DNA of 42,484 nt, taken from positions 1 through 42,484 of the forward strand of contig QCFE01000013.1 in NCBI GenBank assembly GCA_003278425.1, given 5' to 3'. Both the position numbers and the translations under genes were made by a program. Origin of the DNA: Prochlorococcus sp. AG-363-B11. Lineage in GTDB: Bacteria; Cyanobacteriota; Cyanobacteriia; PCC-6307; Cyanobiaceae. Each line of letters opens with the position of its first letter. Position 1 is the stretch's first letter. Shown piece after piece: positions 1-42,484 of the stretch. Under the pieces are notes generated by a model. The model did no database searches. It was given only the letters and a program-made list of their open reading frames with translations, and had not been told where the DNA came from.

Positions 1-11
1 ATGAAAATAAT

Positions 12-728
12 TCAGATAGAAGCGTTAGCCATTGTTTTCCCTGCGGCTACATAAGGACTGACCACAATATTCGCACCAGCAAGTGTTAGTTTATTTGAGG
101 CTTCTTCAGTTTCCGCTCTTGCGATAGTTTTACATTTTGGATTAATAGCTTTTGCACTTAGAACAACGTATAGGTTGGATGCATCTGTAGGAAGCGTTAC
201 TACTATGCTGCGACATTTATTGATTCCTGCTAGCACGAGTGATTCGTCTAATGTTGCATCTGCTAACAGAACTTGAAGCCCTTTCTCTTCTGCTTTGTTC
301 TTAACCAAAGGATCTTTTTCGAGTATTAGTATTTTTATATTCTTTGATTGAAGTTGATCTGCTATTTCTTTGCCGATTCGTCCATATCCACAAATGATTA
401 CGTGGTTGTTCATAACTCTAAGTAGTCTGTGGAATCTTAGCTCTCTCATCTTCTGAAAGTAACCTGAGTCAGAAAGAGATACGAAGTGTTGGAGTGTTAA
501 TTGAACTACAAGAATCCCACCCCCGATTATCACTAATGTCACTATTCGCCCAGGATCACTCAGAGGCTCTACTTCCCCAAATCCAATTGTTGTAATCGTT
601 ATAAGAACCATCCAAAGGCAATCTCCCCAGTCCCAGCCCTCAGTTATTCGGTAGCCTATTGATCCCAATAAAAATAACAACGCTAAAGACAACAGTGGCT
701 CAAGCCACGCATTAACTATTTTTCTCAT
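12..728 (-). CDS. Potassium channel-like protein with RCK/TrkA-N domain, short C-terminus
   Basis: Probable voltage-independent cation (K+) channel of the plasma membrane. Residues 10-30 and 60-80 are hydrophobic and flank a pore loop with the filter TTIGFGE (46-52), close to the K+ filter TxGYG. Residues 108-238 form a Rossmann RCK/TrkA-N domain with the nucleotide loop GYGRIG (114-119). The reading frame ends at TGA (12-14) directly after the RCK-N fold, so the usual C-terminal RCK-C part is absent. Only 11 bases remain before the window edge, so I cannot tell a naturally short channel from a gene cut by a nonsense or frameshift mutation. A GGAG sits just upstream of the ATG. The family call is good; the exact substrate is inference. 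Confidence 0.8.
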   Translation of the reverse strand: MRKIVNAWLEPLLSLALLFLLGSIGYRITEGWDWGDCLWMVLITITTIGFGEVEPLSDPGRIVTLVIIGGGILVVQLTLQHFVSLSDSGYFQKMRELRFHRLLRVMNNHVIICGYGRIGKEIADQLQSKNIKILILEKDPLVKNKAEEKGLQVLLADATLDESLVLAGINKCRSIVVTLPTDASNLYVVLSAKAINPKCKTIARAETEEASNKLTLAGANIVVSPYVAAGKTMANASI

Positions 729-1393
729 GCTCCATATTCTACTATCCAGTAGAAAAATGCCTTTACTTTCATTACTAAATCATATTAATATATTATATCT
801 TTCTTATTATCAAAAAATATTCTCTAATTTTAAAAGTTGGAATGCTAAATATAAATAAGATATTTTTATTTAGTTGTAGTTTCTACCACCTCATAGAATT
901 ATTTAATTGCTAAAGTAGGCAATATTTTATTGCTTAACTAATAAATTTATGTTTAAGAGAATGCATTAGATAGGATTTGTTCTTTTAATAATTAATCTTT
1001 TAATTTGTAGTTTAGCTTACCATAATTAACTCGATAGTGGATTCTGGTGACTTAAAAAGAAAATGAATCCTATAGCTTCAGAAAAGCTAGCTAAATATCA
1101 GAAGGTTTGATTGCTAATCGTTGTGATAACCTTAAAAGTTCTTTTTGATTAAAATTCATATGCTGTTAGCAAGTAATATAGAGGCAACTGTGTATAAAAT
1201 TTATGAAAACTCTCTCTTTGAATCACTTTTATAACCGTGGAGTTGAACACTTTTATAATGCAAATTAATTGAGATTGAGAATTGCACAATAAATATCATC
1301 AGAGTACTAGCTATTGCGCAGCTTCAGCATGATGTAAAGATAAACCTACACTTTTTGATCATGATCAATTAATGGCTTTTAAATGTAAAAAAG
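729..1393. other. AT-rich intergenic gap, no gene seen
   Basis: No open frame longer than about 20 codons with a plausible start was found on either strand. The stretch is very AT-rich. It contains a perfect 14-base palindrome, TTGATCATGATCAA, at 1355-1368, just before the terminator at 1394. I see no tRNA or known RNA motif. Confidence 0.4.
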
Positions 1394-1423
1394 AAAAAAG
1401 GCCTAGATTTTTAGGCCTTTTTT
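1394..1423 (-). terminator. Rho-independent terminator, usable on both strands
   Basis: A perfect 12-bp stem, with AGGCCTA-type arms (1394-1405 and 1412-1423) and a 6-base loop, carries A and T runs on its outer sides. It lies about 50 bases past the stop of the small minus-strand gene at 1474-1641. Read on the minus strand it is followed by a long T-rich tract, so it is the likely end of that transcript. Confidence 0.8.
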
Positions 1424-1473
1424 CTTTTTTACTTGCAAAAATTAAAAGTAGATGGATTTCTGTTATTGCTTAT

Positions 1474-1641
1474 CTATCCATTATCATCAACGTCAAATTT
1501 GGATAAATTGGGTCCTGCAATTGCTCCTACTACTACAAATAGGACCATTGATAGTACTCCAGCTGCGGCAGCTGAAGGGGTAAATCCGCCTATTGCGAAA
1601 GTAGCTAAAAAATTCATGAATGAAGAGCCAAGGCTTGGCAT
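1474..1641 (-). CDS. Small single-pass membrane protein, unknown function
   Basis: A 55-residue protein beginning MPSLGSS. It has one long hydrophobic stretch (about residues 8-43, rich in Ala, Gly, Val and Phe) and an acidic tail (KFDVDDNG). The frame is open 9 codons further upstream to a TTG, but the internal ATG gives the more normal start. A strong terminator follows directly, which supports it being a real expressed unit. The plus-strand frame over the same bases has no hydrophobic or domain pattern and is taken as its shadow. I do not recognise the family; a thylakoid or plasma-membrane location is inferred from the hydrophobic segment. Confidence 0.55.
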   Translation of the reverse strand: MPSLGSSFMNFLATFAIGGFTPSAAAAGVLSMVLFVVVGAIAGPNLSKFDVDDNG

Positions 1642-1807
1642 GGAATGGAATATCAGGAGAGCATACAAACTTCCATGATCAAAGGTAAGAGGTTCGCTTG
1701 ATATCTTCTTATTTAGTTGGACTAGAAGTAAAAAATGATTAATTTTTTTAAATGAAGAACTAAAACTCTGTTAAAGAGCAATCTCTCTCATCGCATTTTA
1801 GGTTTAT

Positions 1808-1924
1808 TCATATTAATCCTAAAGAACCGGCACTGAATCCAATAGCGATGAAAAAAACAAATTCCAATAAATCTCTACTTCCAGTTGGAATTGAAGCTAG
1901 GGCAACGGAAATTCGTTGAGCCAT
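1808..1924 (-). CDS. 38-residue microprotein with one membrane segment
   Basis: A short gene starting MAQRISVALAS, with a hydrophobic second half (about residues 19-38: EFVFFIAIGFSAGSLGLI). An AAGG lies 6 bases before the ATG, a good ribosome binding site for this genome. The N-terminal half is polar and the C-terminal half could span a membrane once. Function unknown. It lies about 170 bases upstream of the 55-residue membrane protein gene on the same strand, so the two could share a transcript. Confidence 0.5.
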   Translation of the reverse strand: MAQRISVALASIPTGSRDLLEFVFFIAIGFSAGSLGLI

Positions 1925-2830
1925 TTGAACCTTGTACTCACAGGTCAAAAGACACTAATCAATATTTCTTTAATGTGTGGCTTGTGAAAGGTGGAATTGA
2001 ACGAAAAATTAGATTTTCTACGGATTTACAAGGTTTTGCATCATTTTGCAGATGATTTAGAAATTCGTGTGTTCCCTTTAGTTAGTTTCTTTCTTACTTC
2101 GTTTGATTTTTATTAAAATAGTACTAATTGCTCCTATATCAAGCCTTAAGGATATGGCTATGAGTATGGAGAAAAAGATTGAAGTCGTCTAAAGTCAATA
2201 GGAAAATTACCAATGATATGAAATCTATCGAACACTTTGCCCTCAATTTATTCCGTGGGAATCTACACTTTGGTATTCAAAACCTATAGGGAGCATGTTT
2301 TGAATAGAGCATGGAAGCAAGGATTAATTGATTTATTGCTTTTTCGATAAGACAGTCTTTCTCTAATATCAAATCCGATCTGACTTTCTCTCCTTTGCTT
2401 TTACCAAAGATGTAATTAACTTTAAATTTTTTTTTTATTCCTTAGAGATCGTTTAGAAAAGAGAAATCGGAACCTTATAGACTCCTCACATTATTTTTAT
2501 TAGGTTCTGATAACTGGGAGCCTGCGTGATCTACCAGGACTCCCTAAAAATTTAAAAGCTCCTTTATAAATTCGATTTCTCCATTTGGGTCTTCCAAGGA
2601 GTTTTAACGGAGCGATCCTCTCCTAAGGTTTTTCTCATAAGACTTAATACATTTACTATATCTAGAGTACTTGCAGGATCAAGGATTCTTCTTCTTCTTG
2701 TTTTTGCCTTGAGCTCCCTGGCACCAATTTCCTTTCATTCAAGAAAACTTTAAAAAGAATCAATGAGAAAGAAACAAGAAATAATTGGATTGATCACAAA
2801 GAATATTGAAAAAGTATAAGATTAAATAGA
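1925..2830. other. Long gap without a convincing gene
   Basis: About 900 bases with no frame that has a start, a ribosome site and a protein-like composition. Short open pieces in all three plus frames around 2180-2350 are interrupted by stops and may be remnants of a lost gene, but I could not assign a family. The stretch contains one strong GC-rich hairpin (2516-2544), listed separately. Confidence 0.4.
2516..2544. other. GC-rich hairpin, candidate small RNA element or terminator
   Basis: GGGAGCCTG (2516-2524) pairs with CAGG-A-CTCCC (2535-2544): nine base pairs with a single bulged A and a 10-base loop, in an otherwise very AT-rich gap. It is followed by TAAAAATTT rather than a clean T run, so it is not a textbook terminator. 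No adjacent gene explains it. Confidence 0.4.
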
Positions 2831-3226
2831 ATTCGATTTCAAATCATCTCCAAGCTTGTTTTTATATACGATGGTGATTGCCCGTTCTGCAATCAGTTTG
2901 CTGAGCTACTTGAATTAAGAAGTGCTCTTCCTGGTATCACTATTAAGAATGCCAGAAACAATCTTCCAGAGATGAGGTCTTTCCTTGAAAAAGGATATGA
3001 CATTGATAATGGCGCTATTTTATTAAAAGGTGATGAAATATTACATGGTGCAGAAGCTATTAACTGGGTTTGCTCTCAAGTAAAAAACCCTTCTGATAAA
3101 TTACTTAAATTACTTGCGATTACTTTTTCTTCTACTTCAAGAACTAATTTAATTTTCCCATTCCTTATTTTGGCAAGAAGAGTTCTTCTCTTTATTAAAG
3201 GTATACCAAGTAAGTTAGTTGTTTAA
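2831..3226 (+). CDS. DCC family thiol-disulfide oxidoreductase (DUF393), no ATG/GTG/TTG start
   Basis: The frame carries the family signature VFIYDGDCPFCNQF, where DGDCPFC holds the CxxC redox pair of a thioredoxin-like fold. A normal DUF393 body follows to the stop at 3226, so the protein is essentially complete at the C-terminus. The open frame extends upstream to a stop at 2807-2809, but between that stop and the CxxC motif there is no ATG, GTG or TTG codon. The coordinates given use the only near-cognate option, ATT at 2831; the first ATG (2972) would remove the active site. Either an unusual start is used or the 5' end has decayed. DUF393 proteins are thought to act as disulfide oxidoreductases; the substrate is unknown. 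Confidence 0.6.
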   Translation: MRFQIISKLVFIYDGDCPFCNQFAELLELRSALPGITIKNARNNLPEMRSFLEKGYDIDNGAILLKGDEILHGAEAINWVCSQVKNPSDKLLKLLAITFSSTSRTNLIFPFLILARRVLLFIKGIPSKLVV

Positions 3227-3249
3227 TTGCTTATAGATCTTTTTTGCTA

Positions 3250-3753
3250 TTAGGTAAGAGCCTCACCTTTATTTCTTTTTGCAATGATAAAAGCTGTGAT
3301 ACCAAATACTAGCCTAAAAATCAACATATCAGTTTGAGTGAAATCAAACGAGGGGTAAATATAAATTGACAGTAGAGTGTATGCAAAAGCTATTAGCCCT
3401 AGTTGCAAACAACGTTGCCTTATACTCCAAATAAAACATGTTATAGGAGTGATCACTATTGTAATTATTGCAATGAGAGAAGGTATAGACCTAGCTCTCC
3501 TGGTATAAGAAAAAGTTAACGCTTTCTTGCAGTTAACTAATTGGGACTTGCTTAATCTAAAGTATTCAGTTTGAGGTATGCGAGAATACTTATAACGTTT
3601 GTGAAGCCTTTTTTCTATCTCTTTGTATGAATCTATTTTTAAGACCTTTACAATTTCATCTGGCTTAAGTGTTTTCATTCTGTTTTTAATATCTTTTGTA
3701 ATTCCAATTTTATATAATTCCTTATTTCTAATTAAATATATGTGGCCAGTCAT
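3250..3753 (-). CDS. GIY-YIG-like (T5orf172/MUG113) domain fused to a membrane anchor
   Basis: Residues 4-85 resemble the T5orf172/MUG113 branch of the GIY-YIG superfamily: HIYLI (4-8) and YKIGIT (14-19) replace GIY and YIG, the Arg in NRMK follows, and TEYFRLS (about 62-68) supplies the conserved Glu. Residues 90-160 hold three or four hydrophobic segments, so the domain is predicted to be tethered to a membrane. The GIY-YIG fold is known for nucleases, but nothing in the sequence proves DNA cleavage here. A second protein of the same architecture lies at 27272-27649. The gene stands alone and converges with the DUF393 gene. Confidence 0.65.
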   Translation of the reverse strand: MTGHIYLIRNKELYKIGITKDIKNRMKTLKPDEIVKVLKIDSYKEIEKRLHKRYKYSRIPQTEYFRLSKSQLVNCKKALTFSYTRRARSIPSLIAIITIVITPITCFIWSIRQRCLQLGLIAFAYTLLSIYIYPSFDFTQTDMLIFRLVFGITAFIIAKRNKGEALT

Positions 3754-3975
3754 TACTACACTCTTTGCTTAGAGGTATAGTAGTTCTTTTCTTTCTCAAA
3801 TTCAAAGCAATTAAAATAGCAATTAAAAAAATTTAAATGTATAAATAATTACCAATATAAAATAGTCTATTGATTCATCAGGCTTTATGAATAATTAGAT
3901 TTCTATAATTCAATTAAAGCCTATACCTTATTTCTAAGGTTGCTTTATCTATGTTTAATAGTAACTATTAAATAC

Positions 3976-4006
3976 TTTTGTAGATTGCCTTTAGCAGTCT
4001 ACAAAA
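3976..4006. other. 13-bp hairpin in the gap downstream of a microprotein gene
   Basis: TTTTGTAGATTGC (3976-3988) and its complement (3994-4006) form a 13-bp stem with one G-T pair and a 5-base loop. It lies 31 bases past the stop of the 59-residue minus-strand gene at 4037. On the minus strand it lacks a T tail; on the plus strand a T run comes 8 bases later. It may be a weak terminator or an RNA-stabilising 3' end. Confidence 0.5.
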
Positions 4007-4036
4007 ATACATTGTTTTTTTAGTGTAAGTTGAGTA

Positions 4037-4216
4037 TCAATCCTTGGCTGCGTAAATATCCTTTGCATAAAAGCTGTTGTAGCCATCTTTAGCTCTCCAA
4101 CGGAAAAGAATTATATGAACAGGAATCACTAGCAAGGCATGAAAAAAGGTAAGCAGATAAAAATCCCATGGAACTCCTGCTTGCCCATAAAATGCGAAAA
4201 GAGGTGATAGGTGCAT
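4037..4216 (-). CDS. 59-residue membrane microprotein, unknown function
   Basis: Starts MHLSPLFAFYGQAG and has a hydrophobic segment (about residues 17-39, DFYLLTFFHALLVIPVHIILF), then a basic stop-transfer (RWRAKDG) and a polar, Tyr- and Lys-rich tail. Composition and topology look like a genuine single-pass membrane protein. No strong ribosome site is seen, as is common in this genome. A 13-bp hairpin lies shortly after the stop. I do not recognise the family. Confidence 0.55.
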   Translation of the reverse strand: MHLSPLFAFYGQAGVPWDFYLLTFFHALLVIPVHIILFRWRAKDGYNSFYAKDIYAAKD

Positions 4217-4410
4217 TGAGTCTGATAATCCGATTATTCATTCTTGATTTTGCCTCTTAATCATCCTTATTGGTTTAATCAATATTTAAAAATTAATACC
4301 TTTTGAAAATAGCGACTCTCAAACGACTGGCATTTCAAGAATTAATGGAAAATCTTGAGACTTGATATAACGTTTTAAAGAGCATGCTCAGATTAAGTTT
4401 TTATGGGATT

Positions 4411-4725
4411 TCATGCAGGATTCCCCATGAAAGAAGGGGTTAGGACTGGAGAACCTGTACCTCCTCCGTCTTGATCATTGTCATCATCATCAAAACCTGA
4501 AATAAGAGCCCAAAATCCACCAAGGGATAAAACTGCAGAGAAAAATATGGCTAAAAAATCTGACTCCAAAATTAAAACACAAATTTTGGAGACCCTAAAG
4601 GATTTATGAGCAATGTGCGAGTGAATATTTTTTAATTTTGATTTGGAAGTTAGCTTTATTTTTAGAATTGAGCAGAAAGTATTTCTTCTTTTGATTCTAA
4701 CCTGCGACTTTTTGTTTTTATTCAT
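4411..4725 (-). CDS. Small membrane protein with acidic Asp/Gly-rich tail
   Basis: The convincing part is residues 55-104: one membrane segment (about 56-76, FLAIFFSAVLSLGGFWALI), an acidic run (DDDDNDQDGGGTG) and a short hydrophobic end. This arrangement is typical of small picocyanobacterial proteins of unknown function. The first 54 residues are strongly basic and unlike the rest; no ribosome binding site precedes the ATG at 4725. The true start may be internal, for example a TTG near residue 54. The gene is divergent from the 62-residue gene at 4743, only 17 bases away, which leaves little room for two promoters if the long start is right. Confidence 0.5.
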   Translation of the reverse strand: MNKNKKSQVRIKRRNTFCSILKIKLTSKSKLKNIHSHIAHKSFRVSKICVLILESDFLAIFFSAVLSLGGFWALISGFDDDDNDQDGGGTGSPVLTPSFMGNPA

Positions 4726-4742
4726 GTTGGATAAGGACTAAA

Positions 4743-4931
4743 GTGATAATTGTATTTTCATATTGGGATGGGATTGTAAGAGGTATGGGAACTGTTCTGG
4801 CTGTTTTGGATCCAAGTATTAAAATTTTCATTTCTCTTGCAGCTATAGCTGGGCCTTTAAGTATTTTAGGAATAATTTTACTTCTCAAGAAGATTGAAAA
4901 AAATAATCCAGAGCGTATTCGTTGGCGTTAG
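4743..4931 (+). CDS. 62-residue single-pass membrane protein
   Basis: Starts at GTG with AAGGAC six bases upstream, a good ribosome site that decides the start. A hydrophobic segment (about residues 27-48) is followed by a charged tail (KKIEKNNPERIRWR). It overlaps the end of the convergent SbcC-like gene by four bases. Function unknown. Confidence 0.5.
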   Translation: MIIVFSYWDGIVRGMGTVLAVLDPSIKIFISLAAIAGPLSILGIILLLKKIEKNNPERIRWR

Positions 4932-7666
4932 TAAGAATTTGACTCGCTGGTTAATTTATCCAAGCTTACTAATGTATTTGCGATAGATTCGTAGGGTTTT
5001 GGTTCACAAGTTAGGAGAATAACTTGCAAGCCTCTTCTTACAGCTTTCTTGAGCATGGTTTTGATAAATTTAATTCGCGATGGGTCAGAGTTTGCAAAGG
5101 TATCGTCAAAAACCAGTGGAAGGCACCCATCATGTTCAGATTTAAGGACATCAGCCATAGATAAACGTAATGCGGCTGATAGCTGCTCTTTCATCCCGCC
5201 ACTTAGTTGATCAAAATTATAGAAATTTTCTCCTCGGCGAATTTGAAGCCCACTAAAACCACTCCCTTGATCAAAGTTGAGTTGAGTTTCATAACCATCT
5301 GGAATTATGGGTTCCAAGTAATTGTCGATAGATTTAACTAAAGGTTTTGTGTAACGACTTGAAAGATCCGCCTGCGCAGCCCTAAAAAGCTTTTGCAATA
5401 ACCTATGCGAATCAGTAAGTCTCTTATATGCTTGGTAGTCAGCTTTAACAGTTTTCAAATGAACTTCGGCTTTTTCAACATGTGCATAAGGGTCTGAGGA
5501 ACTAATGATGTCGCAATTTCTTTTTGCAGCTCCTGCATCTTCAATGAGTTGTTCTTTTGTTTCTTTTATTGAATGGATTTTCGATTCAATCGTTGAGATG
5601 TCAAATAAACTATTAATTTGCTTTAATGAAGAGAGTTGATTTTTTAAAGCTATAATTTTATCTTCAGCTTCCTTGCGGTCTTTATCTATAGAATTAACTT
5701 CAGTACTTAATTTTTGATAATCACCATGATCCTTTTTTAGATCATTAATGATGTTTTTGAAAGAAGTCAGTTCATTAGCAATAATTTTTAGGTGACTTTC
5801 ATTTTCAGTTAAGCCGTCACGAAAAATCTGAAATTCCGATTCGGCTAATTTCATCGATTTTTCTGCTTCATCAAAAGAAGAAGATGTATCAATTCTATTT
5901 TGCTGAATCGTTTGTTTAAGCATTTCAAGTTCAAACGTTTCAGAGGGAATATTGTGGTCATTAAGTAAATTATTTTGAGTCTCTTTCAGGTTCAAAAGAT
6001 CTTTCTTTAATTCAAATTTTTTCTGTTTGTTCTTTTCTAGGTCTTTTTTCATTAATAAAATTTTTGACTCTGATGCTACTTCTATAAAAGTAAGTTGTTG
6101 TTCCAGAGATAATCTCTCCTTGAAATGATTTTCTGCAACTTTTAAAGATTTTAATCCAAACCGAGAGAGTATCCCTAAATATTCTTTTTGTAAATTCTGA
6201 CATTGAATTTCCAAGGACTTAATTTTGTCAGAACCTCCTGGCCTGATTTCAATTTTTACATTGTCTCCTACTTTTAATTCAAAAGTTTTCTCAAATTGTT
6301 TTTGATCTCCAGCGTGAAGTTCTTCCCCATCAATACGAATTTGCTGATCAGATCTTACAACCTTAAGGCTTGTTGCCATTACCTCCTTTCGAACATGAGC
6401 ATTGAGAATCTTTTGATTTAAATCCCTTAAATGTTCTAAATCTGAAAGACCTATGTTTGAGAAGCAAGCGATTTGTTCTTCTATGCTCTTTCGCTTTTCT
6501 ATAGCTTGGTTCGTTTTTGCTAACTCATCGTTAATTCTAGAAATTGTCTCCTTTATATGAGATTGATCTAATAATATTTGTAATAGGGTAAGAGATTGAT
6601 CTAAGTGTTGTATTTGGTTCTTGAGATTTGCGTGCAGTTTTTGTTTTCTCCTTAGTGAATTAGTAATAAATAAACTATTAGCCTCCTGCTTACTCTGAAC
6701 TTCTTTTAAGGAGCTCTGTTCAGCTTCTTTCTGCCTTGTTTTTACTTGAAGTTGATTGAAACTTCCTAATGCTTTTTTAGATGCATCATGACGCAATTGA
6801 ATCGCTTCCAACACCTTTTTAGAGAGAGTTATTTCACTCTCAAGTTGATGGCGCTTGTCGGCAACCTTTTTGATATGCTTTTGTTCCTCTAATAATGCTG
6901 GCAGTTCAATATCTTGTAGATGGTCAATCCTTTCATTGATTTTAACAAGGTCTTCACTGGATTGTTCGTATTCCTTAAGTTTTGAAAGTGCTATCTCAAG
7001 GTCAAGCTCAGCGGCCTTTAATTCCTCTTCACTCTGCCAAAAAGATGAGCTTTTCTTAATTCCACGACTTGTGAAATTTTCGGCTATTACGTCATCAATT
7101 TTTTTAATAACACGTTGATCATGAGCTGATATCTGAATAGCTGCGCCACCAGTTTTTTCAAGTTGAATTAGTAGAGGGTCAAAGTCGTAATAATCCTTGT
7201 CACCCTTTAATAAGTCATCCCCTGCAGATCCTTGTCTGACCCATAAGTGTGCCCACCGTGTCGGTAGTTTGCTTGCTTGGCGACTCCCGAGTGATTCATT
7301 TACACCAAGTAACCCTGCTAAATATTCTTCTGCTTGCGCCCCTGAGTGTTGGCTACCATTGTTTTCATTAAATAGTATTATTTGCCCAGAAGGACCTGTA
7401 AAACATTTCTTTAAGAGATAGATAGCACCTTTTGCTTCAAATCTGATTTGAATTGTTGGATGACCTAAATGTAGATTCGATCTAAGCGCTTGAACAGGGG
7501 CTCCAGTTGCAGTTGCCTTTAAAAATAGTGTGCGATGAAGGGCTTCAATTAAGGTACTTTTACCAGTTTCATTTGCTCCTCCAATTAATGTGATTTGAGG
7601 AGAAAGATCAATGGAGAGATCAGAATGAATTCTGACATTTTTAATTTGACAGTTGATAAGGCGCAT
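4928..7666 (-). CDS. SbcC/Rad50-like (YhaN-like) coiled-coil ATPase
   Basis: A 912-residue ABC-type DNA-repair ATPase. It has Walker A GGANETGKST (29-38), then about 700 residues of Glu/Lys/Leu-rich coiled coil, then the ABC signature LSGGMKEQL (821-829) and Walker B LPLVFDDTF (849-857). Known relatives pair with an Mre11-type nuclease to process DNA ends. No CxxC zinc hook occurs in the coiled coil, unlike SbcC and Rad50, so it resembles the YhaN branch. The nuclease partner gene lies 6 bases upstream in the same direction, so the two are co-transcribed and probably form one complex. Confidence 0.88.
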   Translation of the reverse strand: MRLINCQIKNVRIHSDLSIDLSPQITLIGGANETGKSTLIEALHRTLFLKATATGAPVQALRSNLHLGHPTIQIRFEAKGAIYLLKKCFTGPSGQIILFNENNGSQHSGAQAEEYLAGLLGVNESLGSRQASKLPTRWAHLWVRQGSAGDDLLKGDKDYYDFDPLLIQLEKTGGAAIQISAHDQRVIKKIDDVIAENFTSRGIKKSSSFWQSEEELKAAELDLEIALSKLKEYEQSSEDLVKINERIDHLQDIELPALLEEQKHIKKVADKRHQLESEITLSKKVLEAIQLRHDASKKALGSFNQLQVKTRQKEAEQSSLKEVQSKQEANSLFITNSLRRKQKLHANLKNQIQHLDQSLTLLQILLDQSHIKETISRINDELAKTNQAIEKRKSIEEQIACFSNIGLSDLEHLRDLNQKILNAHVRKEVMATSLKVVRSDQQIRIDGEELHAGDQKQFEKTFELKVGDNVKIEIRPGGSDKIKSLEIQCQNLQKEYLGILSRFGLKSLKVAENHFKERLSLEQQLTFIEVASESKILLMKKDLEKNKQKKFELKKDLLNLKETQNNLLNDHNIPSETFELEMLKQTIQQNRIDTSSSFDEAEKSMKLAESEFQIFRDGLTENESHLKIIANELTSFKNIINDLKKDHGDYQKLSTEVNSIDKDRKEAEDKIIALKNQLSSLKQINSLFDISTIESKIHSIKETKEQLIEDAGAAKRNCDIISSSDPYAHVEKAEVHLKTVKADYQAYKRLTDSHRLLQKLFRAAQADLSSRYTKPLVKSIDNYLEPIIPDGYETQLNFDQGSGFSGLQIRRGENFYNFDQLSGGMKEQLSAALRLSMADVLKSEHDGCLPLVFDDTFANSDPSRIKFIKTMLKKAVRRGLQVILLTCEPKPYESIANTLVSLDKLTSESNSY

Positions 7667-7672
7667 ATCTAT

Positions 7673-8908
7673 TCAGCCTTTTACGGCAAAGCGATATAAC
7701 TCACATAGAGCTACTCGCGTAATAGACGCCTGTTCAGAATCCTTGTCTTCTTCTTTGATTAATCGTTCCTGCAGTTGACTCGCTACTTGTGAAATTAAAG
7801 GGTTTTCTATATTTCTTGTAAGTTCTTCTAATTCATTAGATTCAGGTGCTTGATGACATTCACCTTTAATTCGCAACCTTAATAATTTATTTTCCAGGTC
7901 TTCTTTTAAAGACTGATATCGCTTATGGCCAGAAAGACTTAACCTCCCACTAATTTCAATTCTTAGCAAATCACGTGCAATTCGACCAGCTGTCAATTCT
8001 TCGATTTGACGTGCAAGACGACTAAGATCTTCATCATTGTTAAACCTAAAACATATGTTGTGCCATTTAATCCGACCAGTAGGAATGGTTTTAACTTTAG
8101 GACGACTTGTACGAGAAACATCAATTTGGAGGATTTGCCCTCGCTGGTTTTTTTCACCCTGATTAAAACGATCAGGCTCTGGAGTCCCTGGATACCAAGT
8201 TTTGTCGTTGACTTGTTTTAAATTGTGCCAATCACCTAAGGCAACGTAATCAATTTCATTAATTGGAAGGCTATTGAGATTAATTAGATTATTTGCATCA
8301 GATTGGGCTTCATCATCAAAAGCATAATCACACCCTTTAAAATCGTTAACTGCACCATGAGCAAGAACAATTCTTGGTTTTGAGGAAGATATTTTTCTCC
8401 AATCGACTTCTCTTAGCCAAAGAGTTGGGTCAGTATTGTCTTTGTTACGCAGTAATGGACATGGGAGAATAACAGCATGCTCAATCTCAATTGGCTCTCT
8501 ATCTAGCAAAAGTTGCAGATTAGGTGCCATCTCTTTTTGATACTTCTTGAAGTCATCACTATGCCAAATAGTTCCCAACGCCCCATGATCATGGTTCCCA
8601 GGAATGGTTAGAACAGGTATGCCTATTTCACCAATCGCTTCTAAAACTTCCGTAACAGACGAAATTGATGGGGTAGGTGAATCAAAAAGATCACCTGCAA
8701 TTAAGATGAATTGTGCTGCTTGTCTTTGAGCTTCATTTCTTATGCGACTAATGACATCAATGCGTTCTCTTTTTAACTTGAAGCGTTTCTCATTATCTTT
8801 TATTTGTAAGTAAGGCTTACCTATTTGCCAATCGGCTGTGTGGATAAAGCGTGCCAACTTGAGAGGTTCTCGATTTTTTTTTAGGTATTCTTTTCTATTA
8901 TCCGTCAA
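7673..8908 (-). CDS. SbcD/Mre11-like (YhaO-like) metallophosphoesterase nuclease
   Basis: A 411-residue calcineurin-like phosphoesterase, the expected partner of the ATPase 6 bases downstream. The metal-binding motifs appear in order: HTADWQIG (23-30), GDLFD (72-76), GNHDH (104-108), AHG (183-185) and GDWHN (225-229). In motif I the usual DxH reads DWQ; the remaining motifs are intact. The C-terminal 150 residues would form the capping and ATPase-binding part. Known function of the family is Mn-dependent end resection or hairpin cleavage together with the Rad50/SbcC-like subunit; activity here is inferred. Confidence 0.87.
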   Translation of the reverse strand: MTDNRKEYLKKNREPLKLARFIHTADWQIGKPYLQIKDNEKRFKLKRERIDVISRIRNEAQRQAAQFILIAGDLFDSPTPSISSVTEVLEAIGEIGIPVLTIPGNHDHGALGTIWHSDDFKKYQKEMAPNLQLLLDREPIEIEHAVILPCPLLRNKDNTDPTLWLREVDWRKISSSKPRIVLAHGAVNDFKGCDYAFDDEAQSDANNLINLNSLPINEIDYVALGDWHNLKQVNDKTWYPGTPEPDRFNQGEKNQRGQILQIDVSRTSRPKVKTIPTGRIKWHNICFRFNNDEDLSRLARQIEELTAGRIARDLLRIEISGRLSLSGHKRYQSLKEDLENKLLRLRIKGECHQAPESNELEELTRNIENPLISQVASQLQERLIKEEDKDSEQASITRVALCELYRFAVKG

Positions 8909-9073
8909 AGTTGATTTAATTGCAGAATTTGAAGAATAGGTTGAGGGGTATTCAGCTCTTTTGGGACTCTTAATGCAGATTCTTTAGGGTTATCTTTGTA
9001 TATGGAGGAAAAGGATAAAACATCAACCTTAGGATAGTAGTACAAGTATACTGAAAGTTGTTTTGCTGTAGAA

Positions 9074-9316
9074 ATGGTTTCGTTCAAGGAGCTACGCTTA
9101 TCTTTAGATGCTATTGCTTTTCTTTCAGCTAAATGTGGCGATTTTGTTGTGATATCACCCTCTCTAGACACTGATGTTGATTGGTGGGTAGGGCGTATAA
9201 TCAATCGCGTGGGTAACTCAGTAGACCCTAGTGTTAATACTCTCTTTCAGGTGGTTGATATTGATACTGGGAAAGTGCTTACTGTTAATGCCGATGTCAT
9301 TAGAGGAATTATTTGA
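9074..9316 (+). CDS. DUF3104-like small protein
   Basis: An 80-residue protein with the pattern CGDFVVISP, DWWVGRII and a conserved-looking end LFQVVDIDTGKVLTVNADV. This matches what I know of DUF3104, a cyanobacterial family of unknown function. It is divergent from the SbcD-like gene. An overlapping minus-strand frame (8905-9204) has no domain pattern in the shared part and is treated as its shadow. Confidence 0.65.
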   Translation: MVSFKELRLSLDAIAFLSAKCGDFVVISPSLDTDVDWWVGRIINRVGNSVDPSVNTLFQVVDIDTGKVLTVNADVIRGII

Positions 9317-9385
9317 ACATCTAATTTAACTTAGTTAAGTTGATGATTGCTATGTACTAGGACCTTTTCTGAAAGATAACAGACG

Positions 9386-9400
9386 CACTCATCATGAGTG
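9386..9400. other. Short hairpin after the DUF3104-like gene
   Basis: CACTCAT (9386-9392) and ATGAGTG (9394-9400) form a perfect 7-bp inverted repeat about 70 bases past the stop. It is followed by a G-rich stretch and only a short TTTT, so it is at best a weak terminator. Confidence 0.35.
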
Positions 9401-9470
9401 TGGGAGGCTTTTGAATATTGCTTTTACTTTTGGATGAGGTAAATGGTATTAGAAGCTAAAATTTGAATTT

Positions 9471-9611
9471 ATGAAACCCTCCAGAATTTCTTCAGATCAG
9501 CCATGGCGTCTATGGATTTTTGTTATTGGACTTAATGTCGTTGCTTTTTTGGGATTATTGTTTTTGAAAGCAAAGGGAATTGATTTGTATGCTTTTAGAG
9601 GGGGTGTTTAA
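9471..9611 (+). CDS. 46-residue membrane microprotein
   Basis: Begins MKPSRISSDQPWRLW and has one clear membrane segment (about residues 14-33, IFVIGLNVVAFLGLLFLKA). A short polar tail (KGIDLYAFRGGV) follows. The composition, charged start and single hydrophobic helix look like a real small membrane protein. No strong ribosome site is present. Function unknown. Confidence 0.5.
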   Translation: MKPSRISSDQPWRLWIFVIGLNVVAFLGLLFLKAKGIDLYAFRGGV

Positions 9612-9630
9612 CTTGGCTAATTATCTAACT

Positions 9631-9945
9631 TTATTTGTATTTAGATAAATTAGCCTCGACCTTAGAGGTGGAAAAATTTATGCTTAGTAATCGAGTTAAA
9701 AAAGCAATGGGAGCACCGGATTGACTTTGACTTGGCTTTCTCTGATCATTAATGAAAGTGGCAACCATCATTATTAAGGGAGCTATAAAAGCAAGCACTG
9801 CAATTAATGCAATAGATTGAGTTGGTTTAATTAAGGGTTTTTTTAGTAATGGATCACCACAAAGTCCGCAGATTAAAACCCCATCACTTCTCGTTTTCTG
9901 AAATTGGTATTTCGGAGAACAATAGGGACAATAAAAACTATTCAC
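9631..9945 (-). CDS. Zinc-ribbon membrane protein, unknown function
   Basis: A 104-residue protein. CPYC (6-9) and CGLCGD (26-31) form a four-cysteine zinc ribbon. It is followed by one or two hydrophobic segments (about residues 43-64) and a basic polar tail. The likely topology is a cytoplasmic metal-binding head anchored by the membrane helix. Such small zinc-ribbon/membrane proteins are widespread in picocyanobacteria but have no known job. It lies downstream of hsdS on the same strand, about 150 bases away; I see no functional link. Confidence 0.6.
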   Translation of the reverse strand: MNSFYCPYCSPKYQFQKTRSDGVLICGLCGDPLLKKPLIKPTQSIALIAVLAFIAPLIMMVATFINDQRKPSQSQSGAPIAFLTRLLSINFSTSKVEANLSKYK

Positions 9946-10092
9946 TTATGATTAAAATGTAAGGTTTGTTTTACATTATTATAAGCGAATCTATTCGTAA
10001 AGTATGTTTTATACTTTTCTTCAATTGATAACGCACTGTTTGCTTTTTATCTATATTTTTTATATTAAAAGCTAAGAGATATTGAGGGCTTT

Positions 10093-11379
10093 TTAAATAA
10101 TGGCTAATCCCCCATTAGTCGCCAAAGTAATCAAGGTATTTCTCTTGGCTTCTAACTTTGATATAAATTTGCTAGATAGTTGTATTAATTTATCAATTTG
10201 GGCCGTTTCCTTTTGTAGGAATCTAACAATATGTTCCTGTTCTCTAAGAGGAGGTAATGGCACCTTTATTTTAAGGAAATCTTCTTTTCTGAAGGAAGGT
10301 TTTATATAGCTTGGAATTAGAGCTCTTTCTAATTGAAAGATACTTGAGAAACAATATTCAAAATAGCTTATAAGACATTGATCACTTTTAGTAGAAATAA
10401 GCATGCAGTTTTGTGAAAGATTAAATCGACCATGAACACTTTTTATAGTCATAGCTTTTGAGCCAACGGTTGTTGAAATAAGTACATTTTCTCCTCTAGT
10501 GTCAAATTCAAACATATTAATAGATGCCATTATTCCATCTCCATTTGTTTGCCCACTATATACAGGGTAAGGACCTCTATTTTTCTGACAAAATGATTTA
10601 GTTAGTTGATGTGAATTCCTCCCCTTCAATGTTTTGAATAAATGGGTTAATTTCCTTACTGACCAATCAGTAGGTATCTTTCCTATATAATCTATCCCTG
10701 AATCTTTTAGAGATATATTTTTGTTTATTCCCCTTGAAATTGAGTTGCGTATCAAAGCCTCTTTTTTCTCTTTTAGGAGCTTAATAAAATCTTTTCTTTT
10801 TCTGATTAAAGATTCAATAAGACCAATTTCTTTATCTAAAAATAGCGATATATTTTTTTGATCACCTATCGAAGGTAAAGCTATTTTAATTGATTTAATT
10901 ACATCGATTTTTATATTCGGCTGGGCACCACCAACTGCTAATGAAAGCAGTCTATCTCTGATTCCAATTAAGCTATAAAACAAAAACTTCGACTCATAAG
11001 TTTTTGAAGGTGGTAAGACACAGCAGGCTTGGTTTACAGTTGATGCAAATTTCAAAATAGATACTTTACCTATTGTCGAACCATACATAGCAATAACAAC
11101 AGAATTAGCCGGATAAATCTTTAAAGAGCGATAGCTTTCTAATGCATACTCTGTAATACTAAGCTTGCTTTTTAAAAGAATAGAGTTATCTAATTCTCCC
11201 GTTAAAACCCAGGGAATAGTTCCATTTAAAAAGTTTAGTGGGTTTCTTCTGTCTGGGGTTGTTCCACTGCCGATACCTTTACATATTCTAGATAGCCTTT
11301 CTTTATTCCAGTGAATTGAAGTTTCCTTAGTTAAATTTACCTTAAAAGACTTTGGCGAATTATTGGTTTTATTAATCAC
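10093..11379 (-). CDS. hsdS: Type I restriction-modification specificity subunit HsdS
   Basis: A 428-residue DNA-recognition subunit. It has the usual two-fold layout: target-recognition domain 1 (about 25-165), a helical spacer with IALPSIGDQKNISLFLDKEIGLIESLIRKR (about 168-200, written in parts), domain 2 (about 235-375), and a second helical spacer with PLPPLREQEHIVRFLQKE ending near residue 410. The gene overlaps hsdM by four bases (ATGA-type coupling), so the two subunits are made together. The recognised sequence cannot be read from the protein. No hsdR is present in the window. Confidence 0.93.
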   Translation of the reverse strand: MINKTNNSPKSFKVNLTKETSIHWNKERLSRICKGIGSGTTPDRRNPLNFLNGTIPWVLTGELDNSILLKSKLSITEYALESYRSLKIYPANSVVIAMYGSTIGKVSILKFASTVNQACCVLPPSKTYESKFLFYSLIGIRDRLLSLAVGGAQPNIKIDVIKSIKIALPSIGDQKNISLFLDKEIGLIESLIRKRKDFIKLLKEKKEALIRNSISRGINKNISLKDSGIDYIGKIPTDWSVRKLTHLFKTLKGRNSHQLTKSFCQKNRGPYPVYSGQTNGDGIMASINMFEFDTRGENVLISTTVGSKAMTIKSVHGRFNLSQNCMLISTKSDQCLISYFEYCFSSIFQLERALIPSYIKPSFRKEDFLKIKVPLPPLREQEHIVRFLQKETAQIDKLIQLSSKFISKLEAKRNTLITLATNGGLAII

Positions 11380-13112
11380 AATACAACTTTTTCGGTAAGT
11401 TCCTTAATTATATTATTTAGATCTCGTAACTCTTCATTAATTTCTTTTAAGGACTTAGGTTCCTTGAAGTTATAGAAGTACCTATTAAATGGAATTTCAT
11501 ATCCAATTTTTATCTTACTTTGATCAACCCAGGCATCATTGTAATGAGGAAGAATTTCTTGCTCTATGTATGAGTTGATTTCTTCTGAAAAAGGAATACT
11601 CTCTATCTCTCGAAGAGTTCTATCGGCTTGAGGAGTGCCATCCATATTAATTAGAATCTCCCCACGCTCATTTCTTTTGGGCCTGTCAATGCTAATTGAG
11701 CGGTAGCCAAACTCCTCATTATCAAGAATCTTACAGATTAACTTTTTATTGCTTCTTAATTCTTTGAAAGCTTGAAAAATTTCTGTGATTTTTAAAATGT
11801 GTTTATCTTCTATTTCTTGTCGTTTATTCCCTAGGCTCTTAGGTAACTTACTTGAAAAGCTACTTGCATCAATTAATTGAACCTTGCCTTTTCTTTTGGA
11901 AGTCTTTTTGTTTGTGAGAATCCAAATGTATGTGCTTATACCAGTATTGTAAAACAATTCTTGTGGTAATTGAACAATGGCTTCAATAAGGTCATTTTCA
12001 AAAAGATAGCGACGTATATCACTTTCTCCTGAACCCGCAGACCCAGCAAACATTGGCGATCCATTGAGAACAATTCCGATTCGACTACCACCTTCGCAAG
12101 CTGGGCGCATTTTGGAAATTAGATGTAATAGAAACAAAAGAGAACCATCACTGACTCTTGGGAGGCCGGGTCCAAAGCGACCTGAAAAGCCTTTGGATTT
12201 ATGTTCGTGCCTAACTTCTTTTTGTGATTTTTTCCAATCCACTCCAAAAGGAGGATTGGAAAGCATATAGTCATGTTCTTCATCATTATTATAATCATGA
12301 GACAATGTGTCCCCTAAGAAAATCTTTGTACTATCTTGTCCCTTTATTAGCATGTCAGCTTTACAGATTGCATATGATTCGGGGTTAATTTCTTGGCCAG
12401 ATATCACGAACTGTGCTGCAGGATTAATTGTTTTTAAATACTCGGCTGCTCCACTTAACATGCCCCCTGTTCCAAAGGCAGGATCATAAAGTTTTCGTAA
12501 AATATTTGATTTTGTAAGAGCTTCTTGATCATTCACCAAGAGAAGATTAACCATCAGACAAATTACTTCTTTAGGTGTGAAATGTTCCCCTGATGTTTCA
12601 TTAGTTAATTCTGCAAATTTTCTAATGAGCTCTTCAAATATCATGCCCATTTTGAGATTACTTACATTTTTGGGATGAAGGTCTACCTTTGTAAAATGCT
12701 TTATTATTAAGAAAAGAAGCCCTGATTCATTGAGATGCTTGATTTGATTTTCAAAGTCAAACTTTTCAAAAATTTCTCTAATAGAAGGACTCAGTAATTT
12801 GACATATCTTCGTAAATTATTACTTATTAAGGATGCTTTTGAATCGATTACCAGGTTTTGTAAACTTATGAAGGAGGCTTTTGAATCCAACCCTAGAGAT
12901 TTATCTAATAGGAAATCTATTGATTTTGGAGTTTCCTTTTGATGAATTAAGTCCTCTTCTATATTAGTTGGCAGCATTGTTTCCAATACGCAATCAATAC
13001 GCCTCAATACAGTTAAGGGTAGAATGATTTTGCCGTAATCCGATTTCTTGTAATTATCGCGAAGTAAATCAGCGGTTGACCAAATAAAGGCAGAAAGATT
13101 GTTACCCGCCAA
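11376..13112 (-). CDS. hsdM: Type I DNA adenine methyltransferase subunit HsdM
   Basis: A 578-residue N6-adenine methyltransferase. It has an HsdM N-terminal helical region, then GEHFTPKEV (175-183), AdoMet motif DPAFGTGG (210-217) and the catalytic NPPF motif SNPPFG (285-290). Length and motif spacing are normal, and no frameshift is visible. It is followed by hsdS with a four-base overlap. A tRNA-Gly lies about 130 bases upstream on the opposite strand, a common integration neighbourhood. Without hsdR the pair would methylate DNA but not cut it. Confidence 0.95.
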   Translation of the reverse strand: MAGNNLSAFIWSTADLLRDNYKKSDYGKIILPLTVLRRIDCVLETMLPTNIEEDLIHQKETPKSIDFLLDKSLGLDSKASFISLQNLVIDSKASLISNNLRRYVKLLSPSIREIFEKFDFENQIKHLNESGLLFLIIKHFTKVDLHPKNVSNLKMGMIFEELIRKFAELTNETSGEHFTPKEVICLMVNLLLVNDQEALTKSNILRKLYDPAFGTGGMLSGAAEYLKTINPAAQFVISGQEINPESYAICKADMLIKGQDSTKIFLGDTLSHDYNNDEEHDYMLSNPPFGVDWKKSQKEVRHEHKSKGFSGRFGPGLPRVSDGSLLFLLHLISKMRPACEGGSRIGIVLNGSPMFAGSAGSGESDIRRYLFENDLIEAIVQLPQELFYNTGISTYIWILTNKKTSKRKGKVQLIDASSFSSKLPKSLGNKRQEIEDKHILKITEIFQAFKELRSNKKLICKILDNEEFGYRSISIDRPKRNERGEILINMDGTPQADRTLREIESIPFSEEINSYIEQEILPHYNDAWVDQSKIKIGYEIPFNRYFYNFKEPKSLKEINEELRDLNNIIKELTEKVVL

Positions 13113-13246
13113 AGGAAAGGACCAAATATACTACTTTATAATTTTGACGAAGTTTTTGAGTCTTGCCCAAACTTTTCCAAGATCAAAAGTTTTGTTTTTC
13201 AAAGCGTTTTTTTTCAAAAGTTGATTTCTCGCTAAAGTCTTTATAC

Positions 13247-13318
13247 GCGGGTGTAGTTCAGTGGTAGAACGTCAGCTTCCCAAGCTGAATGTCGCCAGTT
13301 CAAATCTGGTCATCCGCT
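13247..13318 (+). tRNA. tRNA-Gly (CCC)
   Basis: A full cloverleaf can be drawn. The acceptor stem GCGGGTG pairs with CATCCGC with one G-T pair. The D arm contains AGTTCAGTGGTAGAAC. The anticodon stem TCAGC/GCTGA encloses the loop TTCCCAA, giving anticodon CCC. The T arm contains GTTCAAATC. The discriminator base is T and CCA is not encoded. It reads GGG glycine codons. hsdM starts 134 bases away on the other strand. Confidence 0.93.
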
Positions 13319-13411
13319 TAGAATATTTAAATACAAATCACAATTATTTGAGCATCTTGCTTAGAGCCATTGTTGGTATAACGTCTACTTGGGATTAGTG
13401 ATTCGAGGCTG

Positions 13412-13639
13412 TTAAACAGATTCTTTAGATTGTTTACATTCCTTGATTAGATAGAGTGTTTCCAGATCTTGAAATGAAGTGGCAACCTTTTTTCTTAAAT
13501 AGCTTAATGTCTCATTATTCACGACTGACTCATTAATTATTAATTCTGATTGTTTTATTGCAAACTCTAGATTCTTTATTTTCATCTCAAGAATAACCGA
13601 AGATTCACTGCATGCCTTAAGCGTTGCTTTATCAATCAT
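13412..13639 (-). CDS. 75-residue coiled-coil-like protein, unknown function
   Basis: Almost entirely helical in composition (Glu, Lys, Leu, Ile and Ser rich) with heptad-like spacing of Leu/Ile through residues 15-65. No membrane segment or signal peptide. Starts MIDKATLKAC. It sits alone between the tRNA and the plus-strand SDR gene. I do not recognise the family. Confidence 0.45.
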   Translation of the reverse strand: MIDKATLKACSESSVILEMKIKNLEFAIKQSELIINESVVNNETLSYLRKKVATSFQDLETLYLIKECKQSKESV

Positions 13640-13755
13640 AATAGGCCCTTCATAACAATTAAGCCTACTGCGCTTTTGATTGCTTAGGACAAAAGTAAGT
13701 TAAAAAGCAATGATGCATAGAAAGTCTTAAAGTTAGTTAATTAGCTTAATTCAAT

Positions 13756-14421
13756 ATGGCAACTTATTTAGTAACAGGTTCTAACCGAGGGATTGGACTT
13801 GAATACTGTAAGCAATTAAGAGAAAGGGGCGACGATGTTATTGCCACTTGTAGATCTTCCACTCCAGAGCTAGATGACTTAGGAGTGAGAGTTGAGGAAG
13901 GTATTGATATTACTTCTGGTGAGTCAGTGGTTCAGCTTATAAATAAATTAAGTGGTCTCAAGATAGATGTTTTAATTCAAAATGCTGGTGTATTAGAGAG
14001 AAATTCTCTATTAGAACTTGATCCAGAAAGTATTAGAAGGCAATTTGAAATTAACGCTTTAAGTCCCTTATGTTTTACACGTGCAATGCTTAATAACTTT
14101 AGTGAAGGATCTAAAGTTATTTTTATGACAAGTCGAATGGGTTCAATTGAGGATAATTCAAGTGGTGGTTCATATGGATACAGAATGTCAAAAGTTGCAC
14201 TCTGCATGGCTGGTAAATCTCTTGCGATTGATTTGAAACCTAATGGAATCTCTTTGGCTTTATTACACCCAGGTCTTGTAAGTACAGAAATGACAGCTTT
14301 CAACCCTCAAGGAATAACTCCTGAGAAATCTGTTCAAGGACTTCTCAGGAGGATTGACTCACTAGATCTAGATAATACAGGCACTTTTTGGCATGCAAAT
14401 GGTGATATCCTTCCTTGGTAA
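13756..14421 (+). CDS. Short-chain dehydrogenase/reductase
   Basis: A 221-residue classical SDR. The NAD(P)-binding motif TGSNRGIG lies at residues 7-14, NAG at about 75-77, the catalytic Ser in the MTSRMGS segment (about 124-130), and YGYRMSK supplies the Tyr-xxx-Lys pair. HPGLVSTEM follows the active site, as in many members. Length is slightly short for the family (usually about 240-250) but no motif is missing. The substrate is unknown; relatives reduce small carbonyls. It stands alone with no partner gene. Confidence 0.88.
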   Translation: MATYLVTGSNRGIGLEYCKQLRERGDDVIATCRSSTPELDDLGVRVEEGIDITSGESVVQLINKLSGLKIDVLIQNAGVLERNSLLELDPESIRRQFEINALSPLCFTRAMLNNFSEGSKVIFMTSRMGSIEDNSSGGSYGYRMSKVALCMAGKSLAIDLKPNGISLALLHPGLVSTEMTAFNPQGITPEKSVQGLLRRIDSLDLDNTGTFWHANGDILPW

Positions 14422-14770
14422 TTTAAATGATAAATCTTTTCTTATGTTTGACTCGATACTAACAAGAGCTTCTTGAATATGAAGTAAAGGTTATAAAATG
14501 GTAGTTAATCAAAGTTATTAGCTATTAATTAGATAATCTCACTTTTAGAAATGGTTGCCTTTGCCAGAGCAAGAACAAGATCGTTGCTTTCAAAGCTTTG
14601 GCCTGTTGGAACTGAGCTGAACAAGTCAGTTAATTTAGATGACTCTAATAAGAAAAACTTACACCAGAGACAATGTTCTCAGAAACGACAATTTCTTAAC
14701 GCAATAAAAAATGGAGGAGTATGGTTCTCATGATTTTAGAGCTTTAGTATTTTATTTATAAAGCTTCGAC
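14422..14770. other. Gap of about 350 bases, no supported gene
   Basis: A 60-codon plus-strand frame starts at 14551 (MVAFARARTRS) but shows no domain, membrane segment or ribosome site. I do not count it as a gene. No RNA motif or strong hairpin was seen. Confidence 0.35.
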
Positions 14771-15286
14771 TTACCCTGACTTTTTTTCTGACCACATTGG
14801 GTCTTTTGGGACAATGTTTCTTTTTGATGAAGGCCTATAGCTATGCAGTCTTTCAATTTCTTTTGCCCATTTACCAGTAAAGCCTTTTAAGCCTTTAATC
14901 ATTGCAGGGTCTGAGAAGTTTATTCTTTTTCGAGCTATTAATAGAGCAAAAACCTTTTTAAAGAGTTTGTTATCCTGATATAAGTTTAGCCAGAAATCAT
15001 AAATTTCTTCCAGAATAGTGAGGGGTAGATCGTAGGAGATTCCTTCTGATGGTGTGATTATCTTATATCCATCATTTCTACAGTCATTAATTAGATTTTC
15101 AATAGTTATTTCAATAGCATTTAAAATCTTATTTGCTGCTTCAGTGCCAATGAGCTCTTTACGATAGCACTCGAAAAAGCAGTTATCTTCTTCTAAAGGA
15201 TCACTAAAAGTCGTCAGGCTAATTTTCCAAAAACCTTTACCATCCTTTTCTCCATTAACTAGGTATAGAAAAAGTATTTCACTCAT
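14771..15286 (-). CDS. Soluble protein of unknown function, 171 residues
   Basis: No signal peptide or membrane segment. The N-terminal half is a mix of strands and acidic residues (EEDNCFFECY at about 33-42). The middle is helical (KILNAIEITIENLINDC, about 53-69), and the C-terminal part is basic (FTGKWAKEIERL then PSSKRNIVPKDP). The frame is intact and uses the same AT-rich codons as its neighbours. I do not recognise the family. Confidence 0.55.
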   Translation of the reverse strand: MSEILFLYLVNGEKDGKGFWKISLTTFSDPLEEDNCFFECYRKELIGTEAANKILNAIEITIENLINDCRNDGYKIITPSEGISYDLPLTILEEIYDFWLNLYQDNKLFKKVFALLIARKRINFSDPAMIKGLKGFTGKWAKEIERLHSYRPSSKRNIVPKDPMWSEKKSG

Positions 15287-15602
15287 TAAAAGAATTTAAT
15301 TTCCGAAAGGTAAGGTGGTTTTGTCCTAAATTAAGTTTTTTCTCTAGGACTTTTGTAAGTAGACTATTATAACTTCAATATTTTTAGCTTTAACTAAATT
15401 TTTATGTACCAGCCTTTAGAGAAATAAAGATCTGATGCAAGGCAAGATAGCTTGGATTTCTGTAGAAGGAAAATTTTTTGATAAAGTCTAGACTTGATAG
15501 ACGATAAATCTAATATCCTCTTATTACCAATGCTGAAATAAATATAATTTTTAATCTGATCGATTTTGAGATATCTTTAAAATATTGATTTCACCCTTTG
15601 TA
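15287..15602. other. Gap before the pstS remnant, nothing recognised
   Basis: About 315 bases, AT-rich, with no open frame of note and no clear hairpin. It would hold the former pstS promoter if one survives; I could not identify a direct-repeat Pho box by eye. Confidence 0.3.
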
Positions 15603-15916
15603 ATGAATTTTACTAAGAGTTTTTCCTGATTTCTTCTTTTGCTTTTGTCTTTACTACTTCAATAACTGCTTGTTCTGCGCCAAGTAGTAATAAATTTCGT
15701 TTAAATGGTGCAGGTGCTACTTTCCCCGCAAAGATTTATACACGTTGGCTTTCTGATCTCGCTCAATCAGGTGGTCCAAGAGTTAACTATCAGGCAATTG
15801 GTTCTGGTTCTGGGCGGCGTAAAGCAATTATCGATGAAACTGTTGACTTCGGAGCTTCTGATGACCCAATGAAGGAAAATGATATAGAAAAAATAACTCG
15901 TGGGGTTTTGCAAATT
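15603..15916 (+). pseudogene. pstS: Broken, truncated phosphate ABC transporter binding protein
   Basis: The frame from about 15615 encodes the start of a PstS phosphate-binding lipoprotein: a hydrophobic signal with lipobox-like ITAC, then NGAGATFPAKIYTRW, GSGSGRRKAI and FGASDDPMK, all hallmark PstS motifs. The matching ATG at 15603 (MNFTK) is in another frame, which runs into a stop after eight codons, so there is a frameshift in the signal peptide. Similarity ends near RGVLQI (about 15916) where IPMVGG is expected; the remaining two-thirds of the gene is gone. A functional PstS captures periplasmic phosphate for PstABC. This copy cannot. Confidence 0.85.
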
Positions 15917-16056
15917 TCATTAAAAATCTTGATTAGCTGTAGACAAAATTCAGAAATAATGAGTTAAGGAGAATTGGACTAGTCGAGAGGTGATTGAATA
16001 AAAAACTTTCCTTTCATTTTTGTGTCATTACTCTTCTATCTAATTACATATTAGAT

Positions 16057-16200
16057 ATGGAAAACCTATTACATGCGATTAAACATCCAATCGAGGGATG
16101 CGCTTATCTTATTTATGCAGCAGTTTTTATCAGATGGCGTTTCCCTAGAACCTGGAATAAAATTTTGGATAGGATCTCAGTAAAAGAACTAAGTAGCTAG
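16057..16200 (+). CDS. Small membrane protein, unknown function
   Basis: A 47-residue protein from the ATG at 16057 (MENLLHAIKHP). The frame stays open to a TTG at 15994, which would add 21 residues with a hydrophobic start, so the start is uncertain. A short hydrophobic segment (CAYLIYAAVFI) is followed by basic residues (RWRFPRTW). It ends 46 bases before a complex inverted-repeat structure that lies between it and the convergent gene at 16316. Confidence 0.4.
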   Translation: MENLLHAIKHPIEGCAYLIYAAVFIRWRFPRTWNKILDRISVKELSS

Positions 16201-16245
16201 ATCTTGACTTTTTAAAAAAAGGATATAAAGAAAGACAAAGTTGGC

Positions 16246-16308
16246 TTTTAAATCAATAAGAGCTTTACAGCTCACCCTTTAACTCTTTAAAGAGCTATTG
16301 ATTTAAAA
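16246..16308. other. Nested inverted repeats, possible three-way junction or two-way terminator
   Basis: An outer 13-bp perfect inverted repeat (16246-16258 with 16296-16308, TTTTAAATCAATA and its complement) encloses two further hairpins: GAGCT/AGCTC (16260-16264 with 16269-16273) and the perfect palindrome CTCTTTAAAGAG (16283-16294). The three stems can form together as a three-way junction. It lies between convergent genes, so a role as a shared transcript end is likely. Confidence 0.55.
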
Positions 16309-16315
16309 TAAATAT

Positions 16316-16720
16316 CTATAGGGTCTTTTTGTCTTCAGTGAAAATCTGATCGTCTTGCTGCTGGAAGTCAGAAGAGACTGACTGCTTTTCATCTTCAATG
16401 ATTTCTTCTTGTTGAGGTTGATCGTCTTGCTGCTGGAAGTCAGAAGAGACTGACTGCTTTTCATTTTCAATGATTTCTTCTTGTTGAGTTGAGAAGCCTT
16501 CTGTAATAGATGAAGAATTACTTTTATCATCATTTTCCAGTGGAATTAATTGTTTTATTAGATCTAATAACTCTCCAAGGCTCTTAAATAAATCTTTTAG
16601 GTTTTCCAGAATTTTCTTCAGGACATTTTTAATGTTTTTAGCACTCTCACTTTTGTTGAAATATAGAACTAAGACCGCCGTTGAAGAAACGAGGAATATG
16701 AAAAGTAATAGACCTAGCAT
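16316..16720 (-). CDS. Membrane-anchored protein with a 24-residue tandem repeat
   Basis: A 134-residue protein: an N-terminal membrane segment (residues 2-20, LGLLLFIFLVSSTAVLVLYF), an amphipathic Lys/Leu-rich helix (about 26-68), and a hydrophilic tail. In the tail a unit containing QQEEIIE, EKQSVSSDF and QQQDDQ occurs twice in a row (about residues 78-125). The DNA repeat has a 72-base period. The tail is acidic and Gln-rich and likely disordered. Function unknown. It could be a peripheral scaffold or envelope protein, but nothing proves it. Confidence 0.55.
   Translation of the reverse strand: MLGLLLFIFLVSSTAVLVLYFNKSESAKNIKNVLKKILENLKDLFKSLGELLDLIKQLIPLENDDKSNSSSITEGFSTQQEEIIENEKQSVSSDFQQQDDQPQQEEIIEDEKQSVSSDFQQQDDQIFTEDKKTL
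16348..16491. repeat. Two near-identical 72-base tandem repeats inside a coding region
   Basis: Copies begin at 16348 and 16420 with GATCGTCTTGCTGCTGGAAG and differ by about one base over their length. The period is a multiple of three, so copy number can change without breaking the frame. The near identity points to a recent duplication. Confidence 0.85.
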
Positions 16721-17234
16721 TTCTTAATAAATATTTTCCTAAAGATCACGTGTAATCTCTTTTTTATCAAGTGGTTAGCAACACCCTTTAAAGATAGAAT
16801 TTCATGGAGATTGAGAAATCAGAGAAATTTTAGAAGAAAATACACTTTCGAGTTTTTTTATTAGGTAATTAGCTAAAGACTTAGGTTTACACTTCGACAC
16901 TCTTTAGTTGATGAAAGCATCTCCCTTGGGTATTGAGATCAAAGGGAACGTAAAAATAGAAATCAAATTAGAGAATCCTAGGAAAAAAATACCTGCATCT
17001 GCCTATAAAGACTTAGAGAGATCCTTTTTTTGAGAATATGACTGAATGTTTAGTAATGATTTTTTTAACAGGTGCTTTTGAACTTCCCTTCTAGGAGGCC
17101 TGAATTATTTTATATAAGACCAACTTTATAAAAACCTGATTTCAATAAAAAAAATGGCAGAATTTGTGAAATAACAAACCTTCTTAGATTTTTTGCCACA
17201 ATCAATGCTATTTCTACTTTAACTGGATTAAACA
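16721..17234. other. Gap of about 510 bases with one weak small frame
   Basis: The only candidate is a 40-codon plus-strand frame at 16911-17033 (begins MKASPLGIEIKG, basic and hydrophilic) without a clear ribosome site. I leave it as a possibility, not a call. No RNA or repeat was recognised. Confidence 0.3.
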
Positions 17235-17417
17235 ATGACTCCTCAAGAACCACCAAATACTGAGAACAATGAACCTAAGTGGGATTACACTTCCTCTAGG
17301 CAAAATTTCGTTACTGGAGCCCTAGTCGTAGGAGGTAATCTCCTTGTGGTATTGACCTACGTACTTTACAGAACAGTTCCTGCAGTACATCAGTTCATAT
17401 CAGGGAAACCTATGTGA
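17235..17417 (+). CDS. 60-residue single-pass membrane protein
   Basis: Starts MTPQEPPNTENNEP, a polar, acidic N-terminus of about 25 residues. One membrane segment follows (about 27-47, TGALVVGGNLLVVLTYVLY), then a short tail (RTVPAVHQFISGKPM). This is the layout of many small thylakoid-associated subunits in cyanobacteria, but I do not recognise it as any named one. Confidence 0.5.
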   Translation: MTPQEPPNTENNEPKWDYTSSRQNFVTGALVVGGNLLVVLTYVLYRTVPAVHQFISGKPM

Positions 17418-17598
17418 AATTAATTTTAATTTCGCCCATACTGGTTAACAGAACAATAATCCAAAGTAAAGATGAGACTTAATAATTTTTCTTAGAAAAT
17501 TTGTATTTAAGGAAAATAAATCATAGAATCCTAAACAAAGAAACTTTTTAAAGTATAATTGCTTAATTAAAGAATCATATTTTTGGTGAACGAATTTT

Positions 17599-18378
17599 TT
17601 AGGGCATAGTCAAGACACTCTTGCTTATTAGAGATAAACCAATAATTATAGAAATAAAATCAAAGTATCTCTTGACTACTTCTTCACCTTTACTAATACC
17701 AAAAGAAGCCCCTAAGTACCCTCCTGTTATTGAACCTAAGATTAAGATTGGGATCCATGACCATTGTACTTCATTATTTAATGCAAGTATAATTGCCCCA
17801 GTACTGTTCCAGCCTATCCCAACCAATATTAAGGTATGAGCCACTGCAGATAAGTAAGACATCCCAAACCATTTTACTAACCATAGAGTTACAAATAATC
17901 CTGTGCCAGAAGAAAGCCATCCATTCAAAATAGCAATAAGGAATAAAATAAAATAGCCAATAATCATATGCCTTAAATCAAGAACTCTTGGATTTTTTAC
18001 GGTATAGGATCTTTTTAATCTAGAAGAGTAAATTCCTAGTAAAAGTGTTAGAATTCCCAGAATAAATGTTGTATATTGATCTGGTAGGAAGAGTACTAAC
18101 TTTGCACCAAAAATAACTCCAGGTATGCCAAATAGTATTATCATTTTTGAGAGATTAACTTTAAGAGTTTTTTCCCTCTTATGCCTAATAGAAGCACCAA
18201 CTCCTAGTGCAATACTTGCTATCTTATGAGTAGCTAGAGCCTTTGAGAATGGCAGGCCTAGAAAAATTAAAGCAGGCAATTGAATCAAACCTGCTCCACC
18301 TCCAGTAAATGCCGATAAGAAGTTAGATAATACAGAAATCAATGCTATTAGAAACTGCTTTGAAAACTCTTCTGCCAT
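17599..18378 (-). CDS. TauE/SafE-family membrane permease
   Basis: A 259-residue, strongly hydrophobic protein with about eight membrane segments in two halves. Each half starts with a glycine-rich loop, as in the TauE/SafE (DUF81) family: AFTGGGAGLIQLPALIFLGLP (about 24-44, written in two parts AFTGGGAGLIQ and LPALIFLGLP) and LNGWLSSGTGLFVTLWL (about 161-177). Members export sulfite, sulfonates or other organic anions. The substrate here cannot be read from the sequence. No sulfur-metabolism gene is adjacent. Confidence 0.82.
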   Translation of the reverse strand: MAEEFSKQFLIALISVLSNFLSAFTGGGAGLIQLPALIFLGLPFSKALATHKIASIALGVGASIRHKREKTLKVNLSKMIILFGIPGVIFGAKLVLFLPDQYTTFILGILTLLLGIYSSRLKRSYTVKNPRVLDLRHMIIGYFILFLIAILNGWLSSGTGLFVTLWLVKWFGMSYLSAVAHTLILVGIGWNSTGAIILALNNEVQWSWIPILILGSITGGYLGASFGISKGEEVVKRYFDFISIIIGLSLISKSVLTMP

Positions 18379-18582
18379 ACTTCTATAACTTGATTTCCTC
18401 TAAAAATCTAATTTATCTCAGGCAAGTATTAAACTTTCTATTGTAATTACATTTTTTAAAGAAGAGTTAGATGAATTTTCATGGTTTTTCGTCAATCGAC
18501 ATTATTAACTTTACTATTTTGTCAGGAAACAGCAATTTTATAGGTTAGGAACTGTTAGAGGAATTTGTCAATATGATTTTCT

Positions 18583-19149
18583 ATGGAATACTATTCATAT
18601 ATTTATTTTCTGAATATGGCATTCTTATACAAAATTAAGGAAAAATTTAAAAAAGCACTTCGAAAAATTCTAAAGTTTCGGATTAGCAAAGATAGCTATT
18701 TGTTTACTAGATCTATTACATCTAGCCAGATCTATTGCCAATGGGAGTTAAGTAAGAAGCATAAAAAGCAATTTCTTAGCAATAAAGATCATTACTTATC
18801 GATAAGAATTTATGATATTACAAATTCTAAGTCTAATGATTATAAAACTTGTATTATGAAAGAAGTAAAAGTAAATAAACATTCAAAAGATTTCACCTTA
18901 AATACACTAGTCTCTAATGGGATTTTGTTGTTAGAGGTTGGTTACAGAGAACCCTATGGAAAATGGTTTTTATTGGCTTCTTCATTAGTGACTTTAGGAT
19001 CAAGAACAAATCCAAGTTCTTACCTAGATGATTCATGGTTTTATTTACCACAAGGTTCTATTCAAATTGATAATGATAGTGTCCATGATAAAGTATATCA
19101 ATTAGCAAAGTCTGGCTTTGATGGTGGCTCCGAAGTTATCAATAAATAA
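18583..19149 (+). CDS. DUF4912-domain protein
   Basis: A 188-residue protein. Residues 12-35 are basic (KIKEKFKKALRK). The body matches the DUF4912 pattern: IYCQWELS (about 50-57), LSIRIYDITN (about 72-81), LEVGYREPYGKWFLLASS (about 126-143). DUF4912 resembles carbohydrate-binding modules, but ligands are unproven. The second Met (residue 12, at 18616) could be the true start since no ribosome site distinguishes them. It ends in a hydrophilic tail. Confidence 0.65.
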   Translation: MEYYSYIYFLNMAFLYKIKEKFKKALRKILKFRISKDSYLFTRSITSSQIYCQWELSKKHKKQFLSNKDHYLSIRIYDITNSKSNDYKTCIMKEVKVNKHSKDFTLNTLVSNGILLLEVGYREPYGKWFLLASSLVTLGSRTNPSSYLDDSWFYLPQGSIQIDNDSVHDKVYQLAKSGFDGGSEVINK

Positions 19150-19182
19150 TTATAAAATAAGTAATTATCTATATTATTTTTT

Positions 19183-19578
19183 TTAAATTACATCTTTAAG
19201 TGAAAAAATTAGCCAGTCGAGGAATTTAATTGGGTTGAGAACGTACTTAATATCTTTCTCTAAAGTTAGAACTTTGTTATTTGCATAAAAGGATCTATTG
19301 GTAATGAAATTATCACCTATATCAGAATCTATAGATTTTATCTCATCCTTGAAAAACCAAGCACTTTGTCCATTATTTAATTTTATTATTAATCCCATGT
19401 CAGTACCATCAGTTATTTTATAACCTATTACTTCTCCAATAGAGTTTATAGATAAAATATGAGCTAGTTCATCTGAGACTTTGCCATTTATTTTATTAGG
19501 GTCAATTTTTACTAATGACCCTATTTCAGATAGCTGGTTTTCTTTATTTATGACTTTTAATATGTAATAAATTGTCAA
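19183..19578 (-). CDS. DUF2862-domain protein
   Basis: A 131-residue protein. The core GEVIGYKITDGTDMGLIIKL followed by QSAWFFKDEI (about residues 48-80; quoted in parts) is the DUF2862 pattern (GYKxTDG ... WFFxDEL), a small beta-rich domain confined to cyanobacteria. The tail NPIKFLDWLIFSLKD is hydrophobic and Trp-bearing, possibly membrane-associated. Function unknown. It is convergent with the DUF4912 gene. Confidence 0.65.
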   Translation of the reverse strand: MTIYYILKVINKENQLSEIGSLVKIDPNKINGKVSDELAHILSINSIGEVIGYKITDGTDMGLIIKLNNGQSAWFFKDEIKSIDSDIGDNFITNRSFYANNKVLTLEKDIKYVLNPIKFLDWLIFSLKDVI

Positions 19579-19689
19579 TAATATACATTACTTGTTTGAT
19601 CTAGTCAAGTTTCTTCGCTCTATCTTTTTACCGTTATTCAAAAATTAGGAATCTGATCCTTTGTTTTAATTATTTTGCAATTCAATAAT

Positions 19690-19887
19690 TCAATCGCTAT
19701 TACCCTTTTCGCTTTCTTTTTTTAACATCTCGCCTTGGTTAAAATTGTTAGCATTGGTCTTACTAACAATTAGTTTTATACCATTAATTACTATGCGAAG
19801 TACAAGGAAAGCAAAAGCAACTAAACCTCCAGCAACTGCTAATGAAAGGATCTGATTTGGTAGATTGACTTCACTTAGATTTCCCAT
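19690..19887 (-). CDS. 65-residue single-pass membrane protein
   Basis: One hydrophobic helix (about residues 12-40, ILSLAVAGGLVAFAFLVLRIVI) between a short polar start (MGNLSEVNLPNQ) and a Lys/Asn/Glu-rich tail. Family unknown. A 16-bp inverted repeat lies about 55 bases upstream of its start. Confidence 0.5.
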   Translation of the reverse strand: MGNLSEVNLPNQILSLAVAGGLVAFAFLVLRIVINGIKLIVSKTNANNFNQGEMLKKESEKGNSD

Positions 19888-19942
19888 GATAGAAAATATG
19901 AGAGTTTCTAAAATCGTATTATCTAATGTATAGCTTTGTTAT

Positions 19943-19985
19943 ATATCTATAACACTTGTAACTTGTTAGCAAGTGTTATAGATAT
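19943..19985. other. Long perfect inverted repeat, 16 bp per arm
   Basis: ATATCTATAACACTTG (19943-19958) and its exact complement (19970-19985) enclose 11 bases in which TAAC and GTTA extend the stem by four more pairs with one bulged G. The result is a near 20-bp hairpin with a two-base loop. It lies upstream of the 65-residue membrane protein gene and downstream of a DUF3303-like gene, both on the minus strand. There is no T run of terminator type. Confidence 0.75.
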
Positions 19986-20112
19986 CTTAGAACTATGGTA
20001 AATTAATTGGCGAAATACATCGGTTACCTATCTAGATTATTAGTAATTGATAGTTTAAATTTGAATACCATGTTTAAGGCATGACTATTCGTTATGCAGG
20101 ATAAAGCTAACT

Positions 20113-20147
20113 CTTAGCATTGATTAGCATTGAAAATCAATGCTAAG
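20113..20147 (-). terminator. 13-bp hairpin after the DUF3303-like gene
   Basis: CTTAGCATTGATT (20113-20125) and its perfect complement (20135-20147) with a 9-base loop lie 19 bases past the stop of the gene at 20166. It is the probable transcript end of that gene, although the T run is poor on the minus strand. Confidence 0.5.
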
Positions 20148-20165
20148 TATCTTTTGATTAAGAAA

Positions 20166-20486
20166 CTAGAAGCCTTTTTCTTCCATTTCTGCATTGTGTG
20201 ATTTCTGCATCTCAACCATCTCTGCGCATGTAAGAGCTGGCCTATATAGGAACTCGCAGCCGAAGGCAGATCTCCAAAACATAAAGTGTTTAAAAAGAGC
20301 TTTGCTATCAGAAGCTTTGCAAATTATACAAAGTTCACCTGATTCAGGCATATGTAATCTTGCAATTAGTTCAAACCCTTCAAACTTATCCATAGCGGCA
20401 CCATCTTCCATATATTTAATAAATGCTGTATAACCTTCATCTTGTGTCTCGGCTGGGACAGCACATGTGACTACGTAAAACTGCAT
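20166..20486 (-). CDS. DUF3303-like protein
   Basis: A 106-residue soluble protein. It begins MQFYVVTCAVPA, has central strands with ELIARLHMPESGELCIICKA (about 41-60) and ends with FLYRPALTCAEMVEM, in line with DUF3303, a small alpha/beta dimeric-barrel-type family common in cyanobacteria. A second, clearer DUF3303 member lies at 35771-36043. No catalytic residues are known. Confidence 0.6.
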   Translation of the reverse strand: MQFYVVTCAVPAETQDEGYTAFIKYMEDGAAMDKFEGFELIARLHMPESGELCIICKASDSKALFKHFMFWRSAFGCEFLYRPALTCAEMVEMQKSHNAEMEEKGF

Positions 20487-21136
20487 AAAAAAAATAATTT
20501 CTATTTTCTTTTAGACCATTTCATCCTCTAATGCGTAATTGATTAATAAATTATAATACTCTATAGATTAGTATTATCTTTATAGGATTGATTGGGCAAT
20601 TTCTTTGATTCAGTTAGTTTACTAATTGGATGAATAATCCTCCCCTCTATATTACTAAATACGAGTTTAGGAAAGGAATATTTATTTTATTACCTAAGAC
20701 CATTTATTAAACAATAGCTTGTTTGGTTTAGAATCTCTGTTTGAAATAAAAATCAATTTTACCAGTAGAAAATTATTTCTTTAATGAATCTAATTTTGTA
20801 AAAAGCAGGAAGCTTATTATGATTTATAAGTCTTTGCTAAATCTAATCAAACTATTTTAGTATAATAGGAAAAATTGCTGTTATTCATATTATATTATTC
20901 TTGTTGGAAATGATCTTAGTATTTCCGTCAAAATATTTTATAAGATTTACTAATCTTACGATATTAACCCGTCTTTTGTTTTAGAGGTTATTCATGGTCA
21001 TGTAATAAGTTTTAAAAGGTTCCTTTCTTTAGAGAATCAACTAATTGTAAAGACTTTTTTGACTTGTCTTATCTCTGGGTATTTTGATCAGAGAACAAAT
21101 CTTATTTGTCGATCTTATCTCAAAAGTGGTCACAAA
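20487..21136. other. Gap of about 650 bases, no gene seen
   Basis: Very AT-rich, with no frame that combines a start with a protein-like composition on either strand. It ends at the terminator at 21138-21166. I see no tRNA or repeat. Confidence 0.35.
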
Positions 21137-21137
21137 A

Positions 21138-21166
21138 AAAAGGGCTGGCAATAGCCTGACCCTTTT
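21138..21166 (-). terminator. Rho-independent terminator
   Basis: AAAAGGG (21138-21144) pairs with CCCTTTT (21160-21166), with an inner GGC/GCC helix (21147-21149 with 21154-21156). On the minus strand it runs straight into a T tract (complement of 21134-21140). It lies 24 bases past the stop of the 49-residue gene at 21190. Confidence 0.8.
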
Positions 21167-21189
21167 GATTTAAAAAGGAATCTGAAGAT

Positions 21190-21339
21190 CTAGTCCTTTT
21201 TAGCAGGGATGTTTTGCTGATCGTAGTCAGGACCTACTAATACTGCCATTACAGCAAAGAGAGCAATGAAAGCTATACCAAGATAGGCAGCTGATGGGGC
21301 AGGAGTGCTGAGTAGGCCGGCAAATGTAAGAGGAAACAT
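21190..21339 (-). CDS. 49-residue membrane microprotein with its own terminator
   Basis: Starts MFPLTFAGLLSTPAPS; one membrane segment (about residues 18-37, AYLGIAFIALFAVMAVLVGP) and a charged tail (DYDQQNIPAKKD). The strong terminator just downstream shows it ends a transcript. The layout resembles small photosynthetic-complex subunits, but I cannot match it to a named one. Confidence 0.6.
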   Translation of the reverse strand: MFPLTFAGLLSTPAPSAAYLGIAFIALFAVMAVLVGPDYDQQNIPAKKD

Positions 21340-21414
21340 GGCTTTTAGTAAACAGTGTTATTAATACATCAAAACTATCTTTAGGCGCGTTTTTTTATTT
21401 ACATTGTTATGTTT

Positions 21415-21576
21415 TTACTTCTTTTTTGCTTGTGACCAGGTGAGAAACCATTCTGAGCGTTTATCAAGGAGCTTTTCGGGGAGATTGTCTTGAAGTTCTG
21501 AGATGGCTGCCCTCATGTAAGGGTTGTCTTTTTCAAAGTGTTCAAAGAAGTCGATAAGATTTAAATTGTCCTTCAT
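21415..21576 (-). CDS. 53-residue soluble microprotein
   Basis: Starts MKDNLNLIDFFEHFEKDNP; charged, helical, no membrane segment, ending in a basic run (WSQAKKK). The balanced composition, with Trp, Pro and Met in sensible places, suggests a real folded peptide and not a chance frame. It lies 75 bases upstream of the 49-residue gene on the same strand and may share its transcript. Function unknown. Confidence 0.55.
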   Translation of the reverse strand: MKDNLNLIDFFEHFEKDNPYMRAAISELQDNLPEKLLDKRSEWFLTWSQAKKK

Positions 21577-21924
21577 GTTTTATTTCGTAATTTAGTTTCA
21601 TTTTAATTTTTCCAACAACCCTGTCAATAGAGAAGGTTGAATCATTTTTTGAAAATATACTTTGATACTTGATATGTTGAAATAAGTATCTATTAAGATA
21701 TAACTTTAAGGTTTAAGTAAATAGACTATTCTTATTTTGCAAGGCTTTTTTGGCTATTTTTATAACTCTAATATGATATAGTGGCTTTTCTTCTATGAGA
21801 ACTTGCTAAATCTAATATCCTATGTTTAATTCTAGAGTGTGATTTTATGTTAACTCTAAAAACTTCAATTCCTTCTAATAGTTTGACGGCTAATTAACAA
21901 TATTACTTTGTTAAGTGTCTAACT
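21577..21924. other. Gap of about 350 bases, nothing recognised
   Basis: AT-rich spacer between the small minus-strand genes and the 3' end of gpgS. No gene, repeat or convincing terminator was found. Confidence 0.3.
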
Positions 21925-23118
21925 TCATGAATAGGTTATACCAGACTCTGCTAAATCATTTTGAAGATTGCTCTCACATGAAAGGACCCTTGCCCAAGAT
22001 GGGAGTTGTTGTGTCTCAGGAGACTCTAGGAAATTATTTATAGAAGGTCTAAGGATTTTTGAGAATTTCTGAACAGATAACTCTTCTTCATGTCTGTTAT
22101 AAGGAATGTTATTTACTGCAGAATCTAACCCAAATTGTTTTACCCTATCTTGGCCAACTCGTTTATATAGAACTTCTAGGGTGCAGATTTGGGAATCAAT
22201 TAGTGTTTGAGCTTGATGTTCCATTAATCCTCTTAGGACATTAGATAAAATTTCTGTGCACATACGTTGAAGTCCTTCTTTTGGATTTTGCCCAACTTCT
22301 TTATGCTTATGATCAAAAATTCCTAGATCAACTTGGGCAATTCTAGATAGTCTTACATTTCGATAAACTTCTGAAAGAAGACCAATCTCTAATCCCCAGT
22401 CACATGGAATCCTTAAGTTCATACCCAAATCTCTTGTAAAAGCAAATTCCCCAGCTAATGGGTATCTGAAAGCTTGCAAATACTTTATGAATGCACCTTG
22501 ACCAAAGATTTGCTCTAGGGAAGTTAATAATGGCCCAACAAATAACCTTGTTGCTCGGCCTTGAAGCGCATTTGATTCAAGTGATAAGCGACTATAAAAG
22601 GCTTTTACGTATGATATTCCATGAGATGGATCTAAAAGTGGTTGCAACATTCTTGCTGGGTAAGAAAGGTTGAAAGTCCTTATATCTGCGTCAAATAAAG
22701 CAACTACCTCAGAACTTCTTGTTGCAACACCAATCCCTTGCCAAACAGCCCAGCCCTTTCCTGGAGTACCTATTAAATCAAGCCCATTTTTCTGTTGGCT
22801 CTTAAGAACTTCAATTACAGAAGGCCCATTTGTCCATTGAACATGAACTGGGAATGGCATTGAAGAGAAAAAATCCTTTGCTTCTTTGACCTCTTCCGCA
22901 GATTGAGCAGATAGCGCAATTACTAATTCATTAAGACCTTTTAAATTTTTGAGGACCTCTCTGGTTTTAAGTAATGCAGGCCTTTTAAATTCTTCAAAAA
23001 GGCATGGAATCAATATAGCTGTAGGCCTTTTTATTAAACTTGCATTCAAGTTTTCTAGAGAATCTTCCGTGACTCCATATTGATGAATTGTTGTGATCAA
23101 ATCCTGTTTAAAGTCCAT
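21925..23118 (-). CDS. gpgS: Glucosyl-3-phosphoglycerate synthase
   Basis: A 397-residue GT81-type (GT-A fold) glycosyltransferase that joins glucose from an NDP-glucose to 3-phosphoglycerate, giving glucosyl-3-phosphoglycerate. ILIPCLFEEF (35-44) begins the nucleotide-binding fold, TPGKGWAVWQG (118-128) is the conserved donor loop, and DAD (143-145) is the metal-binding DxD. Length is normal. Divergent from it, with 45 bases between starts, are the phosphorylase, phosphatase and glycerate kinase of the same pathway; the short gap implies a shared control region. The product is the precursor of glucosylglycerate, a compatible solute that accumulates in nitrogen-poor marine cyanobacteria. Confidence 0.88.
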   Translation of the reverse strand: MDFKQDLITTIHQYGVTEDSLENLNASLIKRPTAILIPCLFEEFKRPALLKTREVLKNLKGLNELVIALSAQSAEEVKEAKDFFSSMPFPVHVQWTNGPSVIEVLKSQQKNGLDLIGTPGKGWAVWQGIGVATRSSEVVALFDADIRTFNLSYPARMLQPLLDPSHGISYVKAFYSRLSLESNALQGRATRLFVGPLLTSLEQIFGQGAFIKYLQAFRYPLAGEFAFTRDLGMNLRIPCDWGLEIGLLSEVYRNVRLSRIAQVDLGIFDHKHKEVGQNPKEGLQRMCTEILSNVLRGLMEHQAQTLIDSQICTLEVLYKRVGQDRVKQFGLDSAVNNIPYNRHEEELSVQKFSKILRPSINNFLESPETQQLPSWARVLSCESNLQNDLAESGITYS

Positions 23119-23163
23119 TCGGTGATAAGAGCAACAGAATGAGAGAAGTGTTTAGATGATCCT

Positions 23164-24936
23164 GTGCAGAGTATTAATGAATACGAAGTGACAGGTTTTC
23201 AAAGGCAGCTAACGGAACTTAGATGCTTATTAGAGAAAATCTACAAAGACCATTCTCTAGAAGAATTTAATTCTATGTGGTCGCAATTGTTGCAGATTTT
23301 AGATTCAAATAGAATAAATCACTTTTCTGAGCTTAATTCTAGTTTGTCTCAGTGGGATTCTTCAACCGTAGTTTTGATTACATATGCAGATGGAGTTTAC
23401 TCTTCTACTAATCCTACATTCAAGCCACTTGAAGAGCTTATTGATAAGCACTTAGACAACCTGGCTTCAATTATTCACCTCTTGCCATTTTTATGTTCTA
23501 CTAGTGATGGAGGCTTTGCAGTTTCAAGTTATGAGAAAATAGATCCAAGATTTGGTGAATGGGAAGATTTAAAAAGATTATCTAAGAATCATATTTTAAT
23601 GGCAGATTTGGTTTTGAATCATGTTTCAGCTTCTCATGAATGGGTTCAACAGTTCAAGAACTCTAAAGAACCAGGAAAGAAATATATTTTAGCTCCTGTA
23701 AATAATGCTAATTGGGATGATGTTATTAGACCTAGAAATTCATCACTCTTTACAAGTATAGCTACAAAAGAAGGAAAGAAGGATGTTTGGACAACATTTG
23801 GACCTGATCAAATTGATATTAATTGGAGAGAACCTCAGGTATTAATTGAGTTTTTAATATTAATTAATAGATATTGTAATTATGGAATCAGTTGGATTCG
23901 ATTAGATGCAATTGGATTCATTTGGAAAGAGCCCAGAACAACCTGTTTACATTTAAAAGAAGTTCACCTTTTTGTTCAAGCATTAAGGCTATTTCTTCAA
24001 ATGTTAAAAAGCTCATTTGTTTTAATTACAGAAACTAATGTTCCTGAAGAAGAGAATATTTCTTATTTAAAGCCTGGAAATGAGGCCCACTTGGCGTACA
24101 ACTTCCCATTGCCGCCGCTTTTGCTCGAATCAATACTTAGCAACAAGGCAGACTTAATCAATAAATGGCTTTGTTCATGGCCTTCTTTGCCTAATAATAC
24201 AGGATTCTTAAACTTTAGTGCTTCTCATGATGGAATTGGTTTAAGAGCCTTAGAAGGCATAATGGACCCTAACAGGCTACATAATTTATTAATAGCCTGT
24301 GAAAAACGTGGTGGTCTTATTAGTCATAGAAGAATGCCAAATGGTGAAGATAAGCCATATGAGTTGAATATTAGTTGGTGGAGTGCAATGGCTGATACTT
24401 CTGTTAACCCTTCTAACTATCAGTTTGAAAGGTTTATACTTAGCCAACTCTTTATTATGGCCTTAAAAGGAGTACCTGCCTTTTACCTTCCATCATTAAT
24501 GGCTTCTGAAAATGATTTAACTAATTTTGGTAAATCAGGTGAAAGGCGAGATTTAAATCGAGAGAGATTTGATATAAAAAAATTAGAAATTATTTTAAAA
24601 GATCCAACTTCTAATGCTAGTAAGAACCTTCAAAAATTAAAGCATGCAATGGCTACTCGTAAAGAATTGAATGCTTTTCATCCTAATCAAATTATGCAAT
24701 GTCTAAGCGCAGGACGTAGTGATTTTGTTATTATCTGCCGTGGTGAGAATGATGATAGAGTATGGGCGGTGCATAATATGACAAACACTAAACTTAGTAT
24801 GTCTTTTAAAGATGATCTTAAGATGGAAACACAGAAAAAAACATGTTATTTTGATATATTAAATGAAACTAATTATTTAGAAAATAATATAGAAGTCCAA
24901 CCTTATGCTGTTCATTGGCTAATTCCACAAAAATGA
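23164..24936 (+). CDS. GH13 sucrose/glucosylglycerate phosphorylase-like enzyme
   Basis: A 590-residue alpha-amylase-fold enzyme of the sucrose phosphorylase group (GH13_18). The four family regions are present: DLVLNH (148-153), RLDAIGF with nucleophile D248 (246-252), TETN with acid/base E290, and SHDG with D356. Known GH13_18 members split sucrose, or glucosylglycerate in the case of YcjM-type enzymes, with phosphate to glucose-1-phosphate. Its position between gpgS and gpgP/glycerate kinase argues for glucosylglycerate as substrate; this is inference. The start is GTG: no ATG lies between it and the upstream in-frame stop. It overlaps the next gene by the sequence ATGA. Confidence 0.85.
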   Translation: MQSINEYEVTGFQRQLTELRCLLEKIYKDHSLEEFNSMWSQLLQILDSNRINHFSELNSSLSQWDSSTVVLITYADGVYSSTNPTFKPLEELIDKHLDNLASIIHLLPFLCSTSDGGFAVSSYEKIDPRFGEWEDLKRLSKNHILMADLVLNHVSASHEWVQQFKNSKEPGKKYILAPVNNANWDDVIRPRNSSLFTSIATKEGKKDVWTTFGPDQIDINWREPQVLIEFLILINRYCNYGISWIRLDAIGFIWKEPRTTCLHLKEVHLFVQALRLFLQMLKSSFVLITETNVPEEENISYLKPGNEAHLAYNFPLPPLLLESILSNKADLINKWLCSWPSLPNNTGFLNFSASHDGIGLRALEGIMDPNRLHNLLIACEKRGGLISHRRMPNGEDKPYELNISWWSAMADTSVNPSNYQFERFILSQLFIMALKGVPAFYLPSLMASENDLTNFGKSGERRDLNRERFDIKKLEIILKDPTSNASKNLQKLKHAMATRKELNAFHPNQIMQCLSAGRSDFVIICRGENDDRVWAVHNMTNTKLSMSFKDDLKMETQKKTCYFDILNETNYLENNIEVQPYAVHWLIPQK

Positions 24937-25733
24937 AATTAAACTCTAATAATTCTAATTGGTGGATTGTTACTGATATAGATGGGACTTTAATGGATCA
25001 TGATTACAACCTTGAACCTGCTTTGCCTACAATTAAGTGGTTAAAGGAACTTTCTATTCCTATTATTCCTTGTACTAGTAAGACAGCTTCTGAAGTTAGG
25101 GAGCTAAGAAGAGATATAGGATTACTTGACCCATTCATTGTTGAAAATGGAGGAGCTGTTTATGGAAATAAACCATCTTCTGATATTGAATGGGAGTTGG
25201 TTTTGGGTGAAAGATATGAGGACTTAAGATCGAAGTTGAAACTAATATCTTTAGAACTTGGTTACTCTTTAAAACCATTAAATGATTTAACTAATATTGA
25301 AATTAGTGAACTGACAGGATTAAAAGGGAAAGCCATAGAACTTGCACTTGATAGACAATGGAGTGTTCCATTCTTAAATCCACCAAACTCTGATAGAAAT
25401 AGACTTAGTGAAATTGCATTGGGATATGGAACGACAATCTATCAAGGGAACCGAATGAGTCATTTGCTTGCTAAAGGGAGCCATAAAGGTAGAGCAGTAG
25501 TTAAATTGAAAAGATTCTTGAATCAGCCCGATGCAAAAATAATAGCTTTAGGTGATTCACAAAATGACCTTCCTTTATTGGAAATAGCTGATAAGGCAAT
25601 TGTTGTGCCTAGTAAAAGTGGACCCAATCCTTTTTTAAAACATGGAATTGAAACTGGTAACTTTGCTTTAGCACCAGCACCACATTCTGAAGGTTGGTCA
25701 TTGGCTATTAGGGATTTAATTAGCAGGATTTAA
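24933..25733 (+). CDS. gpgP: Glucosyl-3-phosphoglycerate phosphatase (MPGP-type HAD)
   Basis: A 266-residue HAD phosphatase of the mannosyl-3-phosphoglycerate phosphatase type. It has the nucleophile motif DIDGT (15-19), TSK (48-50), the cap contact ENGGAVY (71-77) and the metal motif GDSQND (207-212). It removes phosphate from glucosyl-3-phosphoglycerate to release glucosylglycerate. The start chosen is the ATG that overlaps the stop of the GH13 gene (ATGA); a TTG 18 bases upstream is in frame but less likely. Glycerate kinase follows after 11 bases. Confidence 0.86.
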   Translation: MKLNSNNSNWWIVTDIDGTLMDHDYNLEPALPTIKWLKELSIPIIPCTSKTASEVRELRRDIGLLDPFIVENGGAVYGNKPSSDIEWELVLGERYEDLRSKLKLISLELGYSLKPLNDLTNIEISELTGLKGKAIELALDRQWSVPFLNPPNSDRNRLSEIALGYGTTIYQGNRMSHLLAKGSHKGRAVVKLKRFLNQPDAKIIALGDSQNDLPLLEIADKAIVVPSKSGPNPFLKHGIETGNFALAPAPHSEGWSLAIRDLISRI

Positions 25734-25744
25734 AAATAAATTTA

Positions 25745-26767
25745 ATGTCAACAGACCCTTTAAACTTTTTTGAAGAACAAGTAAATTGTTCTCCTTTGAT
25801 TGATGATAATTACCTTAAAGCTTGTCTTCCCCAAGATGGTTTAGTAGAACTTTTAGATCAAATTGGTTGGGAATATCTTGAATGGATAGATTATTGGCTA
25901 GGGAATAACGGGTCAAACCTTGCTAAAACTTGCTGGCCAAATGGTACAAAATTAGATTGGATATGGGGACTTGCCTTACCCTTGCTTTCTGATATTCAAC
26001 AAAGGCAATCTTCTGTAAAGACTAGACGATTATTTGGTATCTCTGCTTTACCTGGTTGTGGTAAAACTTGTTTAGGTAAATGGTTAGAAACTTCAGCAAA
26101 AATATTGGGTATTTCTTTGAAAGTCCTATCATTAGATGACTTTTACTTGCCATCTGATGAATTAGTTTTAGCAATGAAAGGTAATCCCTGGAATGTTCCA
26201 AGAGGTTTGCCTGGTAGTCATTCTATTGAAATATTAGAGTCTTCGATTGAGAAGTGGTTTGCCACTGGCATAATTGAAGCCCCCCAATTTGACAAAGCTT
26301 TAAAGAATGGTTCTGGAGATAGGTCAGGCTGGATAAATGTAGAGGCTGATATTCTGCTCTTAGAGGGTTGGTTCCTAGGTTGTTATCCTTTGGAGTATTC
26401 TATAGAGCACCTAAAAGAAGAGCCTATTGATGACTTGCTTTTAACATCTAATGAAAAAGAGTATAGATTAAAAGTCCAAACTCAACTGCACAAGTATATT
26501 TCAATTTGGAAGAAGATTGATAGGATGTGGCACCTAAAATTAATGGATTTTGCCTCCTCATCTCATTGGAAAATTAAGCAAGAAGAGCAAATGCTGAAAA
26601 CTAGAGGATCAGCTTTGAAAGGTAAGTCATTGCTCTCTTTTGTTCGTATGATTCAAGCTTCTATACCTCAAAAAAGTTTGATGAACATAGATTGTGATGT
26701 ACGTTTTGAGATTAATAAAGAAAGAGAAATTCTTCAGATTTTGGTTGAAAAAAGAATGAAAATATAG
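25745..26767 (+). CDS. glyK: D-glycerate 3-kinase (plant/cyanobacterial type)
   Basis: A 340-residue P-loop kinase. The phosphate-binding loop is FGISALPGCGKT (97-108), followed by SLDDFYLP (129-136), then RGLPGSH (153-159), all typical of the plant-type GLYK family. It turns D-glycerate plus ATP into 3-phosphoglycerate, the last step of photorespiration and, in this operon, the obvious use of the glycerate released by glucosylglycerate phosphorolysis. It follows gpgP after 11 bases. Confidence 0.85.
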   Translation: MSTDPLNFFEEQVNCSPLIDDNYLKACLPQDGLVELLDQIGWEYLEWIDYWLGNNGSNLAKTCWPNGTKLDWIWGLALPLLSDIQQRQSSVKTRRLFGISALPGCGKTCLGKWLETSAKILGISLKVLSLDDFYLPSDELVLAMKGNPWNVPRGLPGSHSIEILESSIEKWFATGIIEAPQFDKALKNGSGDRSGWINVEADILLLEGWFLGCYPLEYSIEHLKEEPIDDLLLTSNEKEYRLKVQTQLHKYISIWKKIDRMWHLKLMDFASSSHWKIKQEEQMLKTRGSALKGKSLLSFVRMIQASIPQKSLMNIDCDVRFEINKEREILQILVEKRMKI

Positions 26768-26887
26768 CTTTTCGAACTTTATTATCTCTAGAGTTGCTTG
26801 CTCGAAAATATTATTTTGATTTTAGTGGCTTTTTATACAGCAGTTAAAAGAAAATTAATCTTTAATAGCATTCTCACTAGGGAACTT

Positions 26888-27115
26888 ATGCTTGATTTTT
26901 CCTATCGCAATGAAAGTGAAAGGATGGTTGTACTAAGGTGCATAGGAGGTGATAACTTTTTTCTAGAAAGAGTTCTTTTCCCTACTGAACTGCTTGTATT
27001 CTCAGCACCAGAAGATTCAAAAGTGGAGGTGTGGGGAAACGAGCTATATGGACCAAGATTGGAACAAAGACTTAGAGTTGCTAATAATTCAAATCAGTCC
27101 CTTCTGGTAGCTTAG
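26888..27115 (+). CDS. DUF1830 protein
   Basis: A 75-residue soluble cyanobacterial protein. It has SYRN (4-7), VVLRCIG, NFFLERVLFP and FSAPEDSKVEVWG, which together match DUF1830. AGGGAA seven bases before the ATG at 26888 supports this start; the frame is open 30 codons further up with an unrelated hydrophobic sequence. Function unknown. It follows the glucosylglycerate operon on the same strand by 120 bases. Confidence 0.7.
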   Translation: MLDFSYRNESERMVVLRCIGGDNFFLERVLFPTELLVFSAPEDSKVEVWGNELYGPRLEQRLRVANNSNQSLLVA

Positions 27116-27271
27116 TGCTTGTTATGTAAACTCTAATTATCAGTATTTAAAAGTTTTTATCTGAAAGCTAGTAAAATTGCTTAACTCTAGTTATAATTAT
27201 TCTTAAGAATCTAGGCTTATCCAATACTTTATCATAACATTATTCTAAAAACGATTTGATTTAAACTGATT

Positions 27272-27649
27272 ATGGATTCTTATATTTATTTAATAGAGAA
27301 TGGAGATCTTTATAATATTGGTTCAACTAATAATCTTGATAAAGTTCAGCAATCGTTAAGGCCAGGAAAACTTTGTGCTTCATTAAGAAACAAGGAAGCT
27401 GTTTATATTTGCAAGAACTTACATGTTAGATACTCTGAAGTCCGGCTTCCTGGGACCGATTATTTTAGGCTTAATAACTCTCAATTATTAGAATGCAAGT
27501 TAATGATGAAAAGTGAAGGAGCAAGTGGTTATTTTCAACCTATTTTTAAAGGAGGAACTATAGTTGCTACATTTATAATGGCTTGGCTTGGCATTTCCCT
27601 TTTCTTAATTAAATTTGGGGTTAACCCAATTCTTTCAAGATTTCTTTAA
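27272..27649 (+). CDS. Second GIY-YIG-like protein with membrane anchor, degenerate active site
   Basis: A 125-residue paralogue of the protein at 3250-3753. YIYLI (4-8) and YNIGST (14-19) stand for GIY and YIG. The conserved block near residue 62 reads GTDYFRLNNSQLLECK, matching TEYFRLSKSQLVNCK in the first copy, but the Glu is replaced by Asp and the Arg after YIG is not evident. A single membrane segment (about 98-117) closes the protein. The loss of key residues suggests a binding and not a cutting role. Confidence 0.62.
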   Translation: MDSYIYLIENGDLYNIGSTNNLDKVQQSLRPGKLCASLRNKEAVYICKNLHVRYSEVRLPGTDYFRLNNSQLLECKLMMKSEGASGYFQPIFKGGTIVATFIMAWLGISLFLIKFGVNPILSRFL

Positions 27650-27721
27650 GCCTCTTGACTACTCACTTGTAAATATTTGACTTTAGTCTAGATTTATTAA
27701 ACGTACAATTTTTATGCACTA

Positions 27722-27856
27722 GTGTTGCTTTCTGACTTGCTTTTTTGGATCTCAATCCCTTTTATAATTTCAACTGTATACTTCGGAACCAGAAATGGCT
27801 ACTATAATAGTAGTTCTTACAATGGTGATGGATGTGCCCATGATGTAAAAAGATAA
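27722..27856 (+). CDS. Possible 44-residue membrane microprotein
   Basis: From a GTG start the frame encodes one hydrophobic segment (LLFWISIPFIISTVYF, about residues 6-21) and a polar tail rich in Gly, Tyr, Asn and Ser that ends GDGCAHDVKR. The tail composition looks selected. No ATG and no strong ribosome site are available, so it is uncertain. Confidence 0.35.
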   Translation: MLLSDLLFWISIPFIISTVYFGTRNGYYNSSSYNGDGCAHDVKR

Positions 27857-27893
27857 GAGAATTTATCTAAAATTTAATTTTGATATTACCAGG

Positions 27894-28169
27894 TTAATTT
27901 CCGTTAAAGATACAAGACCATCTATTATCTAATTGCCAGACCGGTTTATAAATTTCATTGGTTATTTGTTCTCCAGCTTTCTCACATAATGCCAGTGACT
28001 TCATAGGAATTGCATATAAGGAAGGACTTGTTATTCCACTTACCTCTGGTCTTGAGCCTGGTCCTTGTCTATAGCTTCCAACTACAAGCCAGTAAGATGC
28101 TTCTGCTTTTAAAGGAAAAATAAATATACTTAAAATAGTCGCTGCCAATGTAAAATGAGCTTTTTTCAT
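27894..28169 (-). CDS. Secreted small protein, unknown function
   Basis: A 91-residue protein with a classical signal peptide: MKKAHF, a hydrophobic core (TLAATILSIFIFPL) and a likely cleavage after AEA (about residue 24). The mature part starts YWLVVGSYRQGPGS and contains two Cys (CEKAG, WSCIFNGN) that could form a disulfide in the periplasm. I do not recognise the family. Confidence 0.6.
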   Translation of the reverse strand: MKKAHFTLAATILSIFIFPLKAEASYWLVVGSYRQGPGSRPEVSGITSPSLYAIPMKSLALCEKAGEQITNEIYKPVWQLDNRWSCIFNGN

Positions 28170-28276
28170 GGTTTTTTGAAAGACTTTCTTTGTAACTAAC
28201 TAACTTTTATACTAACGTTTATTCGAGTGTATATTTTAGTTCTTAATTATGGCTTTTATTAGTGTTTTACTAAAAT

Positions 28277-29119
28277 TTGAGAATTTTGACTTTTCTTGAA
28301 CGTTGCTGGTATTACTTTAATCTTGGAGTTATTCAAGGCCTTACTGAATTCTTACCCATTAGTAGTACTGCCCATCTCAAGGCATTACCTTTGCTTTTAG
28401 GTTGGCAAGATCCAGGAGTCTCAGTAATTGCCTCTCTCCAGTTGGGAAGTATTATTGCTGTAATTACATATTTTCGATCTGATCTTTCTATTGTTACTAG
28501 CGGAGTTAGAAAGGCATTCTTTCAAAATCGCTGGAATGATTATAGTTTTAAACTAGCTCTTGCAATATTTTTGGGAACATTGCCAATTGTTTTCCTGGGC
28601 ATGTGCATTAAGATTTTTTGGAAAGGTTATGAAGTTTCAATAATTCGGTCAATACCTTCAATTGCTTTAGTTTCAATCTTTATGTCTTTTCTAATGCTTA
28701 TAGCTGAAATATTAGGGAGACGTTCGAGAACACTTGATGATATTCAACCTTCTGATGGTTTTCTTATTGGATTGTCTCAGTCACTTGCATTAATACCAGG
28801 TGTTTCCAGATCAGGAATTACAATTACGACTGCTTTGATGACAGGTTGGGAAAGACAATCGGCCGCAAAATTTACCTTTTTACTCGGTATCCCAGCAATT
28901 ACGCTTTCTGGAATAGTTGAATTGAAGGCAGCAATAGGCACATTTGCTTTTGGAGAATTATTACCTTTGTTTATTGGAATTTGCTCTTCTGCTGTTACGT
29001 CATTAATTTCTATTGATTTATTGATTAAATTTCTTCAAAAACAAAGCATGATGATTTTTATCACTTATCGATTCTTCTTTGGTGTTTTATTGTTAGCTTG
29101 GGTTCATTATCTATCTTGA
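28277..29119 (+). CDS. uppP: Undecaprenyl-diphosphatase
   Basis: A 280-residue polytopic membrane enzyme that recycles undecaprenyl pyrophosphate to the monophosphate used for peptidoglycan and polysaccharide export. The two family motifs are present: QGLTEFLPISSTAHL (about 20-34) with the catalytic Glu and Ser, and PGVSRSGITI (about 174-183) with the conserved Ser-Arg. No ATG lies at the 5' end; TTG at 28277 or 28286 is the likely start. Length is near normal. Confidence 0.93.
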   Translation: MRILTFLERCWYYFNLGVIQGLTEFLPISSTAHLKALPLLLGWQDPGVSVIASLQLGSIIAVITYFRSDLSIVTSGVRKAFFQNRWNDYSFKLALAIFLGTLPIVFLGMCIKIFWKGYEVSIIRSIPSIALVSIFMSFLMLIAEILGRRSRTLDDIQPSDGFLIGLSQSLALIPGVSRSGITITTALMTGWERQSAAKFTFLLGIPAITLSGIVELKAAIGTFAFGELLPLFIGICSSAVTSLISIDLLIKFLQKQSMMIFITYRFFFGVLLLAWVHYLS

Positions 29120-29124
29120 TAAGA

Positions 29125-29292
29125 ATGAATATTTGGCATATTCTTTTTATTACTATCAATTTTGGCGAGTTGGAACTCTCGAATTCAACTGTGATTATAT
29201 TATGTTGCTTAAGTATCTTCTCCTTCTTAGCTGTCGGGATTAGTTCTTTTAAATTGATTCAGACTGCTCTCTCGCCAGAAGAAGAAGGTTAG
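29125..29292 (+). CDS. 55-residue membrane microprotein next to uppP
   Basis: The ATG at 29125 lies 5 bases past the uppP stop, so it is probably translated from the same message. It has one strong membrane segment (about residues 20-43, TVIILCCLSIFSFLAVGISSF) and ends in an acidic tail (SPEEEG). Function unknown. Confidence 0.5.
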   Translation: MNIWHILFITINFGELELSNSTVIILCCLSIFSFLAVGISSFKLIQTALSPEEEG

Positions 29293-29479
29293 GTTTTCCT
29301 TAATTGATTTAATAAATATTTGCCTTGTTTTTATTAGCATGCTCTATTTATTATTCCTAATCTCCTTAAGGTCTTTATGGGTCCTCTTGATTAAGTGATG
29401 AAAATAATCAGTGAAGATTACTTTCTATTGATGCTTTCTATATTGAATAAATAATAGAAATAGAGCCCTTATGTATAAA

Positions 29480-29510
29480 AAAACCTCTCGCCTATAAGGC
29501 GAGAGGTTTT
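29480..29510 (-). terminator. Strong rho-independent terminator of the porin gene
   Basis: AAAACCTCTCGCC (29480-29492) and GGCGAGAGGTTTT (29498-29510) form a perfect 13-bp stem with a 5-base loop; on the minus strand a T run follows (complement of 29477-29483). It lies 50 bases beyond the porin stop. Confidence 0.92.
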
Positions 29511-29560
29511 GATCATGATTGATCTGAATCAGACTTCGTCTAAGTAATCAGAATGATTTC

Positions 29561-30874
29561 TTAGAAGCTAAATGTTGTTTCAACAAGGTAGCCAGTTCTG
29601 TCGTCAGCAGCATTGACTTCTTCTACAAAGATACCACCTTGAATGGAAACTCCATCATTAACTGGGTAGTTGTAGTAAGCCTCCCAATTAGAGGTTGTAG
29701 TACCAATAGTATCTACGCTTTGGTAAGCAACACCAGCAGAGCCAGGTCCAACTGGGTGGTCAAGACCAATCAGCAAGTTGGATGAATCAACTGCATCGGT
29801 ATCGTTAAGGGTGTCGTAAGCGATACTAATGGTTGGGAATCCATCAGGTCTGAAATAAATACCACCACCGAAACTTGTATCAGTATCGTCATCTGTATAG
29901 ATCAAGCCACCGCCATAGTTGTCGGTGTCATAACCTAGAGAGATTGTGTAGATATCAGCACCTTCTGAAGTGAAGATTCCTTGAGTAGCATTTGCTGCAT
30001 TGGCTTCAGCTGTAATAGTAGAGAAAGAAGCGTTAAAACCGCTGTCATTTGCCCAAGAAACAGCTGCACCTGAACCTGTTGTACCTACTTCACCCCAAGG
30101 CATAGCGCTTAATCTAAATGCACCAGAATAAATAGATGTAGTTGCAGAGATTACATCATCTTGATCAAATAATGGACCTGCTGATACTTGAACATCACCT
30201 ACTGGGAAAGAGTAGAAGAGAGATCCAACACTAAAGCTTGCTACATCTTCTGCACTATCTAGTACAAGTTGATCTTGGTTACCTTGAACTAACTGTGTAT
30301 AAAGACTGTCATTACCATTGAAGCTGGTATTGAGGTCAAGAGTGAAGTTGTACTCAGAAGCAAGCTTGTCAAATCCTGCAACAGTACCATTGTCGATAAC
30401 ACCAGTAGTGAATACTGCGCCACCAGACATCTTGGTGCTAGAAGAGAACTGACCAGCACTAAGTTCTTTAACTTTGTACTCAAGTCCATCAACACGTCCT
30501 TTAAGGATGGCCATTTCAGTGCCAAACTCATTGGAAAGACGAGCAGCATCAGCGCTAACGTCTGCAGAAGCAATACCGCCTTCTAGGCAAGCATTAACAA
30601 GAGCAGCAGCTTCATAACGAGTTAGAGCTTGACCACTCTTAAGACTTTGGGTGTAGGCATTGTCTACACAACCATAGCTCTCACTTAAATTCTGAAGAGC
30701 TGTATAAGCCCAATCTCCTGGAACAACATCGGAGAATTGAGCAGTAGTTACCTGTGAGCTTGGAGTCGCATAGCTAGCAACATCATTGATGTTGACTTCA
30801 GCTGCGTTAGCAGCTAAAGGAGCTAAAAGACCCAAAGCAGCAGGAGCTACCAGCAGTTGCTGGAAAAGCTTCAT
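29561..30874 (-). CDS. SLH-domain outer-membrane porin, iron-regulated
   Basis: A 437-residue cyanobacterial porin of the OprB/SomA-like type. It has a signal peptide (residues 1-24, ending AANA), an SLH domain that binds the peptidoglycan-linked polymer (about 45-100, FSDVVPGDWAY to LTRYEAAALVNACL), a short coiled coil (about 112-140), then a Gly/Asp/Asn-rich beta barrel ending in the C-terminal Phe typical of outer-membrane proteins. GAGGA lies 8 bases before the ATG. A near-consensus Fur box 38 bases upstream indicates repression by iron; related proteins are annotated as iron-uptake porins. A strong terminator follows. Confidence 0.92.
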   Translation of the reverse strand: MKLFQQLLVAPAALGLLAPLAANAAEVNINDVASYATPSSQVTTAQFSDVVPGDWAYTALQNLSESYGCVDNAYTQSLKSGQALTRYEAAALVNACLEGGIASADVSADAARLSNEFGTEMAILKGRVDGLEYKVKELSAGQFSSSTKMSGGAVFTTGVIDNGTVAGFDKLASEYNFTLDLNTSFNGNDSLYTQLVQGNQDQLVLDSAEDVASFSVGSLFYSFPVGDVQVSAGPLFDQDDVISATTSIYSGAFRLSAMPWGEVGTTGSGAAVSWANDSGFNASFSTITAEANAANATQGIFTSEGADIYTISLGYDTDNYGGGLIYTDDDTDTSFGGGIYFRPDGFPTISIAYDTLNDTDAVDSSNLLIGLDHPVGPGSAGVAYQSVDTIGTTTSNWEAYYNYPVNDGVSIQGGIFVEEVNAADDRTGYLVETTFSF

Positions 30875-30912
30875 TGGGATTCCTCACAAAATTAGACAAA
30901 AATAATATACAT

Positions 30913-30931
30913 GTAAATGATAATCATTATC
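30913..30931 (-). promoter_or_regulatory. Fur box upstream of the porin gene
   Basis: GTAAATGATAATCATTATC matches the classical 19-base Fur box GATAATGATAATCATTATC at 17 positions; the core ATGATAATCATTAT is a perfect palindrome. It ends 38 bases upstream of the porin ATG, where it would overlap or flank the promoter. The divergent side has no nearby supported gene, so the porin is the likely target. Confidence 0.85.
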
Positions 30932-31269
30932 GTTGCCTTTTATACCAAGCTTGCAAAGGCAGGAAGTCTATTCTGCTCTCAATACCAAGAAGCTTTCTAA
31001 TTTCCAGCAATTTAAGAGATAACAAAACCCTTGCTGGATTAGCAAAAGGGTATTTGACAGCACTGGAAATATATAAATACAGGGAATCACTAAAAGCACA
31101 CCCTATCCAAGGTCAAGGTACCCTGCTGCCATACCAAAGAGTCCTAGCTGTTAGTCGAATCCCTTGGAACTTTATTCGAATTCAATGAATAAAGCCTGTT
31201 GCACCAGAACTCACGGCGCAGAGAAAAATGCTTTACATTCCGTAATATGAAGCTTGTTTTGTTACACAA
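30932..31269. other. Gap of about 340 bases, no supported gene
   Basis: A 104-codon plus-strand frame crosses this region from 30874, but its first codon lies on the porin start and its beginning runs through the Fur box, and it shows no domain. I treat it as chance. It contains one copy (31165-31180) of a 16-base repeat found again at 32428. Confidence 0.4.
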
Positions 31270-32331
31270 TTGGACTTCTCTTATCAACTAAGTCTTTCTG
31301 GAAGCGGTCCGACTTCTTCTGAGAATCTTGAAAACAGAAGTGCGAAGCACATTATTGCCGTAACGATGGCAACAAGTCGACAAGGGGCTTCAGTAGTCCG
31401 TCATTTATCTAAAAGCGGCATTTATGAGATTAGAGCAATTACTCGCTCCCCATTTAGCAAGAGGGCTCAGATACTGGCAAAGTTAGAAAATGTCCACATA
31501 ATCAAAGGAGACCTACTAGCGCCTGAGAGTTTAGAGAAATGCTTTTCAGGAGTTTATGGGATATTTGGGAACACCACTCCCACTAAAGGTTGGATTTTAG
31601 GCCGTGGAAGCATGGTTCGTGATTATGAAATAGAGCAAGGACGAAACTTAGTAGACATAGCAAAGAAATTCGCAGATACAGGAACCTTGAAACACTTTGT
31701 TTTTAGTTCTGTTTGCAAACCCAGAGACCCTCTACTAAATGAGCCAGCACCAGGACACTTCACTAGCAAGTGGTGTATTGAAGAATATATTTTGAATACA
31801 AGTCTCAAAGCCCTCTCAACAATTCTTCGGCCTGTGAGTTATTTCGAAAATTTTGTTAGTGATCTTCCTGGTGTACAGATTTCTGAGACAAGTTTTCCAG
31901 GAGTTGTTAACAAGAGCAAGGTTTGGCAAACCATAGCCGTTGATGATATTGGACAATGGACAGACGCCGTATTTAAAAATCCGCAAATATTTCTGGGAGA
32001 GGCCATCAATATAGCTGGAGAAGAAATGACAGGAGAAGAAATGGCCGCTCTATGGCAAAAAATAAAAGGGAAAGGGTCGCCATCTGTACGCTATGCAATG
32101 GTCCCACGCAGACTAATAAATTTGATTGAACATGACATTGGATTAATGGCAAACTGGATTGAAAGAGCTGGGTATGGAGCAGACCTGAAACAGCTAAAAA
32201 CCCTTGCAGATGAACTTCATATAACTATGACCCCACTTTCTGATTGGCTCACAGAAAAGGCTGCCTTAAGGACTTCTTCAAAACAGGTTTCTATGTTTAA
32301 CTCCCCAAGGATATTTGGAATTGCGCCATAA
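31270..32331 (+). CDS. NmrA-like NAD(P)-binding protein
   Basis: A 353-residue atypical SDR of the NmrA/HSCARG type. An N-terminal Rossmann fold begins HIIAVTMATSRQGASVVRHL (27-46), followed by ITRSPFSKRAQ (cofactor-phosphate contact), KGDLLAPESLEKCF and HFVFSSV; a C-terminal substrate or regulatory region follows. The usual Gly-rich loop TGATGxxG is degenerate (TMATSRQG keeps only the last Gly), so cofactor binding may be altered. Relatives are redox sensors or isoflavone-reductase-like enzymes. The start is TTG at 31270, since the first ATG lies inside the Rossmann strand. Confidence 0.72.
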   Translation: MDFSYQLSLSGSGPTSSENLENRSAKHIIAVTMATSRQGASVVRHLSKSGIYEIRAITRSPFSKRAQILAKLENVHIIKGDLLAPESLEKCFSGVYGIFGNTTPTKGWILGRGSMVRDYEIEQGRNLVDIAKKFADTGTLKHFVFSSVCKPRDPLLNEPAPGHFTSKWCIEEYILNTSLKALSTILRPVSYFENFVSDLPGVQISETSFPGVVNKSKVWQTIAVDDIGQWTDAVFKNPQIFLGEAINIAGEEMTGEEMAALWQKIKGKGSPSVRYAMVPRRLINLIEHDIGLMANWIERAGYGADLKQLKTLADELHITMTPLSDWLTEKAALRTSSKQVSMFNSPRIFGIAP

Positions 32332-32991
32332 TAATTCCAAATAATATCAACTACTATTGAAAATTCATACTAGAAAGTAAGTTTTCATAACTAGGGTTAG
32401 AGGCATTAAAAATAAGATGTCTATCACTGGAACTTTATTCGAACTGACAAAACACCATTAATTAACAAAAATTCAGACATTTTGCCTCATATCTATTCTT
32501 CAAGAACTATTGGTATTTTCAGAATAGTTATTCGTCGATACTGACATGAACATGACAAGTTCGTAATCTTTCCACGAAAAAGTAGACTGATAATGAGATT
32601 GGGTGAAGCGTAATAAATAAACCTTTTAAATGATCCAAGTCTAAGTTTTCCTCCAGAATTCAAGGCTTTTTCACAGTTATTCCACAGAGCCGAATCGTAA
32701 TTCGCATGCCATACTGTGACCCTGTGGAAAAGCACAAATGGAATCAGCCTGGCTTTAAATCACTTGCTATCAAGTCTCAAATTTTAATCAAAAAGCATCT
32801 TACTGCGAAACAATCCTTTTGGAGACACATTCTCAAGATGAGACGACTTGATAGAGGAGAGTATAAAAACTCTCTTGACTAGCAATAAAGAACAAGAGGA
32901 TAGTGAAGACAGCCCGAGGGAAGTGATAAGGATGGAACCTCAATTTTACAAACGGAAAAAAGATTTAAAAAACATCGAAAGCAATGAGACT
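32332..32991. other. Gap of about 660 bases before the DUF2811 genes
   Basis: Holds the second copy (32428-32443) of the 16-base repeat. An 80-codon minus-strand frame (32493-32735) has no recognisable features. The plus frame of the DUF2811 gene is open back to a TTG at 32848, but those residues are polar and low-complexity. Confidence 0.35.
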
Positions 32992-33210
32992 ATGAGTTCT
33001 ATTGTTAGCTTCACCTCTGAGGTCCCTGCCCATATCAAAATATCAATGGAAGGTTTTATCGAAAGTTATCCAAACTGGGACCAATATAGATTCATTCAAG
33101 CTGCTGTCGCTAGGTTCCTTATACAACATGGAATTGAATCGAGATCAATTACACGTATATATATCGACAATGTTTTTCCTAAAAAACTTTCGAGAGGAGA
33201 AGTGCTGTGA
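32992..33210 (+). CDS. DUF2811 protein, first of a tandem pair
   Basis: A 72-residue protein with the DUF2811 pattern: SFTSEVPAHIKISMEGFIE, then YPNWDQYRFIQAAVARFLIQ (quoted in parts), HG and a YIDNVF end. The ATG at 32992 places the domain at the N-terminus as in the family; in-frame starts at 32932 (ATG) and 32848 (TTG) would add a polar extension. It overlaps the next gene by four bases (GTGA), so the two are translationally coupled. DUF2811 is restricted to cyanobacteria and has no known function. Confidence 0.7.
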   Translation: MSSIVSFTSEVPAHIKISMEGFIESYPNWDQYRFIQAAVARFLIQHGIESRSITRIYIDNVFPKKLSRGEVL

Positions 33211-33383
33211 AATTAGAAACAGAAATGTCAGATGTTCTTTATCAAAAGATGAAGGACTTTATCAAATCAAATCCAAAATGGAGTCGAGACAAAGTTATGA
33301 GTTCATCCTTAGCCAATTTTTTATTCCAAAATGGATGTGAGGATGAGGAAGTTAAAGAAAGATTCCTGAAAGACTTGTTTTAA
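33207..33383 (+). CDS. DUF2811-like protein, second of a tandem pair
   Basis: A 58-residue protein from a GTG that overlaps the stop of the first DUF2811 gene; GAGAGGAGA lies just upstream as the ribosome site. Its body follows the same plan: EMSDVLYQKMKDFIKSNPKW (Pro-x-Trp as in YPNW), then SSSLANFLFQNG matching AAVARFLIQHG, then a short acidic end closing in LF. It is a diverged tandem duplicate; the pair may form a heterodimer. Confidence 0.7.
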   Translation: MKLETEMSDVLYQKMKDFIKSNPKWSRDKVMSSSLANFLFQNGCEDEEVKERFLKDLF

Positions 33384-33937
33384 CAATCTTTTAAATCGAA
33401 TAAAGAAGCAGAATGTTTTATGAAGAATGCTATGAATTCATTAGATAAATGATAAGTATTAATCGCATAAGTGTGAAAGGTGGTGGCCTTATTATTTGTC
33501 AATCTCTACTTTGACTTCCTTTCCTAAGAATTCAAAAACATATAGCCATTAAAATTTCTAGAAATAAGCAACATTAGCCTTTTGTCTTTAATAAAATCTG
33601 AAAGTTCTTTATCGGACGTCACAGTAGTGTGATTTGATTCTATTAAGAAAGAATTGATGCATAAATATCGACCCTTTTGGCAGCTTTAGGCTTTTAATTA
33701 AAGCGTTTAACCCTCTTTATATCCTGCTCAAATAATTTCTTGCCATCACATCTCTTTCGATCATCCTGCTGGTTGGAGTCTCTTTGCAGGAAAACCTGTT
33801 CCTTAAACGTGAAATCTTTTTTCTCAAACGAGCAATGATGGTCATAAAGACTTTTCAACTTACTATCTGTTATATCAACAGTACAAATACACGCAATGCG
33901 TGAGAACTACTACAATGAAACACTGGTAGATAACTTA
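33384..33937. other. Gap of about 550 bases, no gene seen
   Basis: No supported frame on either strand and no obvious hairpin with a T run. The following 51-residue minus-strand gene ends at 33938. Confidence 0.35.
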
Positions 33938-34093
33938 TTAGTAATTGCTGCGCACCGGAATAGTACAGATACCAAACTGCAAACACTCTAGTGTCTCATC
34001 ATTTCTTTGCTGCTTGGAAAAATTTAGTCTTTCAGAAAGTTGCTTAAGAACACTTCGAGCAGCATTTTCAACCGCCTCAGCAGACAAGGGCAT
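33938..34093 (-). CDS. 51-residue soluble microprotein
   Basis: Starts MPLSAEAVENAARSVLKQLS, an amphipathic helix, and continues SERLNFSKQQRNDETLECLQ to a short hydrophobic end with two Cys. GAGG eight bases before the ATG is a good ribosome site. A six-codon frame (MEEEFL) with its own AAAGGAG site lies just upstream. The plus-strand frame over these bases is its shadow. Function unknown. Confidence 0.5.
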   Translation of the reverse strand: MPLSAEAVENAARSVLKQLSERLNFSKQQRNDETLECLQFGICTIPVRSNY

Positions 34094-34373
34094 GATCAAG
34101 CCTCATAAAAATTCTTCTTCCATATCTACTCCTTTCAGGGTAACAATTGATAGAGAGTATTTATACTGCTTTGGCTCAACTCATCATCATGCAACTTTCC
34201 GTTGGATCTTTTCGTAAAAAATTTTTCATTCCAGGAAAACTCAAAGCGTCTAAAATATTCCTAACTTCTTCTATCACAATGGCAGAAAAATATTAACTGA
34301 CAAAAATGAGGTTGAAACTTCTTTGAATATAGAAAAGGATTAGAAAGAATCAAAGAAATCTATTTTCAATTGT

Positions 34374-34856
34374 TTAAAGGAACGAAGGATCTAGAAGTGA
34401 TGGTCGATAAGAAAGTAAAAAACGTCTTTCTTCGTTTTTAACTGCAGTAATCACATCTTCTCCAGTGTGCCAGATCCATTGTTGTTGAGGAGATCTTCCA
34501 TCAATATCAACGCTTGTTCCTACGGGAGGGCCAAAACGATGTCTTAAACCTGCCAACACTTCCGTCATATTTTCATAGTCCATTTCATAAGCAAGTTGTT
34601 TCAATCCATTCTCGTCTTCGACACGAACACGGAGTCTATTCACAGGTAACCCACTCATCTGAAAATCTCTAATTTCAAAAAGATCCCTACTTACTCCTTC
34701 TACTACAGGTTGTAGAGGCACACCAAGATGTCTCTCCACACTTGCAAGATCCATACCCCAAGACAAGCCTTCTACACAAGCATTCGCAGGCACAGGTGTC
34801 AGTTGAATACAGAACAGAAGCACAGCTAAAACAACTGGTTTAAAAAGCTTATTCAT
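34374..34856 (-). CDS. Secreted protein of unknown function
   Basis: A 160-residue protein with a signal peptide (MNKLFKPVVLAVLLFCIQLTP, quoted in part, likely cleaved after ANA near residue 26). The mature part starts CVEGLSWGMDLASVERHLGVP, which could fit a small alpha/beta envelope domain, and continues with strands, HRFGPPVG, and WIWHTGEDVITAV. The layout recalls BamE/SmpA-like repeats (short domain, GMxxxxVxxxLGxP motif), but this is only a resemblance. It is likely periplasmic. Confidence 0.6.
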   Translation of the reverse strand: MNKLFKPVVLAVLLFCIQLTPVPANACVEGLSWGMDLASVERHLGVPLQPVVEGVSRDLFEIRDFQMSGLPVNRLRVRVEDENGLKQLAYEMDYENMTEVLAGLRHRFGPPVGTSVDIDGRSPQQQWIWHTGEDVITAVKNEERRFLLSYRPSLLDPSFL

Positions 34857-35128
34857 CTCAATGTGGTTAAGTCTTTATAATTAAAAAATAGACAATACTT
34901 TTGGAAAAGCATGTCTTTTATAAGCTATCAAACTTAAAAGAATTAAAGCCTCTGCCCTCTCTAACTAAATCTTGTGAGAATCCAGCAGCTATATTATTCA
35001 CAAATTTTTCTCAAATCCTAATTCCCTGAAACCCCTGATTAAGCTGCTAGCCAATGAACAGTTAAACGCAATTCATAGGAGGGATCTAAGTGACCTCTAA
35101 AAATCTTTTCTAGCAAGCAGATTGAACT

Positions 35129-35308
35129 CTAGAAAGAACCAAGTCTCTTCTGAATTGGATCTATCAAATATGTGTATAGCGTTGCATCTGCATTAGGAGA
35201 AGTCATAACCCAATAAATAAAAGCTCCTGCAAATAAAAGGGTGATTAATTTTGGCCAGAAATTATCTGGATACTTTGGATCTGACTTGAGCGTTTTCTTC
35301 TCTTTCAT
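35129..35308 (-). CDS. 59-residue membrane protein, third of a three-gene micro-operon
   Basis: Starts MKEKKTLKSDPKYPDNFWPK; one membrane segment (about residues 19-36, LITLLFAGAFIYWVM) and a polar tail (DPIQKRLGSF). Its ATG overlaps the stop of the preceding 34-residue gene (ATGA), and GAGGAG lies upstream inside that gene, so it is coupled in translation. Function unknown. Confidence 0.65.
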   Translation of the reverse strand: MKEKKTLKSDPKYPDNFWPKLITLLFAGAFIYWVMTSPNADATLYTYLIDPIQKRLGSF

Positions 35309-35409
35309 TGACTTTTGCTCTCCTCTTTAAGCGATTCTTCAATCCAACAAATCAATATTCCTTCTATAATAAAAACTAATAAAACCATAGAAGGTTGAGC
35401 TGGGTTCAT
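35305..35409 (-). CDS. 34-residue membrane microprotein, middle of the micro-operon
   Basis: Starts MNPAQPSMVLLVFIIEGILIC, with one membrane helix (about residues 8-23), then an acidic-basic tail (EESLKEESKSQ). Its ATG follows the stop of the upstream 37-residue gene with no base between (TAAATG), and its own stop overlaps the next start. The tight packing of three frames strongly supports that all are real. Confidence 0.6.
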   Translation of the reverse strand: MNPAQPSMVLLVFIIEGILICWIEESLKEESKSQ

Positions 35410-35523
35410 TTATAGAATCGAAGAAATTAAAAATACAACTGTCCCAATTACTGCAAGAAGACCAATACCAACAAGAACAAACAAAAAATATTTTTGAACA
35501 ACCGCAGCAAAGTCATTTTCCAT
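35410..35523 (-). CDS. 37-residue membrane microprotein, first of the micro-operon
   Basis: Starts MENDFAAVVQKYF and continues as a long membrane helix (about residues 13-35, FLFVLVGIGLLAVIGTVVFLI). AGAGG lies about 12 bases upstream. It leads a chain of three abutting or overlapping genes for tiny single-pass membrane proteins of unknown function. Confidence 0.6.
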   Translation of the reverse strand: MENDFAAVVQKYFLFVLVGIGLLAVIGTVVFLISSIL

Positions 35524-35770
35524 ATCTAGATTATGCCTCTTTAGCTGCAACTTTCACAAACCAGCAAAACCCTCTCTTTCAGCAAGTTTCACCAATGGTC
35601 GCAGCTCAAATCATGCGAAACCTAATCGGAGCAAAAGGTATCAAACTTGCGATCTAATGCTCCCAAAGCAAAGAACTTTAACATTATTTCTTTGATTGAC
35701 CATATATTTTATGCAGTGACATCTACTAGGTAGTCAACTGTGATTAAATCATTAAAAAATCAATCGGCCA

Positions 35771-36043
35771 ATGATTTACATTCAGCACTGGAAATTTAAA
35801 ACTGGGTACCATGAGCAAGCTGCAAAGAAATTCCTAGAGACCCAAGCCCCATATCCCAGAGCAAAGATGCTGGGTCGTTATCACGGACCAGGGTCTTTAG
35901 AAGGCTGGATACTAGTAGATACTGACGATCCAACAGCTCTATATGAGCATGTAGCTGATTGGGGCGAATTTATGGAGTGGGAAACAACTCCAGTATTTAC
36001 AGACGAGCAAGCTGGTCCCATTATTGCGAAAATATATGGCTAG
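35771..36043 (+). CDS. DUF3303 protein
   Basis: A 90-residue soluble protein: IYIQHWKFKTGYHEQAAKKF (2-21), LGRYHGPGSLEGWILVDTDD (34-53), ADWGEFMEWETTPV (62-75). This is the clear DUF3303 pattern (GRWH, EGxxLVxTDD, W...PV), a ferredoxin-like dimeric barrel family found in cyanobacteria. No catalytic role is known. Confidence 0.78.
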   Translation: MIYIQHWKFKTGYHEQAAKKFLETQAPYPRAKMLGRYHGPGSLEGWILVDTDDPTALYEHVADWGEFMEWETTPVFTDEQAGPIIAKIYG

Positions 36044-36915
36044 TTACTAGGTCGTAGCAATAAAGGTTTCTTGGCAACGCTGACAATATTATTCCTGAGA
36101 CAAGCAAGAGTTGATTCCGTTTCTATACCAGATTATTCAGTCATTTATTTAAGTGTTCTGCCTTCTATTCGGTAAATACAAGTTAAAGAATATAGAACAC
36201 CTATTAGGGAAAATCCAAGTCCAATAGGTATCAAAAGTCTTTACATTCCAAACTTTTCTTCTTTAATTGTCAGTTAATTACAAAAATGAAAGGAAGGGGT
36301 CTGCAATCCAATTCCTTTATACGTGAGGAACCTGCATCCAACCCCTCATCACCTCACAATAGCCCTAATTAAACGCTGTAAATAGTTTCTGACAATGATT
36401 TATTCAGTAACTATCTTGAAATATCAATAGAAATAGATCCAAAGTTTACTGAAGCATATAAATATCAAGGGAATTTAAGGGAGAAAAGAGGAAAAGATGT
36501 TGCCTTAGCAACATCCCTAAAGTTCTCATTTCAAGAATGAGCCTTCAACTACTTGAGTAATATTTCCATAGCCTTTTAACAAAAAAGGCTGCTATCTAGT
36601 TTGAGTTTACATTGGCAAGATGGTATGAAAACGATCCTAAAAAATCTTCAGGCTAATCCAAACAAAGTTTGTGAGGCTTTCTGGCAATAATTCTCTTATC
36701 TTGAGACAGTAAAAGCAGGTGTTTCTAGGATTCGAACGCCAAAAACTAACATCATACCTCGAAGTCTATTGCTATAGATGACATTTTTTGCAAGCTAAAA
36801 ATAAGCCAGCGCGTAATTCATATCTCTTTTTATGATAGGGATATAAGGGATTTCTCTTGAGAAGGACTCGAACTCTTTGGACCATTTATCCATCAGATAA
36901 AAACATTTGATAAGT
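36044..36915. other. Gap of about 870 bases with a TPR-like remnant
   Basis: The only protein-like piece is a single-repeat TPR fragment at 36382-36540, listed separately. AGCCTTTT and AAAAGGCT around 36576-36596 form a hairpin without a T run. Two short stretches near 36728 and 36862 resemble tRNA T-arms on the minus strand (TTCGAAT and TTCGAGT), but their stems do not pair and no rest of a tRNA is visible. Confidence 0.4.
36382..36540 (+). pseudogene. Fragment of a tetratricopeptide-repeat protein
   Basis: The frame between stops encodes EIDPKFTEAYKYQGNLREKR, the typical second helix and turn of a TPR unit (DPxxxxAYxxxGxxxxxxG). It has no ATG, GTG or TTG in a useful place and ends after one repeat. 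It is best read as the leftover of a larger gene. Confidence 0.45.
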
Positions 36916-38208
36916 ATGACTAAATTACGCCCTCTCCCAACTACTGGTGCCCTAACTGGAATTCTCGAGGCTCTAGCTTTTTTCCGCGATCCTAGCTTCG
37001 CCAAAAGGCGATTTGATCGTCTTGGGAATGTTTTTGAGACATCAATGCTTGGCCAGCAAATGGTGTTCATTCAGGGGAATAAAGCTATTACTGATTTGTT
37101 ATCACAACCAGAGGCAATTGAAGGCTGGTGGCCGGAGAGTATACAGCAACTATTAGGTAGCCATTCACTCGCAAACCGCAATGGAATAGCTCATAAAGCA
37201 AGGAGAAGGGTAGTAGCCCAGTTATTCTCATCTTCGGCACTTCAACGCTATAGTCCTGGGATTATCAAATTAATTGATGAGCTCGGCGAAGAACTAAGAA
37301 CTGCAAAAGCACCTCTCCCTTTAGCCGATCAAATGCGACGTTTCGCTTTTTCCGTTATCGCTAAAACTGTACTTGGACTGGAGGGCAATGATCAAGACAA
37401 GTTATTTTCTGATTTCGAGATCTGGACCAAGGCTCTCTTCTCAATCCCAATTGCTCTTCCAGGAAGTCCCTTTGCTAGCGCTCTCAAAGCAAGAAAACGT
37501 TTACTTGAAAAACTTCAACGAATACTTAGCCAACCTATCAATGGCAAAGGTGGCTTGGATTTATTAGCAGGGGGGATTGATGAAGCAGGCATTTCTTTCG
37601 CAGATGAGGATTTGGGAGAACAACTACTTCTACTATTATTCGCTGGATATGAAACTACAGCTTCTGCGTTGAGCTGTCTAATGCGAGAATCTCTTCTCAA
37701 TCCACAAATAGAAACATGGCTTCGTGAAGAAATAGATACTCTGGACTGGCCTCCAACCCCTAATCAAGCCGCTACAGTCTACGACCCAACCAATGCTCCA
37801 AGACTAGATGCCCTCGTAAAGGAAGTAATGCGATTCACTCCACCAGTAGGTGGTTTTTTTCGCCGCACTAAGCAACCTTTGATCTTAGATGGCATTGTCG
37901 TGCCTAATAATCGTGTAGTGCAAGTAGCTTTAATTGCTTCTAACCGTCATGGGATTGGTGATCTAGATATCTTTCGACCACAACGTCACCTAGAGAATGA
38001 ATCTTCTTTAAGACTGATAGCTTTCGGTGGAGGCGAGCGTGTATGCCTTGGCAAATCGTTAGCTGAACTTGAAATCAGACTGATGGTAGTCGGATTATTT
38101 CGTAAATTACAACTTGAAGCTATACCCGATCAAGACTTCACCCTGCGACAGATTCCCAGTCCATCTCCCCGTGATGGCTTATTAGTAAAGGTAAAAATGA
38201 ACAAGTAG
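36916..38208 (+). CDS. Cytochrome P450 (CYP120-like)
   Basis: A 430-residue heme monooxygenase. The I-helix oxygen-binding motif is AGYETT (243-248), the K-helix ExxR is EVMR (303-306), and the heme-ligand loop FGGGERVCLG (370-379) holds the axial Cys377. The PERF-like region reads FRPQRH. No N-terminal membrane anchor, so it is a soluble bacterial type. The layout is closest to what I know of cyanobacterial CYP120, which oxidises retinoids; the substrate here is not known. The start chosen is ATG 36916; a TTG at 36907 is also in frame. No dedicated ferredoxin or reductase gene is adjacent. Confidence 0.93.
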   Translation: MTKLRPLPTTGALTGILEALAFFRDPSFAKRRFDRLGNVFETSMLGQQMVFIQGNKAITDLLSQPEAIEGWWPESIQQLLGSHSLANRNGIAHKARRRVVAQLFSSSALQRYSPGIIKLIDELGEELRTAKAPLPLADQMRRFAFSVIAKTVLGLEGNDQDKLFSDFEIWTKALFSIPIALPGSPFASALKARKRLLEKLQRILSQPINGKGGLDLLAGGIDEAGISFADEDLGEQLLLLLFAGYETTASALSCLMRESLLNPQIETWLREEIDTLDWPPTPNQAATVYDPTNAPRLDALVKEVMRFTPPVGGFFRRTKQPLILDGIVVPNNRVVQVALIASNRHGIGDLDIFRPQRHLENESSLRLIAFGGGERVCLGKSLAELEIRLMVVGLFRKLQLEAIPDQDFTLRQIPSPSPRDGLLVKVKMNK

Positions 38209-38412
38209 ACAGAAAGCGTGCTATGTCCTTTAAAGCCCCCTACAAGTTTATGATCACTGGTCCTTGAAGCGCGGGCTACGTTTTCTGCGAACTATAGAAA
38301 TTTACTCAAACTTTCTATCATTTTTATATCTTTATTTTTTTAGGATCTAGTTGTTTTTAGACGTAAGCGTCAAACTTCTCTATTCTCAGACCGTATCAAC
38401 TGAAAATCTAAC

Positions 38413-38428
38413 TGTGAGTAATCTCACA
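38413..38428 (+). promoter_or_regulatory. CRP-type operator, copy 1
   Basis: TGTGAGTAATCTCACA has two perfect half-sites of the CRP consensus TGTGA-N6-TCACA. It starts 111 bases before the ATG of the peptide gene at 38524. If the GATAGT at 38472 is the -10 element, the site centre is about 60 bases upstream of transcription, as for class I activation; this is inference. Confidence 0.75.
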
Positions 38429-38488
38429 ATCCCCATTGAAGTGAATCAATACGTCTTTGATTAATTCAAGAGATAGTTAAGACATCGC

Positions 38489-38505
38489 AGGGATCTATCA
38501 TCCCT
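38489..38505 (+). other. 5'UTR hairpin, copy 1
   Basis: AGGGAT (38489-38494) pairs with ATCCCT (38500-38505) around a 5-base loop, ending 18 bases before the start codon. The same hairpin recurs in copies 2 and 3 with a 6-base loop and, in copy 2, a changed pair. Confidence 0.6.
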
Positions 38506-38523
38506 CACAAACTTCTCAAACCA

Positions 38524-38781
38524 ATGAACTTCTCGAAATCAAAAAGCAACACCTACGACGAAGAACTTCAATTGGAAGAACTCCATACTATGAATGGTGG
38601 GGGTTTCTTTTCCAAACAATTCGATTTAATAACTGATTACTGGCTTGGTGATGTAATTAGTAATATCACTCATAGCAATCGCAGAATAAAAGAACAGACT
38701 GGTAATGGAGCAGGCTCAGCAAACGTTGTACAAGGACCTGATGGAAAGGGTTGTACTGAACGCAGATTGAACAACAGATAA
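38524..38781 (+). CDS. Double-glycine leader peptide 1 (85 residues)
   Basis: A short precursor peptide. Residues 1-26 form a leader with the pattern LQLEELHTMNGG (15-26), the ELxLxxLxxxxGG arrangement cut by C39-type peptidase transporters. The 59-residue remainder begins GFFSKQFDLITDYW, is rich in Asn, Gly, Ser and Arg, and holds a single Cys near its end, which argues against a lanthipeptide. Expected fate is secretion after leader removal; the exporter is not in the window. It shares its control region with the two peptides at 40069 and 41182, and is followed by a terminator. Confidence 0.75.
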   Translation: MNFSKSKSNTYDEELQLEELHTMNGGGFFSKQFDLITDYWLGDVISNITHSNRRIKEQTGNGAGSANVVQGPDGKGCTERRLNNR

Positions 38782-38805
38782 AACCCTAATCAATATTAAA
38801 TTTAT

Positions 38806-38828
38806 AAGCCCCTCAACTGGGGCTTTTT
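38806..38828 (+). terminator. Rho-independent terminator of peptide gene 1
   Basis: AAGCCCC (38806-38812) pairs with GGGGCTT (38819-38825) around a 6-base loop, followed by a T run to 38828. It lies 24 bases past the stop, so the peptide gene is transcribed alone. Confidence 0.88.
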
Positions 38829-38973
38829 AGGGGCTATTTAGAAGAGATTACTACCTTCATTAATTCTTTAATTAACGAATCTGCAAAAAGATAAAGTACT
38901 TACTTCGTAAAGTTGGAAAAAGTTTTATACATATAACACTGTTCTCAATGGCGAGGGTGATATACAAGAAATC

Positions 38974-39675
38974 TCAACAAGAAGATTCTTCAAAATATAA
39001 GCCTTGTTTATTTAAATAATTCAAATCTACTATTTTTAGTCTCTTATTTTCTTCTTGAATTATTCCACGAGCTATTAGCTTTGTTAAAGTTCTAGATGTT
39101 GTTTCTCGTGAGAGGTTTGAAATCAAACCTAATTCAAATTGAGACAATGAAGGGATTAAGCTAGTGGGACTAGATTGTATAGAACTTTTACAAGCTAAGT
39201 ACGCTAAAGTATTTAATAAACGCACTGTTGCATTGCTTGATTGAATTGCAAATCTCTGATTTAAATCACGCAAGCGGCTAGCTTCTAGCTTAAACAACTC
39301 AAAAGAAAAAATAGGTTGCCTTTTAAGCAATTGTTTTATTGGTTCTAATCTAAGTTTCAATACACTTCCAGAAGTTAAAGCTACAACATCTGCAGATCTT
39401 GAGCAGTTTTTAATGAGAGACATTTCTCCAAATACATCCCCTATGCCTAAAACTGACATTATCACTTCATCACCATCAGAAGTGTAACGACGAACTTTCG
39501 AAATACCTGAGCAAATTATAAAAATAGATTCATCCCAATCTTGCTCCATTATGAACTGTTGACTAATTTCATACTTAGATAGTATATGACGGTACAAGAG
39601 TTGATCACACTGATCAATAGTTAAATTAGAAAATAGTTTGATTGACTTAAGATCTTGAGCTGTAAATTCTTTCAT
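38974..39675 (-). CDS. CRP/FNR-family transcription regulator
   Basis: A 233-residue regulator. Residues 10-125 form a cyclic-nucleotide-binding domain; FGEMSLIKNCSRSADV (82-97) keeps the Glu and the Arg-Ser pair that hold the phosphate of cAMP in CRP. After the dimer helix (about 125-150) is a winged HTH with SQFELGLISNLSRETTSRTL (178-197). The recognition helix SRETTSR is like that of E. coli CRP (SRETVGR), whose Arg-Glu-xxx-Arg read TGTGA. No FNR-type Cys cluster is seen at the N-terminus. Three TGTGA-N6-TCA(C/A)A sites lie within 2 kb, one per GG-peptide gene, so these are its likely targets. The start is ATG 39675; a TTG four codons upstream is less likely. Confidence 0.88.
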   Translation of the reverse strand: MKEFTAQDLKSIKLFSNLTIDQCDQLLYRHILSKYEISQQFIMEQDWDESIFIICSGISKVRRYTSDGDEVIMSVLGIGDVFGEMSLIKNCSRSADVVALTSGSVLKLRLEPIKQLLKRQPIFSFELFKLEASRLRDLNQRFAIQSSNATVRLLNTLAYLACKSSIQSSPTSLIPSLSQFELGLISNLSRETTSRTLTKLIARGIIQEENKRLKIVDLNYLNKQGLYFEESSC

Positions 39676-39847
39676 GGTTAAATACAAATCATACGCAGTG
39701 GTAGTTTTTTTTACTTAGCATATAAATATAAGAGCGAATAAAGTTAAATTATACACTAAAAATTTGCTCTTATATTAGTAAATTAAATTTTCTTTTATAT
39801 TTACGAGGACTGCACTTTCAGAGAAGCACAGAGATTTAACAAACCTT
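39676..39847. other. Upstream region of the regulator gene with a 10-bp inverted repeat
   Basis: ATATAAGAGC (39726-39735) and GCTCTTATAT (39766-39775) are exact complements 30 bases apart, about 50 bases upstream of the regulator's ATG. They may form a hairpin in its leader RNA or a binding site. No TGTGA-type box was found close to this start. No gene lies here. Confidence 0.5.
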
Positions 39848-39956
39848 ACTCAAACTTTCTCTCTCTTATTTCTCTTTACTGTTTAGGTTCTACTTATTTT
39901 TAGCAATCCGAATCAAACGTCTCTAATCTCAGAACTATAGTAAATAAATATATAGC

Positions 39957-39972
39957 TGTGACTAATCTCAAA
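39957..39972 (+). promoter_or_regulatory. CRP-type operator, copy 2 (one half-site imperfect)
   Basis: TGTGACTAATCTCAAA: the left half is perfect and the right half has A instead of C at one position (TCAAA). It starts 112 bases before the ATG at 40069 and 282 bases from the divergent regulator start. Confidence 0.65.
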
Positions 39973-40032
39973 ATCACCATTGAAGTAAATCAATAAATCT
40001 TTGATTAATTTAAGAGATGGCTAAGGCATCGC

Positions 40033-40050
40033 AGGGATCTATACATCTCT
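40033..40050 (+). other. 5'UTR hairpin, copy 2, with G-U replacing a G-C pair
   Basis: AGGGAT (40033-40038) pairs with ATCTCT (40045-40050) around a 6-base loop. Relative to the other copies one C has become T, which still pairs as G-U, so the stem is retained despite the change. Confidence 0.55.
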
Positions 40051-40068
40051 CACAACCTTATTCAAACA

Positions 40069-40167
40069 ATGAATAACTCTGAACTAACTCTTGATCAACT
40101 AGCTGAAATCAATGGTGGTGATCCAACTATCGTAATAGAGGAAGTTATCACTACCCATATAGGATAA
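40069..40167 (+). CDS. Double-glycine leader peptide 2 (32 residues)
   Basis: Leader MNNSELTLDQLAEINGG (1-17) shares its first eleven residues exactly with peptide 3. The core after GG is only 15 residues, DPTIVIEEVITTHIG, acidic and beta-branched, with no Cys. The gene is far below normal size limits for gene calling, but the shared leader and the duplicated control region support it. Probable secreted signalling or antagonistic peptide; the actual role is unknown. Confidence 0.72.
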   Translation: MNNSELTLDQLAEINGGDPTIVIEEVITTHIG

Positions 40168-40310
40168 AAGAATTTTCCAGAAGCTAAAAGAAGAGATGAT
40201 TTTCAAAAGGGAAGATCCTAATTTGTATTCCAAGTTGCAATTCTTTGTGACGCAGGAACTCATTTGTTGATTACATCAATACTTTTAAAGGTATTAACAC
40301 CTCAATTCTT

Positions 40311-40448
40311 GTGATGATTTTAGTCGTTGCTATCAATACGGTTCTTCTTAACTTCTTTGTAAGAAAAATGCTTAGCCAAGCAGTAGCAGAGAACAAAAAA
40401 GGAAGCTTCAACAGGAGACGATCGATCGGCTATCTCCTAAGAAGCTAG
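40311..40448 (+). CDS. Possible 45-residue membrane microprotein
   Basis: From GTG at 40311 (or ATG 40314): a hydrophobic helix (ILVVAINTVLLNFFV, about residues 3-17) then a basic tail (ENKKGSFNRRRSIGYLLRS). The frame is open upstream without a start to 40239, so it may be a truncated longer protein. It lies between peptide genes 2 and 3 on the same strand, where an accessory or self-protection protein would be expected, but nothing proves that role. Confidence 0.4.
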   Translation: MMILVVAINTVLLNFFVRKMLSQAVAENKKGSFNRRRSIGYLLRS

Positions 40449-40649
40449 AGAGCTTAAATGAGTATTCACAATCCGGGGAAAGAAAGGATTAGGGTTGGAA
40501 CTTCCCTATTAAATGCATCCTTACAGGTTTACAAATTGCTGCTATTGCTATTGTCGAGATACTTAAAACTATACCGTATGAGCAATTGCAGCCTTATAAT
40601 GGTTGGCATTAACTTTTGGTATTAAGAGAATGTATGAGGATCAATAACC

Positions 40650-40817
40650 ATGCCACGACTACCTAACTGGCGTTATATGTCACTACGGACTAAACGTCTT
40701 ATACTTCTTCCTGTAATAGCATTTGCAGTGTTGGGTTTAATTAGAGCTTATACGCCAATAATTACTCTTGGTTTAGTTGTTTGGTTCTTATATAGATGGA
40801 CTCAAGAGAGAAGGTAA
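40650..40817 (+). CDS. 55-residue membrane protein between peptide genes 2 and 3
   Basis: Starts MPRLPNWRYMSLRTKRLI: a basic N-terminus, then two short hydrophobic segments (about 17-30 and 35-48) separated by RAYTP, ending WTQERR. AGGA lies about 9 bases before the ATG. Size, charge and location beside secreted-peptide genes resemble bacteriocin immunity proteins, but this is only an analogy. No family recognised. Confidence 0.55.
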   Translation: MPRLPNWRYMSLRTKRLILLPVIAFAVLGLIRAYTPIITLGLVVWFLYRWTQERR

Positions 40818-41069
40818 GTCAAAAGTTGATTTAATTAAGCAGAGATTAATAACTTCTGAAATCCTTTAAACTATTTCATTGGATTAGTTCCCATCTAGAA
40901 TCAACCCAACTGTTTTATTGGCCAAGAGCATTTCTTTATTCCATCACCCCCAAAATGGTTGGCTTCTTTTCTCATGATCAATAAATTAAATGGGTGTTCT
41001 CGATCTCCTCTTCTCAAAGCAAGAAGATGATCAACAAACATGTAGTTCTATATCCAGTAAAGATTTGGC

Positions 41070-41085
41070 TGTGACTAATCTCACA
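41070..41085 (+). promoter_or_regulatory. CRP-type operator, copy 3
   Basis: TGTGACTAATCTCACA: both half-sites match the CRP consensus perfectly. It starts 112 bases before the ATG at 41182. Similarity with copies 1 and 2 begins just before this box; the sequence further upstream is different, so the box and the following 112 bases are the minimal shared unit. Confidence 0.78.
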
Positions 41086-41145
41086 ATCCCCATTGAAGTG
41101 AATCAATACGTCTTTGATTAATTCAAGAGATAGTTAAGACATCGC

Positions 41146-41163
41146 AGGGATCTATACATCCCT
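41146..41163 (+). other. 5'UTR hairpin, copy 3
   Basis: AGGGAT (41146-41151) pairs with ATCCCT (41158-41163) around a 6-base loop, 18 bases before the start codon, as in copies 1 and 2. Confidence 0.6.
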
Positions 41164-41181
41164 CACAACCTTATTCAAACA

Positions 41182-41352
41182 ATGAACAACTCAGAATTAA
41201 CGCTTGATCAACTACATCACATTGCTGGAGGTGCTCCTCACATTACTATCTGGAACAAAAGAAGAAGGTTTAATATAAATCAAAATATTTGGACCTCTGG
41301 AGGTACTACAAGTATCTGGACATCAGGAGGAGTTACAAGTTTAAGTAAATAA
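41182..41352 (+). CDS. Double-glycine leader peptide 3 (56 residues) with internal repeats
   Basis: Leader MNNSELTLDQLHHIAGG (1-17) is nearly that of peptide 2. The 39-residue core starts APHITIWNKRRRFN and then has the unit IWTSGGxTS twice (36-44 and 45-53), ending LSK. The core has no Cys, is basic and Trp-bearing, and has no negative charge, which suits a membrane-active or surface-binding peptide. Processing is expected after GG17; the repeats contain further GG pairs. Terminator-like hairpin follows. Confidence 0.75.
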   Translation: MNNSELTLDQLHHIAGGAPHITIWNKRRRFNINQNIWTSGGTTSIWTSGGVTSLSK

Positions 41353-41379
41353 GGTCAACGTCATACAAATAAAAGCTCT

Positions 41380-41405
41380 CCAATTCGTTAATTGGCTGTT
41401 CCTTT
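41380..41405 (+). terminator. Weak terminator of peptide gene 3
   Basis: CCAATT (41380-41385) pairs with AATTGG (41390-41395) around a 4-base loop; T-rich sequence follows 5-10 bases later. The stem is AT-rich, so the call is tentative. Confidence 0.5.
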
Positions 41406-41528
41406 TTACCCATGGCAATATAAGTAATTATTTAAAGTCCTTACTTATTAATCCTTCTGCTTCTACCTGTTCTGAGAAGGAGGCACAAGATTGAATTTAA
41501 TTTATAATTTCGAGGTTAGAAAATTTAT

Positions 41529-42377
41529 CTAACTTTTTATTGTTTTGATATTAATTATTGGGAACCCCAACCCCATACCTGCAGAAAAAATAGGAGAAGT
41601 TTCTTGATCTACAATTAACATTCCATATTTAGTAAGGTCGAATTCCAAGTCTATTTCAGGGCTATCTGAAGTTATTGTCACTGAATTATCTAAACCCTGA
41701 GATATTGCCAAGTAGCTTGCATTAGGGCAGTCATTACCTACGGGTGTTGAAATAGCAAAGTTTGTATCAAGAAATGCACCAGTTAAAGAAAGAGTTTCAT
41801 GAGAAACACCCTCAGAGCAATTACCTGAACCAAAGCCTCCCAATTCATATGTTCCAGCTTCAGATGGTGGTGTTGTTTTCCATCCAGTAAAAGCAGAGTT
41901 ATATGCTGACGCTTGGCTAGAACTATAATAAGTGCCCTCAGTAGTTGTATAACTACCAGACACTTCAAAACCTGAGCTATCCATTACTATATAGGAAAAT
42001 AAATACGTTTCTTTTTCTGGAATTTCTGCTCCATTAATATTAACTTTGGATATTAGATTTCCGCCTGATGCCAGTTCAACATCTATTCCAGTTGTGCTGC
42101 TAAGTAATATTGCACAGGAGGTTTTAAGCAACTTATCTGTTGCTAAGGGGTTGTCTTTACACATTCCTACTTCTATTATTTTTACTCGATATACATCAGG
42201 TTTGCTATAACAGGCATTTGTTACTTGAGAGGCAAACTGAGCATGTGATAAAGTCCCTGATTCTGGGCATTGATCATGCAAAGAAACTTCCGAAAATACT
42301 CTATTTGGTATAAAAATATTAATTAATGAAATTGATAATAATGGAACAAACTTTAGAGTTAATTTAGATAAATTCAT
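41529..42377 (-). CDS. Secreted protein of unknown function, 282 residues
   Basis: A signal peptide (residues 1-29, hydrophobic FVPLLSISLINIFI, likely cleaved near VFS). The mature protein is Ser, Thr and Gly rich with paired Cys (CPESG, NACY, GMCKD, SCAILL, GNCSEG, NDCPN), suggesting several disulfides in the periplasm or outside the cell. Its beta-rich character (TGIDVELASGGNLISKVNIN, EVSGSYTTTEGTYY) fits an extracellular or surface domain. It faces the peptide cluster convergently. I do not recognise a family. Confidence 0.6.
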   Translation of the reverse strand: MNLSKLTLKFVPLLSISLINIFIPNRVFSEVSLHDQCPESGTLSHAQFASQVTNACYSKPDVYRVKIIEVGMCKDNPLATDKLLKTSCAILLSSTTGIDVELASGGNLISKVNINGAEIPEKETYLFSYIVMDSSGFEVSGSYTTTEGTYYSSSQASAYNSAFTGWKTTPPSEAGTYELGGFGSGNCSEGVSHETLSLTGAFLDTNFAISTPVGNDCPNASYLAISQGLDNSVTITSDSPEIDLEFDLTKYGMLIVDQETSPIFSAGMGLGFPIINIKTIKS

Positions 42378-42484
42378 GATAAAGAATAATTAATAAAAAA
42401 AGAAATGGGTTTTAAAAATAGTTCTACTAAACTCCAGAAGCGGTTAATTTCATCCCTGAAGAAATTCTTTCAAGAAGGACTTCA

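Follow-up and report, generated by a model that had tools for sequence, protein, structure and literature searches.

The interval from 38,304 to 41,352 of the window, the 42,484-nucleotide stretch of Prochlorococcus sp. AG-363-B11 DNA analyzed here, probably (about 0.6 by our estimate) belongs to a regulon in which GG-leader peptides are under CRP-type, cyclic-nucleotide control, and we propose for it a full scheme leading from switch to export. The features that bear on this proposal are the following:

38413–38428, plus strand: operator 1, a strict CRP-type palindrome, TGTGA-N6-TCACA.
38435–38450, plus strand: second box of copy 1, a weaker palindrome (ATTGA-N6-TCAAT) read from the sequence and a conserved stretch in the alignment.
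38524–38781, plus strand: peptide 1, 85 aa, a 26-aa leader ending in NGG and a 59-aa core.
38974–39687, minus strand: CRP-family regulator (ATG at 39675) with a cNMP-binding domain and a Crp-type HTH, the candidate operator reader.
39957–39972, plus strand: operator 2, right half-site altered to TCAAA.
39979–39994, plus strand: second box of copy 2, read from the sequence.
40069–40167, plus strand: peptide 2, 32 aa, leader MNNSELTLDQLAEINGG and a 15-aa core.
41070–41085, plus strand: operator 3, a strict palindrome.
41092–41107, plus strand: second box of copy 3, its center 22 bp past the operator center, read from the sequence and the alignment.
41131–41136, plus strand: possible -10 hexamer TAGTTA, 23 bases past the second box, a tentative assignment to the third conserved stretch in the alignment.
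41182–41352, plus strand: peptide 3, 56 aa, leader MNNSELTLDQLHHIAGG and a 39-aa core.
41284–41337, plus strand: core module NIWTSGGTTSIWTSGGVT, also present in two peptides of genome G091.

The sequence-only reading had described three GG-leader genes with closely aligned 5′ regions, and this description was borne out: all three open reading frames were found, with the core lengths of 59, 15 and 39 residues as claimed, peptides 2 and 3 share their first eleven residues (MNNSELTLDQL), and the operator start lies 111, 112 and 112 bases from the ATG in copies 1, 2 and 3, respectively. Between operator and ATG, copies 1 and 2 are identical at 96 of 114 positions, copies 1 and 3 at 106 of 114, and copies 2 and 3 at 102 of 112. 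As had also been stated, the alignment of copies 1 and 2 reaches beyond the operator, about 113 bp upstream still matching (80/115; for 113-mers drawn at random from the window, 300 pairs had a mean of 0.19 and a maximum of 0.57); upstream of operator 3 there is no alignment (23/196 against copy 1, 50/157 against copy 2). A search of the strain's own genome with the block found it five times (E from 6.7e-57 to 1.3e-28), two of these copies lying outside this interval, and each of the five has a GG- or GS-leader frame 107–112 bases from the operator. The proposal that a promoter-leader cassette is being copied while its payload changes is supported; what had been overlooked is the CRP-type nature of the promoter, the likely regulator gene that sits between copies 1 and 2, the existing name of the leader family (CCRG-2), the divergent use of single palindromes and the mosaic build of cores among relatives. 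Judged from its letters, the element earlier called the operator has the sequence of a CRP palindrome (TGTGA-N6-TCACA), and a weaker box stands behind it.

What stands behind the block across genomes was scored with a composite pattern derived from G000 and G010 sequences, at selected loci, at other sites within them and in G010, a genome outside our 151-genome sample. The expectation that a GG-leader frame follows the block held for the best oriented sites (0–1 mismatches; 22 of 24, of which 13 belong to G000 and G010, and 9 of 11 once these two are left aside) but not for the weaker ones (2–3 mismatches; only 22 of 95). The block therefore looks like a regulon promoter and not only a peptide cassette, and GG peptides as its sole targets were discarded given the other frames behind 68 of the 119 composite sites. 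The GG label is a loose motif, such that at least two of the 44 GG cassettes look doubtful (G105:1677290 and G170:C82:5390), while a real GG leader at G091:577836, MNNTEVTLDQLAEIAGG, was mislabeled as other. Spacing is 106–112 bases in 29 of the 44, across genera. Around strict palindromes, a GG-like frame was found 50–220 bp away in either direction at 49 of 103 sites in regulator-bearing genomes (G010 included) and at 2 of 6 in others; random positions, scored in one direction, had one in 330 of 6120 cases. One palindrome can apparently be shared by a divergent pair of GG genes whose leaders belong to different classes. Several CCRG-2 genes of other genomes stand behind the same kind of block, and in G172 a Nif11-like precursor, judged by eye, stands behind one palindrome. 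The exact composite pattern had no exact match among viral contigs, and a phage-borne cassette was set aside on that count.

Co-culture induces CCRG-2 peptides, and the cells release them into the medium; this RiPP family (NCBIfam NF033456) is reportedly that of Aharonovich and Sher 2016. By profile score the window peptides appear to belong to it or to border on it, one of the three exceeding the cut-off of 24 bits: peptide 3, through its leader, reaches 26.3 bits, peptide 2 falls slightly short at 22.4 and peptide 1 lies far below at 14.1.

The three cores had been called unrelated, which is true among the window genes and had to be abandoned as a general statement once relatives were compared. 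Among 80 cores (87 rows, less near-identical cores, which were collapsed, and one G099 row whose frame lies opposite the regulator), 65 pairs scored 50 or more, against none in three shuffled sets; the NIWTSGGTTS module of peptide 3, for instance, reappears in another genus beside other partners. Across genomes, these comparisons suggest that cores are mosaics of interchangeable short modules. Strong core variation would also be expected if the cores were plain bacteriocins, diversified as immunity and receptors evolved against them in an arms race and devoid of any signaling role, and bacteriocins usually leave the cell by way of GG leaders and C39 exporters (PMC3140520). We nonetheless regard this explanation as rather unlikely, if the most serious of the alternatives. 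None of the three peptides reached the cut-off of any bacteriocin model (for class II bacteriocins, PF10439, with a gathering score of 27.1, peptide 2 scored 13 bits and peptides 1 and 3 were unmatched), and the GG peptides of Synechococcus elongatus enable biofilms (PMC4997328). An anti-phage role was rejected, zero PADLOC families matching the three peptides.

The product of 38974–39687 carries both regulator domains over cut-off (PF00027, 64.5 bits; PF13545, 40.1 bits) and scores 66.5 bits with the NCBIfam CRP equivalog NF008732, far under the cut-off of 266. Arg-Glu...Arg in the recognition helix of CRP proteins is the mark of TGTGA half-site readers. The helix of the window regulator, SRETTSR, fits this pattern and is thus predicted to match the palindrome. 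Of the cAMP-contact residues, the GE and RS motifs are kept, and the position of E. coli CRP Thr127 looks, by eye, to be Leu; this last point, like the low equivalog score, speaks against the reading favored here. A strict palindrome lies about 150 bp upstream of at least two regulator genes.

Palindrome, regulator and CHASE2 protein occur together across the family. In the 151 genomes sampled, counting an orthologue as present at E below 1e-40 and weaker matches as absent, 157 strict palindromes fell in the 27 regulator genomes (mean 5.8) and 154 in the 124 others (mean 1.24), compared to 15 (mean 0.56) and 106 (mean 0.85) for the backward control (Mann-Whitney p 2e-7 for palindrome number with versus without regulator, on per-genome counts entered by hand, which are complete for each genome listed, and with related genomes not being independent). 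Palindrome number tracks the orthologue within genera too, and the regulator is present in 10 of the 11 genomes with at least six strict sites. CHASE2 was found in 23 of the 27 regulator genomes versus 29 of the 124 others. In genus g1, block, orthologue and CHASE2 protein are confined to the same 2 of 14 genomes, in one of which all three lie near an NHLM-type C39 exporter. These data bear on whether the export scheme might hold with the palindrome being read by another CRP/FNR-family protein, or with the window regulator acting as a repressor, its position between copies 1 and 2 then being incidental. Weaker cNMP-domain and CRP-like matches do exist in many genomes devoid of the orthologue, and palindromes persist without it in G109, where six of them, together with CCRG-2 genes, come with neither an orthologue at E 0.001 or better nor CHASE2. 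The favored reading has G109 against it, and also G018, which has an RETxSR orthologue and no palindrome. We consider the other-reader or repressor alternative unlikely, since palindrome number follows the orthologue and drops where the helix residue differs: 21 genomes with RETxSR average 6.95 palindromes, whereas the five with RGT at that place have 0, 0, 0, 2 and 2 (a comparison that leaves out G131, where the helix is not covered, and G010). Moreover, G000, G010 and G091 all have the regulator gene in linkage with GG genes.

As to export, the expectation of a C39 exporter was borne out in part. The strain's own 82%-complete assembly yielded one long, divergent C39-ABC protein and no typical exporter; its best match to TIGR03796 was 408.8 bits, for a cut-off of 853.3 that 1 of 15 genomes exceeded (G010, 987 bits). 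A single G010 contig carries GG genes, regulator, CHASE2-cyclase and NHLM exporter, and BLAST clusters place an NHLM exporter near the regulator in G091, G105, G170 and G172 as well. Strong C39 exporters occurred in 9 of 27 regulator genomes versus 20 of 124 others (p 0.057), leaving a tight family-wide link between regulator and exporter unsupported. The missing typical exporter, together with the altered half-site and 15-aa core of copy 2, could indicate that the cassettes are decaying duplicates, functionless by now in this strain. We find this highly improbable in view of the spacing kept across genera and of the leaders, which are conserved at the protein level relative to synonymous sites: in a set of 25 leaders that does not include window copy 1 and was picked by a motif with several fixed residues, which lowers dN, pairwise comparison of codons 2–11 of the genome's own four ELTLDQL-type copies shows 20 synonymous changes and no non-synonymous one. 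Least probable of all is that the cores are modified, prochlorosin-like RiPPs: CCRG-2 is described as a prochlorosin-related family (PMC8120280), and there is the precursor seen in G172, but profile searches returned no Nif11 family match for peptides 1–3 and, as the low-Cys claim had it, each core holds at most one Cys (one in peptide 1, none in peptides 2 and 3), and prochlorosin membership was rejected on these two grounds; such Cys counts do not fit prochlorosin cores, which carry several Cys/Ser/Thr for lanthionine rings.

Several known systems resemble parts of the proposed regulon. Going by its description, S. elongatus sends several GG peptides, EbfG1-4, through the C39-peptidase ABC transporter PteB; ebfG1-4 form a single transcript whose regulation is called unknown in the sections concerned (PMC4997328), whereas the window genes are scattered copies with CRP-type promoters of their own. 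The consensus of SyCRP1-type and picocyanobacterial CRP regulons is identical to the window operator, with predicted TGTGA-N6-TCACA sites in MIT9313, MIT9303, CC9311 and CC9605 and many hypothetical proteins among the targets; the regulon descriptions in PMC2633013 name no link to GG peptides, and the word "bacteriocin" is absent from its text. The Syn_GI122 island of marine Synechococcus combines CHAT proteins and adenylate cyclases near CRP, as does G010:C23, but its description in PMC7522525 leaves GG peptides and their exporter unmentioned. The NHLM (NHLP/Nif11) export system (TIGR03796/TIGR03794) is found near the regulator in some relatives, and the window peptides lack a Nif11 or nitrile-hydratase leader. 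Finally, the CCRG-2 descriptions in PMC8120280 include no CRP operator, common promoter block, divergent pairs or module-shuffled cores, and the literature searched yielded no switch for the co-culture response. Reading the block as a CRP regulon and the cores as mosaics appears to be new.

In the CRP regulon that we favor, some outside cue would act on a membrane CHASE2-domain cyclase, encoded on another contig of the same genome, which would make a cyclic nucleotide, probably cAMP. The CRP-family protein of 38974–39687 would then bind TGTGA-N6-TCACA, and probably also the weaker box 22 bp nearer the gene, and activate the copied cassettes. A C39-peptidase ABC exporter would cut the conserved leader after GG, and the short, Cys-poor cores would be released to act outside the cell on neighbors or kin. 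New members would come from copies of the promoter-leader cassette, with recombination going on among core modules.

More tentatively, and with well under even confidence, we envisage a picocyanobacterial, cyclic-nucleotide-gated combinatorial system in which one CRP-type switch governs cassettes across the genome, some of them divergent pairs on one palindrome, and modules are shuffled between genes, leader classes and genera; each strain might therefore carry its own peptide bar-code for recognizing or fighting neighbors. If true, the finding would name a switch, an operator and a candidate sensor cyclase and predict which strains have the system, and it would supply a diversification rule for the exported peptides of abundant ocean phototrophs, that of modules reshuffled behind a fixed leader.

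Three small double-glycine-leader genes, as the sequence-only reading had proposed, stand in the window behind copies of one control block, with a CRP-family gene between the first two:

38524-38781, peptide 1 (copy 1)
38974-39687, minus strand, CRP-family regulator
40069-40167, peptide 2 (copy 2)
41092-41107, weaker second palindrome of copy 3 (ATTGA-N6-TCAAT), its centre 22 bp beyond the operator centre
41146-41163, small inverted repeat AGGGAT...ATCCCT between a -10-like stretch and the ATG, found in similar form at the matching place of many aligned cassettes
41182-41352, peptide 3 (copy 3)
36916-38205, frame directly upstream of copy 1, presumably with a cytochrome-P450-like heme motif
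4931-8908 and 10096-13112, neighbouring frames which, by eye, we take to resemble type I restriction-modification subunits and SbcCD-like proteins
3253-3753 and 27272-27646, a pair of small proteins that fall into a single BLAST cluster, presumably resembling GIY-YIG/T5orf172-type domains

The proposed operator-to-ATG spacing of 111, 112 and 112 bases (copies 1, 2 and 3) was confirmed, with 96/114 (copies 1-2), 106/114 (1-3) and 102/112 (2-3) identical bases over this stretch, and the likeness of copies 1 and 2 does extend upstream of the operator, by about 113 bp (80/115 identical). Copies 1 and 3 have the palindrome TGTGA-N6-TCACA as operator, from which copy 2 departs at a single base. Across the genome, all five copies of the block (two of them on contig C4) precede a GG or GS leader. 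Four of the genome's five strict palindromes precede block peptides and the fifth lies at C8:55735; copy 2, with its one mismatch, falls outside this strict set. Of 6120 random positions tried in the fetched loci, 330 were followed by a GG-like frame at 50-220 bp. Hexamer TAGTTA begins 23 bases past the second box of copy 3, within the third conserved stretch of the cassette alignment, and the promoter would consist of two tandem CRP-family boxes ahead of a weak -10.

Against the NCBIfam model of CCRG-2 (cut-off 24), peptide 3 scored 26.3 bits, and peptides 2 (22.4 bits) and 1 (14.1 bits) fell below the cut-off. Part of PMC8120280, citing Aharonovich and Sher 2016, describes CCRG-2 as secreted small peptides of Prochlorococcus and Synechococcus related to prochlorosins and bearing a GG-ending motif. 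Conservation of the leader at the protein level, on which the earlier reading depended, was found in the own genome, where pairwise comparison of codons 2-11 in four ELTLDQL-type copies gave 20 synonymous and no non-synonymous differences. Among 25 leaders of six genomes, picked by a motif whose several fixed residues lower dN, dN/dS was 0.34 (codons 2-11), 0.24 (5-11) and 0.68 (12-17).

The regulator combines a cNMP-binding domain with a Crp-type HTH, and its closest solved structures are CRP/FNR-family regulators, including E. coli CRP (about 3e-12). Its recognition helix, SRETTSR, contains the Arg-Glu...Arg with which E. coli CRP reads TGTGA half-sites, and the cassette palindrome has the sequence of a classical CRP site. 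The CRPs of Synechocystis and Anabaena have the identical consensus, their -10 box following the site at about 22 bp (part of PMC2633013). The Gly-Glu and Arg-Ser motifs of the ligand pocket are kept, although the Thr127 position looks like Leu, so that the ligand is uncertain. The regulator orthologue itself has a strict palindrome ahead of it, by 153 bases in G083 and by 151 in G141, which suggests that it controls its own gene there.

Palindromes and regulator were next compared across 151 family genomes, 27 of which carry an orthologue (E below 1e-40; weaker matches scored absent). Strict palindromes number 157 in these 27 (mean 5.8, median 4) versus 154 (mean 1.24, median 1) in the other 124, the backward-pattern control giving 15 and 106, respectively (Mann-Whitney p 2e-7, related genomes not being independent); regulators occur in 10 of the 11 genomes with at least six palindromes. 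Because of this relatedness, contrasts within genera matter. In genus g1 the block is present in 2 of 14 genomes, and the same two carry the orthologue and a CHASE2 protein. In genus g79, 22 palindromes accompany the orthologue in G091, while G120, G143, G162 and G177, in which it has no match at E 0.001, have 4, 1, 2 and 1. Orthologues with a RETxSR helix (21 genomes) go with a mean of 6.95 palindromes, those with an RGT helix (5 genomes) with 0, 0, 0, 2 and 2 (p 0.002). Counter-examples were G018 (RETxSR orthologue, zero palindromes), G015 (lacking the orthologue, with three palindromes plus a CHASE2 protein) and G109, in which neither orthologue nor CHASE2 was found, yet which has six strict palindromes and CCRG-2-type genes (C1; loci L214, L215). 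The palindromes of G109 may be relics or belong to another regulator.

Composite sites, a pattern that includes the operator, were collected from the fetched loci in oriented form (no more than 1 mismatch in the operator and 3 over the entire pattern; GG labels by a loose motif). A GG leader stands behind 44 of the 119, another frame behind 68 and none behind 7. That the block should mostly precede a GG frame held for the best sites (0-1 mismatches, 22/24; 9/11 excluding G000, the own genome, and G010) and failed for the weaker ones (22/95). Operator and ATG are 106-112 bases apart in 29 of the 44 GG cassettes. The predicted regulon thus extends beyond peptides, the other frames including, by eye only, signal- or repeat-sequence proteins, prepilin-like proteins and a Nif11-like precursor. 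At L163:2876-7081 (G155:C1:2280375 onward) a promoter-plus-gene unit recurs five times with a period of exactly 870 bp, each unit having a strict palindrome and the same signal-peptide-like protein of about 204 aa. A 254-aa frame of L181, starting 176 bases past the operator at G152:C25:9334, seemingly fuses (by eye) a Nif11-like GG-ending leader to a prepilin-like start.

One palindrome lies between two divergent GG genes at six places in G091 and two in G010 (one base altered at G010:C23:2092). On one side is a CCRG-2-type or related GG gene at 107-108 bases (seven) or 133 (one), and on the other, 96-97 bases off, a gene whose leader falls into a second class (about QELSxDELKDVxGG); one of these second-class genes would have a TTG start. 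At L011:3132, on the minus strand, one palindrome has behind its second-class 5' region not a GG peptide but an 86-aa frame that we take to resemble the start of FtsH.

The cores behind these leaders are mosaic in sequence when compared across genomes. Among 80 non-redundant cores out of 87 motif-defined frames, 65 pairs had a local score of at least 50, while three shuffled sets yielded no such pair and peaked at 49. Of the 65, 41 link cores of different genomes, 7 cross leader classes, and in 37 the shared piece covered less than 60% of both cores. In 27 triples, over six cores, one core has separate pieces matching two different peptides that do not match each other. The peptide 3 module NIWTSGGTTS... 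is joined with GVFAKLDGF... in one G091 peptide and with RWADIRDHN... in another. G000 and G010 carry IVDFGGS...GWWTVDGADF behind the CCRG-2 leader, G091 behind the second leader class. Window peptides 1 and 2 had no partner at score 50 among the 80 cores.

CHASE2 proteins occur in 23/27 regulator genomes versus 29/124 others (p 3e-9). On a single 19.7-kb contig of G010, GG genes and the regulator are accompanied by a ShlB-type pore, a CHAT-domain protein, a protein that joins CHASE2 to a nucleotide cyclase, and genes for export, namely C39-ABC (TIGR03796, 987 bits), HlyD (TIGR03794, 215.7 bits) and another ABC fragment where the contig ends. This contig is like an island of marine Synechococcus in which CHAT proteins and adenylate cyclases lie near CRP (part of PMC7522525). 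In the own genome the CHASE2-cyclase is on contig C24, adjoining a gene whose end resembles the CHAT protein of G010 and a GGGTRGEC-type gene (by eye). The C39-type exporter sought there was recovered only as a single long divergent C39-ABC protein, no typical one being found in the assembly (1.49 Mb, 47 contigs, 82% complete; the window is C13), which its relatives and its genes mark as picocyanobacterial. Regulator and exporter genes lie at most about 20 kb apart in G105, G091, G170 (C39-ABC split over three frames) and G172. With strong C39 exporters in 9/27 regulator genomes versus 20/124 others, the tie across the family is at most weak.

Cyanobacterial GG peptides and C39 exporters (PMC3140520, PMC4997328), CCRG-2 (PMC8120280), CRP/cyclase islands (PMC7522525) and predicted CRP sites in four picocyanobacteria (PMC2633013) were already known, as parts of these papers state. 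Among literature titles and abstract openings, few from subscription journals, none connected these peptides with a CRP regulator or described module-shuffled cores. What is observed is the set of parts, the way they occur together, and the patterns in leaders and cores; from these we infer each link of a path from cue to action outside the cell. A cue would act on the CHASE2-cyclase, whose cyclic nucleotide would bring the CRP-type regulator to act on the tandem boxes and drive peptide transcription; the peptide would be cut after GG and exported by a C39 protein, and may then act outside the cell.
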